64,000 nt of DNA, taken from Rhizobium gallicum bv. gallicum R602sp (GTDB taxonomy: Bacteria; Pseudomonadota; Alphaproteobacteria; Rhizobiales; Rhizobiaceae). The first letter of the stretch is position 1. Every line of letters begins with the position of its first letter. The position numbers and the translations under genes are program-made. This document shows, piece by piece, positions 1-64,000 of the stretch. The notes under the pieces are model-generated. The model was not told the DNA's origin. It was given only the letters and a program-made list of their open reading frames with translations, and searched no databases. The stretch spans positions 62,001 to 126,000 of the forward strand of contig NZ_CP006879.1 of assembly GCF_000816845.1 (NCBI RefSeq). The letters are read 5' to 3'.

Positions 1-313
1 ATCGGCACGAGAACACGCCTGATCAATCAGATGCGAGCCTTCTGCCTCGAATACGGGATCGCGCTACGCCAGGGCGCTGGTCTGTTCAAGCTCGACCTTC
101 CACAGGCCATCGAAGATCCTACCAACGATTTGTCTCCGGCCATGCGGAAGCTGCTCGCCAACCTGTTCGCGGACTTACGCCAATTGGAGCAAGGCTCGGA
201 TGCACCCCAACAAAGCTGTCGTCGCACTTGCCGCTAAGATAGCCCGGATTGTCTGGGTTGTCCTGACCAAGCCTCGAGCACTCTACGAACGCAGAGACCC
301 TGCATTCACCTGA
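1..313 (+). pseudogene. IS110-family transposase remnant (internally deleted)
   Basis: The reading frame is open from the window edge to about position 205. It encodes IS110-type sequence (LINQMRAFCLEYGIALRQG, then LSPAMRKLLANLFADLRQLE). After a deletion and frame change, a second frame from about 204 gives HPNKAVVALAAKIARIVW and ends ERRDPAFT with a TGA at 311-313. That is the typical IS110 C-terminus. The middle of the RNase-H/C-terminal region is missing, so this is a dead copy. The 5' end lies outside the window. Confidence 0.75.
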
Positions 314-554
314 CGCTTCTGGCTCGATTGCAAGGCTCGGGATAGTGATGACGAAACAGCGGATCAACATGCCGTAAGCCCTGTGCAAAAAAGGCGGGCT
401 TCGTGCCCGAACCATTTTATTGGGAGCGGCGTGTGCGGATCTCATCATGGCCTGGCTGCAACCGCAGCCCACTCGCGAGAGGCCGGATACATTTATGCAA
501 CTGGAATCGTCATTTACGATGTCGCGACCTCTTGCACGGGCGAGGCGGACCATA

Positions 555-816
555 CATTTTTTGATAGAAGCTCGCGAAGCGCAGCTGCATCGAGCATCTG
601 CTCGGTGAGCAGCTTCTTCAGCCTGCATTCTCGTCCTCAAGCGCCTTCAACCCGCTTCGCCTCGGAGACTTCCATACCGCCGTATTTGGCTTTCCAGTTG
701 TAAAACGTCGCTTCCGAAATTCCGTGCTTGCGGCAGAGGTCGGCTGCCTTCGCACCAGCCTCCTGCTCCTTCAGCACCGCAATAATCTGCTCTTCCGTAA
801 CTCTCTGCTTCTTCAT
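555..816 (-). pseudogene. IS3-family orfA transposase (helix-turn-helix subunit), frameshifted
   Basis: From ATG at 816 the frame reads MKKQRVTEEQIIAVLKEQEA and continues through a KHGISEATFYNWKAKYGG helix-turn-helix, the hallmark of IS3-family OrfA. It then breaks at SEAKRVEGA with an early stop at 637. The lost leucine-zipper part (LKALEDENA, then KKLLTEQMLDAAALRELL) can be read in shifted frames just downstream to about 555. One extra G at the CGGGTTG run explains the first shift. No orfB follows, so the element is inactive. Confidence 0.75.
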
Positions 817-983
817 TCGTCCGTCCTGACCGCGGTCTGGGTTCCGGACGAAGGTCATGAGGCGACGATCCGCGACCTGGTGCGCGGCAGGCAAGCCGAA
901 AGTCATCGCTGTCACCGCCATTGCCAGAGAAATGGCCGCGTTCCTGTGGGCGATTGCGCAGGAGGTCGCTCCTGCAAAAAGGC

Positions 984-1289
984 TTAAAGAGCCGCCGTCG
1001 GCGGAAAAGTATCGAGCCCGCGAAGCTGCCAATGACGCGCTGAAGCAGGCTCGCGCATCGCCTGGTAGGCGGCCACAACCGGCGCCATCGACCAGGATGC
1101 CGCGGTCTCCACCACCAGCTTGGTCAGCCTGTCCAGACGCACGCCGGCATCCTCGATGGCCTGGCAATATTCCGCCAACAGGATGTGGTGGGCAGGGTGA
1201 TCGAAGACCTGGCACGCCAGCCATCGGACATGGCGCGCGTCCATGGTTTGCGGCCCGCATAGATCCGGCATCGCCGATTTCGACCACAA
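984..1289 (-). pseudogene. IS110-family transposase fragment
   Basis: The minus-strand frame contains RWLACQVFDHPAHHILLAEY, then a segment ending SWSMAPVVAAYQAMR. This is the linker between the N-terminal DEDD domain and the C-terminal domain of IS110/IS116/IS902 transposases. Sequence after YQAMR is not transposase-like, and the N-terminal catalytic domain is absent. It differs from the fragments at 1-313 and 1495-2093, so several distinct IS110 elements have decayed here. Confidence 0.65.
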
Positions 1290-1494
1290 AGGAGACCGCC
1301 GTCGTGGACGCGATTGCGTTTCTGACGATTAGTCGGGTGCAGGCATGTATACGTCCTTTGATTGCGGCGCGTTCATGCCGCTGGCCCTGATGTAGTCCGC
1401 TGATCGGATCCCAGAGAGGTCAACGCGCTTTCAAGCGGCACCCACTGATCGGGTTTGTCCGATCCCGGCTCGACCGTTCGCCATCACACCATCA

Positions 1495-2093
1495 GCACCT
1501 CACTTCGCTGACCTTCTCGTGCACCTCCCGCAACTGCCCGATCAGCGGAAGAAGTGCGGACCGCGCAAGCGGCGGGATGAGATCGTGATCACCTCTTCGA
1601 CCAACGCGATCAGCATTCCGACGCCGGCAATGCCCTGTCGCGTCACGATGCCGAACTCCGCCAATTGGCCGCGTAAGGCGTTCACCAGCATTGTCCGCTG
1701 CCGGATCAAAAGCTCGCGGACCCGATACAGCATCAGCACACTCTGTTGCTCTTCGCTCTTCACCGGAACGAAGCGCATCGTCGGCCGCGTCACCGCCTCG
1801 CAAATCGCCTCGGCATCTGTCGCGTCATTCTTCTGCCGCTTCACGTACGGCTTGACGTAAGACGCCGGCATCAGCCGAACCTCGTCACCCAGCGCCATAA
1901 GAACCCGAGCCCAGTGGTGTCCAGTCGCGCAAGCCTCGATTCCGATCAAGCACGGCGGCAACGCCTTGAAGAATCCAACGACATCGTCGCGGCCCAGCTT
2001 GCGGCGGCTCACGGTCGCGCCGGCACCATTGATCCCGTGAACCTGAAATACATGCTTGGCGATATCCAGACCAATTGTGGTAATCTTCTCCAT
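1495..2093 (-). pseudogene. IS110-family transposase, N-terminal half
   Basis: Starting at ATG 2093 (MEKITTIGLDIAKHVFQVHG), this is the DEDD-type RNase-H-fold N-terminal domain of an IS110 transposase. Conserved acidic positions are visible in GLDIAK, IGIEACATGHHWARVL and KNDATDAEAICEAVTRPTM, followed by ALRGQLAEFGIV. Around residue 185 the frame breaks. Sequence resembling LLPLIGQLREVHEKVSEV continues in another frame to about 1495. The C-terminal catalytic-serine domain is missing. Full family members are roughly 340 residues, so this is a non-functional half gene. Confidence 0.8.
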
Positions 2094-2172
2094 GGACGGC
2101 TCACCCTTATGTGACTTTCGACAGCCACACTTTGGCACATTGCGATGCCGGGAGCGGAGGCCGTCCACCACA

Positions 2173-2471
2173 TCAGGTCAGCCCGAGGCAACGAATATCT
2201 TCCTCATCGGGCGTGAGAAGTTTGACCATCGAGCAGGCACGTGGTTCGCCGCGCTTCCAAGCCATTAAAGCGCGTATCAATGTTTCGCCGTCGATGCGAT
2301 CCGCCTTTGCGCGGCGATGACGGCGAGACATGACAATGGATGCAGCCTCCACAATATGGCTCTCGATCCAGGCTTCCTTGCTGAGCACTCGCCCCAGCCA
2401 GAAGCCGTCAAGCCCGGCCTCCTGGACCACTACCAGCGGGTAGAGCCTCTCCTTACGACGCTGGGCTTTCG
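2173..2471 (-). pseudogene. IS110-family transposase fragment (second type)
   Basis: The minus-strand frame gives YPLVVVQEAGLDGFWLGRVL, then RRHRRAKADRIDGETLIRAL and MAWKRGEPRACSMVKLLTPD. This is the N-terminal domain of another IS110 subgroup. Both ends are truncated. It lies about 100 bp downstream of the hypE stop, so the 3' boundary of the hydrogenase cluster is set by insertion-sequence debris. hypX, which follows hypE in R. leguminosarum, is not found here. Confidence 0.7.
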
Positions 2472-2572
2472 GTCGAGATCGATCGACACCTCATCCCGGC
2501 TCTGCGCAGGTCCAATGCAGGCGCTGGGACAGAGAATTGAAGCTATGACAGAGGAGCAGGATGCGCATTTCC

Positions 2573-3625
2573 TCAGCAGATTCTGGGAAGCTGTTCGCCG
2601 GACAGCCAGTCGACGATGCGTCCGCCGCCGAACGACGTTGCCATTTGCACGAAGCAATTGTCGTCCGCCACGACGTGGCCGATCAGCGCCGCTTCCCTGC
2701 CAAGCGGGTGCGCCCGCATGGCGGCGAGCAATGCATCAGCGGCTTCGGGCGCCACGACTGCGGCGAGCTTGCCCTCGTTGGCGACATTCAGCGGATCGAG
2801 GCCGAGGAGTTCGCAGGCCGCAGCCACCTCGGGGTTGATCGGAATGGCCTCCTCATCGATACGAAAACCAACCTTCGACGCATTGGCGATTTCGTTCAGC
2901 GTCGCGGCAAGGCCGCCGCGGGTCGGATCGCGCATCAGCCTGATCGATGCTCCGGTAGCCTCGACCATGGCGGCCACCAGACCATGCAGTGCGGCGGAAT
3001 CCGAGACGATATCTGTGTCGAATTCCAGGTTCTCACGCTTCGACATCACCGCGACGCCGTGATCGCCGATCGAGCCGGACACGATCACCACATCGCCCGG
3101 ACGGGTAGCATCGGAGCGGAGATCGAGCCCGGCCGGAACCATGCCGACGCCGGCGGTGGAGATGAACACGCCGTCGGCCTTGCCGCGTTCGACCACTTTC
3201 GTATCACCGGTGATGATCGGCATACCCGCCTCGCGCGACGCGGCACCCATGGTTTCGGCGATGCGGTCGAGATCGGCCAGCGGAAACCCTTCCTCGATGA
3301 TGAAGCTCGCCGAAAGATAGAGCGGCACCGCGCCCGCCATCGCGATATCGTTGATCGTGCCGTGCACGGCTAGCGAGCCTATATTGCCGCCCGGGAAGAA
3401 CAGCGGCGAGACAACATAGCCGTCGGTGGTCATCACCATGCGGCCGCCAGGCACCATGAAGGCCGACTGGTCGTTGCCGGCCCGCAGCCATTCATTGTCG
3501 AAGGCCTTGTGGAATATGCCCTCGATCAATTGGCCCATGGCGCGGCCGCCGGCCCCATGGGACAGGTCGACGCGGCCACTTTTGAGGTCGAGCTTGCGCC
3601 TGTTGGCTTTCACCATCACGTTCAT
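2573..3625 (-). CDS. hypE: HypE, hydrogenase maturation protein (thiocyanate/cyanide ligand donor)
   Basis: This 350-residue protein dehydrates the thiocarboxamide that HypF places on its C-terminal cysteine, giving the cyanide later moved to the HypC-HypD iron. The essential C-terminal PRIC is intact. The PurM/AIR-synthetase fold is clear: DLSHGAGGRAMGQLI near the N-terminus, then GNDQSAFMVPGGRMVMTTDG, RDPTRGGLAATLNEIA, and NEGKLAAVV. The start ATG at 3625 overlaps the hypD stop (ATGA), so translation is probably coupled. It is the last gene of the hup-hyp unit in the window. Confidence 0.97.
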   Translation of the reverse strand: MNVMVKANRRKLDLKSGRVDLSHGAGGRAMGQLIEGIFHKAFDNEWLRAGNDQSAFMVPGGRMVMTTDGYVVSPLFFPGGNIGSLAVHGTINDIAMAGAVPLYLSASFIIEEGFPLADLDRIAETMGAASREAGMPIITGDTKVVERGKADGVFISTAGVGMVPAGLDLRSDATRPGDVVIVSGSIGDHGVAVMSKRENLEFDTDIVSDSAALHGLVAAMVEATGASIRLMRDPTRGGLAATLNEIANASKVGFRIDEEAIPINPEVAAACELLGLDPLNVANEGKLAAVVAPEAADALLAAMRAHPLGREAALIGHVVADDNCFVQMATSFGGGRIVDWLSGEQLPRIC

Positions 3626-4779
3626 GCGACGGCCCTTCCGCGTTCGGAGGCTTTGGCGTGCTCGCGGAAGCGGCCATAGGTCCAATGGGCGGCACAGGCG
3701 CCCTCGTAAGAAACCATGCAGGATCCCATCGGCGTGTCCGGCGTGCAAACGGTGCCGAACAACTTGCAGTCGGCCGGCTTCTTGACGCCGCGCAGGATCG
3801 CGCCGCATTCGCAGGCCGGGTTGTCCTTCACGGCGGGCGTCACCATCGAGAAACGCTTTTCCGCGTCGTATTCCGCATATTGCGGCCTGAGCCGCACCGC
3901 GCCATAAGGCACTTCGCCGAGTCCGCGCCATTCGAAGCTCTCGCAAAGTTCGAAGAAATTGGCGATCTCGGTCTGCGCCTTCTCGTTGCCGAACGTGGTG
4001 ACGGCGCGGATATACTGGTTCTCGACTTCATGCCGGCCGTCGTTCACCTGCCGGACCAGCATCAGGATCGCCTGGATGACATCGAGCGGTTCGAAACCCG
4101 CCACTACGACCGGTTTCTGGAATTCCTCCGCGAAAAATTCGTAGGGCTCGGTGCCGATCACGGTGCTGACATGGGCAGGGCCGATGAAACCGTCGATCTT
4201 GACCGTGCCAAGCTTGCGGACATCCGGGCTTTCGAGAATGTTCTGGATCGCCGCCGGCGTCAGCACGTGGTTGCAGAAGATCGAGAAATTCCTGAGCTCC
4301 TTGGCGATCGCGATCCTGAGCGCCAGCGCCGTCGGCGGCGTCGTGGTTTCGAAGCCGATGGCGAAGAAAACCACTTCTCGATCCGGCTCGGCTTCGGCGA
4401 TCCGGAGCGCATCCAGTGTCGAATAGACCATGCGGATATCGGCGCCGGCGGTCCTGGCCTTGAGCAGGCTCGATCCGTTCGAACCCGGCACGCGCATCAG
4501 GTCGCCATAGGTGCAGATCGTGATCTCCGGCCGCATGGCAAGTGCGATCGCCGCATCGATGCGGCCGATCGGCAGCACGCAGACGGGACAGCCCGGACCA
4601 TGGATCATCTGCATATTTTGCGGCAGAAGGTCTTCGAGGCCATAGCGGGAAATCGCATGCGTGTGGCCGCCGCAGAATTCCATGAAATGATAGCAACGCG
4701 CCGGATCGGCAAGCGTGGCGATTTGGCGGGCGATATCCTTGGCCAGCCTGCCGTCGCGATACTCGTCGATATATCTCAT
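3622..4779 (-). CDS. hypD: HypD, Fe-S scaffold for Fe(CN)2CO assembly
   Basis: This 385-residue protein works with HypC as the platform on which the active-site iron receives its CN and CO ligands. Diagnostic motifs are MEFCGGHTHAISRYG near residue 35, the GPGCPVCVLP motif, the GFETTTPPTA segment, and a C-terminal [4Fe-4S] cluster region (CECGAILRGVKKPADCKLFG, then CTPDTPMGSCMVSYEGAC). The start at 4779 (MRYIDEY) overlaps the hypC stop by four bases. An in-frame upstream extension to 5088 is only read-through over hypC and is rejected. Confidence 0.97.
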   Translation of the reverse strand: MRYIDEYRDGRLAKDIARQIATLADPARCYHFMEFCGGHTHAISRYGLEDLLPQNMQMIHGPGCPVCVLPIGRIDAAIALAMRPEITICTYGDLMRVPGSNGSSLLKARTAGADIRMVYSTLDALRIAEAEPDREVVFFAIGFETTTPPTALALRIAIAKELRNFSIFCNHVLTPAAIQNILESPDVRKLGTVKIDGFIGPAHVSTVIGTEPYEFFAEEFQKPVVVAGFEPLDVIQAILMLVRQVNDGRHEVENQYIRAVTTFGNEKAQTEIANFFELCESFEWRGLGEVPYGAVRLRPQYAEYDAEKRFSMVTPAVKDNPACECGAILRGVKKPADCKLFGTVCTPDTPMGSCMVSYEGACAAHWTYGRFREHAKASERGRAVA

Positions 4780-5003
4780 GCCGCTTCTCCCAAGGCAGCT
4801 TCGCGGATCACGGCCAGTGTCCTTTCCGCCCCTTCCGGATCGATCTTCGCCAGTGCGTGGCCGACATGCAGCAGGACATAGTCGCCCGGCTTGACTTCCT
4901 CGACAAGCGCGGTCGAAATGATCTTCGAGACGCCGTCGAGCGTCACCTTCGCCATGTTGTCTGACAGCACTTCCTTTACCTGGACCGGTATGGCTAGGCA
5001 CAT
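4776..5003 (-). CDS. hypC: HypC, hydrogenase maturation chaperone
   Basis: This 75-residue member of the HypC/HupF/HybG family starts MCLAIPVQV. The N-terminal cysteine, exposed after removal of Met1, binds iron together with HypD and escorts it to the large-subunit precursor. The PGDYVLLHVGHALAKID segment is the conserved beta-barrel part. The start overlaps the end of hypF by 10 bp, and the stop overlaps the hypD start. It is distinct from its paralogue HupF at 11714-12076. Confidence 0.97.
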   Translation of the reverse strand: MCLAIPVQVKEVLSDNMAKVTLDGVSKIISTALVEEVKPGDYVLLHVGHALAKIDPEGAERTLAVIREAALGEAA

Positions 5004-7267
5004 TTCGGGTTCTCCTCCACGTGTCCTCTATCGTTCTTGATGACTTGCCTTGCAAAGGCCGCCTGGCCAAGCGCAATGCCGCCGTCATTAGCGGGAATCA
5101 TCCGCGGCAAAAGTGGCTCCAGGCCAAGATTGCGCAGGGCGTTCGCAAGGCCCTCAGCGAGGATTCGGTTCACGATGCAGCCGCCGCCGAGCATGATCTT
5201 GCTCGTTCCGGCTTGCGACGCCCCGCACGCCGCCCAATCGACGAGACCGGCGATCAGCGTGCCGTGGAACAGGTTCGAGGCGCTGACGCCGCAAAGCTGC
5301 CGCTCGGCGAGATGGACGATCAGCGGCCGGAAATCGAGCATGCCGTCGACAATGCTGTAGCCTTCGGGAAGACAGTGCGGGCTCTCAGCCAGAGCCTCGA
5401 ACTCAATCGCCGCCTGTCCCTCGTAACTCTGAACGAGGCACAATCCGCTGACTGCAGCTGCAGCATCGAAGAGCCTTCCGAGGCTCGACGTCCGGGCCGG
5501 CTGCATGCCACGCGCGAACATGGCTTCGAGATGCGCGACGCCGGGATGTCCCGGCCAGAGCTTTGGCGCAAGATCGATGCGGCCGGCGGCCCGCAGCGCG
5601 GCGACGCCCATGCGCCAGGGTTCGCGGGCAGCACGATCGCCGCCCGGCAGCGGCAGCGGCGAAAGCGAGCCCAGCCGCTGCCATCGGTGCCCGTCGACCA
5701 TCAGCATCTCGCCGCCCCAGCTGCCGCCATCGGCGCCATAGCCATGTCCGTCGAGCGCCAACCCGAGAACCGGCTCGGTGACGTGATGCTCGGCGACGAC
5801 AGCGGCAATATGGGCAAGGTGGTGCTGGATCGCAACAAGCGGCAGGCCCAGGCTCTCCGCCATCCGCACTGACCGGAAATCGGGATGCAGATCGCAAGTG
5901 GCATAGTCCGGCCTGATATCGAGAATGGAACAGAGATGCGCGACCGTCTCCTGCTGGAAGCGGATCGCTTCGGCATTGTCGAGGCCGCCGATATGCTGCG
6001 ACAAGAACGCCTCCCGGCCGCGCGTGATGCAGACAGTGTTCTTGAGATCGGCGCCGGTGGCGATCACGCACGGACCGTCCTCGCCGAGATCGACAGGCTC
6101 CGGCACGAAACCGCGCGCGCGCCTCAGGAAACTTGGAGCACCATCGATCACCTGCATGACCGAATCGTCGGCGCGGACGGCGATATCGCGATTGTGCGTG
6201 ACGATGAGATCGGCAATCCCGGCAAGCCGGCGTACGGCATCGTCATTGCTGGCCACCAGCGGTTCGCCGCCCGGATTGGCGCTGGTCGCGACCAGCGCGG
6301 CGGGGCCATCTCGCAGACGCTGGGCAAGCGCGTCAAACAGCAGGTGGTGCAGCGGCGCATAGGCAAGCATCAGGCCGATCCGCGTGAGCCCGGGTGCGAT
6401 GAGGTTGGAAAGCCCATCAAGGCCTTCCACCAAAACGATCGGGCGGGCGGAGGACATAAGGAGCCCTTCTTCGACCGCTGTCAGATTCGCCACAAGTCGT
6501 GCCGCCTCGATATCCCGCACCATGATGGCAAACGGCTTTTGGTCGCGCGCCTTGCGCAACCTGAGAAGATCGATGGCCGCATCGTTGTGCGCATCGCAGA
6601 ACAGGTGGAAGCCGCCGATCCCCTTGAGCGCGACGATCTCGCCTTTCAGCAACCGTGCAGCAATCTCCCCGACCGGGTGACTGAGTTCCGGACCGCAGTC
6701 CGGACAGGCGACGGGTTCTGCATGGAAGCGCTGGCTTTCCGGATCGGCATAGTCGGCGCGGCAGGCCGCACACATCGGAAAGGCGGCCATCGAGGTCTGC
6801 CGACGGTCATAGGGAAGGGCGCCGGTGATGGTGAAGCGCGGGCCGCAATGGGTGCAATTGACGAAGGGGTAGCCGAAGAAGCGGCTCTGCGGATCGGTCA
6901 GCTCCCGCCGGCATTCGGCGCAAGTTGCGGCATCGGCGCCGATACGCGTCGCCGCTTGTCCGCCGACGCTTTCAAGGATCTCGAACAGTTCTCCGCCAGC
7001 TGCGTCCATCTCCAGCACATCAACGGAGTCTATGCGTGCCAAGGGCGGCGCCTGCATGCGCACAGCTTCGGGGAAACGGCTTGCACAAGTGCCTTCGACC
7101 TCGATCAGCACGCCGGCGCTGTCGTTAAGCACGAAACCCGTCAGCCGCATCGTCCGCGCCAGCCGAAAAACGAACGGACGGAAACCGACGCCCTGCACGG
7201 AACCGCGCACCCGCAGCCGCAGCCGCTGGACCGGATCGTCCACAGACGATGCCAGGGCGCGCGCCAT
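4994..7267 (-). CDS. hypF: HypF, carbamoyltransferase
   Basis: This 757-residue protein converts carbamoyl phosphate into the carbamoyl-AMP used to thiocarbamoylate HypE, the source of both cyanide ligands. Domains in order are an N-terminal acylphosphatase domain (RGSVQGVGFRPFVFRLA), two zinc-finger-like C-X2-C-X18-C-X2-C units (CAECRRELTD to NCTHCGPRFTI, and CAACRADYAD to CPDCGPEL), a YrdC-like domain (ALKGIGGFHLFCDAHND), and a Kae1-like domain with the IQHHLAHIAAVVAEH motif and GLALDGHGYGADG. Length is normal for the family. It lies between hypB (3-bp gap) and hypC (overlap). Confidence 0.97.
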   Translation of the reverse strand: MARALASSVDDPVQRLRLRVRGSVQGVGFRPFVFRLARTMRLTGFVLNDSAGVLIEVEGTCASRFPEAVRMQAPPLARIDSVDVLEMDAAGGELFEILESVGGQAATRIGADAATCAECRRELTDPQSRFFGYPFVNCTHCGPRFTITGALPYDRRQTSMAAFPMCAACRADYADPESQRFHAEPVACPDCGPELSHPVGEIAARLLKGEIVALKGIGGFHLFCDAHNDAAIDLLRLRKARDQKPFAIMVRDIEAARLVANLTAVEEGLLMSSARPIVLVEGLDGLSNLIAPGLTRIGLMLAYAPLHHLLFDALAQRLRDGPAALVATSANPGGEPLVASNDDAVRRLAGIADLIVTHNRDIAVRADDSVMQVIDGAPSFLRRARGFVPEPVDLGEDGPCVIATGADLKNTVCITRGREAFLSQHIGGLDNAEAIRFQQETVAHLCSILDIRPDYATCDLHPDFRSVRMAESLGLPLVAIQHHLAHIAAVVAEHHVTEPVLGLALDGHGYGADGGSWGGEMLMVDGHRWQRLGSLSPLPLPGGDRAAREPWRMGVAALRAAGRIDLAPKLWPGHPGVAHLEAMFARGMQPARTSSLGRLFDAAAAVSGLCLVQSYEGQAAIEFEALAESPHCLPEGYSIVDGMLDFRPLIVHLAERQLCGVSASNLFHGTLIAGLVDWAACGASQAGTSKIMLGGGCIVNRILAEGLANALRNLGLEPLLPRMIPANDGGIALGQAAFARQVIKNDRGHVEENPKCA

Positions 7268-7270
7268 CGA

Positions 7271-8149
7271 TCAGGCCACCTTGGCGCGCGTCGCAAGCCT
7301 TGCGGCCGTGGCCTCCAGCCACGCGTAGAAGGCCTCCATGCCTTCACCGCTGCGGGCGGAGACGACCAACGTCTGCAGCCGCGCATTGACGCGGAGCGCA
7401 TTGGCGATGCAGAGCCCGACATTGAAATCGAGATGCGGAAGCAGGTCCGACTTGTTGAGGATCATCAGATCGGAGGCGGCAAAAATGTCCGGATATTTGA
7501 GCGGCTTGTCTTCACCTTCGGTAACCGACAGCACCACCACCTTGTGGGCCTCGCCGAGCTCGAAGGGCGCCGGACAAACGAGGTTGCCGACATTCTCGAT
7601 GAACAGGATCGAGCCCGGCTCGGGCGCCAGGTCTTCCACCGCGTGGCCAACCATATGGGCATCGAGATGGCAGCCCTTGCCAGTATTGATCTGAATGGCG
7701 CGGGCGCCGGTTTCGCGGATGCGGGCGGCGTCGTTGTTCGTCTGCTGGTCACCCTCGATGACATTGATCACCATACGATCCTTGAGTTCGCGGATGGCAC
7801 GGACCAAAAGGCTCGTCTTTCCCGAGCCGGGGCTCGAGACGAAATTCAACGCGAAAATACCGTTCTGCACGAAGAAGGCCCGATTTTCGGCGGCATAGCC
7901 GTCGTTCTTGGAGAGAATATCCTTTTCCACCTTGATAATCCGCTCCTGGCTCATGCCCGGCACATGCACGCCAGCAATGCCCTTGCCGTAGTGGACGCTG
8001 CCGTCCTCGGCGTGGTGATGGTCATGGTCATCCGGGGAATGGTGGTGATGATCGTGATCGTGACTATGCGCGCCGGCATGGCCACGACCCTCGGCCTTGC
8101 TCTTGTCACCGTCAATCACTGCCGTTCCGCAGCCGCATACCGTGCACAT
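7271..8149 (-). CDS. hypB: HypB, nickel-inserting GTPase
   Basis: This 292-residue metallochaperone GTPase delivers Ni to the hydrogenase large subunit together with HypA. The N-terminus carries the CTVCGCG high-affinity nickel motif. A histidine-rich stretch follows (about residues 25-50, with [10 protein letters not shown]) and probably stores nickel. The GTPase P-loop is [11 protein letters not shown] near residue 105, with [23 protein letters not shown] and LNKSDLLP downstream. The start at 8149 overlaps the hypA stop. An FnrN-like box inside hypA, about 220 bp upstream, suggests an independent low-oxygen promoter for hypBFCDE. Confidence 0.97.
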
Positions 8150-8490
8150 CAGTTCACCTCCATGTCCCTGATCTTCAATTCGTCGCCCGCTGTCATCTGC
8201 ACCCGATGCCGGCCGCAGTCCGGACAGGCTCCGAACCGCTCCTCGAGCGCCACCGTCTTTCCGCAATCGAGGCACCAGCCTTCGCCGCCGATGCGATTAA
8301 TCTCGAGTGCCGCGTTTTCCGCAATCGTGCCATGCCGCACCGCTTCGTAACAGAATACCAGCGCATCCGGATTGACATGGCTCAAAACTCCGACATCCAG
8401 ACGAACCGACCTGACCGTGCTCGCGCCATTCTGCCGCGCCGTCTCGCAGACGATCTCGATCACACTCTCCATCAACGACATCTCATGCAT
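8149..8490 (-). CDS. hypA: HypA, nickel chaperone
   Basis: This 113-residue protein starts MHEMSLMES. His2 and Glu3 of this N-terminus form the HypA nickel site. Two C-X2-C pairs (CLDCGK and CPDCGR, around residues 72-90) form the structural zinc finger. It partners with HypB in Ni insertion. The start at 8490 overlaps the hupK stop by 8 bp, joining the hup and hyp parts into one unit. A longer in-frame reading to 8736 runs over hupK and is not used. Confidence 0.96.
8372..8385 (-). promoter_or_regulatory. FnrN/FixK-type anaerobox inside hypA
   Basis: On the minus strand the site reads TTGAGCCATGTCAA, matching the TTGA-N6-TCAA core of FNR-class sites. It sits within the hypA codons for LSHVN, upstream of hypB. 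In R. leguminosarum, FnrN-dependent transcription of hypBFCDEX is known to start from a promoter inside hypA. The position and sequence fit that arrangement. No start-site data are available here. Confidence 0.7.
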
Positions 8491-9595
8491 GGGCAGCCTC
8501 GCGAATGCCGATTTCGAACGCCACGCAGGGATCGAACGACATGGCCAGCCTGGATACCGACCGGGCGGCCGACTCGCCCACGCCGATCCGGGATGACAGC
8601 AGGGTTTGGACGAACGGACCCGCCGGATGGAAATTCCATTCGGTCGGAGCGAGTATGCGGTAGGCGGAAAGATGTCCGTCCATGCCGATCTCAACCTGAT
8701 GGTAGAGCCTGCCGCGCGCGCATTCCACTGCACCATAGCCGCCGGCGCCGGGCGTCGGTCCGCCGCCCATCAGCGAGGAATACACATCCGTGTCCTGCCG
8801 GCCGAGATTGGAGAGCTGCTGCAGGCAAAGGCGAACGTCGTGAATGCGCGCCAGGAAGCGCTCGGCCAGATGCGGGCCTTCGGGCATGCCGGTGCTGCTC
8901 AGCCGGGCATAGGCCCCGGTCTCGACGACGCGGCCGGCCAGATGCGGCAGGCTGGCATAATCCACCTCACGGCAGAGATGAGCGATAACCTCTGCATCGT
9001 CCGCAACGGTCAGCGGGTCGGGCCGCCGGCTGGCGAAAATCCGGTCACCATCGATATCGCCGAGGATTGCTGCGTAGGCCGTATCCGGCCGCGGCTCGCC
9101 TTCACCGTCGGGAACGCCGAGGGCGGCAGCCGCAGCGGAAAGCCGCGCCGTCGGTTCGGTCACGAATGCGCGATCGGCGATCTTTGCCTTCGCACCAGCA
9201 ATAATCGCCCGCGAGGCGGCCAGCGCCTCGCGCAGATATTTGCCTGCCGAGTCGACAATACCGGCGGTTAGCGGCGAAGGCCAGTGCAGGATCGGCGCTC
9301 TCAATGTCTCGAAGATACGCTCCGCAAGCAATTCGGCCGTGGCAGCGAACCGCTCCTCGCCGCGCATCGGCAGGTCAGCCGCGTTCAGCACCGCAAGCCG
9401 CGCTGCCACCGATTGCGAAATACCGCAGAGCGAAAAAACCTGCCCGGCAAGCACCGGCGCCTCTTCAGGGCGACGGCCGACGAATATGCGTGCCAGTCCC
9501 TGCGGGCGGTTGGCCTTTACCTCCACGGAACAGGCCAGCGCCCGCGACACCGTTACGTCGATCCGGATCGAGCCTGCGCCCAGGAGGAAGGTCAT
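8483..9595 (-). CDS. hupK: HupK, hydrogenase assembly protein related to the large subunit
   Basis: This protein of about 370 residues is distantly related to the NiFe large subunit but lacks the full set of active-site cysteines. [20 protein letters not shown] resembles the L1 region, and FDPCVAFEI near the C-terminus resembles the L2 region. HupK is thought to act as a scaffold in Fe-cofactor assembly in aerobically active rhizobial hydrogenases. The start at ATG 9595 (MTFLLGAG) overlaps the hupJ stop as ATGA. The longer frame to 9631 starts inside hupJ and is less likely. Confidence 0.92.
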
Positions 9596-10116
9596 TCGGC
9601 CAATTCCTGCTGCTTGCGGAAATTCCCCCACAGCAGGTCGCGGCGATTGACGCTGGCCGGCGGGGCCGCCGCCGGCTCGAGCGCAGCCGGGTCGAAGAAG
9701 GCGCGGACGGCCTCCATCGCGGTCTCCAGCGCTGCTTCCATTGTCTCAAACTCGAAGGCCGGCGAAAACAGCGAGCAGGAATCGACCCGGCCGATCGCAT
9801 CGAGCTCACCAGCGATGAACTCGACCTCGCCTGCGGGGAGACAGATGCGGACGCTCGTTCCCGAGGCAACCGGAGCCGACTGCACGCCACCGGCAATATC
9901 CACCGCCGCCAGGTTCATGAACCACGGCGTCGTGACGATCCCGAGGGCTCTTCCGCCACAGATCCGGAAGCCGGTCGCTGCACTCCCGAGGGCGGGATTG
10001 CAGAGCGGCACGTTCTGCATGGCGGTCGCATGAATGTGGCGATAGCGCATCTCCAGCTGCAGGCCGAGCATCTCGGCCGGATCGATTTCCGTACGCTCCG
10101 CAACGTCAGCGTCCAT
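9592..10116 (-). CDS. hupJ: HupJ, hydrogenase expression/maturation protein (HybE family)
   Basis: This 174-residue protein of the HupJ/HybE family is a chaperone proposed to act on the small or large subunit before assembly. The recognisable core is [20 protein letters not shown] and the following [13 protein letters not shown] segment, then [20 protein letters not shown]. The C-terminus carries an alanine/proline-rich linker and RDLLWGNF. The start at 10116 overlaps the end of hupI by 11 bp. Its position between hupI and hupK is the canonical one. Confidence 0.94.
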
Positions 10117-10321
10117 CGCCGAGCCTCATGAACTTCGATTGCAGGGCGTCACAGTTGGCACAGCGCCAGTCCTCGGGCAGGGCGGAAACCGGCGTGCCGG
10201 GCGGGATCTGCCAGACCGGGTCGCCTTCCGCGGGATCATAGACATGCCAGCAGATGCCGCACTCCATCTTGTCGTCATCGGACACCGTCTCGGACCTGCC
10301 GAAATTCTCGAAGCTCGTCAT
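10106..10321 (-). CDS. hupI: HupI, rubredoxin
   Basis: This 71-residue rubredoxin has two C-X2-C iron ligand pairs, [16 protein letters not shown] and [13 protein letters not shown]. The hydrogenase-linked rubredoxin is needed for small-subunit maturation or protection when oxygen is present. The N-terminus is slightly longer than in stand-alone rubredoxins. The start at 10321 overlaps the hupH stop by four bases (ATGA), and the stop overlaps hupJ. Confidence 0.96.
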
Positions 10322-11166
10322 TTGAAATAGGCCTCTTCGATGTCGCGCAGCCGGGCTTCGGAATCCCTGAAATCCTCTTCGGCAGCGATGGCGACGGACG
10401 GGATCTCGGCAATCTCCAGCGTATCGAGAATGATCGTGTCCATGGCGTTATAGAACTGCACCGACCAGATGTTGCGGACGCCGGCCGCCACAACCCGGCA
10501 TGTGCCATAGCCGCGCGATGTGAGCTGCACCGGCCCGGCGCCGAGTGTCGCCTGCAGGAAACCCATGTCGTCCGGGCTCATCGGAAAGAGCGAGAAGGTG
10601 ATGATATGGGCAGGATCGCCGTTGTTATAGCGGCCGATGCGGTCGCCGATCTCGGTCAGCACCGGCATGACATTCATGGCGCCCGCCGGCGCCGGCCCGT
10701 GGGAAATCGATGCCGGCAGCGCCGAACAGGCCTGACGTACGGCTGCGGGAATCGACGCAACCTCGATATAGTCAGCAAGCAGCCGGCCATCCGGGTCAGT
10801 GAAACGGATGCGCCAGACGCCGGCCATCACCGCTTCCTGGATCTGCGCCAGGAGGCCGGACGGCAGCGCGGCAATTCCCGCAACTTCACCTTCGCCGAGG
10901 GTCTGAGTGATCAGCTCCCTGTCGTCATTGGGAAAATCGGTGATATCGAACAGGCGGCCCGGCTGGTCAGCCTTCTGCACGGCGAGCGCATCGGCGAGTT
11001 CCGGCAGCAGCGTCGCCGTCCGGCGACAGCGGCGGATCATCTCCTCGGCGCTGCGGGTCGCGAGATAGTTGAGCTTGCGGGCGCTCTGCAGCGGCTCGGC
11101 GCCAATCGGCATGACCGTCATCGCCGCATCGTCGCCCTGGGGGGCGATCCAGAAACCTGCTTTCAT
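10318..11166 (-). CDS. hupH: HupH, hydrogenase maturation protein (HyaF family)
   Basis: This 282-residue homologue of HyaF/HoxQ acts with HupG and HupI in maturation of the Fe-S small subunit before export. Recognisable stretches are LPELADALAVQKADQPGRLF, QTLGEGEVAGIAALPSG, SFLPMSPDD-type sequence (here FSLFPMSPDDMGFLQATLG), and RGYGTCRVVAAGVRNIWSVQ, followed by MDTIILDTLEIAEIP. Length is normal. The start overlaps the hupG stop as ATGA. Confidence 0.94.
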   Translation of the reverse strand: MKAGFWIAPQGDDAAMTVMPIGAEPLQSARKLNYLATRSAEEMIRRCRRTATLLPELADALAVQKADQPGRLFDITDFPNDDRELITQTLGEGEVAGIAALPSGLLAQIQEAVMAGVWRIRFTDPDGRLLADYIEVASIPAAVRQACSALPASISHGPAPAGAMNVMPVLTEIGDRIGRYNNGDPAHIITFSLFPMSPDDMGFLQATLGAGPVQLTSRGYGTCRVVAAGVRNIWSVQFYNAMDTIILDTLEIAEIPSVAIAAEEDFRDSEARLRDIEEAYFK

Positions 11167-11612
11167 CGGACGATCTCTTTGCCGGCATGGGTGATCTCGA
11201 CCTTCGGCCCGCCGGATGCCACCATGACCGGCGCATCCGGAGATAGCCAGTTGCCGATCTTCTCCACATATTCCGACCAGTCGCGGATATTGCCGATGAC
11301 GCCGAGCGGCTGGGCTCCCCGCGTGACGACGAGGCTTGGCATGACCACGACATTGAACCTCGGCTTGAGCTTGTCCTCGGCGGCGCGGAGGACGATGGCG
11401 CCCCGCAGCCGTCCCTGGAACGCCTGCAGGAGTTCGGGAAGAACGACGGCGACGTCGTCGGCTTCAGGTCGCTGCGCAGGATCGCCGGTGAAAAACAGGA
11501 TCGAATGTTCCGCTTCGCCGGCGGCCGGCGCCAGGAAGGTATCGATGCTCGCTTCGTCGACGACGGGCAGTTGCATCCGCTCGCTCCAGGCGCGGACCAG
11601 GTAAGATGGCAT
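11163..11612 (-). CDS. hupG: HupG, hydrogenase maturation chaperone (HyaE family, thioredoxin-like)
   Basis: This 149-residue HyaE/HupG-family protein has a thioredoxin-like fold without a CXXC redox pair. Visible core elements are ILFFTGDPAQRPEADDVAVV, LPELLQAFQGRLRGAIV and PSLVVTRGAQPLGVIG. HyaE-type proteins bind the Tat-targeted small-subunit precursor. It is separated from hupF by about 100 bp, the largest gap inside the hupF-hypE block. A strong inverted repeat at the hupF end lies in that junction. Confidence 0.93.
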   Translation of the reverse strand: MPSYLVRAWSERMQLPVVDEASIDTFLAPAAGEAEHSILFFTGDPAQRPEADDVAVVLPELLQAFQGRLRGAIVLRAAEDKLKPRFNVVVMPSLVVTRGAQPLGVIGNIRDWSEYVEKIGNWLSPDAPVMVASGGPKVEITHAGKEIVR

Positions 11613-11713
11613 TGTCCCCTCCAGAAATCAGCATGCAGAACATTCTCGAGAGTGAATCTGCAAGCGGTGTGCCAAATCCGGCGAACATTGGATTCCATTG
11701 ATCTCAAGGAATT

Positions 11714-12076
11714 TCAAACGAGCCTGGAGGCTCGTTTCGAATTGCTGGAATTCTGGTTTCCAGATGCGGGAACTATTCTCTCACCCTCACGCAGATGCGC
11801 GGGCAATTCCGGCTCGCGAGCGATGAGATCGGCAAACAAGGCTTCGAAGGACCGGCCTTCGACAGCTTCCGCCAGGCCCGCAAGGGCATCATTGATGGCT
11901 TGCGCCTCATCCCCGTCAAGGACGCGAATGGCCGAGCCCAGATGGGTCAATAGATATGTGCCTGGCGGCTGCGCGCCGACCAACATCATCGACACGGAAG
12001 AAATCGTGCCATGACGCTCGCATCGGGCCACGCACTCGTCGCCGGTGACGACCCGCATCGGAATACCTATGCACAT
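11714..12076 (-). CDS. hupF: HupF, HypC-like hydrogenase chaperone
   Basis: This 120-residue paralogue of HypC begins MCIGIPMRVVTGDE and keeps the N-terminal cysteine and the PPGTYLLTHLGSAIRVLD barrel segment. In rhizobia HupF is specific to the hydrogenase large subunit, helping to stabilise it in the presence of oxygen and to recruit the Fe cofactor. The C-terminal tail after residue 100 is longer than in HypC, as usual for HupF. The last codons lie inside a perfect 9-bp inverted repeat. Confidence 0.95.
   Translation of the reverse strand: MCIGIPMRVVTGDECVARCERHGTISSVSMMLVGAQPPGTYLLTHLGSAIRVLDGDEAQAINDALAGLAEAVEGRSFEALFADLIAREPELPAHLREGERIVPASGNQNSSNSKRASRLV
11716..11737 (-). terminator. 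Stem-loop at the hupF 3' end
   Basis: AAACGAGCC and GGCTCGTTT form a perfect 9-bp stem around a 4-base loop. The stem overlaps the last hupF codons and its stop. No T-run follows on the minus strand, so this is not a classical intrinsic terminator. An mRNA-processing or stability hairpin between hupF and hupG is more likely. Confidence 0.5.
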
Positions 12077-12161
12077 GGCGTTGTCTCTCTTCTGTCATTC
12101 AAGTTACGAAATCGGGACGTCGTGGACAGCGCCCATACGCCGCGGCCTTGGTAGCGCAATA

Positions 12162-12726
12162 TCAACCGGTCAACAGCGCGGCCCCTGCTAAGGCGGCGGC
12201 AGCTCCGACAACCCGCGAGACGATCTGCCCGGCCTTGCCGAATCTAAGCGATGCCGCCCGCGTGCAGGATGATGGTCGCGGCGAGGAAGCTCATGACATA
12301 GCCCGTGGCATGCGATATGGCAGGCAACTCCGAACCATGGGCATGACCGTGGAAGAGTGCGCATACCCCCACGATCGCCGCAGCCACCGGCGCCGGAACC
12401 TTGACTTCGAAGGCGACGAGCAGGCCGAGCACCGCGACGGTGAGGGCAGTCCCCATTTCCACCATCGGCAGCGGCACGCCGTAGATCCCCGTCACTCCGC
12501 CGATCGCCATGACGGTGACGAAGGCCAAGCGCACGATCCAGCGGGCCCTGCCGCCGAGCGTGGCGGCCCAGAAGCCGACCGCGACCATGGCAAGGATATG
12601 GGCGAGGCCGCTGAAAGGATGGCCGAGACCGGCAAGCGTGCCATCCGTATGAAGGCGGATATGGGTATTGGCGACGCCCGGCAGCGCCAGGCCCGCGAAT
12701 GCAGCCAGTATTCTCCGATATTCCAT
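12162..12726 (-). pseudogene. hupE: HupE, hydrogenase-linked nickel permease, frameshifted and with an altered motif
   Basis: HupE/UreJ proteins are small polytopic membrane proteins that import Ni2+. The frame from 12726 encodes 160 residues with a signal-like N-terminus, several hydrophobic helices and FHGHAHGSELP. It stops at TAG 12244 after HAGGIA. Skipping one base there opens a continuation, FGKAGQIVSRVVGAAAALAG then ALLTG and TGA at 12162, which matches a HupE C-terminal helix. The signature usually written HPxxGxDH reads HPFSGLAH here, so the conserved Asp is Ala. Both changes suggest loss of function, although a single sequencing indel could explain the first. Confidence 0.8.
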
Positions 12727-12735
12727 GGGTCCTCC

Positions 12736-13332
12736 TCAGCTGTTCAAAGCAGCTGGCTCAGCGCGCCGTTCGTAATGGTCAAAATCGATATCGTTGCCGA
12801 GGAGCGAGGGCACGGTGCTGCCGCTCCGCGCTCTTACCTCGATGCCCCATCCCGCGAGAAAGGCGACTGCCGTCCGGATCGCTTCGGGGATGACCGCCTT
12901 CATCGGTTCCGTCAGCGGCCCGCCCCAAGCCTCGAGATCGACCGGCTGGCAGCCGATCAACGCCAGCTTTTCCGGATAGCGGCCGAGCAGGTCGGCGGCG
13001 CTCAGCACTTCCTGGAATCCGGTCTGGTGCAGGCTCATCTTCTTGGCGCCGGTGAATTTCGGCACTTCGTCGTTTTCGACGATCTTCAGCGTGCCCGGGG
13101 TGAGCCCGTAGTCGATGGCATCGAAGACGATGAGATAGTCGGTTTCCGCCACGAACTGCACGAGGTAGAGCCCTTGCGTCCCGCCGTCGAGGATAGTGAC
13201 ATTGTCCGGCACCGAATAGGCCTGGTGGAAGGCTTCGACCGCGCGTACGCCAAAGCCCTCGTCGGCCCACAGGATGTTGCCGATGCCGAGAACCAGCACC
13301 CGGGGCTGTGTGGAAGACAGTTGTTTGCGCAT
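12736..13332 (-). CDS. hupD: HupD, hydrogenase large-subunit maturation endopeptidase
   Basis: This 198-residue M52-family aspartic-type endopeptidase removes the C-terminal peptide of HupL once nickel is inserted. GIGNILWADEGFGVRAVEAF carries the first Ni-probing Glu, DGGTQGLYLV follows, FDAIDYGLTPG carries the second (Asp), and MSLHQTGFQEVL the histidine. Length is normal. Its substrate motif in HupL is intact. The start is directly next to the hupC stop. Confidence 0.96.
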   Translation of the reverse strand: MRKQLSSTQPRVLVLGIGNILWADEGFGVRAVEAFHQAYSVPDNVTILDGGTQGLYLVQFVAETDYLIVFDAIDYGLTPGTLKIVENDEVPKFTGAKKMSLHQTGFQEVLSAADLLGRYPEKLALIGCQPVDLEAWGGPLTEPMKAVIPEAIRTAVAFLAGWGIEVRARSGSTVPSLLGNDIDFDHYERRAEPAALNS

Positions 13333-14049
13333 CTAGTCCTCCCGGTCCTTGAACACGCCCGAGATCATCGACGAGATGATGCTCTGCCGGCTCATGATGT
13401 CCTCCCGCACGGCCACATAGATATGGACCATTATGAAAACCAGGATCACCCACATGCCGAGATGGTGGAAGCTGTGGACGTCCTGGCTGTTCGGCCAGAT
13501 CGAGAACACCCAGCCGAACAGGCTGCATTCCCAGCTGTCGCGGCCAGCGCCCTCGCTGTAGAGCGCAAAGCCGGTAATGATCATGAAGAACAGCGGCAGC
13601 GTGAACATCAAGAACATGGCGGACTGGGCAAGCGGATTGTGACCGACATATTTCTTCGGCTCGCTGATCAGGAAGGCGTACCAGCGCACGTCATGCACCC
13701 ATTCCTTCCAGAACCGGCCGCTCCAGACCGGGACGTAGAAGATCTGCCGGGCATGGACATTGCCGACGAACACCCAGAGGATTCTCAGGATCAGTGCCAC
13801 GGCCAGGATCTGCCCGGCGGCAAAATGGGTGAAGCGGATATATCCCATCAGAAAGTTGGCGCTGGCTTCCCCCGGCACCGACGGCAGCGGGCTGCCGATG
13901 AAATAGCCTGTCAGCGCAAGCGTCAGGATGGAGAATGCGTTGATCCAGTGCCATAGGCGCACCGGCGCCTCGTAGACATAGACGCTCTGGCGCTCCACGG
14001 CTCTTCCGCCGTGTGCGTCCGAAGTTGCAAGCGGTTCGGAAGGGCTCAT
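13333..14049 (-). CDS. hupC: HupC, hydrogenase cytochrome b subunit
   Basis: This 238-residue Ni/Fe-hydrogenase b-type cytochrome anchors HupSL in the membrane and passes electrons to the quinone pool. YVYEAPVRLWHWINAFSILT opens the first transmembrane helix with a heme-ligand His. Further helices follow FTHFAAGQILAVALILRILW, LPLFFMIITGFALYSEG, and HSFHHLGMWVILVFIMVHIY. The last helix carries additional heme histidines. It lies 13 bp after hupL and is probably co-transcribed with hupSL. Confidence 0.96.
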   Translation of the reverse strand: MSPSEPLATSDAHGGRAVERQSVYVYEAPVRLWHWINAFSILTLALTGYFIGSPLPSVPGEASANFLMGYIRFTHFAAGQILAVALILRILWVFVGNVHARQIFYVPVWSGRFWKEWVHDVRWYAFLISEPKKYVGHNPLAQSAMFLMFTLPLFFMIITGFALYSEGAGRDSWECSLFGWVFSIWPNSQDVHSFHHLGMWVILVFIMVHIYVAVREDIMSRQSIISSMISGVFKDRED

Positions 14050-14062
14050 CGCATATCCCTCC

Positions 14063-15853
14063 TCATCTCACTTGGACTTTTGCCATTTCCTGCCCGTCCG
14101 GGCTCATGACATGCGTGGAGCATGCAAGGCACGGATCGAAGGAATGGATGGTCCGGAGAATTTCCAGCGGCTGGGTGGGATCGGACATCGGGGTATCCAT
14201 CAGGGAGGCTTCAAACGCGCCGATATTGCCTTCCGGATCGCGCGGACTGCCGTTCCAGGTGGTCGGCACGACGCATTGGTAGTTGTCGATCTTGCCGTCC
14301 TTGATCTTGATCCAGTGCGCGAGTGCGCCGCGCGGCGCTTCGGTGAAGCCGACGCCCTTGACTTCCCTCGGCCAGGTCTCCGGTTTCCATTTGTCGATGA
14401 AAGCGGTGGCGCTGTCGCCGGCCTTGATATTGGCGACCAGCTTGTCGAAGAAATAGCGCATCTGGCGGCCCGCCCATTCCGCTTCCAGCGCGCGCGCAGC
14501 CGTGCGGCCGAGCGTGGAGAAGAGCGCCGATGTCGGAAGACCGAGATCTTTCAGCAACTTCTCGACCGGCTCCTTGAATTCAGGCTTGCCCTGCGCATAG
14601 CCGACGATCCAGCGGGCGAGCGGGCCGACCTCCATGGCGTGTCCGCGCCAGCGCGGCGCCTTGATCCATGAATATTTGCCGCCTTCGTCCAGTTCCTGGA
14701 TGTTGGTCTTGGTGCCCTTGGCATTGGGGCCCAGTTCGTAATGCGGCTCGGTGACGCCGTCCCAGGGGTGCAGGCCCTTGGCCTCGTCCGGATACTTGTA
14801 CCAGGAATGGGTGACGAATTCCTGGATCTGCTCCGGATCGGCGTGGTCGATCGGCAGGACTTCGGCAAGATTGCCGTCGATGATCGCGCCGCGCGGCAGC
14901 TTCAGGCTCGCCTCCGAATAATCGTTGGCATATTCCGGCACATCGCCATAGGCGAGCACGTTCTTGTCCGAAAGGCCGCCGCCGTAGAGCCAGTCCTTAT
15001 AGAACGAGCCGATCACCATGATGTCGGGCACATAGACCTTTTCGTTGAACTCGATCAGTTGGTCGATGATCGACGACACATGGTTGAGGCGCTCCATGTT
15101 GATCGCGCCGACCGCGCCGGCTCCGTCGATGTTGATAGGACAGGGCACGCCGCCGACCAGCCAGTTCGGATGCGGATTCTTGCCGCCGAAGATCGCATGG
15201 ATCTTGACGATCTCCTTCTGGAAATCCAGCGCCTCGAGATAGTGCGCGACGGCCATCAGGTTGGCTTCCGGCGGCAGCTTATAGGAGGCGTTGCCCCAAT
15301 AACCGTTCTTGAACGGACCGAGCTGGCCGGATTCGACGAATTTCTTGAGCCGGGTCTGGATGTCCTTGAAATAGCCGGGCGAGGAGAGCGCCCAGTCGGA
15401 CGTCGCCTGCGCCAGCTGCGACGTCGCCTTCGGATCGGCCTTGAGCGCGGAGACGACGTCCACCCAGTCAAGCGCATGCAGATGATAGAAATGCACCACG
15501 TGATCATGCACCTGCAGCGCAAGCTGCATCAGGTTGCGGATCGAATTGGCGTTTTCCGGGATGGCAATGCCGAGCGCATTCTCGACCGCGCGCACCGAGC
15601 TCAGCGCATGCGTGCCGGTGCAGACGCCGCAGATCCGCTCGGTGAAGGCCCAGGCGTCGCGCGGATCGCGGTTCTTGAGGATGACTTCGATGCCGCGCCA
15701 CATCGTGCCGGTGGATACGGCGTTGCGGATGACGTTGTTGGCGTCGACATTGACCTCGACCCGCATATGGCCTTCGATACGGGTGACGGGATCGACGACG
15801 ATGCGTTTGCCGGAATTGTCGAGCGTGAAGCCGTTCGGCGTTTGGATAGCCAT
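14063..15853 (-). CDS. hupL: HupL, uptake [NiFe]-hydrogenase large subunit
   Basis: This 596-residue catalytic subunit carries the NiFe(CN)2CO centre. The L1 motif [18 protein letters not shown] (about residue 72) and the L2 motif [14 protein letters not shown] near the C-terminus provide the four cysteine ligands. HupD is expected to cut after the His in DPCLACSTH, releasing a 15-residue tail. Family landmarks such as [10 protein letters not shown] and [17 protein letters not shown] are present. The protein has no signal peptide and would be exported with HupS. It lies 23 bp downstream of hupS. Confidence 0.98.
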
Positions 15854-15876
15854 GATGGTGTTCCTTGCCCAGAGTG

Positions 15877-16959
15877 TTAAGCGTCGGTTTTTTCGCGCTT
15901 GGTGATGACGCGGTTGACGGCGGTGATCGCGGCGTGGGCCGCGATCACACCGCCGACGACGCCGACCGCGGTCATTCCGACCCGGTCGGCATTGGCCTCG
16001 ATGCCGAACTGGTTGATCGTGGTCAGGCGTTCATAGACACTGCCCTTGTCCCAGAAACCATCCTCGGAGCAGCCGATGCAGCCGTGACCGGACTGGATCG
16101 GGAAGGAGACGCCGCCGTTCCAGCGCACCGTCGAGCAAGCATTGTAGGTGGTCGGGCCCTTGCAGCCCATCTTGTAGAGACAGTAGCCCTTGCGTGCGCC
16201 CTCGTCGTCCCATTCCTCGACGAACTGGCCGGCATCGAAATGCGGACGGCGATAGCATTTGTCGTGGATGCGCTGCGAATAGAACATCTTCGGCCGGCCC
16301 TGCCGATCGAGCTCGGGCAATCGGCCGAAGGTGGTGATGAAGGTGACGACGCCGGTCATCACTTCGGCGATCGGCGGACAGCCCGGGACCTTGATGATCG
16401 GCTTGTCGCGGATCACCTTGTCGATCGGCGTTGCCTGGGTCGGGTTGGGCTTTGCGGCCTGGACGCAGCCCCAGGAGGCGCAGGCGCCCCAGGCGATGAT
16501 CGCCATGGCGTCTTCGGCCATCCATTTGAGCTTCTCGACGAAGGGCCGGCCGCCGTCGATGCAGAACATGCCGTCCTCGTTGAGCGGCGGATTGCCCTCG
16601 ACGGCGAGGATGTACTTGCCCTTGTACTTCTGTTTGGTCTCTTCGAGGATGGCTTCAGCCTGATGGCCGGCCGCGGCCATGATCGTGTCGTCATAATCGA
16701 GCGAGATCATCGATAGGACCACGTCCTTGATCAGCGGATGGGCCGAGCGGATGAAGCTTTCCGAGCAGCAGGTGCATTCGAGGCCGTGCATCCAGATAAC
16801 AGGAACCCGTTCCTTGGTTTCGAGTGCCTCGGCCATCGCCGTTACCGCGCCCGGACCAAAACCGAGGCTCGCCGCCGTCAAGCTACAGAATTTCGTGAAA
16901 CTGCGTCGGGTAATCCCCTGGCGGCGAATGACATCATAAAAGGTTTCTGTTTTGCTCAT
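15877..16959 (-). CDS. hupS: HupS, uptake [NiFe]-hydrogenase small subunit
   Basis: This 360-residue Fe-S subunit carries electrons from HupL to HupC. The N-terminus has a Tat signal ([14 protein letters not shown] followed by a hydrophobic stretch and AMAEA). Cluster ligands are visible in [30 protein letters not shown], the [11 protein letters not shown] region and [13 protein letters not shown]-terminal hydrophobic anchor ([20 protein letters not shown]) precedes [10 protein letters not shown]. It is the first gene of the cluster and has a sigma54-type promoter about 70 bp upstream. Confidence 0.98.
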
Positions 16960-17027
16960 CGTGCTCCTCCAGCGCTTCCGTTAACTCACCCGGATGGATA
17001 TCCAGGCAGGCATGAAAGGGAGAGGCA

Positions 17028-17042
17028 GCAAGAAGCGGGCCA
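17028..17042 (-). promoter_or_regulatory. Sigma54 (-24/-12) promoter for hupS
   Basis: On the minus strand TGGCCCGCTTCTTGC matches the RpoN consensus TGGCACG-N4-TTGC, with the GG and GC pairs at the required spacing. The -12 element is about 70 bp from the hupS ATG. The hupS promoter of R. leguminosarum is known to be RpoN-dependent and NifA-activated. No TGT-N10-ACA activator site was found by eye in the next 250 bp upstream, which is occupied by an IS6 remnant and unassigned sequence. Confidence 0.75.
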
Positions 17043-17058
17043 GTTTGAAATATTGATC

Positions 17059-17216
17059 ATGGGCATGAGCCAGCCCATCGGCCAATACAAGACCCATCGT
17101 TTCCCGCCAGAGATCATCGCCCGCGCTGTCTGGCTCTATTGCCGGTTTCTGCTTAGCTGCGGCACGTTGAGGAAATGCTGCTTGAGCGCAGGATCGTTAT
17201 TCCCTCGGAAGACTGA
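17059..17216 (+). pseudogene. IS6-family transposase N-terminal remnant
   Basis: From ATG 17059 the frame gives GQYKTHRFPPEIIARAVWLY and CRFLLS. After skipping one base it continues LRHVEEMLLERRIVIPSED to a stop at 17214-17216. This is the DDE transposase N-terminus of the IS6 family, homologous to the copy at 54966-55694 (there KNHRFPPQIIAHAVWLYFRF). The catalytic domain is missing. The fragment begins 17 bp beyond the -24 element of the hupS promoter, so an insertion has replaced its upstream control region. Confidence 0.75.
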
Positions 17217-17567
17217 GGACCGTACGTGATCAGGACCCACGCCACATCGTTGTCGGCGCAGAGCGTCTTGAAGATTGCCAGGCTTCTCTCGAAGGGCCGC
17301 TTCACGGGATGATTGACCATGACCTTAGCCGTGGGTGGTCGCTTGATGAAAGGTTGGTCGCGCTGAATGGCCTGTTATCGAAGGAGCTTGCTGAGCCAAA
17401 CCGCCTAGTGACTTTGCATTAGTCGTCGGGACGCAGTGCGTTGGTGCTATGGACAGGCTCTCACGCGTATCGTAATCGGCTGCCATCAGATTGAGCGCAG
17501 TCGAGCACCTTACGCTTAGTCAGGAATTACATTCTTGCAAAACCTTCGGGATCGATGTTCATGCGAG
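17217..17567 (+). other. Unassigned interval, no recognised gene
   Basis: About 350 bp lie between the IS6 remnant and the DUF982 gene. Short minus-strand frames exist (for example one containing HPVKRPFERSLAIFKTL), but I recognise no family and see no good ribosome-binding site. The sequence is probably debris from past insertions. Confidence 0.4.
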
Positions 17568-17828
17568 CTAGGCCAGCATGTCGGCCTCGATACAGGCGGC
17601 AATGAATGCATCGCGGGCAAAATCGGGTGACTGGCTCCGATCAATTGCTGCGGTGCAGGCTCGCATGGCATTCAGATAGTGTTGGTTACTTCGCGCCGGC
17701 CAGCGATATCTAAGATACTCAACCGCGGCCTCTGGTCCAAAAATGCTCTCGCTAGATCCATGTCCTACTCTGACATGGACGGGCGCACTCCAATGTATCA
17801 GGGAGGGCGTTCTTGCTTCGCTTCTCAT
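17568..17828 (-). CDS. DUF982 domain protein
   Basis: From ATG 17828 the product is 86 residues. The DUF982 core is visible: APVHVRVGHGSSESIFGPEA, AVEYLRYRWPARSNQHYLNA, and the ending RDAFIAACIEADMLA. DUF982 proteins are small, nearly confined to Rhizobiales and often found in many plasmid copies; function is unknown. A longer frame upstream to 17984 is rich in Arg/Ser and unlike the family, so the shorter start was chosen. It is probably monocistronic. Confidence 0.75.
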   Translation of the reverse strand: MRSEARTPSLIHWSAPVHVRVGHGSSESIFGPEAAVEYLRYRWPARSNQHYLNAMRACTAAIDRSQSPDFARDAFIAACIEADMLA

Positions 17829-18046
17829 GTTGAGGCTCCTCCTGAAGCCTGCAGATGAACTCCACGAGAGGAGAAACGTTCCATTGGAGCAGCCGGAATG
17901 AATTGCTTTCGACAATGACCCGACGACCGGCTTGCAGGGTTGCCCGCTCATTCGGCGCTTCCGCCTTTTCGGACGTTCGATCAATCGACGATGCCGACGG
18001 TCGAATGCTCCAGCGATCAGGATCTTCCCATGCGGATTTTAGCCTT

Positions 18047-20581
18047 TTAGGCCGCCTTCATTTCTTCCGATTGGCCACTGTTTTCTCCCAGATCGAACCG
18101 GTCGACGAGATCCATCAGATTGTCGGCTTCGCCCGACAACGTCCAGCTCGTGGCCTCAGTCTCCTCGGCCATGGCAGCATTGCTTTGCGTCAGCTGGTCG
18201 AGGCGCGTAATCGCAACATTGACCTCGGCGATCGACGACGCCTGCTCCCGGCTCGACATCGCAATCGCTTCGATCTGGGTCGAGATTCCGACGATGTGCT
18301 CGGAAATATCCAGCAACGCGGCCCCGGTTTCGGAAACCAGGCCGGCGCCGGTGGCGACTTCGGCGGTAGAATTTCCGATCAGCGAGGCGATCTCCCTGGC
18401 GGCCCCAGCGGAACGCTGCGCAAGTTCGCGCACTTCCTGCGCTACGACGGCAAAGCCCTTGCCGGCCTCGCCGGCGCGTGCCGCTTCGATGCCCGCGTTG
18501 AGCGCCAGCAGGTTGATCTGGAAGGCGATGTCGTCGATGACCTCGATGATGTTGCCGATCCGGCTGGATGCGCCCTCGATGCGTCCCATCGCCGAGGTTG
18601 CATTACCCACGACGACGGTGGACCGATCGGCGCCCTGCTTGGCGTGGGAGACGGTTCGGTTGGCATTGGCCGCCTGGTCCGCCGCCTTGCGGATCGTGGC
18701 GACGATCTGGTCGACGGTCGCGGCCGTTTCTTCGAGCGACGCGGCTTGCTGCTCGGTTCGACCGGAGAGCGCCTTGGCACCGTCGGCGAGGTGACGGCCG
18801 CTTCCCTGAATGGCGGACGATGTGATGCGGATCTCGACAAGAGTTTGCCTCAGTCCTGCGACGGCGGCGTTGAAATCGGTGCGCAACTTGTCGAGCGCCG
18901 GAGCAAATGGTGTTTCGATCGTGCAGGTCAGCCGGCCCTTCGCCATGGCGTCGAGCGCGCCCGCCAAGGCGTCGACCGCGAAGGCGATTTCTGCATCGCG
19001 GCGGGACTTGTCCACCTCGTTGCGTTCACGCTCGGCATCGGCCGCGGCCCGTTCCTGCTCCGACAGCTGTTCGAGAACGATCTTCGCCTTCGCATTGGTC
19101 TTGAAAACGTCGAGGGCACGCGCCATCTCGCCGATCTCGTCGGCACGGTTCTGGTTGCCGACAGCCGTGTCGAGCATGCCGCCGGCGAGGTTGCGCATTG
19201 CCTGGGTGATCTGGCCGATCGGCCCCTTCAGCGTCAGCACCAGCGCCGCACCGGAAACGAGCGCGATGATTACGCCCAGTGCCATGGCGCCGACGGACAG
19301 CATGTTGGCATCCTGGCTCTGGCGCCCGGCTGCGCTCTGCTGCAGGTCGGCGAACAGCGAAAGCTCTTTGCCGATATGGTCGACCTCGGCGGTGGCAGCC
19401 TGGAATTGCTGGGCACGCTTGCCGGTGGCGCCGACGAGTTCGGCGGCCGCCTGCTCGATCCTGTCGAAAGACGGCGCGAGCTTTGCCGACTGCTCCCCGG
19501 CGAAAGCGAGGACGCCCGCCGTGGCGCTCAGCGTAAAGAGCGCCTTCCGGCATTCCGCGAGGTTCGTCGCCAGGGTCGACTGCTTTTCCGACGAGCGGTC
19601 GAGCATGAACTCGGCAAGTGCGATGCGCGTCAGGTAGATGGCCTCGGTGAGATGCCGCGTATCCTGCATCACGAACCCGGCCTTGGCGAGCGACGCGCCA
19701 AGCTGTTCGAACGTGGCGGACACGGCCTGCATCTTCACGGTCGCCGCCGCTTCGAGTGGCTCCTTCAGCGTTTTGAACTGCGCGAAGGTATCGAGGATTT
19801 TCTGAATGTTTTCCGGCGGGTGCGCCTTGTCGTCCACGAGCGCCATCAACGCCTTCGTGCTGGCCGAATACGCCTTAGCCAGCGATTTGGAATTCTTCGG
19901 CAACGCGATCGGAAGCAGCTTCTGGTGGACCTTCAGGTCGCCTATCGCCGCGGTGAGCTGCTGATAACCTTCAATGTCATCCTTGCGTGCGGCAAATGCG
20001 TCTCCCAGCGCAGCAACAAAGCTCGTCGCCGAGAGGATCTTCTGCACGTCGCGCAATTTCTGCTTGGCGTCGTCTTCCTGTGACCTGAATGACGTGTCAA
20101 ACGCGATGGCGGCGGTCAGCAGATCCGTCTGCGACGTGGCGATGACTCCTAGGGCGTCCTTGATGCCGGCCTCGAGCCGCGCTTCATCGGCATGCAGCAC
20201 CCAGAGGTCGTCCATCCGGCCGTCGATCGCAGCGAGTGCTGTCGATGCGCTGTCGAGCTCCGCCCAGCCTTCGGACCGAGGGGTCAGGCGTGCGCGGGCA
20301 GCGTCGAGGGCGGCGCGCTGCTCCCCGAGCCGCTCGAAGACGAGCGCCCGGTTTTCCTCGGTCGTCTGATCGAGAAAGCCGATCATCGCGGCATAAACAT
20401 CCTTGAAGCCACGCAGCGAGGCCGAAACGTCGTTGGATATCGCCATACGGCTCTGTAGCAGGCCTGAAGCGAGGATTCCCGTCACCCCAACCGCCGTGAT
20501 GCTCAGGATGAAGGGCAATACCAGCAACAACACCTTCGTTTGGATTTTGAAACGCGAGAGGAGGCGATCGACCCAGCTCAT
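18047..20581 (-). CDS. Methyl-accepting chemotaxis protein
   Basis: This 844-residue chemoreceptor begins [20 protein letters not shown] first transmembrane helix (residues about 17-40) is followed by a long, mainly helical sensing region of roughly 400 residues. A second membrane helix ([20 protein letters not shown]) and a HAMP-like segment ([18 protein letters not shown]) come next. The cytoplasmic signalling domain has the hairpin [20 protein letters not shown] then [20 protein letters not shown]. The tail lacks a clear CheR-docking pentapeptide. An upstream in-frame extension to 20650 lacks family character. The ligand is unknown and no che genes are nearby. Confidence 0.93.
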
Positions 20582-21120
20582 GAGAGTCCCGAAATTAAAT
20601 GAAGTGGCAGCCGCGTGCAGTGCAGCATTGGCGCATCGATACGCGGGCAACAGATAACAAATGGATAATGGTGCGGCGCTTGCATGCGCATGTCACACAA
20701 TATTCACACTGGCGAATTTGTATGACTTTTCAGTAACATGGTAGGTGCGCGATCATGGCATTCGTCGAATACGGCCTCCTCGACAACTAACGGAACATCG
20801 AGGATTGCTTTCTGGATATCCACGCCGATCGACTCCGAGTGAGCTGCGAGAGCATAACCGCCGCGGCGCCAAGGTCGGCTTTTTTGGTGGATGCGGTCGA
20901 GTAGGATGTGCTGCCCTAAAATTCCACTGTCCGAAAATTGTATACAAAAACTGGACAGTGAATTGGGCGACATGGGAGCACAGAGGGTCGAATTCCACCT
21001 TAGGCTCAGTCCGCCCCCGTGCACCGGCGCGAAAAGCACCTTACCGCGCAGGGCTCGTTGCCCGGCACCTCAAGAAGGAAGCGGCCCAGCGCGCGGACGT
21101 CACCAATATAACGATCTTAA
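20582..21120. other. Intergenic interval, no supported gene
   Basis: About 540 bp separate the chemoreceptor and the cold-shock gene. Overlapping frames on both strands exist, the longest a 111-residue minus-strand frame at 20704-21039. None shows a recognisable domain or family match, and none has persuasive start signals. The chemoreceptor promoter should lie in the A/T-richer stretch at about 20650-20720. Confidence 0.4.
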
Positions 21121-21324
21121 TCAAAGAACGCGGACGTTTTCTGCCTTCGATTTCCCGGTCTTGCGATCCTGACCGACGTCGTAGCTCACTTTCTGTCCTT
21201 CACTCAGAAAGCTGCCGCCCTGCAAGGCAGAGACGTGTACAAAGACGTCCGCTCCTCCATTTTCGGGTGTGATGAACCCAAATCCTTTGTCTCCATTGAA
21301 GAACTTAATCGTGCCTGTGGCCAT
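21121..21324 (-). CDS. CspA-family cold-shock protein
   Basis: This 67-residue single cold-shock domain starts [23 protein letters not shown]1-like KGFGFI and RNP2-like VFVHVSAL nucleic-acid-binding motifs are intact, and the fold ends with [11 protein letters not shown]. Such proteins bind single-stranded nucleic acid and act as RNA chaperones. A TTG at 21330 could add two residues, but the ATG at 21324 is preferred. It stands alone and is transcribed divergently from the DUF309 gene. Confidence 0.96.
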
Positions 21325-21538
21325 CAACAAATCCTCGACGCGCGTTCACGGCTGATTGCCGCTACCAAGCCTTAAGGCGGTGAGCTGTCATCTGCAATCT
21401 GTTTGGTCCTTATCTTGTTTCGAGCCTCGGATTGCGTAGCAGTTTTCATTCCGTATTTTCAACGATAGCTTGCAAGAGCGCTGGGCAAAATTTTAAAACC
21501 GACTTGGCAGCAGCTTCATATCAGACCATGGTTATGCG

Positions 21539-22180
21539 GTGACGCGAATTGCAATGGTTACCCATGTGGTGAAACGTCTTCGACTGTTACCGCAAAGAAG
21601 TTTTCCGAATTATGCTTATCTGCCGGGCCGGCAGCCGCATCCCGTGCGCGACCCCGCGGGACATAGTTATCATGTCGAACCTTTGCCCGTCCCAACAAAG
21701 GCCCCGCTGGACTCGGAAGACTTCGCCTGGGGCCAGGATCTCTTCAATCATGGCTATTACTGGGAGGCGCATGAGGCTTGGGAAGGACTTTGGCAGGTAG
21801 CGGAACGCGGCAGTGCGGTGCGTATGCTCCTCAAAGGATTGATCCTGATTTCGGCAGCCGGCGTGAAGATACGCGAAGGTAAACATGAGGCAGCCCAACG
21901 TCATGCCGGGCGCGCCGCCGCTCTGTTTCGCCAATTGGGAACGATGCAGCATTGCGGCTTCGCGCGCGCACTTGGTATCTCTCCGGCGGCGCTTGCTGAC
22001 CAGGCGGAAACCGCCGCCGAAACGCCCGCAGTCTTGAAGTCAACGATACCGGGGCATCCCGAACCGGTATTCGATTTTATCCTCCGTGGAAGTCACGCGA
22101 GACGCCGTGAAGGGACCGCGAACGAAAAAGGGTCGCTCGCTGTCCGGGGGGCAGGAAAGCGGTATAGCGACGACGCGTGA
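21539..22180 (+). CDS. DUF309 domain protein
   Basis: This 213-residue protein has a central DUF309 helical domain: WGQDLFNHGYYWEAHEAWEG, then LWQVAERGSAVRMLLKGLIL and AAAGVKIREGKHEAAQRHAG-type sequence. The HEAWE and LKGLI signatures are the family landmarks. Function is unknown. The start used is GTG 21539; ATG 21554 would give a product five residues shorter. The last 30 or so residues are basic and less conserved. No operon partners are evident. Confidence 0.8.
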   Translation: MTRIAMVTHVVKRLRLLPQRSFPNYAYLPGRQPHPVRDPAGHSYHVEPLPVPTKAPLDSEDFAWGQDLFNHGYYWEAHEAWEGLWQVAERGSAVRMLLKGLILISAAGVKIREGKHEAAQRHAGRAAALFRQLGTMQHCGFARALGISPAALADQAETAAETPAVLKSTIPGHPEPVFDFILRGSHARRREGTANEKGSLAVRGAGKRYSDDA

Positions 22181-22314
22181 TGTCGGCCGGCGCAGACTCG
22201 GTCTACCAGCAATCCCTGTAGCCGTTAACGCGACACTGCGGGAGGCCGAAATCGTAAAAATGGGAGAAGCCGGTAAGCCTTCAAGGGGGCCTGACGCGGG
22301 GAATAATCGTGGAG

Positions 22315-23064
22315 CTATGGGTTATGCAGCAGGCGCTCACCCAGTCTCGTCAAGGTTCCATGCTGCACCCCCAGGCCGCGCAAGTACCCCTCAAATCCAT
22401 CATAGTTTTCACGAATGTACCTAATGAGTTGCTGCATACTGTGCGGCTTGGAAGCGAGCACGATATCGACGAGCGCAACCGGCGTGCCGCGGCCGAGCGC
22501 CCTTTCGCGAAGCGTTGCGATCAACGGACCGGAGATCGTCGCGGTCAGCGCATAATCTTCAATGATGGTCGCCTCATCGACGCCGGCGTTGGCGAGCAGC
22601 AGCGCGGAGATGACCCCCGTGCGGTCCTTGCCGGCGCTGCAATGGAAGAGCACCGCGCCATCCGGGGCGTCGGCGATGATCTTCAGGACTTCGGCGATAG
22701 CGGGCTGGCAATCGTCGATCGCCTGGCAATACCGATCACTCATGTCGAAGCTCACCGCGGCATCCGCCATCATCTCGACCGGCGCCAGCGCCGAAAACAG
22801 CGGCGTGTTGTGGTAGCGCACCCGGGCATGGCCGGTAAACGGATTGGGTTCGGCGGCGATCTCGTGGGCGTTACGCAGGTCGATGACCGTGCGTATTCCG
22901 TTGTCCAGCAAAGTATCGATATCGCCCGCGCTCAGGCGGTGCAGCCCATCGCCGCGCAGGATCGAGCGCCAGCGGGTCAGGCCACCGTTTGCGGTTCTGT
23001 AACCGCCCAGGTCGCGGACATTGTGGGCGCCGTCCAGTGCGATCAGGCGTTCGTAAGCTAGCAT
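22315..23064 (-). CDS. Tyrosine-phosphatase-like protein (Y_phosphatase3 family)
   Basis: This 249-residue protein has the dual-specificity/lipid-phosphatase-like fold of the Y_phosphatase3 family. The N-terminal signature NVRDLGGYRTANGG precedes IRTVIDLRNAHEI. The catalytic P-loop is FHCSAGKDRTGVISALLL, with the active-site Cys and Arg intact. The start codon lies one base after the end of the upstream permease gene, so it is very likely the last gene of the ABC transporter operon. It may act on a phosphorylated ligand or lipid taken up by that system; the substrate is not visible from sequence. Confidence 0.9.
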   Translation of the reverse strand: MLAYERLIALDGAHNVRDLGGYRTANGGLTRWRSILRGDGLHRLSAGDIDTLLDNGIRTVIDLRNAHEIAAEPNPFTGHARVRYHNTPLFSALAPVEMMADAAVSFDMSDRYCQAIDDCQPAIAEVLKIIADAPDGAVLFHCSAGKDRTGVISALLLANAGVDEATIIEDYALTATISGPLIATLRERALGRGTPVALVDIVLASKPHSMQQLIRYIRENYDGFEGYLRGLGVQHGTLTRLGERLLHNP

Positions 23065-23065
23065 A

Positions 23066-23929
23066 TCAGCGGATTCCGGATTTCATGAAGGATTCGATCA
23101 CGTGGCGCTGCAGGACCAGGTAGATGACGAGGATCGGCAGGCTGGCGAGTGCCGCAGCGGCCATCAGAGGTCCCCAGAGATTGCCCTCCTGGCTCATGAA
23201 CATCTGCAGGCCGATCCGGACGACGGAGTTTTCCGGTTTGCGCGACAGAAGAAGCGGCCAGAAATATTCGTTCCAGGCGGAGATGAAGGCGATGATCGAC
23301 AGGGAGGCGATCGGCGCTCCCATGTTCGGCACCACGATCTGCCAGAGGATCTTCCAGCTGCTTGCGCCGTCGATGCGGGCCGCTTCGAGGATCTCGGTCG
23401 GGAAGGAGCGCATCGCATTGTAGAGCAGAAGAATTGCGAATGCATGCGCCGCATTCGGCACGATGAGACCGGTCAGCGTGTCGAGAAGACCGAGCCGCGA
23501 GGCGAATACATAGTTGGGGATCATCGTGACCTGAAAAGGCACCAGCCAGGAAAGTGCAATGAGGCCGTGAATGACGCCGGAAAGGCGCATGCGCCAGCGC
23601 ACTAGTGCATAGGCCGCAAACAGGCCGGTCACCACCTGCAGGACGGCCGTCGCGGCAGATACGATCGTGGTGTTGACCAGCATCCCGGTCATCGGAATGC
23701 AGGTCAGCACGAACACATAGTTTTCGAGCGACGGGTTGGAAGGCCAGAGCGAAGTGGAAAAGATCTCGTTCTCCGGCCGAAGCGAGGTGACGATCATCCA
23801 GTAGATCGGGAAGATCGACAGGAAAGACAGGACGATCATAACCGCATGCACCGCGAACCGGCGGATGCTGCCATCCTTCAGACCGGTAGACGGGAGCAAA
23901 GGACGGTCAGGGGAAGCATCAGTTGTCAT
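23066..23929 (-). CDS. Carbohydrate-type ABC transporter permease (UgpE/MalG type)
   Basis: This inner-membrane permease of the binding-protein-dependent CUT1 class has about six transmembrane helices. The cytoplasmic EAA loop EAARIDGASSWKILWQIVVP contacts the ATPase. FPIYWMIVTSLRPENEIF near the N-terminus is typical of MalG-type subunits. The start ATG 23929 (MTTDASPD) overlaps the upstream permease stop by 11 bp. No ATPase gene is present in this operon, so the transporter must borrow one encoded elsewhere, perhaps the gene at 44734 or a chromosomal one. Confidence 0.92.
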   Translation of the reverse strand: MTTDASPDRPLLPSTGLKDGSIRRFAVHAVMIVLSFLSIFPIYWMIVTSLRPENEIFSTSLWPSNPSLENYVFVLTCIPMTGMLVNTTIVSAATAVLQVVTGLFAAYALVRWRMRLSGVIHGLIALSWLVPFQVTMIPNYVFASRLGLLDTLTGLIVPNAAHAFAILLLYNAMRSFPTEILEAARIDGASSWKILWQIVVPNMGAPIASLSIIAFISAWNEYFWPLLLSRKPENSVVRIGLQMFMSQEGNLWGPLMAAAALASLPILVIYLVLQRHVIESFMKSGIR

Positions 23930-24870
23930 AAAACGCGAACCTTTTCGTGAGCCACATGCAACCTGCTGCGATGGCCGCAAAACCGGCAAAGGCGATCATG
24001 CCGGCCGCCGAGCTCCAGCCGGCCGACATGGTCTGGAAACCGTATTCCCAGAGCAGGTAGAAGATGTTGGTGGTCGATTTCAGCGGGCCGCCATTGGTGA
24101 GCACGTTGATGTAGGCAAAGCTCCACTGCGCCCCGAACAGGATCGTCATCATCGACAGAAGCAGGATGGTCGGCGACAGCAGCGGCAGGCGGATGTCGCG
24201 AATGATCCTCCAGCGGCTGGCGCCATCGATGCGCGCCGCCTCGATATAGGAGGAGTTGATGCCGGCATTGGCGGCGGAAAACAGCAGGGTGGAAAAGCCG
24301 ATCAGCTTCCAGCCGGTGATCCAGGTCAGCGTCGCCAGCGCATATTTCGGATCGGTCAGAAAACCGATGCGGCCAAGGCCGATCTGCTCGAGGCCGAGCG
24401 TAATCAGTCCCTGGTCCTCGTTCAGCAGCCAGCGCCAGAGGATGGCGGCGACAACGGGCGCGACGATCATCGGCACGAAGATCAGCGCGCGGTAGATCGT
24501 CCGGGCGCGGCCTTCGAGGTCCTGAGTCCAGATCGCCACGAAAAGCGGAATGATCACCGACATCGGGAAGAGGCCGAGAATGTAGAAAAGCGTGTTCCAG
24601 AGGGCGGCGCGCATCTCGGGCAGGGCGAACAGGTGCTGGTAATTGGTCAGGCCCACGTAGCGCTGCGGCGCGCTCGGCAGCATGTTCCACTGGTAGAAGG
24701 AAAGCTGGAACGCCTCGTCCAGCGGTACATAGGTCCACATCATGAGGAGACAAAGCGCCGGCGCGAGATAGAGCCAGGGCTGCAGGGTGAAGGTCGCGCG
24801 CGGGCGGGGCAGCCGCGGGCACCCGGGCAACGGAGAGCGGTCTTGCGAGATCGGCCTGGATATCGGTCAT
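23919..24870 (-). CDS. Carbohydrate-type ABC transporter permease (UgpA/MalF type), possible N-terminal frameshift
   Basis: The main frame (TTG 24830 to 23919) encodes about 300 residues with six membrane helices. Landmarks are QPWLYLAPALCLLMMWTYVP, the EAA loop EAARIDGASRWRIIRDIRLP, and FTNGGP-like sequence (NVLTNGGPLKST). An ATG at 24870 with a GGGGA ribosome-binding site opens MTDIQADLARPLSVARVP in another frame. Removing one G near 24815 would join the two. Either translation starts at the TTG or the gene carries a one-base insertion. It lies between its binding protein and the second permease. Confidence 0.85.
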
Positions 24871-24909
24871 GAAATTTCCCCGAAAGGACCCCGAACGGAT
24901 AACGACGCG

Positions 24910-24929
24910 GGGCGGGATAGCGCCCGCCC
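24910..24929 (-). terminator. Stem-loop between binding-protein and permease genes
   Basis: GGGCGGG and CCCGCCC form a 7-bp G/C stem with a 6-base loop, 20 bp after the binding-protein stop. Such hairpins after binding-protein genes commonly stabilise the upstream mRNA or partly terminate transcription, giving more binding protein than permease. No T-run follows. Confidence 0.5.
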
Positions 24930-24948
24930 GGCATCCCCTCGTGATGGG

Positions 24949-26245
24949 TTACGGCATCAGGTCCTGGCCCTGGTCCTGGGCGGCCTTGAGCGTTGCGTCC
25001 GGATCGCTCTTGCCGAAAACGGCTTCGCGCACCGAATCCATCATCATCTTCTCGACCTGGCGGTAGTTCGGGCCGGGGAGGGCGACATTGGCAGTGAGGC
25101 GGTTCAGCTGTTCCAGGTTGGCGCGGAACATCGGGTTTTCCTTAACCCAGGGCCCGAGGTAGTTCGGGTCGTCGACGATATCGAGGCGCAGCGGCAAGTA
25201 GCCGATCTTGCTGGTGATGATCGTGTAGGCTTCCTTGCTCGTCAGGTATTTCAGGAGCTCGTAGGCGGCGCGCTGCTTGTCGGGATCCTTGCTGAAGACG
25301 AAGAGGGCGCTGCCGGAATTGGTCGGAGCGGTCGGCTTTTCGCCGAAGGACGGCATCGGAGCGATGCGCAGGTCGAACTTGCCCTTGGCGGCCTTCTTGT
25401 AGGCGCCGAGCGTCGCGGTCGTGTAGACGAACATGCCGAGATTGCCGGCGGCAAAGGTGTCCGAACCGCTGGCCGGATCGATCCTGGCATGGGCGCCGCT
25501 ATCGACCATATCGCGCAGCATCTTGACGGCTTCGGCGGCATTCTTGTCGGCGAAGGTGAGCTTGTTGCCGTCGCGCACCTTGCCGCCGTTCGACATGACG
25601 ATCGCCTGGTAAACGAAGGTGCCGTCGCTCGGGCCGTAGGCGCCGGGGAAGAAGCCCGTTCTTGCCGGTCTTTTCCTTGATCGCCTTGCCGGCGATGTCG
25701 ACGTCGGCCCAGGTCTTCGGCGGGTTGTTCGGGTCGAGGCCGGCCTGCTTGAACAGGTCGCCGTTGTAATAGAGGACGGGCGTCGAGAAGGTGTAGGCGA
25801 GACCGTAGGTCTTGCCGTCGACCCTGCCGAGTTCGAGACCCTTCGGGATCATGCCGGCGAGATGGTCCTTGAGCTCTGCGGGGCTCACCATATCCTCGAG
25901 CGCGTTGCCGCCGAGGTCGCTGGCGATGAAGATCAGGTCGCGGAAGGTCAACTGAGCGACGTCCGGCTGCTTGCCGGCGACGATATCGGCCTGCACGCGG
26001 TTGATGATCTCGTTCGGCGGAACAGCGACCGTCTCGACCTTCACATTCGGGAATTTCTTCTCGAAGCCGGCAATCAGTTCCTTGGTGGCCTCCGAGCCGA
26101 TGCCCGCGGAGGCGAGGTTGTAATTGTAGAAGCTGATCGTGACCGGCTTGTCGATGGTTGCCGGCATTTCGGCAAACGCGCCGAGCGGCAGGAAGGCGGC
26201 GGCGGCGAGCGTCGCCATGAGCTTGAGCGTGGTTCTGCGCAGCAT
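24949..26245 (-). pseudogene. ABC transporter solute-binding protein (family 1), frameshifted
   Basis: The first frame (ATG 26245) encodes a signal peptide (LRRTTLKLMATLAAAAFLPL), then VTISFYNYNLASAGIGSEAT and KKFPNVKVETVAVPPNEII, a typical sugar/glycerol-phosphate-type periplasmic binding protein. It runs correctly to KEKTGKNG, then derails. Deleting one G at the GGG run (25655-25657) restores FFPGAYGPSDGTFVYQAIV, joining the second frame, which ends QDQGQDLMP at 24949. Full length would be about 430 residues. A single-base insertion therefore inactivates it, or is a sequencing error. Confidence 0.85.
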
Positions 26246-26266
26246 TTGCGTGCCTCCGGGTGAAGG

Positions 26267-27109
26267 TTATTCGGCTGCGACGGGCATTGCCCGGGCCATC
26301 AGAAGTTCGAGCGGATAGGTGTTGAGCTCGGCACGGTCGGACGGCAGCGGCACGAAGGCCATGGTGAGGCCCGACGGGCGGATAGTGCCAATCCCGAAGG
26401 AGGCACCGCGCACCATGCGCAGGACGTCGGTGCGCAAGATGTCGGTCGCGGCGTGCTGGCCGGTGCCGACGACGACCAGGATGCCGTGCCAGACCGAGAC
26501 CCGGTCGTGGTGGATATGGCCGCTCAGGATGCCAATGATGTTGCGGCCCTTCAGCAGTTCCCGAAAACGTTCCGACTGCGGGAAGTGGATGGTCCGCCAG
26601 TGCGTGACGTCGGCTTCTTCGCCGAGTGCCGGCGGGTGGTGGACGACGATCAGCTTCGGCAGGTCCGGGTGGCTGTCGAGCGTGGCGGCGAGCCAGTCGA
26701 ACTGTTCCGGATCGATCGTGCCACCGATCAGGCCCGGCGTCGTCGAATCGATGGTGATGATATGGATGCCGTCGATAATGGTTTCGTGGTCGTAGGGTGC
26801 GTCCGGATCGTCGGTCTCGATGCCCATGCCTTCATAGAAGCCGGGGCGGGTGTCGTGATTGCCGAGCGCGTAGATGACCGGCACGTCGATCTTGGCGTCG
26901 ATGATCTCCTGCAAGCGGCGGAAGCTTTCCGCATCGCCGCGATTGGTGAGGTCGCCGCTGGCGATGACGAATCGCGGCTTCGGCGTCACGGTCGCGACGA
27001 GATCGAGCACCTGATGCAGCGTCTCGGTCGTGTCGCTGTGCAGATGGCTGTCGTCGGTGGTGCCGATATGCAGGTCGGTCAGATGGATGAATGTGGTTTC
27101 GCGTCGCAC
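26267..27109 (-). CDS. Metallophosphoesterase (CpdA-like)
   Basis: This 280-residue calcineurin-like phosphoesterase has a complete set of metal-binding motifs: HLTDLHIG (residues 9-16), SGDLTNRGD, LGNHDTRP, VVHHPP and SGHIHHDR. The order and spacing resemble the CpdA cyclic-nucleotide and glycerophosphodiester phosphodiesterase branch. The start is GTG 27109, preceded by GGAGG. Together with the downstream importer and the phosphatase-like gene, it suggests hydrolysis of an imported phosphodiester, but the substrate is inferred only. Confidence 0.88.
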   Translation of the reverse strand: MRRETTFIHLTDLHIGTTDDSHLHSDTTETLHQVLDLVATVTPKPRFVIASGDLTNRGDAESFRRLQEIIDAKIDVPVIYALGNHDTRPGFYEGMGIETDDPDAPYDHETIIDGIHIITIDSTTPGLIGGTIDPEQFDWLAATLDSHPDLPKLIVVHHPPALGEEADVTHWRTIHFPQSERFRELLKGRNIIGILSGHIHHDRVSVWHGILVVVGTGQHAATDILRTDVLRMVRGASFGIGTIRPSGLTMAFVPLPSDRAELNTYPLELLMARAMPVAAE

Positions 27110-27292
27110 CGGATGCCTCCATGGATGACGGTTTCGGCGACAGCGGGCGAGGGAACGAAAGGGGTTCCGGCATGGGCAGTCACATCGTCCCGCAGTCGGG
27201 AGGATCGATAGAAGGGGTTTGTTTCCCCGTCGTGACGGATTTCGAATGGTGTTCGAAACGCAGTAGGCCGGCTCGCAGCCGAGCCGCTGACC

Positions 27293-27933
27293 TCAGGCAA
27301 TGCGGTGGAACATGGGCGCGATGACTTCCACCATGCGGGCGATAACAAGGTCGGGATCGTCGAGATTCATGCGGTAGTTGGTCATCACCTCGGTGCGCGA
27401 CCGCGAGCGGGTGACTTGCGAGCGGATGCCGAGCGCGCAGTTGAGCCGCCAGCCGATATCCACCTCGTCGAGCCAGGGCGCTATCCGCTTGAGATGCGGA
27501 ATGAAGGCACGATGATGCTCGACATCATCAATGATGCGCCGATAGTGCGGCGCGCGCTCACAATGCGTCTTTGCCATCGAGGTAAAGTGCGACAGCACCG
27601 CATAGCTGGAGGTTGGGTCGAGGCTCCAGCGGATCGACGGGCCGATAAGGGCTGCGATGACCTCACCGAGATTAGCCGGCCCGGGTGCCTTGCGGTCGAC
27701 GGCCTTCTGCAGGAGGCGCAGCCGTTCCGCGTTCAGCCGGCGGTACACGCGCTCGGCGACGGCGGCGATCAGCGCTTCCTGCGAGCCAAAATGGTAAGAA
27801 ATCGCCGACGGCGTCGCATTCGCTTCGTCGGCGATCCGCCGCGCAGTGAGCTCTTCCAAAGCCTCGGCTTCGCAAAGCAGATGCTCGCAGGCATCCAGCA
27901 GCCTCGTTGCAGTATATGGGCGCGGCCTTGCAT
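27293..27933 (-). CDS. TetR-family regulator with a disrupted N-terminus
   Basis: The continuous frame from TTG 27859 covers ELTARRIADEANATPSAISY and HFGSQEALIAAVAERVYRR, the TetR DNA-binding helices, plus a full ligand-binding domain. TetR helix 1 is encoded just upstream in the same frame (TATRLLDACEHLLCEAEAL) but that stretch has no ATG. The likely ATG at 27933 (MQGRAH) is in a neighbouring frame. One missing base near 27915 would explain this. The gene lies next to the phosphoesterase/ABC operon and probably represses it. Confidence 0.75.
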
Positions 27934-28370
27934 GGAACGATCATCCCCGATTTTAAGGTTTAAGCGGGATTCATGTAAGGCGAATGACAGAGTTTAGCTC
28001 AGGCGATAGGTTCGGTAAAACGTGGCCAGTCATGCGCAGATCACTGGGCCTGCGGAAGCATCGCCTTAGTGGATGCGATGGTAGCTGCGGGCATCATCAA
28101 GCTCCGTCGACCGCTTTCACGCCGCATCTCGCATTCTTGCCCAGATTATCTCCATTGCGGTGTGGTTGTACTATCGACTTCCCTGACCTTCGGTCAGATC
28201 GAAAACAGGATGGTGGATGCGCCGCTCACCGAGCGCGCTCGCCGGATCCTGGATCAACTTGCTTAATGCAAAATCTAGCTTCACCTCGCCAAAATCTCAA
28301 AGCAGGTCTTTTCACAACTGAAAGGCCGGCACTCCACGTGGCTCTTAGACTTGTCGCTGTTGCTTCAGGT
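27934..28370. other. Intergenic interval, no supported gene
   Basis: About 440 bp lie between the TetR start region and the convergent end of hipA. A 65-residue plus-strand frame at 28069-28266 and a longer frame at 27984-28406 show no recognisable domain and no convincing ribosome-binding site. I see no structured terminator. Confidence 0.4.
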
Positions 28371-29726
28371 CTACGATCCAAGCAGCCAACCACCGCCTCG
28401 GTCTAGGTAGGCATCGCGCTCCCGGATTTGATCGGGCACAGGCAGGCCGAAGGCCGTCAACAGCTCGTCGATATTATGTCCGATGAGGTCGGCGAAGCGC
28501 TTCATTCCGCTGCGATCCATCCGACGGAGCTCTCCGATCAAGGAACCGGACACCTGTCCCGTCAGACCCAACCGCAATCGTCGTTGAGCCCTTTCTGAGA
28601 CAATCCCGAGGGCGCGAAGAAAGACCGAGAAATCCTCTTCGGTAATCTCCGTGAGCTTGGTTGCCTCGCCAATCGCGTAGGGCAGGAGGTCGGTCAGGTC
28701 GGGATCAAGGCGGGTGGGCATCAAGTCGTATCTGGGAGCAACGCGGACCCCACCCCCAGGCTCGTACAAAAGGGCAAAGTTCTTGGCGTGAGCGTCGACG
28801 TTTCCAGTCATCAGATCGAATAAGGTCGCAGCGATGAAAGTCTGCTTCTCTGCGGCTGGATCGTTTGTCGCGTTGAGGACGCTATTGATCGCTTCTGCGT
28901 CAAACCGACGGTCAACGGTGCCGTTCCTTTCGTATTTCAATGAAGGCGGAAGTCCCAACGCCTGGGCGAAGTCCTCCTGATGGATACGAATGACGCGGTT
29001 GTCTTGATCGAGACTTCGGTCAAAACGGCGGATAATCAGTGCGCTCACGCCTTCGAAATCCCGAACCGTCGCCTCGGCCGTTTCAAACCCAAGAGTGGCC
29101 GATAGACGCAAAGCTTCCAACTCGAGATCAGGGTCGTTCGGATGAGCCCGGTCCGGAACTTTGACAATATGCGTTGTTGGGGCACCGCTGCCTGGCAGAG
29201 GCTCGGCGAAGGTTCCATCGGGCAAAATTGTCAGCGCTATCTTGCTTTGGACGCCGGCAAGTGGTGAGGGATCTTCTGTTTCATCCGGCAGCCGCTGCCT
29301 TCGGTGCAGGGAGTGGACGATTTTTATAAGCTGTGCTTCGTCCAGCCGACGATAGTCGGTCTTAAAGTTACCAGGGACTTTTGCCGCGGGGGATCCAAGA
29401 GGAAGCACTGAAAGTGCGCCCGGACAGTCGCGTCCGAGATAAAACAGCAATCCCGCCACGTCGCTCCTGGCGAGCCCCTCGCGATCCAAAACCTTTTGAA
29501 GAGGCCCGTCCCGCTCTTGGAGGAGATTGTCGAAAAACGGCCGGGCATCATTATCCTCGTATGCCTCTTCTTCCAGCGGAAGTGAAAGTGAGAGCGGAAT
29601 GGCATCGGGGGTTTCCAGGTATGTCGAGCTGTAGGCGAAGGCGAGGGCGCCTGCTTCATCTCTGACGAGATTGCCAATGGGGTTATCAAATCCGTCCAGG
29701 CGAACGTCGAGTGCAATTATATCCAT
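28371..29726 (-). CDS. hipA: HipA-family serine/threonine kinase toxin
   Basis: This 451-residue HipA-type toxin kinase belongs to the family whose E. coli member phosphorylates glutamyl-tRNA synthetase and induces dormancy. The N-terminal HipA domain has FFDNLLQERDGPLQ. The kinase domain shows PSPLAGVQSKIAL, THIVKVPDRAHP, ALIIRRFDRS, RIHQEDFAQALGLPPSLKYE, the catalytic-loop DLMTGNVDAHAKNFALLY and the metal-binding APRYDLMPT. Length and motifs indicate an intact enzyme. It starts 3 bp after the hipB-like antitoxin gene. Confidence 0.95.
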   Translation of the reverse strand: MDIIALDVRLDGFDNPIGNLVRDEAGALAFAYSSTYLETPDAIPLSLSLPLEEEAYEDNDARPFFDNLLQERDGPLQKVLDREGLARSDVAGLLFYLGRDCPGALSVLPLGSPAAKVPGNFKTDYRRLDEAQLIKIVHSLHRRQRLPDETEDPSPLAGVQSKIALTILPDGTFAEPLPGSGAPTTHIVKVPDRAHPNDPDLELEALRLSATLGFETAEATVRDFEGVSALIIRRFDRSLDQDNRVIRIHQEDFAQALGLPPSLKYERNGTVDRRFDAEAINSVLNATNDPAAEKQTFIAATLFDLMTGNVDAHAKNFALLYEPGGGVRVAPRYDLMPTRLDPDLTDLLPYAIGEATKLTEITEEDFSVFLRALGIVSERAQRRLRLGLTGQVSGSLIGELRRMDRSGMKRFADLIGHNIDELLTAFGLPVPDQIRERDAYLDRGGGWLLGS

Positions 29727-29729
29727 GGC

Positions 29730-30299
29730 TTAGCGTTGCCGACCATAGAGCGCAATTCCGGCTCCGAGGGCCACCTTCAAAGCTTTCCCGAATTCGACCG
29801 TCGGCTTTCCGTTCTCCAGTTCGGAAATGAAGCGGCGGCCAACGCCGGTCAAATCTGCGAATTCTTGCTGGGAAAGCCCCTTTTCCTCCCGAGCCTTTTT
29901 CACCAGTCGGCCGAAATCCGCAGAAGTCTGGATTTCTTTTGCTGCCTTTAACTGGCTATTCAACTTCAATGTTGCTGCGGCGTTGCCTTGCAGCGGCGGT
30001 TCCTTGGGCGGTGGAGAGGGTCGGTTCACGCGTAGTCTTGCAGCCACGGCCGTTTTGGCTTTGACTTGTGTTGACGAGCCGGTTGTATCAGGCGTTTCTG
30101 TTGTCGGGTCCCGCTCCAAGACCTTTCGTAATCGCGACGCCATGGACGAGATGGAGGTGGACGAGCGTCTGACCGGCGATGGCTCACTCTCAGCCAGCTT
30201 GTCGCGCAAATCTTTTGCCGCTGACGACTGCGCCAGAAGTTTCGCAAGAGTGGCTGCATCTTTTCGAGAAGACGCGGCTATAGGTCGTTTGCTCATCAT
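29730..30299 (-). CDS. hipB: HipB-like antitoxin with an N-terminal extension
   Basis: This 189-residue protein carries a C-terminal XRE/HipB helix-turn-helix (FGRLVKKAREEKGLSQQEFA, then DLTGVGRRFISELENGKPTV). Typical HipB proteins are 70-100 residues. Here about 115 extra residues, rich in Ser, Lys, Ala and Pro, precede the DNA-binding domain and look largely disordered. The gene is the first of the hipBA pair. Four operator-like palindromes lie just upstream, the first starting 4 bp before the ATG, so tight autoregulation is likely. ATG 30296 would shorten it by one residue. Confidence 0.9.
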   Translation of the reverse strand: MMSKRPIAASSRKDAATLAKLLAQSSAAKDLRDKLAESEPSPVRRSSTSISSMASRLRKVLERDPTTETPDTTGSSTQVKAKTAVAARLRVNRPSPPPKEPPLQGNAAATLKLNSQLKAAKEIQTSADFGRLVKKAREEKGLSQQEFADLTGVGRRFISELENGKPTVEFGKALKVALGAGIALYGRQR

Positions 30300-30302
30300 T
30301 TT

Positions 30303-30448
30303 TGCTCCTGTACGGGAGCATAACCCACACCGGAACGCGATTCAAGTATGGATGTTCCCGAACGGGAGCATTCTTGTTGGTGATCCCGTTCGGGAGCATC
30401 TAGCAGAACACAGTGTCCTTGGAGTGGAAATGCACCCGAACGGGAACA
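30303..30448. promoter_or_regulatory. Four 18-bp palindromic operators upstream of hipBA
   Basis: Four related 18-mers occur at 30303-30320, 30353-30370, 30381-30398 and 30431-30448. Examples are TGTTCCCGAACGGGAGCA and TGATCCCGTTCGGGAGCA. All share a TCCCG(A/T)(A/T)CGGGA-type core. Their starts are spaced 50, 28 and 50 bp, a symmetric layout. They resemble HipB operators in concept (paired short dyads before hipBA). Binding is inferred from repetition and position. Confidence 0.8.
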
Positions 30449-30958
30449 AACGGGTGCGATGCTTTGGGTTCTAGCCCTGCAGAAAGGGTTGAGATACTCG
30501 ATCAGTGTTGCAACGCCATAGTCAGCCGATTTCGCCTTCTCCAGGATCGGAAACGGCACCGCAGTCTACCGGCATTGGTCGCTGGGAGCTAGACTGTCAG
30601 TGTCACACTCTCTATTTGCTGTGCCGCAGCGGTTCTAAGATACGTCGTCAATTGCCATTGCATCACCGCGAGAAATTCAAGGTACCTAAACGTGAAAAAG
30701 ATCCAGCGCAGCTTTGCTGTCGAGTACAAATCGGGTCGGCGGTAATCCGAGGTCGAGTCGAATTCGATCTGGGGCAACTTGGACCTCAAATCCGTTACGC
30801 GCGATGTGCGGGAGGAGGCGATGCCGTTCCTGTCGCCTATCCACCCAAATGTCGCCTCCGACGAAGGTATATCCTCGCCCGAGACAGAACAGATACAGCC
30901 ATTGTTGACAGCGCCGGTCGCGCAGCAGACAAGTGCATTGGCTACACAGGAGACCGAC

Positions 30959-31375
30959 ATGGCCGACGAAAATGACACGATAGTCGATACCAACACGCCG
31001 GCCACCGTCGTCGCAGCACTCGATGCGCCGACGAAACAGCGTAAGCCTCGCACCAAGAAGGCGGCCCCTGAACTGGGGTCATCGGAGATTGCTTCGGAAC
31101 CAGCGGACGCTTCACGCACAGCAACTGCCACGGTTGACAAGCAGGGGAGAGGCCGTAAACCTAAAGCAAGCGCAGGGACGAATGCGACCAAGAGCGTACC
31201 GGTAAAACGCGGCCCGAGGACCGATAAAGCAGCGGCTGCTGCGCCGACGTCGGTGTTTGACGACCTGGCCGGCCTTCTGCAGTTGGAAGAGGAAAATCAG
31301 AGGCTGCGCAAGCTGCTGGCTGAGAAGCTTCGTGCAGAAAATGCAGAACTTCGAAAGCGGCTCAATCTCGGTTGA
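30959..31375 (+). CDS. SyrB-like regulator
   Basis: From ATG 30959 (MADENDTIVDTN), preceded by GGAGA, the product is 138 residues. A low-complexity basic/alanine-rich body with KQRKPRTKKAAPELG and GRGRKPKASAG AT-hook-like patches leads to a coiled-coil tail (LQLEEENQRLRKLLAEKLRA, ENAELRKRLNLG). This layout matches plasmid-borne rhizobial proteins annotated as SyrB-like; S. meliloti SyrB influences syrM and exopolysaccharide expression. The C-terminal zipper also resembles an IS3 OrfA zipper. A longer frame to 30779 is possible but has no comparable RBS. Confidence 0.65.
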   Translation: MADENDTIVDTNTPATVVAALDAPTKQRKPRTKKAAPELGSSEIASEPADASRTATATVDKQGRGRKPKASAGTNATKSVPVKRGPRTDKAAAAAPTSVFDDLAGLLQLEEENQRLRKLLAEKLRAENAELRKRLNLG

Positions 31376-31412
31376 TGGAAGACGAAATGCCAGTCTCTGA
31401 CTGCATTTCCAA

Positions 31413-31512
31413 CCTCGTCGAATTCTTCTTCAGAAGACTGGTCAATTGGACGCCAAGACGCGCGAGTTGATTGCGCTTGCCGTGGCAGTGACGACGCGCT
31501 GCGAAGGGTGCA
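31413..31512 (+). pseudogene. AhpD/carboxymuconolactone decarboxylase-like fragment
   Basis: The plus-strand frame reads TGQLDAKTRELIALAVAVTT then RCEGCIA. This is the CMD/AhpD peroxidase signature with one CEGC pair, after which family similarity stops abruptly. No start codon or downstream domain exists. The rest of the interval to 31889 is degenerate on both strands, and I recognise no other family in it. Confidence 0.6.
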
Positions 31513-31889
31513 TCGCAAAGCCATACGAGAACGCGCTCTTCGAATCGGTGATGCGGGCGCGACCATGTCGCGGGTCTTTCCCTTTCGCGCGTGGGCGTCG
31601 CGTGACGTCTCCAGGTCGCCGACATAAGAGGAGCAAATCCGCTTTGAGTTGGCGACGCCTTTCCGCATACCCGGCTTCCAGGTCACGAAGCACTCACCCG
31701 CCGCCTGTTCTTCGGCAACAACAACGTCAAACGCTTCCGGACCTTCGTTGCCATGGACCGGGTCAAGGTGGGGCTGAGCATTGCACCATGAGGGCGGCAT
31801 TGATTGGAAGCAACTGGCCCCCAATGATCGCGTGTACTCTGGACTCTGCAGCCTGATACCGACAGGCTGCAGAGGTTCATTCCAATCCG

Positions 31890-32639
31890 CTATATATGCG
31901 ACCAGCCGCCATCCACGCACAACTCGATGCCTGTCACATAGCTCGAGTCATCGGAGGCGAGAAACAGGACGGCTTTTGCGATCTCTTCCACGGTACCGCT
32001 GCGATGCATCGGAATTTCGGCGTGTACTTGGGCATTCGTCTGTTCGATCATCTCGTCGCTCATTCCCGCCTTGCGCTGAAGATCGGTATCGATAAGCCCC
32101 GGCGCCATGGCGTTCACCCGGATTCCCTTCTCGGTCAGTTCCGCGGTGAGCGATCGTGCCAGCGAACGAATAGCTGCCTTCGTCGCTGAATAGACGCTGA
32201 CGTATGGCCGCCCCTGTGTACTCAGCGTCGAGGTGTTCAGGATGATCGAACCACCAGAAGTCATCAGCGGCAGGAGTTTCTGCACGGTAAAATACGTGCC
32301 CTTGAAATTGGTATTGACCGTGAAATCGAAGTCTTCTTCCGACATGTATTCAAACATGCCCGGCTGCGCGCCGCCGGCATTCGCGAAGATGATGTCGACG
32401 CGACCATGCTCCCTCTCAATATGGGCACGGAGCAATTCGATGTCCGCGATCTTGGTTATATCGCTGCGGACGGCGTCGGCGCCGCTTCCAATGTCTTGTG
32501 CTGCAGTATCGAGCGCTGCCTGATCACGACCGGTGATGACAACCTTTGCGCCTTCGTTTGCGAACAGCTTGGCTGTCGCCAGTCCCATGCCCGCGCTGCC
32601 GCCGGTGATGACAGCGACCTTTCCGTCCAATTTACCCAT
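31890..32639 (-). CDS. SDR-family oxidoreductase
   Basis: This 249-residue classical short-chain dehydrogenase/reductase has the cofactor motif TGGSAGMGLATAKLF near residue 13, NAG at residues about 90-92, a catalytic Ser in LNTSTLSTQGRPY, and YSATKAA with the Tyr and Lys. It ends with the usual GIELCVDGGWSHI. The Arg in the TGRD loop suggests NADPH preference. It is transcribed divergently from the TetR-type gene at 32750, a common regulator/target arrangement. Substrate is not predictable. Confidence 0.94.
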   Translation of the reverse strand: MGKLDGKVAVITGGSAGMGLATAKLFANEGAKVVITGRDQAALDTAAQDIGSGADAVRSDITKIADIELLRAHIEREHGRVDIIFANAGGAQPGMFEYMSEEDFDFTVNTNFKGTYFTVQKLLPLMTSGGSIILNTSTLSTQGRPYVSVYSATKAAIRSLARSLTAELTEKGIRVNAMAPGLIDTDLQRKAGMSDEMIEQTNAQVHAEIPMHRSGTVEEIAKAVLFLASDDSSYVTGIELCVDGGWSHI

Positions 32640-32749
32640 ATTCGTATCTCCAATTCGTTTCTGAACGCCCCGACGTGAAACCGCATTATTGCTGGAGGGG
32701 CGGGAACAGAAGTTATATATGAAGGATCATTCAGGTTTTGGATTCGCTT

Positions 32750-33385
32750 ATGGGAAACGGCTCTTTGCCACCGCTAACCCCCCGGAAATCACCGCGTCAG
32801 GGCCGATCGATCGCCACCGTGGACGCCATTTTCGAGGCCACCATTCAGGTTTTGTTGAGCGATGGGCCAACGCGTCTGAACACCACGCGGGTGGCCCGTC
32901 GTGCGGGCGTTTCCGTAGGAACTCTGTATCAATATTTCCCGAACAAGCAGGCCTTGCTCTTCGCGGTGCTGGAGCAACACCTAGCGATGCTGGCCGACGC
33001 TGTGGAGAAAGCGTGTTACGAAAGCCAAGGCGCTAACATAGAAACGATAGCTGGGGCCGTGGTGAAGGCCTATCTTAACGCGAGGATGGCGCAGTCCGAG
33101 ATTTCTCCCGCCCTTTACCTCATCGCCATGGAACTCGACGCTCGCAAGTTGATCGAGTTGGCGACCCGTCGTAGTGAAGAGGCAATTGAGACGCTGCTTT
33201 CCAGTGCCAGCGACGGCCGCTTCACAGACCCGTACGTGATCGCTCAAACCATAACCGCAGTGATTTTTGGAACGGTGCCGGCCTTCTGCATGCGGGTCAT
33301 GCCCCACGCTGCAAGTGTCGAGGCCGAAAAGCAGCTAACGGTTATGTTTCGCTCCTATCTCGCCGCCAGCTGCAACGCGGCATAA
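32750..33385 (+). CDS. TetR-family transcriptional regulator
   Basis: This protein of about 211 residues has an N-terminal TetR HTH: RSIATVDAIFEATIQVLLSD, then TRVARRAGVSVGTLYQYFPN and KQALLFAVLEQH. The C-terminal domain is helical and typical of the AcrR branch. The start used is ATG 32750 (MGNGSLPPL); a TTG 12 bp upstream is possible. It shares a 110-bp divergent promoter region with the SDR gene and is its likely repressor. No strong dyad was picked out by eye in that interval. Confidence 0.9.
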   Translation: MGNGSLPPLTPRKSPRQGRSIATVDAIFEATIQVLLSDGPTRLNTTRVARRAGVSVGTLYQYFPNKQALLFAVLEQHLAMLADAVEKACYESQGANIETIAGAVVKAYLNARMAQSEISPALYLIAMELDARKLIELATRRSEEAIETLLSSASDGRFTDPYVIAQTITAVIFGTVPAFCMRVMPHAASVEAEKQLTVMFRSYLAASCNAA

Positions 33386-33455
33386 TTGAAGGCACCTAGA
33401 TAGGGAAGGCCTTCATCGATGGTTTGTTGTCCAATTGCTCGCTCCATTGCTCCGG

Positions 33456-33956
33456 TCAGGCGTCTTCTCGGCCGCCGCTCCGCTGAAACGGCAGGAACCC
33501 GACAAAACCGGTAATTTTCCAAGCGCCATGGTCCTTTGCGCAAAAGAAAACCGATTGCCAGTTCAGTCGTTGTGATCCTCCGTCGGCGAGTGCGATCGCG
33601 TCATCGAAGGTTTTCCGCGCCGTGGCAGTGTGTCCCTCGACGCGGATATCGAGCATGTCCGTGGCGCGAAACAACGCGTCGCGCCGGTTCTCCGCATAGT
33701 CCGTGGCGGCGGCGCGACGCGCGTCGCCCAGCCAGGCGTCTCGATAGGCTTCAACCGTCGGAAAGCGAACCTCCCAAACAGCCGGATCGAGAGAGCCTTT
33801 GGCATCCAGTCCGCAGAAGCCGTCGGACTTGAATGAACCTCCAAAAATGGACCAATCCTCGTTGACGAAGCCGTCGACGTCCTTTCGCACGAGCATTTCC
33901 CAAATTGCGTGTCGTTCCTGGTCGGAGGGCGCAAAGGGGTTGGTATCGTAAGCCAT
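33456..33956 (-). CDS. Conserved hypothetical protein, NTF2-like
   Basis: This 166-residue protein (from ATG 33956, MAYDTNPFAP, preceded by AGAGGA) has features of an NTF2/SnoaL-like fold. DQERHAIWEMLVRKDVDGFV opens the domain, NEDWSIFGGSF follows, and the end has RLNWQSVFFCAKDHGAWKIT, the typical last strands of such proteins. ATG 33992 would add 12 residues. It lies about 200 bp downstream of nagA on the same strand and could be the last member of that operon. Function is unknown. Confidence 0.65.
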   Translation of the reverse strand: MAYDTNPFAPSDQERHAIWEMLVRKDVDGFVNEDWSIFGGSFKSDGFCGLDAKGSLDPAVWEVRFPTVEAYRDAWLGDARRAAATDYAENRRDALFRATDMLDIRVEGHTATARKTFDDAIALADGGSQRLNWQSVFFCAKDHGAWKITGFVGFLPFQRSGGREDA

Positions 33957-34162
33957 CAGTTTGGTCCTCTGATCATAGAATGAGAAATTCATACGCCTCG
34001 TGCTCGTGCGACCTGGGGTCGGCGGCTCAAGACTATTGAGGTTAAGCCTGCAAAGTGGTCATAGGGCGCCGGCTCGCCCGGGTTTCGGGGCATGTCCCAT
34101 ATGTCGTTTCCTTGCCCGTATCGACGATGACGACGGCTCCGATCGAAGAGCCATGTACCCCC

Positions 34163-35332
34163 TTATTGTAAGATTTGTTCGAAAGTCTTCTGACCGCCGA
34201 TCCAGGTCGACTGAACTCGAAGTTCCGGCGTTAAAATCACGAAATCGGCGTCGGCTCCGGGCATGAGCCGCCCTTTGCGAGCGCCAATCCCAAGTACGTC
34301 CGCCGGATAGCTGGAGGCCATGCGGATGGCCTCCTCGAGCGACAGACCAAGTGTCTCGTGCACGAAACGGATGGAGGAAATCATGTCGATATCGGCGCCG
34401 GCGAGCGTGCCGTCGGCAAGCGTCAGCCGACCGCCCATGCGAAACACCTCGCGTCCGTTCAAGGCAAAGCGCGTCATGTCAGTGCCGATCGTCGACATCG
34501 CATCCGTCACCAGGAACATGCGACCAGGACCCTGCTTGCCGCGGATGGCGATGCCCATGGCCGCCGGATCAACGTGAAAACCGTCAGCGATGATGCCTGC
34601 GTGGAGCGCGCCGATCGCCAATCCCGCGCCAACCGCGCCGGGTTCGCGATGGCCAAGGCCACTCATGGCGTTGAAGAGATGTGTGACCGCCAGTGCACCG
34701 GCCGCCGCGTAAATGCAGGCCGTTTTGTAGTCCGCATCGGTGTGGCCAAGGCTGACGATGACACCCGCGTCGGCAAGAGCCTTCACCTGTTCCGGAGCCA
34801 CGTTTTCCGGGGCGATGGTCACCATCAGGCAGCCGAGTGCGGCCGCGCAGCTAAGCAATTCGTCGAGATCCCGGGTCTCCATCGGCCGGATCAGCGATGG
34901 ATCATGAGCATCCTTGCGGGCGATCGAGAGGTGAGGGCCTTCAAGATGCAGCCCCAGGAAGCCGGGGACGCGAGCAGCCTTCGCCTCGATCCCGGCGGCA
35001 ATCGCAGTTGCTGTGACCTTCGATGTGTCGGTAATCAATGTCGGCAGCAATGCCGTGGTGCCGAACGGCGCATGTGCCGAGCAGATACCTTGAATGCCTT
35101 GGAGCGTCGGCCGCTCATTGAACAGGACGCCGCCGCCGCCATTGACCTGCAGGTCGATAAAGCCCGGCACCAGCAATTGGCCAGGTGCGTGCACTGTTTC
35201 AGCGTCATCGATGAGAGCGGCATCCGCAAGGATGGAAAGGACACGGCCTTCTCCGATCAGGAGAGCGGCGTCATCATGCCACTCCAGACCGTCGAAGATC
35301 CGTGCGCCCGCTATTGTCCTTGTTCCGCTCAT
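34163..35332 (-). CDS. nagA: N-acetylglucosamine-6-phosphate deacetylase
   Basis: This 389-residue amidohydrolase-superfamily enzyme converts GlcNAc-6-phosphate to GlcN-6-phosphate. LLVPGFIDLQVNGGGGVLFN carries the D-x-N-G motif typical of NagA, LHLEGPHLS a metal-ligand Glu, SLGHTDADY and VTHLFNAMSGLGHREPG the metal-binding His residues, and LVTDAMSTIG the catalytic Asp. Length is normal. The start overlaps the stop of the SIS-domain gene (ATGA), so the two are translationally coupled and their activities should be consecutive. Confidence 0.95.
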   Translation of the reverse strand: MSGTRTIAGARIFDGLEWHDDAALLIGEGRVLSILADAALIDDAETVHAPGQLLVPGFIDLQVNGGGGVLFNERPTLQGIQGICSAHAPFGTTALLPTLITDTSKVTATAIAAGIEAKAARVPGFLGLHLEGPHLSIARKDAHDPSLIRPMETRDLDELLSCAAALGCLMVTIAPENVAPEQVKALADAGVIVSLGHTDADYKTACIYAAAGALAVTHLFNAMSGLGHREPGAVGAGLAIGALHAGIIADGFHVDPAAMGIAIRGKQGPGRMFLVTDAMSTIGTDMTRFALNGREVFRMGGRLTLADGTLAGADIDMISSIRFVHETLGLSLEEAIRMASSYPADVLGIGARKGRLMPGADADFVILTPELRVQSTWIGGQKTFEQILQ

Positions 35333-36363
35333 TTGGTCTCCGTCACCTTCTTGAGATGCGCGGGTGCGTCGGGGTTTTGGCCTCGCGCGCGTGACCAGGC
35401 TTCCACGAAGCCATAGAAGGGAAGGATGAGTGACAGCGCATCTGTGAGCGGGTGACCGGTCTCAATGGAAGGCAGAGACTTGGCCTTCTCTGCTCGGGTC
35501 GAGGTGACACGTACGATTGCACCCTTGGCTTTCAGGCTATCGGCAACGGCGACCGTCGATGCTTCGGCGGCGTCGTGCGAAGCCAGGGCAAGCACCGGGA
35601 AATCCGCCCCGACCAGCGCTACGGGTCCATGCAGCACTTCCGCGGCAGAAAACGCTTCCGCATGGACGCCAGTCGTTTCCTTGAACTTTAATGCGGCTTC
35701 ACTGGCGATCGCCAAAGCCGGCCCACGGCCGAGCACATAAAGAGATTTCGCTTCACCAGCGTCCGCGGCAAATTCCTGCCAATCGAGGCTCACAGCGTCG
35801 GCAAAGTGCCTGGGAAGATCCGCCACGGCGCGCTTCAGCGAAGCGTCTCCCGTCCAATGGCCGAGGACCGCGAGGCCAGCGACGATGGAGTTCACATAGG
35901 ATTTTGTTGCCGCCACCGCATGTTCGGTGCCTGCGAAAATATCCAGTGAATGGCTGCAGGCATCGGCGATCGGCGAAGGCAGCGTGTTTGTCAGCGCAAT
36001 CGACGTGGCGCCGGCCCGGGTTGCCGCCTCAGCCATGGCGACGATGTCGGGGCTCTTGCCCGATTGCGAAACCGCGATCGCTGCACCGCGGCCAAGTTTC
36101 AACTTGGCGCCATAGATCGACGCGAGCGACGGTCCAAGAGAGGCAACCGGTACGCCTGCGGTCAGTTCGATGGCATATTTGAGAAACAGTGCAGCATGGT
36201 CCGACGAGCCGCGGGCAATCGTGACGACGAAGGCCGGATCCTTGGTGCGGAACGCTTCCCCGACATCAGCAAAGGCTTTCTCCGATCGCTCAAGCAGCCG
36301 GGCAGTCGCTTCAGGGATCTCATCTATCTCGCGGCGCATATTTGTTTGCACAGTTGTCTCCAT
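35329..36363 (-). CDS. SIS-domain glucosamine-6-phosphate deaminase/isomerase (NagB-II type)
   Basis: This 344-residue protein has two SIS domains without the glutaminase half of GlmS. It begins METTVQTNMRREIDEIPEAT, very like the GlmS isomerase start. ARGSSDHAALFLKYAIE and VSQSGKSPDIV are the sugar-phosphate-binding loops of SIS 1, and KFKETTGVHAEAFSAAEVLH belongs to SIS 2. Such stand-alone proteins deaminate GlcN-6-P to fructose-6-P, the step after NagA, matching the coupled gene order. AgaS-like or other amino-sugar isomerase activity is the alternative. Confidence 0.88.
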   Translation of the reverse strand: METTVQTNMRREIDEIPEATARLLERSEKAFADVGEAFRTKDPAFVVTIARGSSDHAALFLKYAIELTAGVPVASLGPSLASIYGAKLKLGRGAAIAVSQSGKSPDIVAMAEAATRAGATSIALTNTLPSPIADACSHSLDIFAGTEHAVAATKSYVNSIVAGLAVLGHWTGDASLKRAVADLPRHFADAVSLDWQEFAADAGEAKSLYVLGRGPALAIASEAALKFKETTGVHAEAFSAAEVLHGPVALVGADFPVLALASHDAAEASTVAVADSLKAKGAIVRVTSTRAEKAKSLPSIETGHPLTDALSLILPFYGFVEAWSRARGQNPDAPAHLKKVTETK

Positions 36364-36391
36364 TTGGAAGGCTCCACCCGAGACCAGGGGC

Positions 36392-37159
36392 TCAGGTTTC
36401 TGGGATCGTGAATTCGTTGACGAAACCGTCGGTGTCGCCCCGACAGAGCGAGCAGGTAAATTCGACTGGCCGGCCGGAACGGAGAAAGCCTACGCGCCTG
36501 ACCAGGAGACCGGCGGCGCCATCAGCTACGCGAAGCACCGAGGCATCCGGCTCACGAATGGCGCTTGCGAACAGGCGTTGAATCGCGCGCACGGGCCGCG
36601 CATCTCTGTCTTGCAGCGCGGCGTAAATCGAGGCCGAGACGCTGAGCGGGTTCGGCAGGAACTCAAGTGGAACGCAGCTGCGTTCTATCGCAAACGGCAA
36701 ATCTCCGGAGATGCGCAGCCGGGCCAGGCGAGCGACCTTTGCGCCGGCGGAGAGGCCGAGCGCCATCATCTCATCCGATGATGGACTGATGATCTGACGC
36801 TCCAGCCATTCGGTTCGCATGTTCGAAGCCAGCCAGAACATGTCCTCGGTCGGCGGCGAGGGTGCGGGCGACGCCGGTTGAGCCAACCCGGCCATCGAAC
36901 GGGAGACGAAGGTCCCGGAGCCTCGGCGGCGCACGAGCAGGCCATCGCGCACGAGTTCGTCGATCGCTTTGCGAACGGTCACCCGGCTGACCCGCGCGGA
37001 GTTGGCGAGATCGCGCTCAGGAGACAATGCATCTCCGCTGCCGAGTCTGCCCGACAGGATCGCCTCTTCGAGGGACCGGCGCAGTTTTTGATAGAGCGGA
37101 CCAGCGCCCTGCAGATGTATGTCCGCATCTTGAACCGTTGCCGACGGTCTAGCGCTCAT
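36392..37159 (-). CDS. GntR-family regulator, HutC/UTRA type (NagR-like)
   Basis: From ATG 37159 this 255-residue protein has an N-terminal winged helix (GAGPLYQKLRRSLEEAILSG, then SPERDLANSARVSRVTVRKA and IDELVRDGLLVRRRGSGTFV). A C-terminal UTRA domain (ERSCVPLEFLPNPLSVSASI, later RVGFLRSGRPVEFTCSLCRG) is the fold that binds amino-sugar phosphates in NagR/YvoA. Its start overlaps the end of the kinase gene, placing it inside the nag operon. It is a candidate for binding the palindromes at 38112-38136 and 40168-40192. An upstream extension to 37222 overlaps nagK. Confidence 0.9.
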   Translation of the reverse strand: MSARPSATVQDADIHLQGAGPLYQKLRRSLEEAILSGRLGSGDALSPERDLANSARVSRVTVRKAIDELVRDGLLVRRRGSGTFVSRSMAGLAQPASPAPSPPTEDMFWLASNMRTEWLERQIISPSSDEMMALGLSAGAKVARLARLRISGDLPFAIERSCVPLEFLPNPLSVSASIYAALQDRDARPVRAIQRLFASAIREPDASVLRVADGAAGLLVRRVGFLRSGRPVEFTCSLCRGDTDGFVNEFTIPET

Positions 37160-38036
37160 GCGCGGAGCTCCGATCGACGCCGTAGCGCGCGAGCGCGAGT
37201 GCGACTGCGCCTGTGAGGGCATCGGCTTCGGGTTCTGTCAGACGCGATTGGTGCCGCTTCGCGATCCAGCGTAGATAAAGCGGGGCCAGGCCACCAAGGA
37301 GACAGACCTTCTGCGTCCCTTGAGCGACGAGACGATCGAGCACCTCATCTATCGACCAGACGGCAGTCGCCAAGAGAAGCGTTGCGATGACGTCGCCCCG
37401 TTCGGCATGTTCAAACACGCGTGGCGCAAAGCGGCCGAAGTCGCCAGGCTTTGCCAGACGCGCGAATTCGACGATTTCTCGTGGGTCGTTGTGAAACTCC
37501 GCAAGAACGGAACTGGTGAGGGGGGAGGGGGCGTGAATGCCATCATGAACCAACAGGGTTTCCTGCAGGAGCGCATGACCAATTCGGGCGCCGCTGCCAA
37601 GGTCTCCGATCGTAAAGCCCCAGCCTCCTATATATCGCACGTTCTGCCCTTGGCGTTCGATGTAGATCGTGCCCGTACCGAGGATCGCGACAGCGCCATC
37701 CTTGTCGCCCAAAGCGCCCTGAAGCGCGATGAGCCCGTCAGACTCGATGTGAGCTTCGGCAAACGGCAGCGATCGACGGACATAATGCACCGCGTCACCC
37801 ACATTGTGGCCGGCCAAGCCCAGAACCGCAAAGCACTTGGTAATGCCGGCGGGATCGAGACCGGCTTCGACGAACGCTGCACGAGCCCCCTCGATGATAT
37901 TCTGAAGAGCAGTGTCAGGATCGGAAAGAATATTCGCAGCGCCAGATTTTGCCCGGCCGAGAATGCGGCCATCCCTGTCTGCAACGGCTGCCCGGCAACT
38001 CGTTCCGCCACCATCAATGCCAATTAGATAGGTCAT
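37149..38036 (-). CDS. N-acetylglucosamine kinase (BadF/BadG/BcrA/BcrD ATPase family)
   Basis: This 295-residue ASKHA-fold kinase has phosphate-1 motif GIDGGGTSCRAAVADRDG at the start, the phosphate-2 motif AILGTGTIYIERQG with GGWGFTIGDLGSGARIG in the middle, and the adenosine-binding VCLLGGLAPLY near the end. Bacterial members phosphorylate N-acetylglucosamine or glucosamine at O6, providing the substrate for NagA encoded two genes downstream. It is the first gene of the nag operon and is preceded by a 25-bp palindrome. The name nagK would fit but rests on context. Confidence 0.88.
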   Translation of the reverse strand: MTYLIGIDGGGTSCRAAVADRDGRILGRAKSGAANILSDPDTALQNIIEGARAAFVEAGLDPAGITKCFAVLGLAGHNVGDAVHYVRRSLPFAEAHIESDGLIALQGALGDKDGAVAILGTGTIYIERQGQNVRYIGGWGFTIGDLGSGARIGHALLQETLLVHDGIHAPSPLTSSVLAEFHNDPREIVEFARLAKPGDFGRFAPRVFEHAERGDVIATLLLATAVWSIDEVLDRLVAQGTQKVCLLGGLAPLYLRWIAKRHQSRLTEPEADALTGAVALALARYGVDRSSAHER

Positions 38037-38111
38037 GGAGCTCCGTCAGTCTGGAACGCTCGTGTTTGAAAGCGATAGGCGACAGCAGCCACCACCATTT
38101 CTGCTGAATAG

Positions 38112-38136
38112 TATGTTCGTGCGTCGCACAAACATA
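38112..38136. promoter_or_regulatory. Nag operator copy 1, upstream of the kinase operon
   Basis: A 25-bp imperfect palindrome, with TTCGTGCG and CGCACAAA-type half-sites, lies 76-100 bp upstream of the kinase start. Its reverse complement matches the site at 40168-40192 at 22 of 25 positions. The repetition at the heads of two functionally linked operons indicates a shared repressor, either the GntR/UTRA protein or the ROK protein. The rest of 38037-38432 shows no gene. Confidence 0.75.
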
Positions 38137-38432
38137 GGCATAAGTCAAGCCTGATGCAGTGGCTGCTGTTAGCCAGCTCGACGAGATGCACTTGCTTGGC
38201 GCAGTTGGACGGAAGATATGGAGCAGTGGCGATACGCGACCGACCGCGCCCAACCTAAGAGATCATCAAGTCCGCATCACCTTGCTTAAAAAGTTCGGAT
38301 CGCGAAGAAAGCGGAAGTCAAACGCCGACTTGGAATAGCGGTGGAACGAAGACTTTCCAGCGCGGTTCACCGGATCGAGGCATCACTATCCGAAGATGAG
38401 CAAAGCCGATGAGACCGTAGGAGCTGTCAGCT

Positions 38433-38744
38433 CTAGAACTTATAATTATACGCGATGAGCCGTGCCTTGGCTTTCGCAAGCTCCTCCGCAGTGAAGAGCG
38501 GATGCCACTTGCCGTTCTCCAGCACCAAGGCTTCTACAGTCAGATCGAGCCGGTTCCGTTCCCACAGGTTCGTATAACCCTCCGAGGCAGAAGCGGAGTT
38601 GATGAGATATCGCGCCGTTGCAAGACCACCGCGATCACTCAGCATGCCGAGGAACACATTGGCATTGTATTTGGCCTCGGTCTTGGCCCGTTGGTAGATT
38701 GCCATCATCGCACTATCAAACTGCCGCTCGAGATCCGTAGCCAT
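38433..38744 (-). CDS. Conserved small hypothetical protein
   Basis: This 103-residue protein starts MATDLERQFDSAMMAIYQRA and continues KYNANVFLGMLSDRGGLATA, ARYLINSASASEGYTNLWER and WHPLFTAEELAKAKARLIAY. I recall the same pattern in many uncharacterised bacterial proteins linked to defence or plasmid regions, but no function is known. It is predicted soluble, mixed alpha/beta. It lies directly downstream of the ROK gene (23-bp gap) on the same strand and may be co-transcribed. Confidence 0.75.
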   Translation of the reverse strand: MATDLERQFDSAMMAIYQRAKTEAKYNANVFLGMLSDRGGLATARYLINSASASEGYTNLWERNRLDLTVEALVLENGKWHPLFTAEELAKAKARLIAYNYKF

Positions 38745-38767
38745 CAAAGGTCTCCAATTATGCCCGT

Positions 38768-40027
38768 CTAGATGACCAGCTTCAGATGGCTGGACAGGAC
38801 CAGGCCCGCCGCGCCGCGCAACGCGGTATGGCCCTCGCCGATACCGTTTACCGTGATGGAGATCTCCTGGTTCGGTCGCTTTCGAACCAACTGCTCCACA
38901 TGCTGCCTGACACGCTCGGCCGCGATATCGCCGCCGCCTGCGATGTCTCCATGCAAGACATAGGAATTGAGAGACAAGGTCTGCTGCAGGTTCAGGATCC
39001 CGAAGGCGACGTTGCGTGCATAGCGGTCCAGCAGGTCATCGGCCGCTTTCGATCCTTCGGCGGCTTCGTTTACCAGGCGCGCAGCGGTGATGCTTTCGGG
39101 TTCCTCGAAGCCCATCTGTGCTGCCTCCCGCCGCAACCACGGCAGGGCGGCGACGGTTTCCCAACATCCATGCTTGCCGCAGTTGCAGAGCTCGCCATCG
39201 ATCTGGACCACCGTGTGCCCCAGTTCACCTCCGGAGCCGGCAAGCCCCCGATAGACGCGCCCGTCGATATAGAAGGCTCCACCTAGAACCTCACCGGTAT
39301 AGATCGCCGCGAAAGTCTGCTGGCCCCGTCCCGGCCCAAACCATCGATCCCCCACAAGCAGCGCGCGCGGATGGTGATCGATGACAACAGGCAATGCGTA
39401 ATGTTCCTGCAGGATGTCGACCAGGGGCAGGCCCGTTAAAACGGGCGCCAGGTTGACGGCAAGGATCACTCCGTTGTCGCTGTCGATCATGCCGCCCGAC
39501 GCAATCCCGATTCCGAACGGCGCCCGATTCGCCTGGGAGAGCGTTGCAGACAGCGTATCCTTCATGATCGTCAGGAACGCGTCCCTGTCCCCCCGCGGAT
39601 CGAATTGCGCCTTCCTCAGCGCCTTGATCTCTCCGCTCAGCGTGACCAGGCATGTCTGGATCCTGCCGGGCAAGAGAAGGACTGCACCGAGCATCGGGGC
39701 TTCCGGATTGAAATAGATCGGACGCGCCGGCTTGCCTCCCTTGAAGTCGGAGGGAACGGCGTCGCCTTCAACGAGCAATCCCTCTTCGATCATCGGCTGG
39801 ACGATGCCCGTAATCGTCGTACGGTTCACCCCTGCCAGACGCGCAAGTTCCGCACGGCTTTTCGGACCGTTGTCGTACAGTGCCTGCAGCACCCGGCCAC
39901 GATTGATCTCGCCGAGAGTTGATTGGGAGACGAGGGTAACGTTGACGCCACCCTCGCCAGGCAGAACTTCCTTGCTGGAAGGACTGCGCTGCCCAAGCGA
40001 GTAGGATGGCTGATTCTCGAACTTCAA
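38768..40027 (-). CDS. ROK-family transcriptional repressor (NagC-like)
   Basis: This 419-residue ROK regulator combines an N-terminal winged helix (RGRVLQALYDNGPKSRAELA, then RLAGVNRTTITGIVQPMIEE) with a C-terminal ROK sugar-kinase-like domain. That domain carries the zinc motif CNCGKHGCWETVAAL and GELGHTVVQIDG. Such proteins are sugar-responsive repressors. The start is TTG 40027 with a GGAGAG ribosome-binding site. It is divergent from the sugar ABC operon; the shared 270-bp interval contains the second 25-bp palindrome. Its ligand is probably an amino sugar or its phosphate. Confidence 0.92.
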   Translation of the reverse strand: MKFENQPSYSLGQRSPSSKEVLPGEGGVNVTLVSQSTLGEINRGRVLQALYDNGPKSRAELARLAGVNRTTITGIVQPMIEEGLLVEGDAVPSDFKGGKPARPIYFNPEAPMLGAVLLLPGRIQTCLVTLSGEIKALRKAQFDPRGDRDAFLTIMKDTLSATLSQANRAPFGIGIASGGMIDSDNGVILAVNLAPVLTGLPLVDILQEHYALPVVIDHHPRALLVGDRWFGPGRGQQTFAAIYTGEVLGGAFYIDGRVYRGLAGSGGELGHTVVQIDGELCNCGKHGCWETVAALPWLRREAAQMGFEEPESITAARLVNEAAEGSKAADDLLDRYARNVAFGILNLQQTLSLNSYVLHGDIAGGGDIAAERVRQHVEQLVRKRPNQEISITVNGIGEGHTALRGAAGLVLSSHLKLVI

Positions 40028-40167
40028 AATTTCTCTCCGATTTGCTGCTCGTCTTTCTACCCTGTGAGCGCTTGCTCGACCAGATGGCGATTGCTTGCTT
40101 CGTTAGCGTGAACAGTGTCATCAACGGGGCTCGTAAGATTCCATGTGTCGACTTCTTGACAGTACCA

Positions 40168-40192
40168 TAAGTTTGTGCGACGTACAAACATA
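40168..40192. promoter_or_regulatory. Nag operator copy 2, between ROK gene and ABC operon
   Basis: The core GTTTGTGCGACGTACAAAC is a 19-bp near-perfect dyad (40171-40189). Extended to 25 bp, it matches the reverse complement of 38112-38136 at 22 positions. It lies 107 bp upstream of the binding-protein start, where it could control both divergent units. Confidence 0.78.
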
Positions 40193-40298
40193 CTGCTGCA
40201 GAAAGCAGGATGGAGGGATAACGATCACAAGCGAGCAGGGGCCGATTGGCTCTCCGGTATCGAGTGGGATTGGATTACAGGCAATTGAGGAGGAATTC

Positions 40299-41765
40299 AT
40301 GACATTCGATATCGGAAACATGTCGCGCCGGAACATGCTTAAATCAGCGTCTGTCGCCACTCTTTTGGCATCCGGCGTCGGCTCGCTGGTCGCACCACGG
40401 GACGCAGGCGCTCAAGACACCAACACTGTGCGCGTTCTGTCGGTCGAAGATCCGTTCTTCTTCTCGATGAAGGCGATGATCCCGGAGTTTGAAAAGGAAA
40501 CCGGCATCAAGGTCGAGCTGGAAAGCCTCTCTTATGATGCCCTGCAGACACGTCTTGTCTCCGCGTTCGTCGCCAAGACGTCGGATGCAGACGTCATCGC
40601 CGTCGACCAGATGTGGCTTGGGCAGTATCTCGACAACGGCTGGATCATTTCGCTCAACGACTTCATTGCCAAGGACAGCGACATCGATCTTTCGGACTTC
40701 ATTCCCGAGGTTCTCTATTCGTCGAACATGTGGCGCGGGCAGATCGGCACGCTGCCGGTCGCGGCCTACGCGCAGGGCGTCATGTACCGCAAGGATATCT
40801 TCGACAACTTCGGCATCGCCGCACCTCCGACCAAGGCCTCCGAAGACTGGACCTGGACGAAATACGTCGAGACGCTGAAGTCGCTCGAAGGAAAGTCGTT
40901 CGACGGCAAGCCGCTGTTCCCGACGGTGATCTGTGGGTCGCAGCCGTCCCCGATCACCCACATGTTCACGCAGCTTTCCGTCAGCCATGGCGCGAACTGG
41001 TTCAAATCCTTCCCGGGTGCGCCCTGGGACTTCTCCCCGCAGCTCACCGCTCCGGCATGGGCGAAGTCGGTCGAGATCTACCGGCAGCTCTATAAACTGT
41101 CGCCGCCCGAGGCGATCAACTACGTTTGGTTCGACGCCGGAACCCGCTTTGCCAAGGGCGATATCGGCATGTTCTACTGGTGGACGCCATATTTTTACCT
41201 GGTCAAGAATTCCGGTTACATGACCGGCAAGAAGTCGGATGTCATGGACAAATACGCGACCGCGGCACTGCCGAAGGCCGACGGCGTGGCACAGACGGTC
41301 AGCCTTGGCGGCTGGAGCCTGGGTGTCCCGTCCAGTTCCGAGCGGCAGGACAACGGTTACGCCTTCATCAAATGGGCGACATCGAAGGTGACCCAGAAGA
41401 AGATGGCCCAATGGCCGGATCTCAACTACCAGTTCTCGGATTTCGCCCGCGTTTCGCTCTATGAGGACGACGAGGTCAAGGCGATCTACCCTTACCTCGA
41501 TGTGCAATATGCGATGATGAAGCAGGGCAACGGCAAGATCACGCGTCCGCCGGTTCCCGGTTACACCGCAGTTGAAAGCGTGCTCGGTCTCACGCTCAAC
41601 CAGCTTCTGACGGGCAGCGAAGATCCGAAGACGGCGCTCGAGCGGACGAACAGTCTGTTTGAAAGCATCCTCAAGGGCAATCTCATGATCCCTTACCAGA
41701 AGGAAAGCTTCGCCGACACGCTCGACGGTGCCAACGCCCTGATCGGCACGCTCGGCAAGGCGTAA
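40299..41765 (+). CDS. Sugar ABC transporter solute-binding protein (family 1), Tat-type signal
   Basis: This protein of about 488 residues starts at ATG 40299, preceded by GAGGAGGAA. The N-terminus MSRRNMLKSASVATLLASGV fits a twin-arginine signal, ending near DAGAQ. The mature part is a CUT1-type binding protein: EFEKETGIKVELESLSYDAL near the start, and DADVIAVDQMWLGQYLDNGW. Context with nag genes suggests GlcNAc, chitobiose or another amino sugar. A hairpin follows the stop, as is usual for highly expressed binding proteins. Reading from 40143 would add an unlikely leader. Confidence 0.93.
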   Translation: MTFDIGNMSRRNMLKSASVATLLASGVGSLVAPRDAGAQDTNTVRVLSVEDPFFFSMKAMIPEFEKETGIKVELESLSYDALQTRLVSAFVAKTSDADVIAVDQMWLGQYLDNGWIISLNDFIAKDSDIDLSDFIPEVLYSSNMWRGQIGTLPVAAYAQGVMYRKDIFDNFGIAAPPTKASEDWTWTKYVETLKSLEGKSFDGKPLFPTVICGSQPSPITHMFTQLSVSHGANWFKSFPGAPWDFSPQLTAPAWAKSVEIYRQLYKLSPPEAINYVWFDAGTRFAKGDIGMFYWWTPYFYLVKNSGYMTGKKSDVMDKYATAALPKADGVAQTVSLGGWSLGVPSSSERQDNGYAFIKWATSKVTQKKMAQWPDLNYQFSDFARVSLYEDDEVKAIYPYLDVQYAMMKQGNGKITRPPVPGYTAVESVLGLTLNQLLTGSEDPKTALERTNSLFESILKGNLMIPYQKESFADTLDGANALIGTLGKA

Positions 41766-41779
41766 TAAATTCTCCTCGG

Positions 41780-41805
41780 GCCGGCGCGGCAACGCTCGCG
41801 CCGGC
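41780..41805 (+). terminator. Stem-loop after the binding-protein gene
   Basis: GCCGGCGCG and CGCGCCGGC form a perfect 9-bp stem with an 8-base loop, 15 bp after the binding-protein stop. There is no T-run. A partial terminator or mRNA-stabilising hairpin that raises binding-protein levels over permease levels is the likely role. Confidence 0.55.
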
Positions 41806-41836
41806 AAAACGGGTGAAGAAGAACTGGATCTCGATC

Positions 41837-42766
41837 ATGCATTCTACAATCATTCGCTCGCCGCGGGCGCTTGCGCCTGTCCGACGGGGCTTTGTCCGCC
41901 GGAACCTGCCCTACCTGCTGATTGCGCCTTCGGTGATCATGCTGCTTGCCCTGATCGCCTACCCGCTGCTCTTTGCCCTCAAATCGAGTTTCTATTTCTG
42001 GAACCTGCAGGTCGGGCCGGAGCCGATGGCCTTCGTCGGCCTTGACAACTACGTCCAGGCCATCAATGCCTTCGATTTTCGCGCGGCACTCACCAACACG
42101 CTGATCCTCTCGGTCCTGGGCACTGCGATCGAGTTTGGCCTCGGCCTGGCGATCGCGCTGGTCCTGCTCAAGACGCTGCCCGGCATGAATGTCGTGCGCG
42201 CGCTTCTGATCCTGCCGACTACCATCGCGCCGATCGTTGTCGGCTTCTTGTTCCGCTATCTCTACGATCCCGGCGGCGGTCTTTTGACCTGGGTGCTGCA
42301 GTCTCTTTGGCTGCCGGTTCCAGCAGAAGGTATTCTTGGCTCGCCCTCGACGGCGCTGGCCGCCATCCTGTTCGTCGATATCTGGCAGTGGACGCCATTC
42401 TTCGCCATCGTCCTTTATGCAAGCTTGCTCGCTGTTCCCGACGAGATCATCGAGGCCGCACGGCTGGATCGCGCATCGGCCTGGACGATCCTCATGCGCA
42501 TCAAGCTGCCGCTCATCCGGCGCACGGCGATCATCATCGTCATGCTGCGCTTCATGCAGATATTCAACACCTTCGACACCGTGCTGGTGCTGACACGCGG
42601 TGGGCCGGGCACCACCACGCGTACGCTCGGCTATTCGCTCTACGAGCAGGGCCTCGTCAACTTCAATGTCGGGCTCGTCAGCGCGATGACCTGGATCACA
42701 GTGCTGATCGTCAACGTCATTGTCGCCCTCTACGTGTTCTTCGCCTTCCGCAATGAGGAGTGGTGA
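41837..42766 (+). CDS. Sugar ABC transporter permease (MalF/UgpA type)
   Basis: This inner-membrane permease of about 309 residues has six helices, beginning NLPYLLIAPSVIMLLALIAY. The EAA loop is EAARLDRASAWTILMRIKLP, where the usual Gly of DGAS is replaced by Arg (DRAS). VLVLTRGGPGTTTRTLGYSL precedes the last helices. ATG 41837 (MHSTIIRSP) is used; GTG 41813 would add eight residues and neither has a strong RBS. It is the second gene of the amino-sugar importer operon. Confidence 0.92.
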   Translation: MHSTIIRSPRALAPVRRGFVRRNLPYLLIAPSVIMLLALIAYPLLFALKSSFYFWNLQVGPEPMAFVGLDNYVQAINAFDFRAALTNTLILSVLGTAIEFGLGLAIALVLLKTLPGMNVVRALLILPTTIAPIVVGFLFRYLYDPGGGLLTWVLQSLWLPVPAEGILGSPSTALAAILFVDIWQWTPFFAIVLYASLLAVPDEIIEAARLDRASAWTILMRIKLPLIRRTAIIIVMLRFMQIFNTFDTVLVLTRGGPGTTTRTLGYSLYEQGLVNFNVGLVSAMTWITVLIVNVIVALYVFFAFRNEEW

Positions 42767-42767
42767 T

Positions 42768-43598
42768 ATGTCAAACCGCACGACGTTCTCTACCGCTCTT
42801 ACCTATGCTGCCGGCCTGCTTTTCCTGGCGATCTTCATCGGCCCGATCCTGTGGTTCCTGGCACTCGCGATTCGTCCAGCGGAAACGGCGTTTACAATGC
42901 CGCCGCAGTTCACCTTCGAGCCGACGTTCGATGCCTTCCGGCATATCCTCGTCGATCCCGGCACCAACGCGCCGCAACTGGTGAACTCCCTGATCGTCGC
43001 AATCGGCGCCGTGCTGCTTAATCTGCCGTTCTCCGTTCCTGCGGCTTACGCGCTCTCGCGTTTTAAGATGCGCGGCAAGAAGAACATCATGCTCTGGTAT
43101 CTCGGTCTGTTGATGGCGCCGCCGATTGCATTCCTGATCCCGTATTTCGTGTTGATCACGCGGATCGGCCTGCAGGGCTCCTACTTTTCGATGGTGCTGG
43201 TTCTGCAAACACTGACGATCCCGTTTTCGGTCTGGCTGATGAAAAGCTTCATCGACGAGGTGCCGGCAGAGCTGGAGGAGGCCGCCCGGGTCGACGGCGC
43301 CCGCTGGTACATGATCATGTGGCGCATCACGCTCCCGATCGTTCGCCCCGGCATCATCGTCACTTCGATGTTCGCCTTCGTTTTTGCCTGGAACAATGCT
43401 GCCTTTCCGCTGGTCCTGAGCTCGCGCTCGACCGCCACCCTTCCGATCGGAACGCTTGGATACTTCGCCACCAGCGGCGTGACGTGGAATTACATCGCCG
43501 CCGCGGCGGTGCTCGCCATGATCCCGCCGATGATCATCTTCCTGGTTTTCGATCGATACGTCGTCCGGGGCCTCACCTTCGGTTCGGTGAAGGGCTGA
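42768..43598 (+). CDS. Sugar ABC transporter permease (MalG/UgpE type)
   Basis: This 276-residue permease starts at ATG 42768 (MSNRTTFSTAL), one base after the previous stop and behind a GAGGAG ribosome-binding site. Six helices are visible. The EAA loop is EEAARVDGARWYMIMWRITL, and the C-terminus has VFDRYVVRGLTFGSVKG, typical of the MalG class. With the 41837 gene it forms the membrane channel of the importer. Confidence 0.94.
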   Translation: MSNRTTFSTALTYAAGLLFLAIFIGPILWFLALAIRPAETAFTMPPQFTFEPTFDAFRHILVDPGTNAPQLVNSLIVAIGAVLLNLPFSVPAAYALSRFKMRGKKNIMLWYLGLLMAPPIAFLIPYFVLITRIGLQGSYFSMVLVLQTLTIPFSVWLMKSFIDEVPAELEEAARVDGARWYMIMWRITLPIVRPGIIVTSMFAFVFAWNNAAFPLVLSSRSTATLPIGTLGYFATSGVTWNYIAAAAVLAMIPPMIIFLVFDRYVVRGLTFGSVKG

Positions 43599-43629
43599 TC
43601 TTTCTACTGTTTGAATGGAGTCATAGAAA

Positions 43630-44655
43630 ATGAGCAAACTTCGCATCGGCGTCATCGGCGCCGGCCTTTGGGGCAACAACCACGCCCACACGTTCAACGT
43701 CCTGCCGGAGACCGAACTTGTCGGCGTCTGCGACCTCGATGAGGGCAGGGCGCTCAAGATGAAGGAGAGCTTCGGTGCGGCGGAAGCATTCACCGATTAC
43801 CAGAAGTTGATCGCCAGCGATCGCATCGACGCAGTGTCCGTGGCGACGCCTGATTTCACGCACACGCCGATCATTCTTGCCGCCCTCAAGGCCGGCAAGC
43901 ACGTTCTCAGCGAAAAGCCGCTGGCAACGACCGTCATAGAAGCCGAGGAGATCGCCGAGGCTGCCGCGAAGTCCAGCGGAAAGCTGATGATCGACTTCCA
44001 CAACCGGGTGAACCCGATTCTCGCCCAGGTCCGCGGCATGATCCAGGATGGCCAGATCGGTCTTGCCAAACACGGCACGGCACGGCTGTCGAACACGACA
44101 TTCGTTCCGTTCCAGATGCTGAGCTGGGCCGCGAAATCCTCTGCACTCTGGTTCCTGGGCAGCCACCTGGTCGACGTCCTGCGCTTCATCCTCGCAGACG
44201 AGGTTACCCGCGTCTACGCCGTTGCCCGCTCCGGCACGTTGTCAGCCGGCGGCGTCGATACCAAGGATTTCCACGCATCGATCCTGGAATTCTCCAAGGG
44301 CACGGTCGTGACCATGGAGAACAGCTGGATCCTCTCGCGCGACAATCCGTCTCTTGTCGATTTCAAGATCGAGTTCGTTGGCGAGAAGGGTCAGGTTCAG
44401 GCCGATCCAACCCATAACGGCGGTCTCCGCCGCATTATGGAGGGCGGCCTGAGATACAACGATTACATCGGCGTAACGCCCACGGGGGCGACCCGGATCG
44501 GAGGTTTCGTGCAGGAGTCGATCGCGCGCTTCGTCGACAGTGTGGTGCGCGACGTCCCGTTGCTTGCGGACGCAAACGATGGCCTCGCCAACACCAAGGT
44601 TCTGGCCGCGATCGAGGAGTCGGTCGCCAGCGGCAAACCTGTGAACATCGGCTGA
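43630..44655 (+). CDS. Gfo/Idh/MocA-family dehydrogenase
   Basis: This 341-residue NAD(P)-dependent sugar dehydrogenase has a Rossmann fold (RIGVIGAGLWGNNHAHTFNV) with DLDEGRA after strand 2. The family motif is present as LSEKPLATTVIEAEE with the active-site Lys. A C-terminal alpha/beta domain begins DFHNRVNPILAQV. It lies inside the ABC operon, so the imported sugar or a derivative is probably oxidised or epimerised. That is unusual for simple GlcNAc use, where kinase, NagA and NagB suffice, and hints at a modified amino sugar as the true substrate. Confidence 0.92.
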   Translation: MSKLRIGVIGAGLWGNNHAHTFNVLPETELVGVCDLDEGRALKMKESFGAAEAFTDYQKLIASDRIDAVSVATPDFTHTPIILAALKAGKHVLSEKPLATTVIEAEEIAEAAAKSSGKLMIDFHNRVNPILAQVRGMIQDGQIGLAKHGTARLSNTTFVPFQMLSWAAKSSALWFLGSHLVDVLRFILADEVTRVYAVARSGTLSAGGVDTKDFHASILEFSKGTVVTMENSWILSRDNPSLVDFKIEFVGEKGQVQADPTHNGGLRRIMEGGLRYNDYIGVTPTGATRIGGFVQESIARFVDSVVRDVPLLADANDGLANTKVLAAIEESVASGKPVNIG

Positions 44656-44671
44656 TGTCGTGACCAACCCT

Positions 44672-44707
44672 GCGAGGCATTTCATTCCATGGGATGAATT
44701 GCCTCGC
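44672..44707 (+). terminator. Long stem-loop between dehydrogenase and ATPase genes
   Basis: GCGAGGCA pairs with TGCCTCGC, and within it TTCAT pairs with ATGAA, giving a long and strong hairpin in the 78-bp gap. No poly-T tract follows, so read-through into the ATPase gene is expected. It may tune ATPase levels. Confidence 0.55.
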
Positions 44708-44733
44708 CACTTGATACTGGGAGTAGATCTATT

Positions 44734-45900
44734 ATGGCGTCCATGACCTTTGACGGGATTGGAAAAACCTATCCGGACGGGACCGTTGCCGTCGCCAATG
44801 TGAGCTTCACGGTTGCAGACGGCGAGTTCGTCGTGCTGGTCGGACCGTCGGGCTGCGGTAAATCCACCTTGTTGAGGATGGCGGCCGGGCTTGAGCTGCT
44901 CAACAGCGGCCGGCTTCTCATGGACGATCAGGATGTCACCAACACCGAACCGCAGGACCGCGACATCGCGATGGTGTTCCAGAACTACGCGCTCTATCCG
45001 CATATGACGGTCTACGAAAACATGGCCTTCGGCCTGCAGCAGCGCAAAATGCCGAAGGACAAGATCGAGAAGCTTGTCCGCGATGCGGCCGATATGCTCG
45101 ACCTGTCGAAATACCTGCACCGCAAGCCAGGCGCATTGTCAGGCGGCCAGCGCCAGCGCGTTGCGATGGGGCGGGCGATCGTCCGGCATCCCATGGCTTT
45201 CCTGATGGACGAGCCTCTCTCCAACCTCGACGCCAAGCTACGGGTCCAGATGCGTGCCGAGCTCAAGCTTCTAAACCAGCGCCTTGGCGTCACGACGCTC
45301 TACGTGACCCACGATCAGGTCGAGGCGATGACGATGGGGGATCGGGTTGCTGTGCTCAAGCCCGTCGGCAATAACGAGGAAAGCAACCTGCAGCAGATCG
45401 ACACGCCGCAACGGCTTTACGACCGGCCGGCGAATATTTTCGTCGCCGGCTTTATCGGTTCGCCGGCAATGAATTTCGTCGGGGTCGAGCTTCGGGTCGA
45501 AGCGCAGTCGCTGCGCGCCACGATCGTGGGAACCGGCATCACCTTTTCGGTTCGCGCGAGCGCTGCGCTGTCAGCCTATGCCGGGCGCCAGGTCATCGCC
45601 GGCATACGCCCGGAAATGTTTCAGGTGTGTTCCGAGCAGGAGGCGCTGTTCAACGAGCAGATTCCGGTGGCCGAGGCGCTCGGCGCCGACACCTATGTCT
45701 TCTTCGACATTGCCTCCCCCGCCGTCACCGTCAGCGACGCCGAGGAACCGGACGACTTCAAACACAAGGGCAAGAACCGGTTGGTGGCGCGTATCCCGCC
45801 AGCAGCGACGCCCGCTCCCAACCAGCGACTTCCGATGAAAGTCGACTTGCAAAAGCTGCACTGGTTCGATCCTCTGACAGGAACCGCAATTCGCGACTGA
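44734..45900 (+). CDS. Sugar ABC transporter ATP-binding protein (UgpC/MsmK/MalK type)
   Basis: This 388-residue ATPase energises the importer. Walker A is GPSGCGKSTLLRMAAG, the Q-loop VFQNYALYPHMTVYEN, the signature LSGGQRQRVAMGRAIVR, Walker B FLMDEPLSNLDAKL, and the switch His is in YVTHDQVEAMT. A C-terminal TOBE-type regulatory domain follows (GFIGSPAMNFVGVELRVEAQ). It closes the operon that begins at 40299. It could also serve the ATPase-less permeases at 23.1-24.9 kb, as MsmK-type ATPases are often shared. Confidence 0.95.
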   Translation: MASMTFDGIGKTYPDGTVAVANVSFTVADGEFVVLVGPSGCGKSTLLRMAAGLELLNSGRLLMDDQDVTNTEPQDRDIAMVFQNYALYPHMTVYENMAFGLQQRKMPKDKIEKLVRDAADMLDLSKYLHRKPGALSGGQRQRVAMGRAIVRHPMAFLMDEPLSNLDAKLRVQMRAELKLLNQRLGVTTLYVTHDQVEAMTMGDRVAVLKPVGNNEESNLQQIDTPQRLYDRPANIFVAGFIGSPAMNFVGVELRVEAQSLRATIVGTGITFSVRASAALSAYAGRQVIAGIRPEMFQVCSEQEALFNEQIPVAEALGADTYVFFDIASPAVTVSDAEEPDDFKHKGKNRLVARIPPAATPAPNQRLPMKVDLQKLHWFDPLTGTAIRD

Positions 45901-46083
45901 TCCAGGTGCTCCATGCAAAAATGTCGTCTGAAACTGTCCCGGCTTTGTTTGTCTGCCTCCCAAGGCGCTTTGGCTGTCGTCGAGCAAAGCTCGGCGGCAG
46001 CCATTTTTTCGAACGGCGGGATGTCGGCACATCGGGATCAAATTTCGAGACTAATGGCACCCTAAGGGTAGGAGTGGAGCAGC

Positions 46084-46293
46084 GATTGACAATAGCGCAT
46101 CGGAAATACGCCAACGTGCCCAGGATCTATCGAAGCGCACGGAACAAACAACAGGCTGCTTCTCTGCGAGAAACTGCCGCTGCTCTCGATCAGATCACGC
46201 GGAAGATCTCCAGTTCCTCCAGACGTACCGAGGAGGCGCGCCAGGTAGCAATGGAGGCGAATGAGTCGGCACGCAGTTCTGGTAGGGTGATGT
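46084..46293 (+). pseudogene. Chemoreceptor (MCP) signalling-domain fragment
   Basis: Two adjacent frames together read NSASEIRQRAQDLSKRTEQ, then (shifted) QAASLRETAAALDQIT and EARQVAMEANESARSSGRVM before a stop. This is the start of an MCP cytoplasmic coiled coil (compare [20 protein letters not shown] in the intact receptor at 18047-20581). Nothing follows of the signalling tip. It is a short leftover in the 600-bp interval after the ABC operon. Confidence 0.65.
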
Positions 46294-46500
46294 AAGGCGT
46301 TTTCTCCCATGCAAGCCATCGAACAATGCTGCTGAGCGTTGGCAGGGAAACTTGGGAACGCTGCAAGCGCGACGCCACGACCGGTGCCTTCGCTGTCCTG
46401 TGCGCCGGCCATTCGGGGCACGTCGAATTTCGATTTCGCAATTCAAGCTGAGAATTGGTTCTGATCACGAGATCACAGACCAAATTTTTACCGGGTGTTT

Positions 46501-46716
46501 ATGACGTGGAAACTCTCGCCCTTTGAAAGATCGTGCCTCTGGTGGATATCGGTGGGCAGGAGTGTCGCCGAAATTGCCTTGCTTGAAGGCAAGGGCGAAG
46601 CCGAAATTCGTCTATGTCTGGACCGAGCGGTTGTCTCCCTCGGTGCGACCTCGATGGAGGATGCGCTCAAGAAGGCGAATCTCCTTAGGTCTGATCGCCT
46701 GATAGTGCCCCGCTAA
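46501..46716 (+). CDS. Small helix-turn-helix protein, LuxR/GerE-like
   Basis: This 71-residue protein (MTWKLSPFERSCLWWISVGR) follows the GerE pattern LTPREREVLRWIAEGKS. Its second half, EIRLCLDRAVVSLGATSMED then ALKKANLL, fits the recognition and last helices. The protein is only the DNA-binding module without a sensory domain. ATG 46501 is used; a GTG six bases upstream is possible. Similar tiny LuxR-like proteins occur on rhizobial plasmids. The target is unknown. Confidence 0.55.
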   Translation: MTWKLSPFERSCLWWISVGRSVAEIALLEGKGEAEIRLCLDRAVVSLGATSMEDALKKANLLRSDRLIVPR

Positions 46717-47012
46717 CACATTGGTAACGTTACCGCTTTTGGCTCCTGGCCTTTACGCGTATGCCTCATTGCTGGCGATATGGGGCAGGGCGCGGATGAG
46801 GAGTTCGTCTTGTCACAATGTATCGTTCACGCGCCATCATCGAGCTCCTTCGGCATGAGGCTGGCCGTCTGCCCTGCGGGCAGTTTTGGTGGAGACCCGG
46901 ATATGCCTTGGGATGCTTCTCGGGAAGAGCCCAAAGCGGGAATCCGCCCGTCCGGTTCTGTGAAGGCAAAAGCCGAATGGCTGAGCTACTCGCTACGATC
47001 AGGACCGCGTAT
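46717..47012. other. Intergenic interval, no supported gene
   Basis: About 300 bp lie between the HTH gene and the convergent end of the GntR gene. A 137-residue plus-strand frame (46780-47193) runs antisense into the GntR gene and shows no family features. No regulatory dyad or terminator was recognised. Confidence 0.4.
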
Positions 47013-47666
47013 TTACAAACTTCTCACCAGCCAAGCAAGACTTGTTGACCGTCGTTCGTTTGCCTCGTGTACGACGCGCGCGAGAGCGCTCTGTTCCACG
47101 TCAAGGTGGCTCATTAATGCGGACTCCACCACACTCGTTGCCTTGCCTAGCTGGGGGATCGCACCCATCAGTCTTGCGAGGCTTTTTTCGTAAGAAGGAC
47201 TAAGCTCCGTCTTAGTTATCTCCATCCGGATAGGATGAGAGCAAAAACAGAATTTGTCGATAATTCTGCAAACCTCGCAATTTGCCGACAGCTGGGCGAT
47301 ATTGGCAAAGATGGTTTCCGCATAGACTGCGAGCTGGTCGCGGGGCGGGTTATCACGCGCACGCCGGCCACTGTCCGGAATATGCGGCGGCACACGCCTT
47401 AGTGCGGAGCTGAGGGTTTGACGTGCGACAACATATAAGTCCAATAGCGCCCCTTCCACGAGGGGCCTGGTGAAATAGCCTCTTTGAGGGATGGAGAGAA
47501 TCTTGCCCTCCGCGGCAAGTCGGATAAGCGCTTCGCGTACCGGGGTCCGACCAAGGTTAAGTTTGGAGGCAAGCTCCTGGTCACTGAGATGTTGCGCCGG
47601 CACGCGGGCATAGCTGTAGAGCAATTGAAGAACAGCATTGTAGGCAGTGTCAGCCTTTGCCGGCAT
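47013..47666 (-). CDS. GntR-family regulator (FadR/FCD branch)
   Basis: This 217-residue protein begins at ATG 47666 (MPAKADTAYNAVLQLL) behind AGGTGA. The winged helix is clear: SDQELASKLNLGRTPVREAL, then IRLAAEGKILSIPQRGYFTR. The C-terminal half is helical and FCD-like, although it is somewhat degenerate (QLSANCEVCRIIDKFCF, then ARLMGAIPQLGKATSVVESA). A longer frame to 47801 exists. Codon use and base composition appear more A/T-rich than in the flanking ABC operons, suggesting a separate origin. Confidence 0.78.
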   Translation of the reverse strand: MPAKADTAYNAVLQLLYSYARVPAQHLSDQELASKLNLGRTPVREALIRLAAEGKILSIPQRGYFTRPLVEGALLDLYVVARQTLSSALRRVPPHIPDSGRRARDNPPRDQLAVYAETIFANIAQLSANCEVCRIIDKFCFCSHPIRMEITKTELSPSYEKSLARLMGAIPQLGKATSVVESALMSHLDVEQSALARVVHEANERRSTSLAWLVRSL

Positions 47667-47801
47667 CGGTTCACCTGCGAAAACTGGAACGGCTATCCCA
47701 CGACATTGGAGCGAATTCTCACAGAGCCACATTTTTTTATTTCCTCTGTCGATGTGCTTTGAAGACCGCGTAGCGCGCGGCAAGTTCAAAACACTACACA
47801 A

Positions 47802-47987
47802 CTAATTGCCCAGCTTAGGGATTTTGTATGGGCGATGATTTTTGAGGTCTAATATAGACGACAGTCGGGCTGAGGTTAAAGTCTGCGGTTTTTTGACGCG
47901 CTGAAGCACATCTGTTGCAGCCTCCGATACCTTCAACGTGGGCACGTCACCTGAGTCTCGGAGGCAAGTTGAGCACTCGAAAGCCAA
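47802..47987 (-). CDS. Hypothetical short protein, doubtful
   Basis: A 61-residue frame starts MAFECSTCLRDSGDVPTLKV and ends HRPYKIPKLGN. I recognise no family. A conventional ribosome-binding site is not obvious, and it may be chance. It is listed because it fills the gap between the GntR and acetyltransferase genes on the same strand. Confidence 0.2.
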   Translation of the reverse strand: MAFECSTCLRDSGDVPTLKVSEAATDVLQRVKKPQTLTSARLSSILDLKNHRPYKIPKLGN

Positions 47988-48012
47988 TTCAACTCAGATA
48001 AAGTTGCTTGAT

Positions 48013-48516
48013 TTAGCCAGTCCGGGCGCCCAGCAAAATCTTTGTCATTAAAGCCGCGTCGCCATAAGGCGTCCGCACTCGGTCAATGTCCAGCCAGTCA
48101 TTCTTCATGTAGAGGCCCTTTGCGTCCTCTGTTGTAAGGTAAAGCCTTTCACAGCCGAGGCGCAAAGCTTCGTGCTCCAACCTCTTGATCAGCAACGAAG
48201 CTATTCCTTTATTGCGGTGGAATGGATGGACGTATAGCGACTTGAGCCATGGGGAAAGGTCGGGTCTTCCTTTAAAATCGCTCTCGTTCAGGCTGATCAT
48301 TCCCGCAGGTCTGCCATCTTCGACGGCAACCAATGTCAGCGGCAGAGAACTTTTTGTTGAGGTTTCGAATTCATGCTTCGTCTGCTCGAATGATCCATTG
48401 GCTTGGCAACCCCATTGTCCAAACGACCAGCTTGTGCAAACGGGGATCCAATCCCGACAACTCTCCAGATACTCGATCACTATCGGAGATCGAGTATGTA
48501 TTTGCTTCGCGGCCAT
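48013..48516 (-). CDS. GNAT-family N-acetyltransferase
   Basis: This 167-residue protein has the acetyl-CoA-binding core KSLYVHPFHRNKGIASLLIK (motif A, R/Q-x-x-G-x-G/A variant with RNKGIA), followed by RLEHEALRLGCERLYLTTED and a YMKNDWLDID motif B. The N-terminal part is less conserved. The substrate is unknown. It belongs to the A/T-richer island with the HAD and DegT genes and could modify the amino sugar that those genes suggest, but no overlap or tight spacing proves an operon. Confidence 0.85.
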   Translation of the reverse strand: MAAKQIHTRSPIVIEYLESCRDWIPVCTSWSFGQWGCQANGSFEQTKHEFETSTKSSLPLTLVAVEDGRPAGMISLNESDFKGRPDLSPWLKSLYVHPFHRNKGIASLLIKRLEHEALRLGCERLYLTTEDAKGLYMKNDWLDIDRVRTPYGDAALMTKILLGARTG

Positions 48517-48732
48517 CGTTTCTCCCTATTTTACCGGCGTGCCAGACGCTTTTAGATCGAGGCCCATCGTAAGGGGGACCTTAAAGCGCGATGATTCTCT
48601 CGCCAAATGGGATTCGCAGCAACTAATAAGCATATGAGTCCTCACGCGCAAAGTCACTAGTGCATCAGCCGCTTCGGCGCTTGGTTCGTGGCATATTCGG
48701 ATTAGCTTCCACGGCGTCCAGCGGCCCGACAA

Positions 48733-49401
48733 TCAATCTGCTAGGATCTTTGGTAACGCTGTCATATGGCTGAATGTTCTCATCGCACCTGCTTCCATCA
48801 ATTTCTCAGCATGTCCGGGAGGACAATGAGAACCCCCGACGAAACCAATGACCCGCATTCGAGCCGCCACTGCCGCCTGAACTCCAGCAACGCTATCTTC
48901 GATGACTAGGCAGGCCTCAGCCGATGTATTCATTCTCTGAGATGCAAACAGAAAAAGATCTGGGGCGGGCTTGCCACATGCGACTTGGGAAGCACTGAAA
49001 ACCCAAGGCGAAAAATGATCGTACAGGTCTGTTAGTTTAAGTGCAAAATGCAGCTTTTCCAGATCGCTGCTCGATGCCACGCATCTCTCCACATTGATGG
49101 CGTCCAAAGCTTGATTAACGCCCGAAATGGCTTTGAGATCGCTGGCATACCGTCTGCCAATCTCTGCCATCACACATTCATGATGACCCTTCGGCAAACG
49201 TAAGCCAGACTCGGCTTCGATGATTGAGTAACTTTGCTGATCGGTCATGCCTATGAAGCGACTATTATAAGTATCGGCGGAAATATTATATCCGTATCCG
49301 GCCAGAGCTTCGACATGCACAGCGGTAGCAATGATTTCACTGTCGACTAGAACTCCATCACAATCGAAAATTAGGAGCTTTGGAGTTTTGTAAGTGGCCA
49401 T
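48733..49401 (-). CDS. HAD-superfamily phosphatase (beta-phosphoglucomutase-like)
   Basis: From ATG 49401 (MATYKTPKLLIFDCDGVLVD) the product is 222 residues. The nucleophile motif DCDGVLVDSE, motif II CVASSSDLEKL, motif III Lys in VACGKPAPDLFLFA, and motif IV IEDSVAGVQAA are all present. The cap helps select sugar phosphates in the GPH/beta-PGM subfamily. It lies 84 bp downstream of the DegT-type aminotransferase gene on the same strand. Together they suggest formation or dephosphorylation of an amino-sugar or aminocyclitol phosphate. Confidence 0.9.
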   Translation of the reverse strand: MATYKTPKLLIFDCDGVLVDSEIIATAVHVEALAGYGYNISADTYNSRFIGMTDQQSYSIIEAESGLRLPKGHHECVMAEIGRRYASDLKAISGVNQALDAINVERCVASSSDLEKLHFALKLTDLYDHFSPWVFSASQVACGKPAPDLFLFASQRMNTSAEACLVIEDSVAGVQAAVAARMRVIGFVGGSHCPPGHAEKLMEAGAMRTFSHMTALPKILAD

Positions 49402-49485
49402 AGGATTACACCATTGTCGACACAATCAACGCTGCAAGAGAGCGAGCCGGAAAATGTAGGCTGAATTTTCCCATCCCTGTCTTCT

Positions 49486-50772
49486 TTAAATGGTTGTTGC
49501 GATATCGGAAATCTTTGGGCCGAACTTGGAAAGAGCCTTCCAAACCCTGTGAAACGCCTCCGCGTAAAGTTCCATTACCTCGGCTTCATTGGGTGGCGCG
49601 ATCTCCGATACGTAAAACATCGTATCCAAGAGTTTTACCGTATTGGGAAAGTCGCTGGCCCTCCAATCGTTGGCAATGGTCGGCAGATATTCGAAGACGG
49701 GCTTCGTAAGCCAAACCAAAACGGGCACACCTTCGGCCTGTAGCAGTTTCACCACGGTATCCCTTGCGGCCGGACCTGGCCTGAAACCGAGTGCTTCCGG
49801 TTCGATTCGAAGCGGGAAATTGAGCATGGACTGATTGCAGTCAAATGGGTCGAAGAGAGGAAAAATACCTGACAGATCTCGGATCATCTCCCATAGAAGT
49901 TTTCCGTTATTTCTTCGAATCTGAAGTTGTGTTTCCAGATCAATCACTCGCATTTTTGCGATAGATGAAGAGAAGACGTTGGGGCGGTAGTTATATCCTT
50001 CTGAGTAGGGGGAAAAAGTTCGTTCTCCATTGCGAGATGAGCTTGTCAGCGAAACGCGGTCCACATGTTTAATCAGATTTGGGTCTTCCGTAATCACAAA
50101 CCCTAGTTCGCCGGCTCCAAGGTGCTTTGCGCCGTTGCCGGACAAAGCGAGCGCGTCGGTATCAATGTATGCCCCATCTACGATCGCTTTAATGGCGCCG
50201 ATCGATTGGCAAACGTCATCGATGACTGCAACCCCTTGAGCACGCGCGGCAGACCTTGCATGAGGAACAAGAATATTATTCCCAAAGAGGTGGGTGATGA
50301 GAGTTGCTGCGACGCCTGGTCCGAACCTGTCGGCTGCCGCCTCTTGATCGATACCGGCCAAGTTCAGGTCAACATCAACGAAGACCGGCCGGAGGCCACT
50401 GATTGCAATTGGTCCAACCGCGCCGGGCCAGTTCAGCGCTGCGGTAACCACACTCTCGCCTCGGTCTTTGACATAATCGAGTTCGATATGGATCGCCGCC
50501 GTACCACTGCCGACGGCGCGGACTTTCCACTTACCGGTCCATGTTGCGAGATTTTGCTCCAAGTCAGCCACGATTGGGTGGTTAACCCGATGATACCTTC
50601 CACTATCTACAACTTCGCGGAGAGCATCCAAATGCTCCTTCTTTGGAGCTGGCCAAGGCGTGATCCGCCCTGGAGGGACGACGGGTTCCCCGCCGAGGAA
50701 GGCGAGATCCATTTCCTGCCAGGGCCCTCTGGTATTGTAAACGTCCAGATTATTGCTGGTATGTCCGTTCAT
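49486..50772 (-). CDS. DegT/DnrJ/EryC1/StrS-family aminotransferase
   Basis: This 428-residue PLP enzyme of the sugar aminotransferase family shows AVGSGTAAIHIELDYVKDRG (cofactor phosphate site), ITHLFGNNILVP, VIDDVCQSIGAIKA (Asp contacting the pyridine N), and SGNGAKHLGAGELGFV with the Schiff-base Lys in AKHLG. Family members aminate keto sugars or keto-cyclitols. The gene starts a minus-strand unit with the HAD phosphatase, divergent from a ROK regulator. No nucleotide-sugar enzymes are nearby, so the substrate may be a free or phosphorylated keto sugar. Confidence 0.9.
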   Translation of the reverse strand: MNGHTSNNLDVYNTRGPWQEMDLAFLGGEPVVPPGRITPWPAPKKEHLDALREVVDSGRYHRVNHPIVADLEQNLATWTGKWKVRAVGSGTAAIHIELDYVKDRGESVVTAALNWPGAVGPIAISGLRPVFVDVDLNLAGIDQEAAADRFGPGVAATLITHLFGNNILVPHARSAARAQGVAVIDDVCQSIGAIKAIVDGAYIDTDALALSGNGAKHLGAGELGFVITEDPNLIKHVDRVSLTSSSRNGERTFSPYSEGYNYRPNVFSSSIAKMRVIDLETQLQIRRNNGKLLWEMIRDLSGIFPLFDPFDCNQSMLNFPLRIEPEALGFRPGPAARDTVVKLLQAEGVPVLVWLTKPVFEYLPTIANDWRASDFPNTVKLLDTMFYVSEIAPPNEAEVMELYAEAFHRVWKALSKFGPKISDIATTI

Positions 50773-51182
50773 TTGCTTCTCCGACCGCTAGTCGCGATAG
50801 ATCCTGTGGCGATTTCCGAAATATGTCTAATGTTTTCCGGAGGTAAAACAACAGATAGCAAAAATATATTTTTAAATATATTTTATGAATGACAGAAGTG
50901 CCGATTTTAATCTGGATTTTGCTGAAGATGTATGTATGAGGGGCATTATATATACTGAAGTAACACTTCTTATTTACGCAGTGAGATGATGGCCTGGTGG
51001 GGAGCTTCGGCTTTTTTGATAGTCGCCTACACCAACCAAGATCATCGGAGGGAAAGGAGATTCTCAATCGGCTAGCCACACAGGCCCAAATTACAATCCA
51101 AGGCTCTGGGAAACGTCAGACAATGGTCATGAGGAATTCGGCGCGAAGGCATTCGCGTTCGATGAAGAGAGGGTTGGATCTA
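50773..51182. promoter_or_regulatory. A/T-rich divergent promoter region with a perfect A/T palindrome
   Basis: The 410-bp interval separates the divergent DegT-type and ROK genes and is much richer in A/T than the window average by eye. At 50861-50884, AAAATATATTT and AAATATATTTT form a perfect 11-bp inverted repeat around TT, composed only of A and T. It could be an operator, a silencer-nucleation site or a simple A/T tract. Plus-strand frames in this interval lack family features. Confidence 0.5.
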
Positions 51183-52490
51183 ATGGAGTCCATGATAAAA
51201 AGATTAGGAAAACGATCATTTGGAGAAAATGCGGATAGTCCTAGTGGATCCAGAAAGCTCTGTTTCATGGGATCGCTCGCCGACAATAAAAACGGCTCCA
51301 AACGATTTAAGCCGGCTCATACTCTAATCTCAGCGGGTACACTAGGGCCGGCAAATCGGGGACGCTTGCTCCAGGCCTTATACGACATTGGCCCATCTAG
51401 CAGAGTGGATCTGGCGCGCGTCACCGGAGCAAGTCGAGCAACTATCGGCGGCATTGTCCAACCATTGATCGATCAAGGTATTCTTGTCGAAGGCGAAGTG
51501 GTTCCTGCTGACCGGGCCGGCGGAAAACCGGCTACCAAGTTGTGGTTCTCGAAGGAGGCCAAGCCAATATGCGCAGTCCTCCTGATGCACGATCGTGTCC
51601 GTACATGCTTGGTCTCTCTGGAGGGCGAGATCTATGCCCAACATCACGCCGGTTTGGCTAAAGGCCGAACAGATGCTTCCGATGCATTTCGGATCGTCAG
51701 TGCTTGTGTTGAAGAGACAATCGCTTCCGCCCACGTACCGGTTTTAGGCATCGGGGTGGCGGTCGCAGGAACGATTAACACGGAAACAGGTTCTATCGTG
51801 GCTATGAGCCTTGCGCCATACCTTGATGGATTTCCGATAGGAGCAGAGTTAACGAAAAGGTTCGGGGTTCCGGCCTGCATCGACCAAGATACCAGAGCTT
51901 TGCTTGTTGGCGATCGTTGGTTTGGGCAAGGACGTGGACAGAGAAATTTTGCTGTCGTCTATATCGGTGAGTCGTTGGATGCGGCCCTATACGTTGATGG
52001 ACATCTTTATAGGGGGACAGCGGGTGAAGCCGGAAAAATTGGTCATACCATCGTGCAACTTAATGGCCAGATGTGCCAATGCGGACGACGAGGATGTTGG
52101 GAAACGATCGCCACATTGAGATGGTTGAGAAACGAAGCACAAGCCAGGGGGTTGCCGCGACCTGGCTCGTTGAATGCGGGCCGCTTAGTGTCGCTAGCCG
52201 AGAATGGCATCAAAGGGGCAAAAAAACTACTTCAAGAGTACGCGTTCAATATTTCTGTTGGATTGGCGAACCTTCAGCAGCTGACGGCACCCAACTGCAT
52301 TATTCTGCATGGTGATGTCGTGCGTGGAGGAAAATCGATGTTAGATCCTATTGAAGCGAGCTTTCAAGAACTGACAGTCAATCTCGCGGATGAGGAGATC
52401 ACCCTCGCTCTTGGCGATAGTGAAGACGTAGCTGGCCTGCGCGGTGCCGCAGGCCTCGTTCTTTGTGAATTGCTAAATTTCATAATCTGA
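51183..52490 (+). CDS. ROK-family transcriptional regulator
   Basis: From ATG 51183 (MESMIKRLGKRSF) the product is 435 residues. The winged helix is NRGRLLQALYDIGPSSRVDL, then ARVTGASRATIGGIVQPLID; the ROK domain has CQCGRRGCWETIATL zinc ligands and EAGKIGHTIVQLNG. It is a paralogue of the regulator at 38768-40027, with clear similarity throughout. The start is uncertain: GTG 50997 and ATG 51267 are in frame. It is divergent from the aminotransferase gene and likely represses that unit in response to a sugar. Confidence 0.88.
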   Translation: MESMIKRLGKRSFGENADSPSGSRKLCFMGSLADNKNGSKRFKPAHTLISAGTLGPANRGRLLQALYDIGPSSRVDLARVTGASRATIGGIVQPLIDQGILVEGEVVPADRAGGKPATKLWFSKEAKPICAVLLMHDRVRTCLVSLEGEIYAQHHAGLAKGRTDASDAFRIVSACVEETIASAHVPVLGIGVAVAGTINTETGSIVAMSLAPYLDGFPIGAELTKRFGVPACIDQDTRALLVGDRWFGQGRGQRNFAVVYIGESLDAALYVDGHLYRGTAGEAGKIGHTIVQLNGQMCQCGRRGCWETIATLRWLRNEAQARGLPRPGSLNAGRLVSLAENGIKGAKKLLQEYAFNISVGLANLQQLTAPNCIILHGDVVRGGKSMLDPIEASFQELTVNLADEEITLALGDSEDVAGLRGAAGLVLCELLNFII

Positions 52491-52776
52491 CCAGAGATTC
52501 CGAAGAACTTGACGTGAAGAATGGTACAAAGCCTGATCTCGCAGAAGCTGACAATCTTGCGCTGGAAAATCTCTGAGGATGTATCGTTGCGTAAAGCCAT
52601 ACTAAGAAGCGCTCTTAGGCGGGCGTCGGCGGCTAAGGCAGTTCGGTAGAGACAGCAAACATTCATCGGCGTCCTCGCAGCCCAACCTTCCGGCAGCCGG
52701 CTAAGCGACGATTGCGCGATGTTCAAGAAGGTCATGCGCAGCACCGTGGCGGGATCAGCAGACAACATGCGGGCGA
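52491..52776. other. Interval without a recognised gene
   Basis: Between the ROK stop and the DUF2493-like remnant, a minus-strand frame runs antisense into the ROK gene (to 52768). It contains RMTFLNIAQSSLSRLPEGWA but no family I can name. No transposase signature was found. Probably an old junction between plasmid segments. Confidence 0.4.
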
Positions 52777-53112
52777 TGCGGATTTACCGGCGGCATGGAC
52801 TATAACGACCGTGAGCGCATCTGGGCCAAACTCGACCCATGCCAAGCATCCCGACATGGTCCTGCTGCACGGAGGTTCGCCCAAGAGTGCCGAGCGCATC
52901 GCCGCCTCTGGGCCGAAGCCCGTAAGGTCACGCAGATCAGCTTCAAGCCGAATTGGACGAAACACGCCAAGGCCGCCCCCTTCCGGCGCAACGACGAAAT
53001 GCTCTCGGTCATGCCGGCCGGGCTGATCGCTTTCCCCGGCAGCGGTATCACCGGCAATCTCGCCGACAAGACGCGCCGGCTCGGCATCCCGGTCTGGCGG
53101 GCCGGCGACTAG
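52777..53112 (+). pseudogene. DUF2493 (SLOG-like) protein, truncated and doubly frameshifted
   Basis: Three segments in alternating frames add up to a DUF2493 domain: GFTGGMDYNDRERIWAKLD, then THAKHPDMVLLHGGSPKSAE in a second frame, then KVTQISFKPNWTKHAKAAPF and LADKTRRLGIPVWRAGD back in the first. The GG(M)DY-D and LLHGG-PKGAE motifs belong to the nucleotide-binding Rossmann-like SLOG group common on rhizobial plasmids. The N-terminal half typical of rhizobial members is missing. Two compensating indels within 120 bp indicate decay. Confidence 0.7.
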
Positions 53113-53272
53113 GCCGCCTAGTCATGAGGGTTCTTCTCATACTGTCGATAAGCCGGTCACTGCGTAGCGGCCGGTTTTTCATTTGCCTTCCCAGTGGCAA
53201 AGATCGACGTTGTCGATTATATTGGCAGCATGACCCAGGAACAGGACATTTCGCGCAAGGTAGAGCAGACGG

Positions 53273-53440
53273 CGATCGTTTCTGTCGCAAGAGCTGGAGG
53301 AAGAGCCCAACGGCCTCCTCCTCGCGTTTGAAATGATGCACCAGCCTCTGACCGCCAGCACCGATGCGTCCCCATCGACGGATCAGGCACGCTTCCCCGA
53401 ACAGCGTCGGCTCGATCGAGCCGCGCGGCAAGCTGAAAAC
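53273..53440 (-). pseudogene. WGR-domain protein remnant
   Basis: The minus-strand frame RGSIEPTLFGEACLIRRWGR, IGAGGQRLVHHFKREEEAVG and LFLQLLRQKR is the WGR domain, with the diagnostic Trp-Gly-Arg. Small stand-alone WGR proteins occur on many rhizobial plasmids. Here the N-terminal strand and start are lost (stops at about 53450), and after RQKR the normal RGY ending is missing. WGR domains bind nucleic acid in PARP-type proteins; the role in plasmids is unknown. Confidence 0.6.
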
Positions 53441-53483
53441 GCTGCGCCCTACTAGGCGCTGCGGACCATACCAAGAAGCGGAA

Positions 53484-54326
53484 TCAGACGAAGGCGAAGT
53501 CCGAAGCGCTCAGGTGCAGACTGGCTAGGTTGGACACACTGTCCACCGCAGACAGGTGAGCGAACACATCCACGTGATTTCCCGAGGTGACATAGGCGAG
53601 ATCCGCCGTGTGGGTCTTGTAGTTGTGGTAGACGATGATGTCGCCGGCGCTCTCGCCGGATATCGCGCTCGCGGCGGCAGAGCCATCGGCGAAACTACGG
53701 TCGGTGATAACCACGACGTGCTCGCCGTTCGCACGCCAGGCATCGCCGCTGTAGAAGGTGTCCACCGGGTAACCTGACTGCACGCTGGCGTGGTTGATGA
53801 AGTTTGCGCCAACGCCATCGTTGTAGAGCCCCGGCGCATCGAAGGCGAAAGTATCCTGCTCCGGGTCGAAATCCGCGATGGTGGTGATATCCGGGTCGGG
53901 CCCCTGTTTCGGAAGCCCGGGCATTGGGTTATGCTGCCCGGGCATCGGGTCATGGAACTGGAACACGAACGTGTCGCGGCCTCCGTCACCCCTTAGCCAA
54001 TCCCTGCCGTCACCGATGAACAGAACATCATCGCCGCCACCGCCGCGGACATAGTCATTGTCCTGACCGGCCACGCGGGGTTGGTATCGATCATTGCCGC
54101 CGTATAAAACGTCGCTGCCGTCTTCGCCGTAGACCTGGTCATTACCCGGGCCGCCAAACACCCGGTCATTCCCGGCGCCACCGAAGGCTCGGTCAGTGCC
54201 CGCGCGACCGTCGATCCAGTCATTGCCGCCGTAATTCCAGAGCAGATCGTCATGATCGCTGCCGATGAGGGTGTCGGGCTCCTCGCTGCCCTTGAAGAAC
54301 TTTTCCCAGAACTTGAAATTTCCCAT
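53484..54326 (-). CDS. RTX-type calcium-binding (hemolysin-like repeat) protein
   Basis: This 280-residue protein has glycine/aspartate nonapeptide repeats between residues about 20 and 120: GGNDWIDG, FGGAGNDRVFGGPGNDQVYG, EDGSDVLYGG, GGGGDDVLFIGDGRDWLRGD. These form a Ca2+-binding beta-roll. A Pro/Met-rich linker (HDPMPGQHNPMPGLP) and a C-terminal domain follow, where ITTIADFDPEQDTFAFDAPG resembles the serralysin C-terminal motif. No signal peptide is present, consistent with type I secretion, but no secretion genes are nearby. Many RTX relatives are larger. The ending SDFAFV is hydrophobic, as in C-terminal type I signals. Confidence 0.85.
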   Translation of the reverse strand: MGNFKFWEKFFKGSEEPDTLIGSDHDDLLWNYGGNDWIDGRAGTDRAFGGAGNDRVFGGPGNDQVYGEDGSDVLYGGNDRYQPRVAGQDNDYVRGGGGDDVLFIGDGRDWLRGDGGRDTFVFQFHDPMPGQHNPMPGLPKQGPDPDITTIADFDPEQDTFAFDAPGLYNDGVGANFINHASVQSGYPVDTFYSGDAWRANGEHVVVITDRSFADGSAAASAISGESAGDIIVYHNYKTHTADLAYVTSGNHVDVFAHLSAVDSVSNLASLHLSASDFAFV

Positions 54327-54905
54327 CGCAATGGTCCTTGTGATCTAGCCGCCCAAACGCCCGTGTGATGCCTTCAATACCCTTCGTCGGTGAATCAGCA
54401 TAATCGTTTGTATTGATCGAATGCATCCGCATCATGGATGGATCGCCGCGCACTTTGGCCTCATCGTCGCGATGCCCTACTATGTCGAGGACTATCCCGA
54501 CATGATCGAGCCCGCTTACATCGCTACGGACTTTACTGGTGCGAGGCGGGGGGCAATGATCTCTGGGATTACGTCCCTCGGGAAATGGCGCGCTTTCGCC
54601 GCATGCTCGGCGAGAAGGCATTTTTGTTGACAGTGGATCTGGAGCTCCCCGAGGAGGAAGAGACCGTGAGGTCTGCCGATTACAAATCCGGAGGACATCG
54701 ACAACGAGTGCTATGAATATCTGCACGGCTGCGGCGAAGCCGAGGAGCACTCCGCCATCTATCACCTCGTATAGGGTGATGACGGCAAGGACGAGGTGGA
54801 ATGAGACGCGAGGCGGCAGATCCCGCCTCGCGTCTCTGCTCCAACATCGAAGCCCTGCCGGCCGGATCGACCGGCCAACAGGCCTGATGAAGAGATAGCT
54901 GATCG
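54327..54905. other. Interval without a supported gene
   Basis: About 580 bp lie between the RTX gene and the IS6 element. Plus-strand frames at 54421-54630 and 54438-54716 overlap in different registers (fragments MPYYVEDYPDMIEPAYIATD and YWCEAGGNDLWDYVPREMAR). They may represent one decayed gene with a frameshift. I do not recognise the family. A long minus-strand frame across the region looks like a shadow. Confidence 0.35.
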
Positions 54906-54913
54906 GCTTGACC
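54906..54913. repeat. Left target-site duplication of the IS6 element
   Basis: GCTTGACC, identical to 55725-55732 on the other side of the element. Removing the IS and one copy reconstructs the presumed pre-insertion sequence. Confidence 0.85.
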
Positions 54914-55724
54914 GGCGATGTCACGTTGTTTCACGAACGCGCGGACAAGGGCCTTGCCGGTGAACTCAGGCAACTGCGCCGGTCACGGCTTTCCACTGCG
55001 CCATGGCGCGGAGCCGATGAATGTAGGTGGATAGAGCCGAGTGTTTCTGGCGGGGCGGGACGAAAAGGGTCTCGGACGGCTGAGAAGACTGAGATAAAAC
55101 GTTGCAAGCCGCCGGCAGATCGAAATCCCCTGCATTATCCGTTCTCGTTTGCGAAGTGGCACGTGAGAATTCTCAGCGCGATTGTTCAGGCCTTTGTGCG
55201 ATCGATGTTCGATAGCGGGCATCACGTCCCGTCTTGCCGCCCCATATGAGCGCAGCTTGTCGGTGACGATGCGCGTCGGCACCCGTCCTTGCTTCTTCAG
55301 CAGTCTGACCAGTAAACCGCTTGGCAGCTTTGGTGTCGCGGCGGGCCTGAACGATCTCGTCGAGAACATAGCCCTCCTGATCAACGGGGCGCCAAAGCCA
55401 ATGTTTTCGGCCGCCGATGGAAATCACGACCTCGTCCAGATGCCAGACATCTTTTCGCGACGGCTTCTTCCTACGCAACTGCTTGGCGTAAGCGGCCCCG
55501 AATTTGCGACCCCATCGCCGTATCGCTTCGTAAGACACAACAATGCCGCGCTCTAACAACATTTCCTCGACCAACCTGAGGCTTAAAGGAAACCGGAAAT
55601 ATAGCCAGACCGCATGCGCGATGATCTGCGGTGGAAAGCGGTGGTTCTTGTAGCTGATGGACGATGCGTTCATCTCAACCGAATTATCCGCCAACCGTTA
55701 AGGTGCCGACAACGTGACATCGCC
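54914..55724 (-). mobile_element. IS6-family insertion sequence with intact ends and target duplication
   Basis: This 811-bp element is bounded by perfect 16-bp terminal inverted repeats, GGCGATGTCACGTTGT at 54914-54929 and its reverse complement at 55709-55724. It is flanked by a perfect 8-bp direct repeat GCTTGACC (54906-54913 and 55725-55732). Size, GG-start ends and 8-bp duplication are characteristic of IS6. The single transposase gene on the minus strand carries frameshifts. Confidence 0.9.
54966..55694 (-). pseudogene. IS6-family transposase, frameshifted
   Basis: The first frame (start 55694) encodes the HTH and DDE core: KNHRFPPQIIAHAVWLYFRF, LVEEMLLERGIVVSYEAIRR, then WHLDEVVISIGGRKHWLWR. 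Near 55310 the frame shifts and the next segment LLVRLLKKQGRVPTRIVTDK, LRSYGAARRDVMPAIEH, AENSHVPLRKRERIMQG continues. A last shift leads to LSTYIHRLRAMAQWKAVTGA and a stop at 54966-54968. All the pieces of a DDE transposase of about 240 residues are present, but at least two indels prevent a continuous product. Confidence 0.85.
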
Positions 55725-55732
55725 GCTTGACC
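55725..55732. repeat. Right target-site duplication of the IS6 element
   Basis: GCTTGACC, the second copy of the 8-bp duplication, about 150 bp upstream of the monooxygenase operon start. Confidence 0.85.
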
Positions 55733-55831
55733 TGTTCTGACAGCTTTCCGGCATCCAATTTTGCATCTTGGGCGCGGCCGCTTTTTTCACGCAACGCCGT
55801 CGAAAGAGAATGTCATTTCTTATAATGAAGT

Positions 55832-55858
55832 TTGTCTACTGATTTTATAGACTATAAT
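55832..55858 (+). promoter_or_regulatory. Possible promoter and dyad of the monooxygenase operon
   Basis: TTGTCT (55832-55837) and TATAAT (55853-55858) are separated by 15 bp, about 30 bp upstream of the first gene. A short inverted repeat, GTCTA-N9-TAGAC (55834-55852), lies between them and could be an operator. The spacing is shorter than ideal, so this is tentative. Confidence 0.4.
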
Positions 55859-55886
55859 TTGCAACCAGCGAGCGGATCGTGGTGTC

Positions 55887-56879
55887 ATGACCTACCTCCT
55901 CAGCCTTCTCGACAAAAGCCCGATCGAACAGGGTCTCACCGCTGTAGATGCATTGCGGGCGACGGTGAAGATTGCCGCCCGGGCCGAGGAACTCGGTTAT
56001 CACCGCTTCTGGGTCGCGGAACATCACAACATGTCCAACCTGGCGAGTTCAGCGCCGGAGGCGCTGATAGCATATCTTCTCGCTAGGACATCGAGAATAC
56101 GGGTCGGCTCCGGCGGCGTCATGCTGCAGCACTACAGCGCCTACAAGGTCGCCGAAACCTTCAATCTTCTGGCATCGCTTGCCCCGGGACGCGTCGATCT
56201 CGGTGTCGGCAAGGCGCCGGGCGGATTTCCGCTCGCAACGCGCGCCCTGCAGCTTGCCGTCGATCCGGCGAGAAAGCCGGATTTTGCAAGCCAGCTTTCC
56301 GATCTCAACACCTATCTTGCCGCCGATCCCAGTTACGACGGTGCGCAGGCGACTCCTTTCCCGCCGAGGGCTCCAGAGCGCTTCTTGCTCGGCGCCAGCG
56401 TCGAAAGCGCCGAACTCGCGGCCGAGAAGGGCTGGGACCTTGTCTTCGCCGGCCACCTGAATGGCGATCCCGACAATCTGCGCCAGACCTTCGAAGCCTA
56501 TGAACGGGCCTCGGGCGGCAAGCGCCCCCTGCTGGCTCTCGCAGCTTTCGCCGCCGAAAGCGAGGACTATGCCCGCGAGCGTGTCGGAGACTTGCACATC
56601 GTCAAGGTGTTCCTGCCGAACGGCCAGACCGTCAATGTCGGCAGCGAGGAGCAGGCGGCCGAATTCGCCCGGCAGGCCGGTGTCACGGATTACCGGATCG
56701 AGGAGAAGGTGCCGAACGTGCTGCACGGCACCGCAAAACAGATCCGCAAGCAACTGGACGAGCTCCACCACCGCTACGGCGTCAAGGAGTTCGTGCTCGA
56801 CACGCCGGCGCTTTCAACCGCTGACCGCCTGGCCTCCATCGAGCTGCTCGCCGCCGAGCGCCTTTCCCTCGTCGCCTGA
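55887..56879 (+). CDS. Luciferase-like flavin monooxygenase (LLM class, MsnO8-type)
   Basis: This 330-residue bacterial-luciferase-fold protein starts MTYLLSLLDKSPIEQGLTAV. Family landmarks are EELGYHRFWVAEHHNMSNLA, the RIRVGSGGVMLQHYSAYKVA strand, and APGRVDLGVGKAPGG. It uses reduced flavin and O2 for C-S, C-N or similar oxygenation. It is first in a co-directional operon with a second monooxygenase, an amidohydrolase, an acetyltransferase and an amino-acid transporter. An oxidative step on an S- or N-substituted amino acid is inferred. Confidence 0.88.
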   Translation: MTYLLSLLDKSPIEQGLTAVDALRATVKIAARAEELGYHRFWVAEHHNMSNLASSAPEALIAYLLARTSRIRVGSGGVMLQHYSAYKVAETFNLLASLAPGRVDLGVGKAPGGFPLATRALQLAVDPARKPDFASQLSDLNTYLAADPSYDGAQATPFPPRAPERFLLGASVESAELAAEKGWDLVFAGHLNGDPDNLRQTFEAYERASGGKRPLLALAAFAAESEDYARERVGDLHIVKVFLPNGQTVNVGSEEQAAEFARQAGVTDYRIEEKVPNVLHGTAKQIRKQLDELHHRYGVKEFVLDTPALSTADRLASIELLAAERLSLVA

Positions 56880-56903
56880 CCGTTTCCAAAAAGGATTGAT
56901 CCC

Positions 56904-58253
56904 ATGGCTCAAAAACACGTCACGTTCGGCATCATGCTGCAGGGTCCCGGCGGTCACATGAATGCCTGGAAGCATCCAAGCGGACCGGCCGATGCCAGCG
57001 TCAATTTCGACTTCTTCGTGACGACGGCGCGCAAGGCCGAGGCGGCGGGCATCGCTTTCGCCTTCGTCGCCGACGGGCTCTACATCAACGAGCAGTCGAT
57101 CCCGCATTTCCTCAACCGGTTTGAGCCGATCGCCATTCTCTCGGCGCTGGCGGCCTCCACCTCGAAGATCGGCCTCGTCGGTACGGTTTCGACTTCCTAC
57201 AGCGATCCCTTCACCATTGCCCGCCAGTTTGCCTCGATCGATCTCATCAGCAGCGGCAGGGCAGGGTGGAATGCGGTGACCTCGCCGCTCGAGGGGTCGG
57301 GACGCAATTACAATCGCGAGCATCCCGAGCACGAACTGCGCTACGAGATCGCCGAGGACTACATCGATGCGATCAAGGGCCTGTGGGATTCCTGGGACGA
57401 CGACGCTTTCGTGCGCAATCGCGAGACCGGCGTTTTTGTCGACAAGGCGAAGATGCATCGCCTCAACCATAAGGGCCGTTTTTTCCGCATCGAGGGGCCG
57501 CTCAATATCGGCCGCTCAAAGCAGGGCCAGCCCGTCGTCTTCCAGGCGGGCGCTTCGGATTCCGGCATCAGGCTTGCCGGCAAGCATGCCGACGCCGTCT
57601 TCACCAATGGCGGGCCGTTGGAAGAGGCGCAAGCCTTCTACCGTCAGCTCAAGGATAGCGTCATTGCTCATGGACGGCCTGCGGCGGAAGTCGGCGTCTA
57701 TCCGGGCATCGGCCCGATCGTGGGGAAGACGTCCGAGGAAGCGGAAGCCAAGTACGAGACGATCCGCAATCTCGTCACCATCGAGGAGGCGCTCCTCTAT
57801 CTCGGCCGTTTCTTTGATCACCATGATTTCAGCGTCTACCCGCTCGATGAGGCGTTCCCTGACATTGGCGATATCGGCAGGAACAATTTCCGCGCCACCA
57901 CCGACCGCATCAAAAGGACAGCGCGCGAGAAGGGGCTGACGCTTCGGCAGGTCGCGCTCGATTCCGCGACGCCGCGCACCGCCTTCATCGGCACGGCGGA
58001 GCATATTGCCGATGAGATCATCCGCTGGGTGGATCATGGCGCCGCCGACGGCTTCATTCTCGGCTTCCCCGTCATCGCCGAAGGCTTTGCGGATATCGCC
58101 GAGCACGTTCTGCCGATCCTGACCGAGCGCGGCTATTTCGATCCGGTCCTGAAGGGCGAGACGCTGCGCGACCATCTGGGCCTGCCCTTCAGGGAAAGCC
58201 GGTATGCGGCGGGCGCCGATCAGCTCGAGCAAGGAAGGGCTGTCGGCGCCTGA
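56904..58253 (+). CDS. FMNH2-dependent monooxygenase, NtaA/SnaA/DszA family
   Basis: This 449-residue luciferase-fold enzyme has the NtaA/DszA signatures: LQGPGGHMNAWKHPSG at the start, FAFVADGLYINEQSI, STSYSDPFTIARQFASIDLI, then SSGRAGWNAVTSPLEGSGRN. The end is VLPILTERGYFDPVLKGETL then RDHLGLPF. Relatives act on nitrilotriacetate, dibenzothiophene sulfone and S-substituted N-acetylcysteine compounds (YtnJ/CmoJ, YxeK). The gene follows the first monooxygenase by 24 bp. A partner flavin reductase is not present in the window. Confidence 0.93.
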   Translation: MAQKHVTFGIMLQGPGGHMNAWKHPSGPADASVNFDFFVTTARKAEAAGIAFAFVADGLYINEQSIPHFLNRFEPIAILSALAASTSKIGLVGTVSTSYSDPFTIARQFASIDLISSGRAGWNAVTSPLEGSGRNYNREHPEHELRYEIAEDYIDAIKGLWDSWDDDAFVRNRETGVFVDKAKMHRLNHKGRFFRIEGPLNIGRSKQGQPVVFQAGASDSGIRLAGKHADAVFTNGGPLEEAQAFYRQLKDSVIAHGRPAAEVGVYPGIGPIVGKTSEEAEAKYETIRNLVTIEEALLYLGRFFDHHDFSVYPLDEAFPDIGDIGRNNFRATTDRIKRTAREKGLTLRQVALDSATPRTAFIGTAEHIADEIIRWVDHGAADGFILGFPVIAEGFADIAEHVLPILTERGYFDPVLKGETLRDHLGLPFRESRYAAGADQLEQGRAVGA

Positions 58254-58270
58254 GGCGCCGGCGAATCGCC

Positions 58271-59470
58271 ATGGACACCATTGCTCAGAACCCGCGCAGC
58301 AACGATCCAGTCGAAAAGGGCATCGCCGCGTATCTCGACGAGATCATCGCGCTTCGCCACGATCTGCACCAATATCCGGAGCTTGCCTTTCAGGAGCTCA
58401 GGACCAGCAAGCTCGTGGCATCCCGCCTTTCCTCCTGGGGCTATGAGGTGGCGACGGGCGTTGCCGGCACCGGCATCGTTGCCACCCTCAGACGTGGTGA
58501 GGGCAGGAAGCGGATCGGCATCCGGGCCGACATGGACGCGCTGCCGATCGAGGAGGCGACCGACCTTTCCTATGCCAGCAGCAATCCCGGCGTCATGCAT
58601 GCCTGCGGCCATGACGGTCATACCGCGATCCTGCTGGCGGCCGCCCGCTATCTCGCCGAAAACGGCAATTTCAGCGGCACGCTCAGGCTGATCTTCCAGC
58701 CCGCCGAGGAGATCGGCGCCGGCGCCCGCAAGATGATTGCCGAAGGCCTGTTCGAACGGTTTCCCGTCGATGCGGTCTTCGGTTTGCACAACTGGCCGGG
58801 TGTACCGACGGGGCAATTCGGTTTCGTCACCGGCCCGGCCATGGCCTCGGTCGATCAGGCGGTGATCAAAATCGTCGGCAAGGGCGGCCACGGCGCCGAG
58901 CCGCACCGCGCCGTCGATCCGGTGCTGGCTTCCGCCTCCTTCATCACCGCGCTGCAAAGCGTCGTCTCGCGCAATGTCGATCCGCAGGATATGGCGGTCG
59001 CCACCGTTGGCTCGATCCATGCCGGCTCCGCCTCGAATGTCATACCCGAGAGCGTGGAAATGAAACTCACCATGCGGGCCTTCAGCGAGGAGGTTCGCCA
59101 GCTGCTGCAGGAGCGTATTCCAGCCCTTGCCCGTGCCCAGGCCGAAAGCTTCGGCGCGGCGGCGGATGTGAACTACCGGCTTGGCTTTCCGGCGCTGGTC
59201 AATCACGCCAAAGAGACGGCATTTGCCCGTGATGTCGCCTATGACGCACTCGGCCCCGCGGCTATCGAGAGGGATTTCCGGCCGAGAACCGCGAGCGAGG
59301 ATTTTGCCTTCCTGCTGCAGGCCAATCCCGGCAGCTACCTTTTCGTCGGCAATGGCGACAGCGCCCCTCTCCACAGCGCCCACTACGATTTCAACGACGC
59401 GATCATCGCGCCGGCCGCCCGCTACTGGGTGCGGCTCGCCGAAACCTTCCTCACTGATGACAACGGGTGA
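58271..59470 (+). CDS. M20-family amidohydrolase (N-acyl-amino-acid deacylase type)
   Basis: This 399-residue M20D peptidase/amidohydrolase shows IRADMDALPIEEATDLSYAS and HACGHDGHTAILLAAARYLA (metal ligands), FQPAEEIGAGARKMI (catalytic Glu), GLHNWPGVPTGQFG, and a dimerisation domain with GKGGHGAEPHRAVDPVL. The C-terminal RTASEDFAFLLQANPGSYLF is conserved. Family members hydrolyse hippurate, IAA conjugates or N-acetyl-amino acids. Beside a GNAT enzyme and an NtaA-type monooxygenase, a deacetylase of N-acetyl-S-substituted cysteine (SndA/YtnL-like) is a good hypothesis. Confidence 0.93.
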   Translation: MDTIAQNPRSNDPVEKGIAAYLDEIIALRHDLHQYPELAFQELRTSKLVASRLSSWGYEVATGVAGTGIVATLRRGEGRKRIGIRADMDALPIEEATDLSYASSNPGVMHACGHDGHTAILLAAARYLAENGNFSGTLRLIFQPAEEIGAGARKMIAEGLFERFPVDAVFGLHNWPGVPTGQFGFVTGPAMASVDQAVIKIVGKGGHGAEPHRAVDPVLASASFITALQSVVSRNVDPQDMAVATVGSIHAGSASNVIPESVEMKLTMRAFSEEVRQLLQERIPALARAQAESFGAAADVNYRLGFPALVNHAKETAFARDVAYDALGPAAIERDFRPRTASEDFAFLLQANPGSYLFVGNGDSAPLHSAHYDFNDAIIAPAARYWVRLAETFLTDDNG

Positions 59471-59478
59471 CGAACGAT

Positions 59479-60030
59479 ATGAGCGATACGTTTCTCTATA
59501 CGAGCCCCCTCGATCCCCGCGCCAAGCCGCTGATCGATGAATTGATCCACGAATATGACAGCCGCTACGGCACCTATTTCAATGCCGAAGGCGCCGCAGC
59601 CGAATTGAACCGCTATCCCCCCGAAGCTTTCGCGCCGCCTCACGGCAATTTTCTCCTGTTGATCCGCAATGGCGAAACCATCGGCGGCGGCGCCTTCAAG
59701 CATTCCGACGATCGCACCGCCGAGTTCAAACGCATCTGGACACGCACGGACCTGCGCCGCCAGGGCCTTGCCCGCAAGGTGCTGGTGGAACTGGAGGCTC
59801 AGGCGGCCCGCCAGGGATACACCCGCATCTATCTGACGACCGGTTTCCGTCAGCCCGAGGCCGTCGGCCTCTATCTGAATTATGGCTATACCGCTCTCTT
59901 CGACACATCAGTTGATCCCGAGATCTACAAGAGCCTGCCTTTCGAGAAGGATATCACCCATCTCGTTCCACCGGTCTTCGGCACCGAGGCGGCCGAACCG
60001 CGCCTGCGCGTGGCCGGAGCAAATCTCTGA
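59479..60030 (+). CDS. GNAT-family N-acetyltransferase
   Basis: This protein of about 183 residues starts MSDTFLYTSPLDPRAKPLID. The acetyl-CoA core is FKRIWTRTDLRRQGLARKVL (motif A, RRQGLA), followed by EAQAARQGYTRIYLTTGFRQ and EAVGLYLNYGYTAL (motif B). A GTG at 59467, overlapping the amidohydrolase stop, would add four residues. In the Bacillus ytm/yxe operons a GNAT (SnaA/SnaB) acetylates the S-substituted cysteine before oxidation; this gene occupies the equivalent place in gene content. Confidence 0.9.
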   Translation: MSDTFLYTSPLDPRAKPLIDELIHEYDSRYGTYFNAEGAAAELNRYPPEAFAPPHGNFLLLIRNGETIGGGAFKHSDDRTAEFKRIWTRTDLRRQGLARKVLVELEAQAARQGYTRIYLTTGFRQPEAVGLYLNYGYTALFDTSVDPEIYKSLPFEKDITHLVPPVFGTEAAEPRLRVAGANL

Positions 60031-60065
60031 AGGCGACAAGACGATAATCATAAAAGGGAAGCACA

Positions 60066-61841
60066 ATGGCACTGACGACGGATTTCGCGGGCATTGAGCC
60101 AGGCAGCAGAACGGCAGAACCGAAGCAGGACTATTCCCGTTACCGCATCGTGCCGGCGCGCCATCCCGAGCGGCTCGCAGGCACGATATTCGCGGCCGTC
60201 GTCATCATTGCCGTGCTCTATTCCACCTTCACCAATCCGCGCTGGGGTTGGAGCGTCTTTGCCGAATGGTTCTTTGCCGAACCAGTGCTCGTCGGCCTCG
60301 GCAGGACATTGCTCCTGACTGCTCTTGCCGCCATATCGGGCTCCATCCTCGGAACAGCCCTGGCGCTTGCCCGCGTCTCCAAGTCGCCGCTGCTATCAGG
60401 CCTTTCCTGGGGTTATATCTGGCTGCTGCGCTCGATCCCTATGATCGTGCTGCTCCTGATATTGAACAATCTCGGCTATCTCTATGAAACGATCAGGATC
60501 GGCATCCCGTTCACCGATAGGGTCTTGTTCGATTACCCCACGGTGCAGCTGCTGACGCCCTTCGCCGCTGCCTACCTCGGCCTGACGCTCAACCAGTCGG
60601 CCTTCTTCGCCGAGATCGTCCGCGGCGGCATTCTGTCGGTGGATCATGGGCAGCTGGAGGCCGCAGCCGCACTCGGTCTGCCGCGCCGCCGCCAGGCCTT
60701 CCGCATCGTGCTGCCGCAGGCCATGCGCTCCATCCTGCCGACCGGTTTCAACGAGCTCATCGGATTGGCGAAAAGCACCTCCGTCGTCTATGTGCTGGCG
60801 CTGCCAGAGCTCTTCTATACGGTCCAGGTGATCTACCGCCGCAATCTCGAAGTCATTCCGCTGCTGATGGTCGCAACGGTCTGGTATCTGATCATCATGA
60901 CGGTGCTGTCGGTCGCCCAGCACTATATCGAGCGCTATTTCTCCAAGGGCGCCGTGCGCAATCCGACACCGCTGCCCTTTCAGGCGTTTTTCGAGCGCTT
61001 CCGCCGGCCGCTCCCTGTGCTGGAGACGGCGACCGATAGAATCCGCAAAATCGGCTTCCATGATGCGACGGCTATGCGGCCAGGTGGTGCGGTGCGCATC
61101 CACGGCATCACGAAAAGTTTCGGCTCGCTGAAGGTACTCGACGATGTCGAGCTCAACCTGCCGGCCGGCAGCGTGACCGCCATTCTTGGCCCCTCCGGTT
61201 CGGGAAAGTCGACGCTGCTGCGGTCGATCAATCACCTGGAGCGTGTCGACGAAGGCTTCATCTCCGTCGACGGCGATTTCGTCGGCTATAGCAGGAAGGG
61301 CGACATGCTCCATGAGCTCAAGGAGAAGGATATCCTGAAACGCCGCGCCGATATCGGCATGGTCTTCCAGAGCTTCAATCTCTTCCCGCATCTGACCGTG
61401 CTCGAAAACCTCATCGAAGCTCCGATCGAGGTCCGTGGCGTCGGCCGCGAGGAAGCCGTGCTGCTGGCGCAGGAACTTCTTGCCCGTATCGGCCTTAGCG
61501 ACAAGGTCAATGCCTACCCGCGCCAGCTCTCCGGCGGCCAGCAGCAGCGGGTCGCCATCGCTCGGGCGCTGGCGCTCCGCCCCAAGGTTCTGCTCTTTGA
61601 CGAGCCGACTTCCGCACTCGATCCGGAACTCGTCGGCGAGGTCCTCGACGTCATCAAGGAACTGGCCCGCACCGGCACGACGCTCGTCATCGTCACCCAT
61701 GAAATCGGTTTTGCCCGCGAAGTCGCCGACACCGTCGTCTTCATGGAGAGCGGCAGCATTCTGGAGGCCGGTCCGCCGGCCAGGATCTTCACGCAAGCGG
61801 AGCATCCTCGAACGCGCGAATTCCTTGCCAAGGTTCTCTAG
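60066..61841 (+). CDS. Fused amino-acid ABC transporter permease-ATPase
   Basis: This 591-residue protein joins a polar-amino-acid permease to its ATPase. Residues about 40-300 contain the HisM/GlnP-type membrane domain (LRSIPMIVLLLILNNLGYLY; EAA loop QLEAAAALGLPRRRQAFRIV). After a linker, residues about 345-590 are the ATPase: GPSGSGKSTLLRSIN, VFQSFNLFPHLTVLENLIEA, LSGGQQQRVAIARALALRPK, LLFDEPTSALDPELVG and VTHEIGFAREVADTV. In most organisms these are separate genes. Binding proteins follow immediately downstream. It probably imports a cysteine- or methionine-like compound. Confidence 0.95.
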   Translation: MALTTDFAGIEPGSRTAEPKQDYSRYRIVPARHPERLAGTIFAAVVIIAVLYSTFTNPRWGWSVFAEWFFAEPVLVGLGRTLLLTALAAISGSILGTALALARVSKSPLLSGLSWGYIWLLRSIPMIVLLLILNNLGYLYETIRIGIPFTDRVLFDYPTVQLLTPFAAAYLGLTLNQSAFFAEIVRGGILSVDHGQLEAAAALGLPRRRQAFRIVLPQAMRSILPTGFNELIGLAKSTSVVYVLALPELFYTVQVIYRRNLEVIPLLMVATVWYLIIMTVLSVAQHYIERYFSKGAVRNPTPLPFQAFFERFRRPLPVLETATDRIRKIGFHDATAMRPGGAVRIHGITKSFGSLKVLDDVELNLPAGSVTAILGPSGSGKSTLLRSINHLERVDEGFISVDGDFVGYSRKGDMLHELKEKDILKRRADIGMVFQSFNLFPHLTVLENLIEAPIEVRGVGREEAVLLAQELLARIGLSDKVNAYPRQLSGGQQQRVAIARALALRPKVLLFDEPTSALDPELVGEVLDVIKELARTGTTLVIVTHEIGFAREVADTVVFMESGSILEAGPPARIFTQAEHPRTREFLAKVL

Positions 61842-61933
61842 CGCCGGACAGCGCTGGTGAAATGCCGGGCCGCGACGGGCTGCTCCGGTCGAACGACAAC
61901 AACCACAATCTTAAGATGAATTGGAGAAGGGGC

Positions 61934-62878
61934 ATGGCATTTACAGATAGAATAAGGCTTCTCATAGCGGGAGCCGTCACCATTGGCGCGATCGGTTTCG
62001 GTTCCGCTCAGGCGCAGCAGAAGTTCGATCTCAGCCCCGAACAGCCGAACCGGCTGCGGGTGGAAAAGAACGAGAAGCGTATCGCCGAAATCAAGGACTT
62101 CATGTTCGTCGAGAACGGTGTCTTCACCGTCGGCATCAGCTCCAGCGGTAATCTGCCGCTGCACGACTATGCCTCCGATTCCAAAACGGTCATCGGTTAT
62201 GACGTCGATCTCGCCCAGGCGATTGCCGACAGTCTTGGCCTGAAGCTCAACCTCGTTTCCGTTGCCTGGGCCGATTGGCCGCTGGGGCTCACCTCCGGCA
62301 AGTTCGACGCGGTGATCTCGAATGTGACCGTCACGGAAGAACGCAAGGAGAAATTCGATTTCTCGACCTACCGCAAGGATGAGCTGGGCTTCTACGTCAG
62401 GGCCGACAATCCGATCACGGCGATCAAGGAGCCGAAAGATATTGCCGGCCTGAAGGTCATCACCGATGCCGGCACCAACCAGGAGAAGATCCTCCTGGAA
62501 TGGGATCGGCAGAATGTCGCGGCCGGTCTCAAGCCGATCGAGGTGCAGTATTACGATGACGATGCGGTCAAGGATCTCGCCGTTCAGTCCGGCAGAGCCG
62601 ATGCCGTCTTCAGCGTCAATGCCACGCAGGCCTATGCGGCGGGCATCAACGGCAAGACGAAGCTCGTCGGCACCGTCAGCGGCGGCTGGCCGATCACGGC
62701 CGAGATCGCAGTCACCACACGCAAGGGCAGCGGCCTGGCGGCGCCCTTGACCGATGTCGTCAACGACCTGATTGCCAGCGGTGCGTACAAGAAGATCCTC
62801 GACACCTGGAATCTCGGCCCCGAGGCGATCGACAAGGCCCAGACCAACCCGCCCGGCCTGCCGAAGAGCGGTTCGTAA
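61934..62878 (+). CDS. Amino-acid ABC transporter solute-binding protein (family 3), copy 1
   Basis: This 314-residue periplasmic protein has a signal peptide (MAFTDRIRLLIAGAVTIGAI, cleavage near SAQA). The PBPb/family-3 core is clear: FTVGISSSGNLPLHDYASDS, IGYDVDLAQAIADSLGLKLN, LTSGKFDAVISNVTVTEERK and DFSTYRKDELGFYV. It ends TNPPGLPKSGS. ATG 61934 follows GGAGAAGGGG; a frame from 61862 would add an unlikely leader. It pairs with the fused transporter just upstream. Confidence 0.94.
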   Translation: MAFTDRIRLLIAGAVTIGAIGFGSAQAQQKFDLSPEQPNRLRVEKNEKRIAEIKDFMFVENGVFTVGISSSGNLPLHDYASDSKTVIGYDVDLAQAIADSLGLKLNLVSVAWADWPLGLTSGKFDAVISNVTVTEERKEKFDFSTYRKDELGFYVRADNPITAIKEPKDIAGLKVITDAGTNQEKILLEWDRQNVAAGLKPIEVQYYDDDAVKDLAVQSGRADAVFSVNATQAYAAGINGKTKLVGTVSGGWPITAEIAVTTRKGSGLAAPLTDVVNDLIASGAYKKILDTWNLGPEAIDKAQTNPPGLPKSGS

Positions 62879-62886
62879 TGTCTATG

Positions 62887-62918
62887 GGGACGGACGGCCG
62901 TTCGAGCCGCTCCGTCCC
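62887..62918 (+). terminator. Stem-loop between the two binding-protein genes
   Basis: GGGACGGA pairs with TCCGTCCC and an inner CGGC pairs with GCCG, with one bulged base. The hairpin lies 8 bp after the first binding-protein stop. There is no T-run; differential mRNA stability or attenuation within the operon is the likely role. Confidence 0.55.
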
Positions 62919-62950
62919 TGACTTTCACTGCAAACGGAGACATATCGCAC

Positions 62951-63889
62951 GTGGCGACCTTTCTTGATATCCGCACCTTTTTCTTCGCGGCGCTGACGGC
63001 AGCCTTGACGGGCTTCGGGACGGTTCATGCGGCCGATGATTTCGACCTGAGCCCGCAGCAGCCGGGCAGGCTTCATGCAGCCAGGAAGGATGCGGCGATC
63101 GCTGCGATCCCTAAGGATTTCAAGTTCGTTACGCCAGGTAAATTCACCATCGCCGTCAGCCCCGGCGGCCCGCCGCTCGCGACCTATGCCACCGACGCCA
63201 AAACCGTGGTGGGCGCGGATCCCGATTATGCCTATGCCATCGCCGACAGCCTCGGCCTGACGCTGGAGATCGTCCCGGTCGCCTGGATCGACTGGCCGCT
63301 CGGCCTCACATCGGGCAAATATGATGCCGTCATCTCCAATGTCGGCGTTACCGAGCAGCGCAAGGAGAAGTTCGATTTTTCCACCTATCGTCAGGGCCTG
63401 CACGGTTTCTTCGTGAAAGCCGATAGTCCCATCACCTCGATCAAGGAGCCGAAGGACGCGGCGGGCCTGAGGATCATTGTCGGCGCCGGCACCAATCAGG
63501 AGCGTATCCTCGTAAAATGGAGCGACGACGACGTCGCCGCAGGCCTGAAGCCGATCGAACTGCAGTATTACGACGACGAGGCGGCGAGCCTTCTCGCGCT
63601 GCGTTCCGGTCGGGCCGATGTCATCGTCCAGCCGCACGCACAGCTCGTCTTCATTGCGGCACGCGACAAGAACATCAAGCGGGTGGGCACGCTGAGCGCC
63701 GGCTGGCCGGATCGATCGGACGTCGCGATCGCCACCCGCAAGGGAAGCGGACTCGCCGATGCGCTGACCGTTGCCACCAATGGTCTGATCAAGGACGGCA
63801 CCTATGCGGGGATACTCGATCATTGGCATCTTTCCGAAGAAGCCTTGCCCGTATCCGAGACCAACCCGCCCGGGCTGCCGAAATATTGA
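62951..63889 (+). CDS. Amino-acid ABC transporter solute-binding protein (family 3), copy 2
   Basis: This 312-residue paralogue of the preceding gene starts at GTG 62951 with a signal peptide (FFFAALTAALTGFGTVHA). The mature proteins share long stretches: FDLSPQQPGRL here versus FDLSPEQPNRL, both with DWPLGLTSGK-DAVISN, EKFDFSTYR, EPKD-AGL and TNPPGLPK. The ligand-contact region differs (SPGGPPLATYATDAKTVVGA versus SSSGNLPLHDYASDSKTVIG), so the two may bind different substrates for one transporter, like the TcyJ/TcyK pair in Bacillus. Confidence 0.93.
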   Translation: MATFLDIRTFFFAALTAALTGFGTVHAADDFDLSPQQPGRLHAARKDAAIAAIPKDFKFVTPGKFTIAVSPGGPPLATYATDAKTVVGADPDYAYAIADSLGLTLEIVPVAWIDWPLGLTSGKYDAVISNVGVTEQRKEKFDFSTYRQGLHGFFVKADSPITSIKEPKDAAGLRIIVGAGTNQERILVKWSDDDVAAGLKPIELQYYDDEAASLLALRSGRADVIVQPHAQLVFIAARDKNIKRVGTLSAGWPDRSDVAIATRKGSGLADALTVATNGLIKDGTYAGILDHWHLSEEALPVSETNPPGLPKY

Positions 63890-63906
63890 TCATCGGAAAG
63901 CACGAC

Positions 63907-64000
63907 ATGAGCGGCCGCAATATATCCATCAGCCATATCGGCTTCCTCACCCCCGGCAATTATCCCGACGATGATCCCTTGTCGGGATTGGAGCAGACGC
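63907..64000 (+). CDS. Luciferase-like monooxygenase, 5' part only
   Basis: A new frame opens at ATG 63907, 15 bp after the second binding-protein stop, and runs off the window. The 31 visible residues, MSGRNISISHIGFLTPGNYP then DDDPLSGLEQT, resemble the N-terminal strand of LLM-class flavin oxidoreductases (IGFLTPGNYPDDDP). If confirmed, this is the third such enzyme in the operon. The rest lies outside the window. Confidence 0.6.
   Translation, partial: MSGRNISISHIGFLTPGNYPDDDPLSGLEQT

Follow-up and report, generated by a model that had tools for sequence, protein, structure and literature searches.

What pathway is encoded by the ten co-directional genes that run past the 3' end of the DNA stretch analysed here (the window, 64,000 nucleotides of a Rhizobium gallicum replicon), and on which compounds might it act? 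The best reading is an S-alkylcysteine salvage operon of the CmoO/CmoJ type, to which, judging from sequence, we give a probability of about 0.8. The operon lies on the plus strand from window position 55887 to about 66276, i.e. beyond the window end, and the closely spaced unit described in the initial annotation was recovered with every named feature in place. It opens with an MsnO8-family luciferase-like monooxygenase resembling CmoO (YtmO) (55887..56879; TIGR03558, 334 bits, cut-off 167), followed 24 bases further on by an NtaA/DmoA-family monooxygenase resembling CmoJ (YtnJ) (56904..58253; TIGR03860, 496 bits, cut-off 280). Then come an M20 amidohydrolase, the proposed N-acetylcysteine deacetylase (58271..59470; TIGR01891, 362 bits, cut-off 154), a GNAT acetyltransferase proposed to N-acetylate S-alkylcysteine (59467..60030; PF00583), an importer in which a polar amino-acid ABC permease is fused to its ATPase (60066..61841; PF00528 and PF00005), and two family-3 solute-binding proteins (61862..62878 and 62951..63889; PF00497 in both). 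A third luciferase-like monooxygenase of 344 aa (LLM3), regarded as accessory, extends from 63907 to about 64941, so that the window, ending at 64000, holds only its start. The region beyond was read in the stretch L009 (C3:116001-136000, C3 being the window replicon; window coordinate = L009 coordinate + 54000) and holds, 3' of LLM3, genes for a DsbA-fold protein and then an MsuE FMN reductase (TIGR03566, 253 bits, cut-off 212), after which an AraC regulator gene follows across a gap of 0.7 kb. CmoI (glutaredoxin-like) and RibR, which count as accessory genes of the cmo system, are absent among the operon genes.

This assignment rests on which genes are present, on their order and conservation, and on where both lead monooxygenases fall in trees. 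The 55887 product, left unassigned at first, is CmoO-like: it shares 43-44% identity with YtmO, and the two fall in one clade of the MsnO8 tree (17 of 21 rows, support 100/99) from which four other Bacillus MsnO8 paralogues are excluded. The 56904 product is 54-55% identical to YtnJ versus 44% to YxeK, and the NtaA tree joins it to YtnJ in a set (20 of 35 rows, 100/99) that does not include YxeK, so that the 56904 product does not qualify as a YxeK orthologue. Compared with solved sequences, it scores 534 bits against YtnJ (1yw1), 256 against a BdsA/DszA-type chain, 194 against EDTA monooxygenase and 190 against dimethyl-sulfide monooxygenase. The adjoining 55887 and 56904 products are thus predicted to be the orthologues of CmoO and CmoJ, and since both lie in the CmoO/CmoJ clades and YxeK lies apart, the known system to which the operon comes nearest is CmoO/CmoJ and not yxe/scm. 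The initial annotation had invoked the logic of ytm/ytn and yxe together; the sequence supports that proposal, with ytm/ytn and not yxe as the match.

A pathway of the yxe/scm type, dedicated to S-(2-succino)cysteine, is accordingly an unlikely alternative, even though it has the same acetylate, cleave and deacetylate logic, with an acetyltransferase, an NtaA-family enzyme, an M20 protein and an importer, and although YxeP is the best solved match of the M20 protein. Besides the position of YxeK in the tree, the yxe locus lacks an MsnO8-type enzyme in the excerpted account of PMC9706529, and the surroundings of YxeK in the Bacillus genome chosen (stretch L079) gave no MsnO8-type, CmoO-like match. 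The same Rhizobium genome moreover encodes two other NtaA proteins that are nearer to YxeK (54% each), one of which adjoins an amino-acid permease (best model cystine permease, 112 bits, cut-off 300). Comparably improbable is a sulfite-releasing desulfurization of sulfides, sulfones or sulfonates (Dsz/Sfn/Ssu/Msu type) in which the amino-acid genes would be incidental. The MsuE reductase in the operon and the taurine transporter genes found 3' of it in some relatives would suit such a role, but the NtaA protein reaches just 55-95 bits with the SfnG, RutA and alkanesulfonate monooxygenase models, far under their cut-offs, its score with the DszA-type chain is less than half of that with YtnJ, and importer, GNAT and M20 accompany the monooxygenase pair in 11 of 15 loci. 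Oxidation of an aminopolycarboxylate (NTA or EDTA) is very improbable. The family name points that way, and the closest solved sequence to the 56904 product, 3sdo (642 bits), is titled nitrilotriacetate monooxygenase in the PDB, but that title is an annotation, the match to the solved EDTA monooxygenase is poor (see above), and the GNAT and the CmoO-like partner would be left unexplained.

The proteins that would handle the acetyl group resemble those of Bacillus less closely. The initial annotation had likened the GNAT and M20 proteins to SnaA and SndA/YtnL; both families are present, but clear orthology is not seen, the GNAT being weakly similar and the M20 protein siding with rhizobial ones. 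The M20 enzyme carries an HACGHD motif and matches YxeP (1ysj) with 263 bits, and in the tree it groups with rhizobial M20 paralogues (97/98), outside the YtnL/YxeP group; none of four tested M20 paralogues reaches an equivalog cut-off, so the grouping neither refutes nor bears out the initial proposal. Nor does any equivalog score above its cut-off for the GNAT, which matches SnaA by BLAST with E values of 9.4 (B. inaquosorum protein) and 0.31 (B. velezensis protein). SnaA-type proteins find some of the operon GNATs at E values of about 1e-4, and a GNAT/SnaA profile match of 94% probability and 18% identity may reflect the common GNAT fold alone. The ATPase part of the importer is 49-50% identical to TcyN-type ATPases of Bacillus ytm loci and stays below the TcyN equivalog cut-off (304 versus 406), as do the binding proteins with respect to the cystine binding protein equivalog (94 versus 312). 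Catabolism of ectoine or N-acetyl-diaminobutyrate, with a DoeB2 deacetylase and an Ehu-like importer, can be set aside as the least probable reading, for although DoeB2 and EhuA are the top equivalogs for the M20 protein and the ATPase, both cut-offs are missed (354 versus 550 and 305 versus 345 bits), YtnL itself scores 326 for DoeB2, and to our knowledge ectoine catabolism needs no luciferase-type pair. The DsbA-fold protein is free of cysteine, and among solved proteins it comes closest to 2-hydroxychromene-2-carboxylate isomerases and GST kappa, leaving the idea that it is an equivalent of CmoI unsupported. Acetyl handling and the redox steps thus seem to rely on proteins other than those of Bacillus.

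A route for S-alkylcysteine salvage through the CmoO/CmoJ-type operon can be proposed. An S-alkylcysteine, or a compound closely derived from it, would be passed to the fused importer by one or both binding proteins, and the GNAT would then acetylate its amino group. The CmoO-like enzyme (55887) would convert the thioether to a sulfoxide, whose C-S bond the CmoJ-like enzyme (56904) would cut, with an aldehyde and N-acetylcysteine sulfenic acid as products. The sulfenic acid would be reduced by a thiol, perhaps glutathione aided by the DsbA-fold protein, and removal of the acetyl group by the M20 enzyme would yield cysteine. Two-component FMNH2 monooxygenases require an FMN reductase, and the MsuE protein encoded beyond the window may supply the FMNH2. 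We infer all substrate assignments for this Rhizobium, along with the roles of the GNAT, the M20 enzyme, the DsbA-fold protein and LLM3 and the control by sulfur. For B. subtilis, the two monooxygenase steps and the general route appear in the portion of PMC10863075 consulted, and operon content and S-methylcysteine use in that of PMC6323116.

That the operon is more than a chance assembly follows from its conservation: the gene order is identical in the R. gallicum plasmid pRgalIE4872c, nine of the ten genes are present once more elsewhere in the genome, as a second operon copy (C4:199841-209552), and the core recurs in other genera. The six-gene core has the same order in 11 of 15 loci, and the GNAT gene lies 3' of the M20 gene in 11 of 15. 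Among 199 genomes sampled from the family, the thresholds used place CmoO-like and CmoJ-like genes in the same 11, their match coordinates lying 25-132 bases apart in 13 of 14 pairs and 7.6 kb apart in one; in genome G097, no CmoO-like gene lies within the 20 kb read around a CmoJ-like gene. Three of 11 operons that are complete in other respects lack LLM3, as does the operon of the K102 plasmid. A query made of genes one to four of the C4 copy matched strains from clover, lentil, pea, faba bean and Lotus (best 10 of 139 matches), the MsnO8 gene alone also found Mimosa and Indigofera strains (among the matches listed, 60 of 248), and Pantoea accounts for 74 of the 248 records with an MsnO8 match, with plasmid p3_CQ10 of Pantoea alfalfae having the same core functions in a different order. 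Specificity for common bean as host was rejected, since occurrence in strains from these other legumes and in Pantoea counts against it. The nifH gene is present on the window replicon (C3:256905) and on pRgalIE4872c, and a link to symbiosis was likewise not upheld: nifH is over cut-off in just one of six named operon plasmids, which were picked from hit lists, with a partial match in a second, and the match on C4, which carries the second copy, is weak and far below cut-off. Database tables name these genes mainly by broad family, which leaves room for better annotation across many rhizobial plasmids.

A conserved block upstream of the operon (55815..55854, plus strand), common to six aligned upstream regions, is a defined candidate operator or promoter element; a block search found it in four of the six named plasmid records. 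Its core is a dyad, TCTA-N9-TAGA, at 55835-55851, 35 bases from the first gene, and with at most one mismatch this is the sole occurrence in the 64-kb window (mean of 0.08 in shuffles). The dyad also lies 5' of the second operon copy and of an msuE gene, a hint that it may mark a small sulfur regulon; the core pattern was derived from three of its four found places, with C4:1532480 as the only independent one. A gene for a peptide-type ABC transporter bears the same dyad upstream.

The substrate may possibly be derived from plants. Common bean stores S-methylcysteine as a gamma-glutamyl dipeptide, according to the portion of PMC6572574 consulted, and a gamma-glutamylcyclotransferase (ChaC-like) gene lies downstream in three of six named rhizobial plasmid stretches and not in the other three. 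A remodelled cmo pathway is conceivable, although we consider it doubtful, in which root-associated bacteria would use plant S-alkylcysteines such as S-methylcysteine or its gamma-glutamyl peptide under their own small sulfur regulon. LLM3 and the GST-kappa-like protein, which has no cysteine, would then extend the pathway by steps absent in Bacillus, namely another oxidative dealkylation and a glutathione-dependent way of dealing with the sulfenic acid. The ChaC-like gene and the dyad-bearing peptide-type transporter gene fit such a remodelling. The words monooxygenase, luciferase and sulfur were not found in the main text of a paper on R. phaseoli and root exudate (PMC8581550, in part), a search of the open-access literature did not find S-methylcysteine, sulfur source and rhizobi together, and among the matches listed there no title dealt with a rhizobial cmo operon.

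The CmoO/CmoJ route is established in B. subtilis and widely distributed in soil bacteria (PMC10863075, in the portion consulted). The present data place a complete, duplicated version of this type in nodule bacteria, with one copy on a nifH-bearing replicon, and make S-alkylcysteines, in place of S-(2-succino)cysteine, the likely class of substrate. The p3_CQ10 operon, annotated by family names, also has two binding proteins and is similar in sequence (MsnO8 54%, NtaA 57%, GNAT 50%, M20 38%, permease 55% and ATPase 68% identity), but its permease and ATPase are separate, no LLM3, DsbA or MsuE occurs in the annotated stretch, and its M20 protein joins the YtnL/YxeP group on a long branch. With the Bacillus ytm/ytn locus the Rhizobium operon shares both monooxygenase clades, the M20 and GNAT families and an ABC importer for polar amino acids that has two binding proteins; it differs in the fusion of permease and ATPase, and in having the cysteine-free DsbA-fold protein, MsuE and an extra LLM3. 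Given the rhizobial M20 protein, the weakly SnaA-like GNAT and the lack of CmoI and RibR in the operon, it is a variant, and not a CmoO/CmoJ operon if that name is reserved strictly for the identical gene set. Nevertheless, it most likely works like the Bacillus system, importing a cysteine capped by a small carbon group, stripping the cap and recovering the sulfur by the same two-step oxidation, with some helper enzymes apparently swapped.

The operon starting at window position 55887 is real, duplicated and conserved. Its function is most likely that of the CmoO/CmoJ S-alkylcysteine salvage operon, with chemistry, substrate and regulation being predictions. All genes listed for 55887-64000 in the initial annotation are present on the + strand, and every family was confirmed by profile searches. 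The third luciferase-like monooxygenase (LLM3) starts at 63907 and is truncated by the window end. In the stretch covering the continuation (L009; window position = L009 + 54000), the rest of LLM3 is followed by genes for a DsbA-fold protein and an MsuE-type FMN reductase; an AraC regulator comes next, about 0.7 kb further on. The window corresponds to C3:62001-126000 in a 7.31 Mb genome of four contigs. Among plasmid records the closest is that of R. gallicum pRgalIE4872c, which carries the same ten genes, with 96.7% DNA identity to window 55700-64000. Directly upstream of the operon, window 54983-55694 (- strand) holds transposase-like frames that by eye appear broken.

The first nine genes are duplicated at C4:199841-209552 with 80-93% protein identity (NtaA and M20 93%, ABC 90%, GNAT and binding protein 1 88%, MsnO8 86%, and LLM3, binding protein 2 and DsbA 80%). 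MsuE genes lie near this copy at C4:190382 and C4:212829. The surrounding region, C4:170000-265000, is rich in organosulfur-type genes, with 10 of the genome's 24 luciferase-family genes, two MsuE reductases, peptide and amino-acid ABC transporters, and a protein that scores best with the SfnB model (92 of 431 bits). A peptide-type ABC transporter (C4:192877-198120) separates the second operon copy from an msuE gene, and its binding protein has TIGR04028 as best model (266 of 468 bits); this model and TIGR04027, the best model of LLM3, are both named after neighbouring KPN loci.

Among 240 genomes of the same class, an NtaA protein was found at E ≤1e-110 in three, including the window genome, and an MsnO8 protein at E 1e-40 in 55. 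Among 199 genomes of the family, CmoJ-like (E 1e-150) and CmoO-like (E 1e-75) proteins are each present in 11, the two sets of genomes being identical. For independent draws the chance of this would be ~3e-18, but the thresholds were of our own choosing and the genomes are related (8 genera of 109). The match coordinates of 14 such pairs are 25-132 bases apart in 13 cases and 7.6 kb in one. The order MsnO8-NtaA-M20-GNAT-ABC-binding protein is kept at 11 of 15 loci (both copies of the R602sp genome plus 13 further loci). At one exception, L075 (8801-15159; G312, a small genome of the family with a 1.87 Mb contig), no M20 gene is adjacent and an FMN reductase takes its place; the genes are scattered at L076, L077 has only MsnO8-NtaA-GNAT in reach, and L078 has only the NtaA gene. 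LLM3 lies outside the operon core, since it is missing from three of the 11 ordered operons (L066, L069, L073) and from the K102 plasmid operon. LLM3 passes no NCBIfam cut-off, reaching 97 of 413 bits with its best model. On plasmids of R. ruizarguesonis, R. phaseoli and R. etli, the operon is followed by gamma-glutamylcyclotransferase (ChaC-like) and taurine transporter genes.

Six aligned upstream regions share a 40-base block (window 55815-55854), which a strict search found in four of six named plasmid stretches, those of R. phaseoli (L091) and R. etli (L093) being the two without it. A search of both strands of the whole genome gave exact matches to its core dyad, TCTA-N9-TAGA, at four sites (six rows), against 0 forward and 1 reverse for the reversed-pattern control. 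Two of the sites precede the operon copies, one is 98 bases upstream of the peptide-type binding protein frame at C4:192877, and one lies 40 bases ahead of the MsuE gene starting at C4:1532439; this last is the only one of the four that did not help to shape the pattern. Five of 12 other loci carry the dyad with at most one mismatch, its start lying 50-59 bases ahead of the first gene; three of them (L066, L067, L068) had contributed to the block alignment and two (L072, L073) had not. L074 has it at -141 (one mismatch) and L069 at -47 (two), and the remaining five loci have at best three mismatches. The element is a candidate operator or may be part of the promoter.

The NtaA tree (35 rows; proteins of ≥90 bits and >300 residues from chosen loci, weaker or shorter ones dropped) places the window protein with YtnJ, the operon relatives and a few others in a 20-row set (100/99), outside which fall YxeK and four other NtaA proteins of the R602sp genome. 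Similarly, 17 of the 21 rows of the MsnO8 tree form a set (100/99) including the window protein and YtmO, with four other Bacillus MsnO8 proteins outside; these two trees contain some open forks and a few long rows. In the M20 tree, with 25 rows of which several are very long, the 11 operon proteins group with four other M20 proteins of the R602sp genome (15 rows, 97/98), and YtnL, YxeP, one Paenibacillus and the Pantoea protein form a separate group (4 rows, 94/99), which argues against simple orthology. No substrate can be read from the operon group, because none of its four genomic paralogues passes an equivalog cut-off. YtnL, ScmP and YhaA are all described as deacetylating N-acetylcysteine (PMC12757645). 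The GNAT is only weakly similar to SnaA (BLAST E 9.4 and 0.31 against two Bacillus proteins); some pairs of operon GNAT and SnaA-type proteins reach E ~1e-4, and a profile match has 18% identity. The DsbA-fold protein contains no cysteine and resembles 2-hydroxychromene-2-carboxylate isomerase and GST kappa; a glutathione-linked role is conceivable. The proposal that the operon follows the B. subtilis logic for S-substituted cysteines is supported by sequence, with the correction that the GNAT and M20 proteins do not clearly match SnaA and YtnL. With the lead pair in the CmoO and CmoJ clades and the other enzymes lacking a clear match, the operon is classed as a variant.

Two other NtaA proteins of the genome, at C4:259489 and C4:2453k, each share 54% identity with YxeK. 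In the neighbourhood of the former are an amino-acid ATPase and a permease that scores best, below cut-off, with a cystine permease model. C4:259489-264966 is a candidate S-(2-succino)cysteine cluster. This stretch also encodes a 448-aa protein without a model and adjoins an IS110 transposase. The YxeK-like genes would fit a division of labour, with S-(2-succino)cysteine being dealt with outside the operon. As for a plant link, common bean is described as accumulating S-methylcysteine as a gamma-glutamyl dipeptide (PMC6572574), in a paper whose main text lacks the words root, nodule and rhizob; a bean-only role is unlikely because records from other hosts exist.

Bacillus inaquosorum, whose YtnJ shares 96% identity with the B. 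subtilis YtnJ sequence in the PDB, served as a stand-in for B. subtilis. In its ytm/ytn locus the MsnO8 protein at the YtmO place has 43% identity to the window protein, and the corresponding values are 55% for YtnJ, 42% for M20, 50% for the ATPase and ~25-27% for the two binding proteins. The ytm/ytn genes of B. tequilensis agree, as do those of B. velezensis except for M20, which has no match in the stretch compared.
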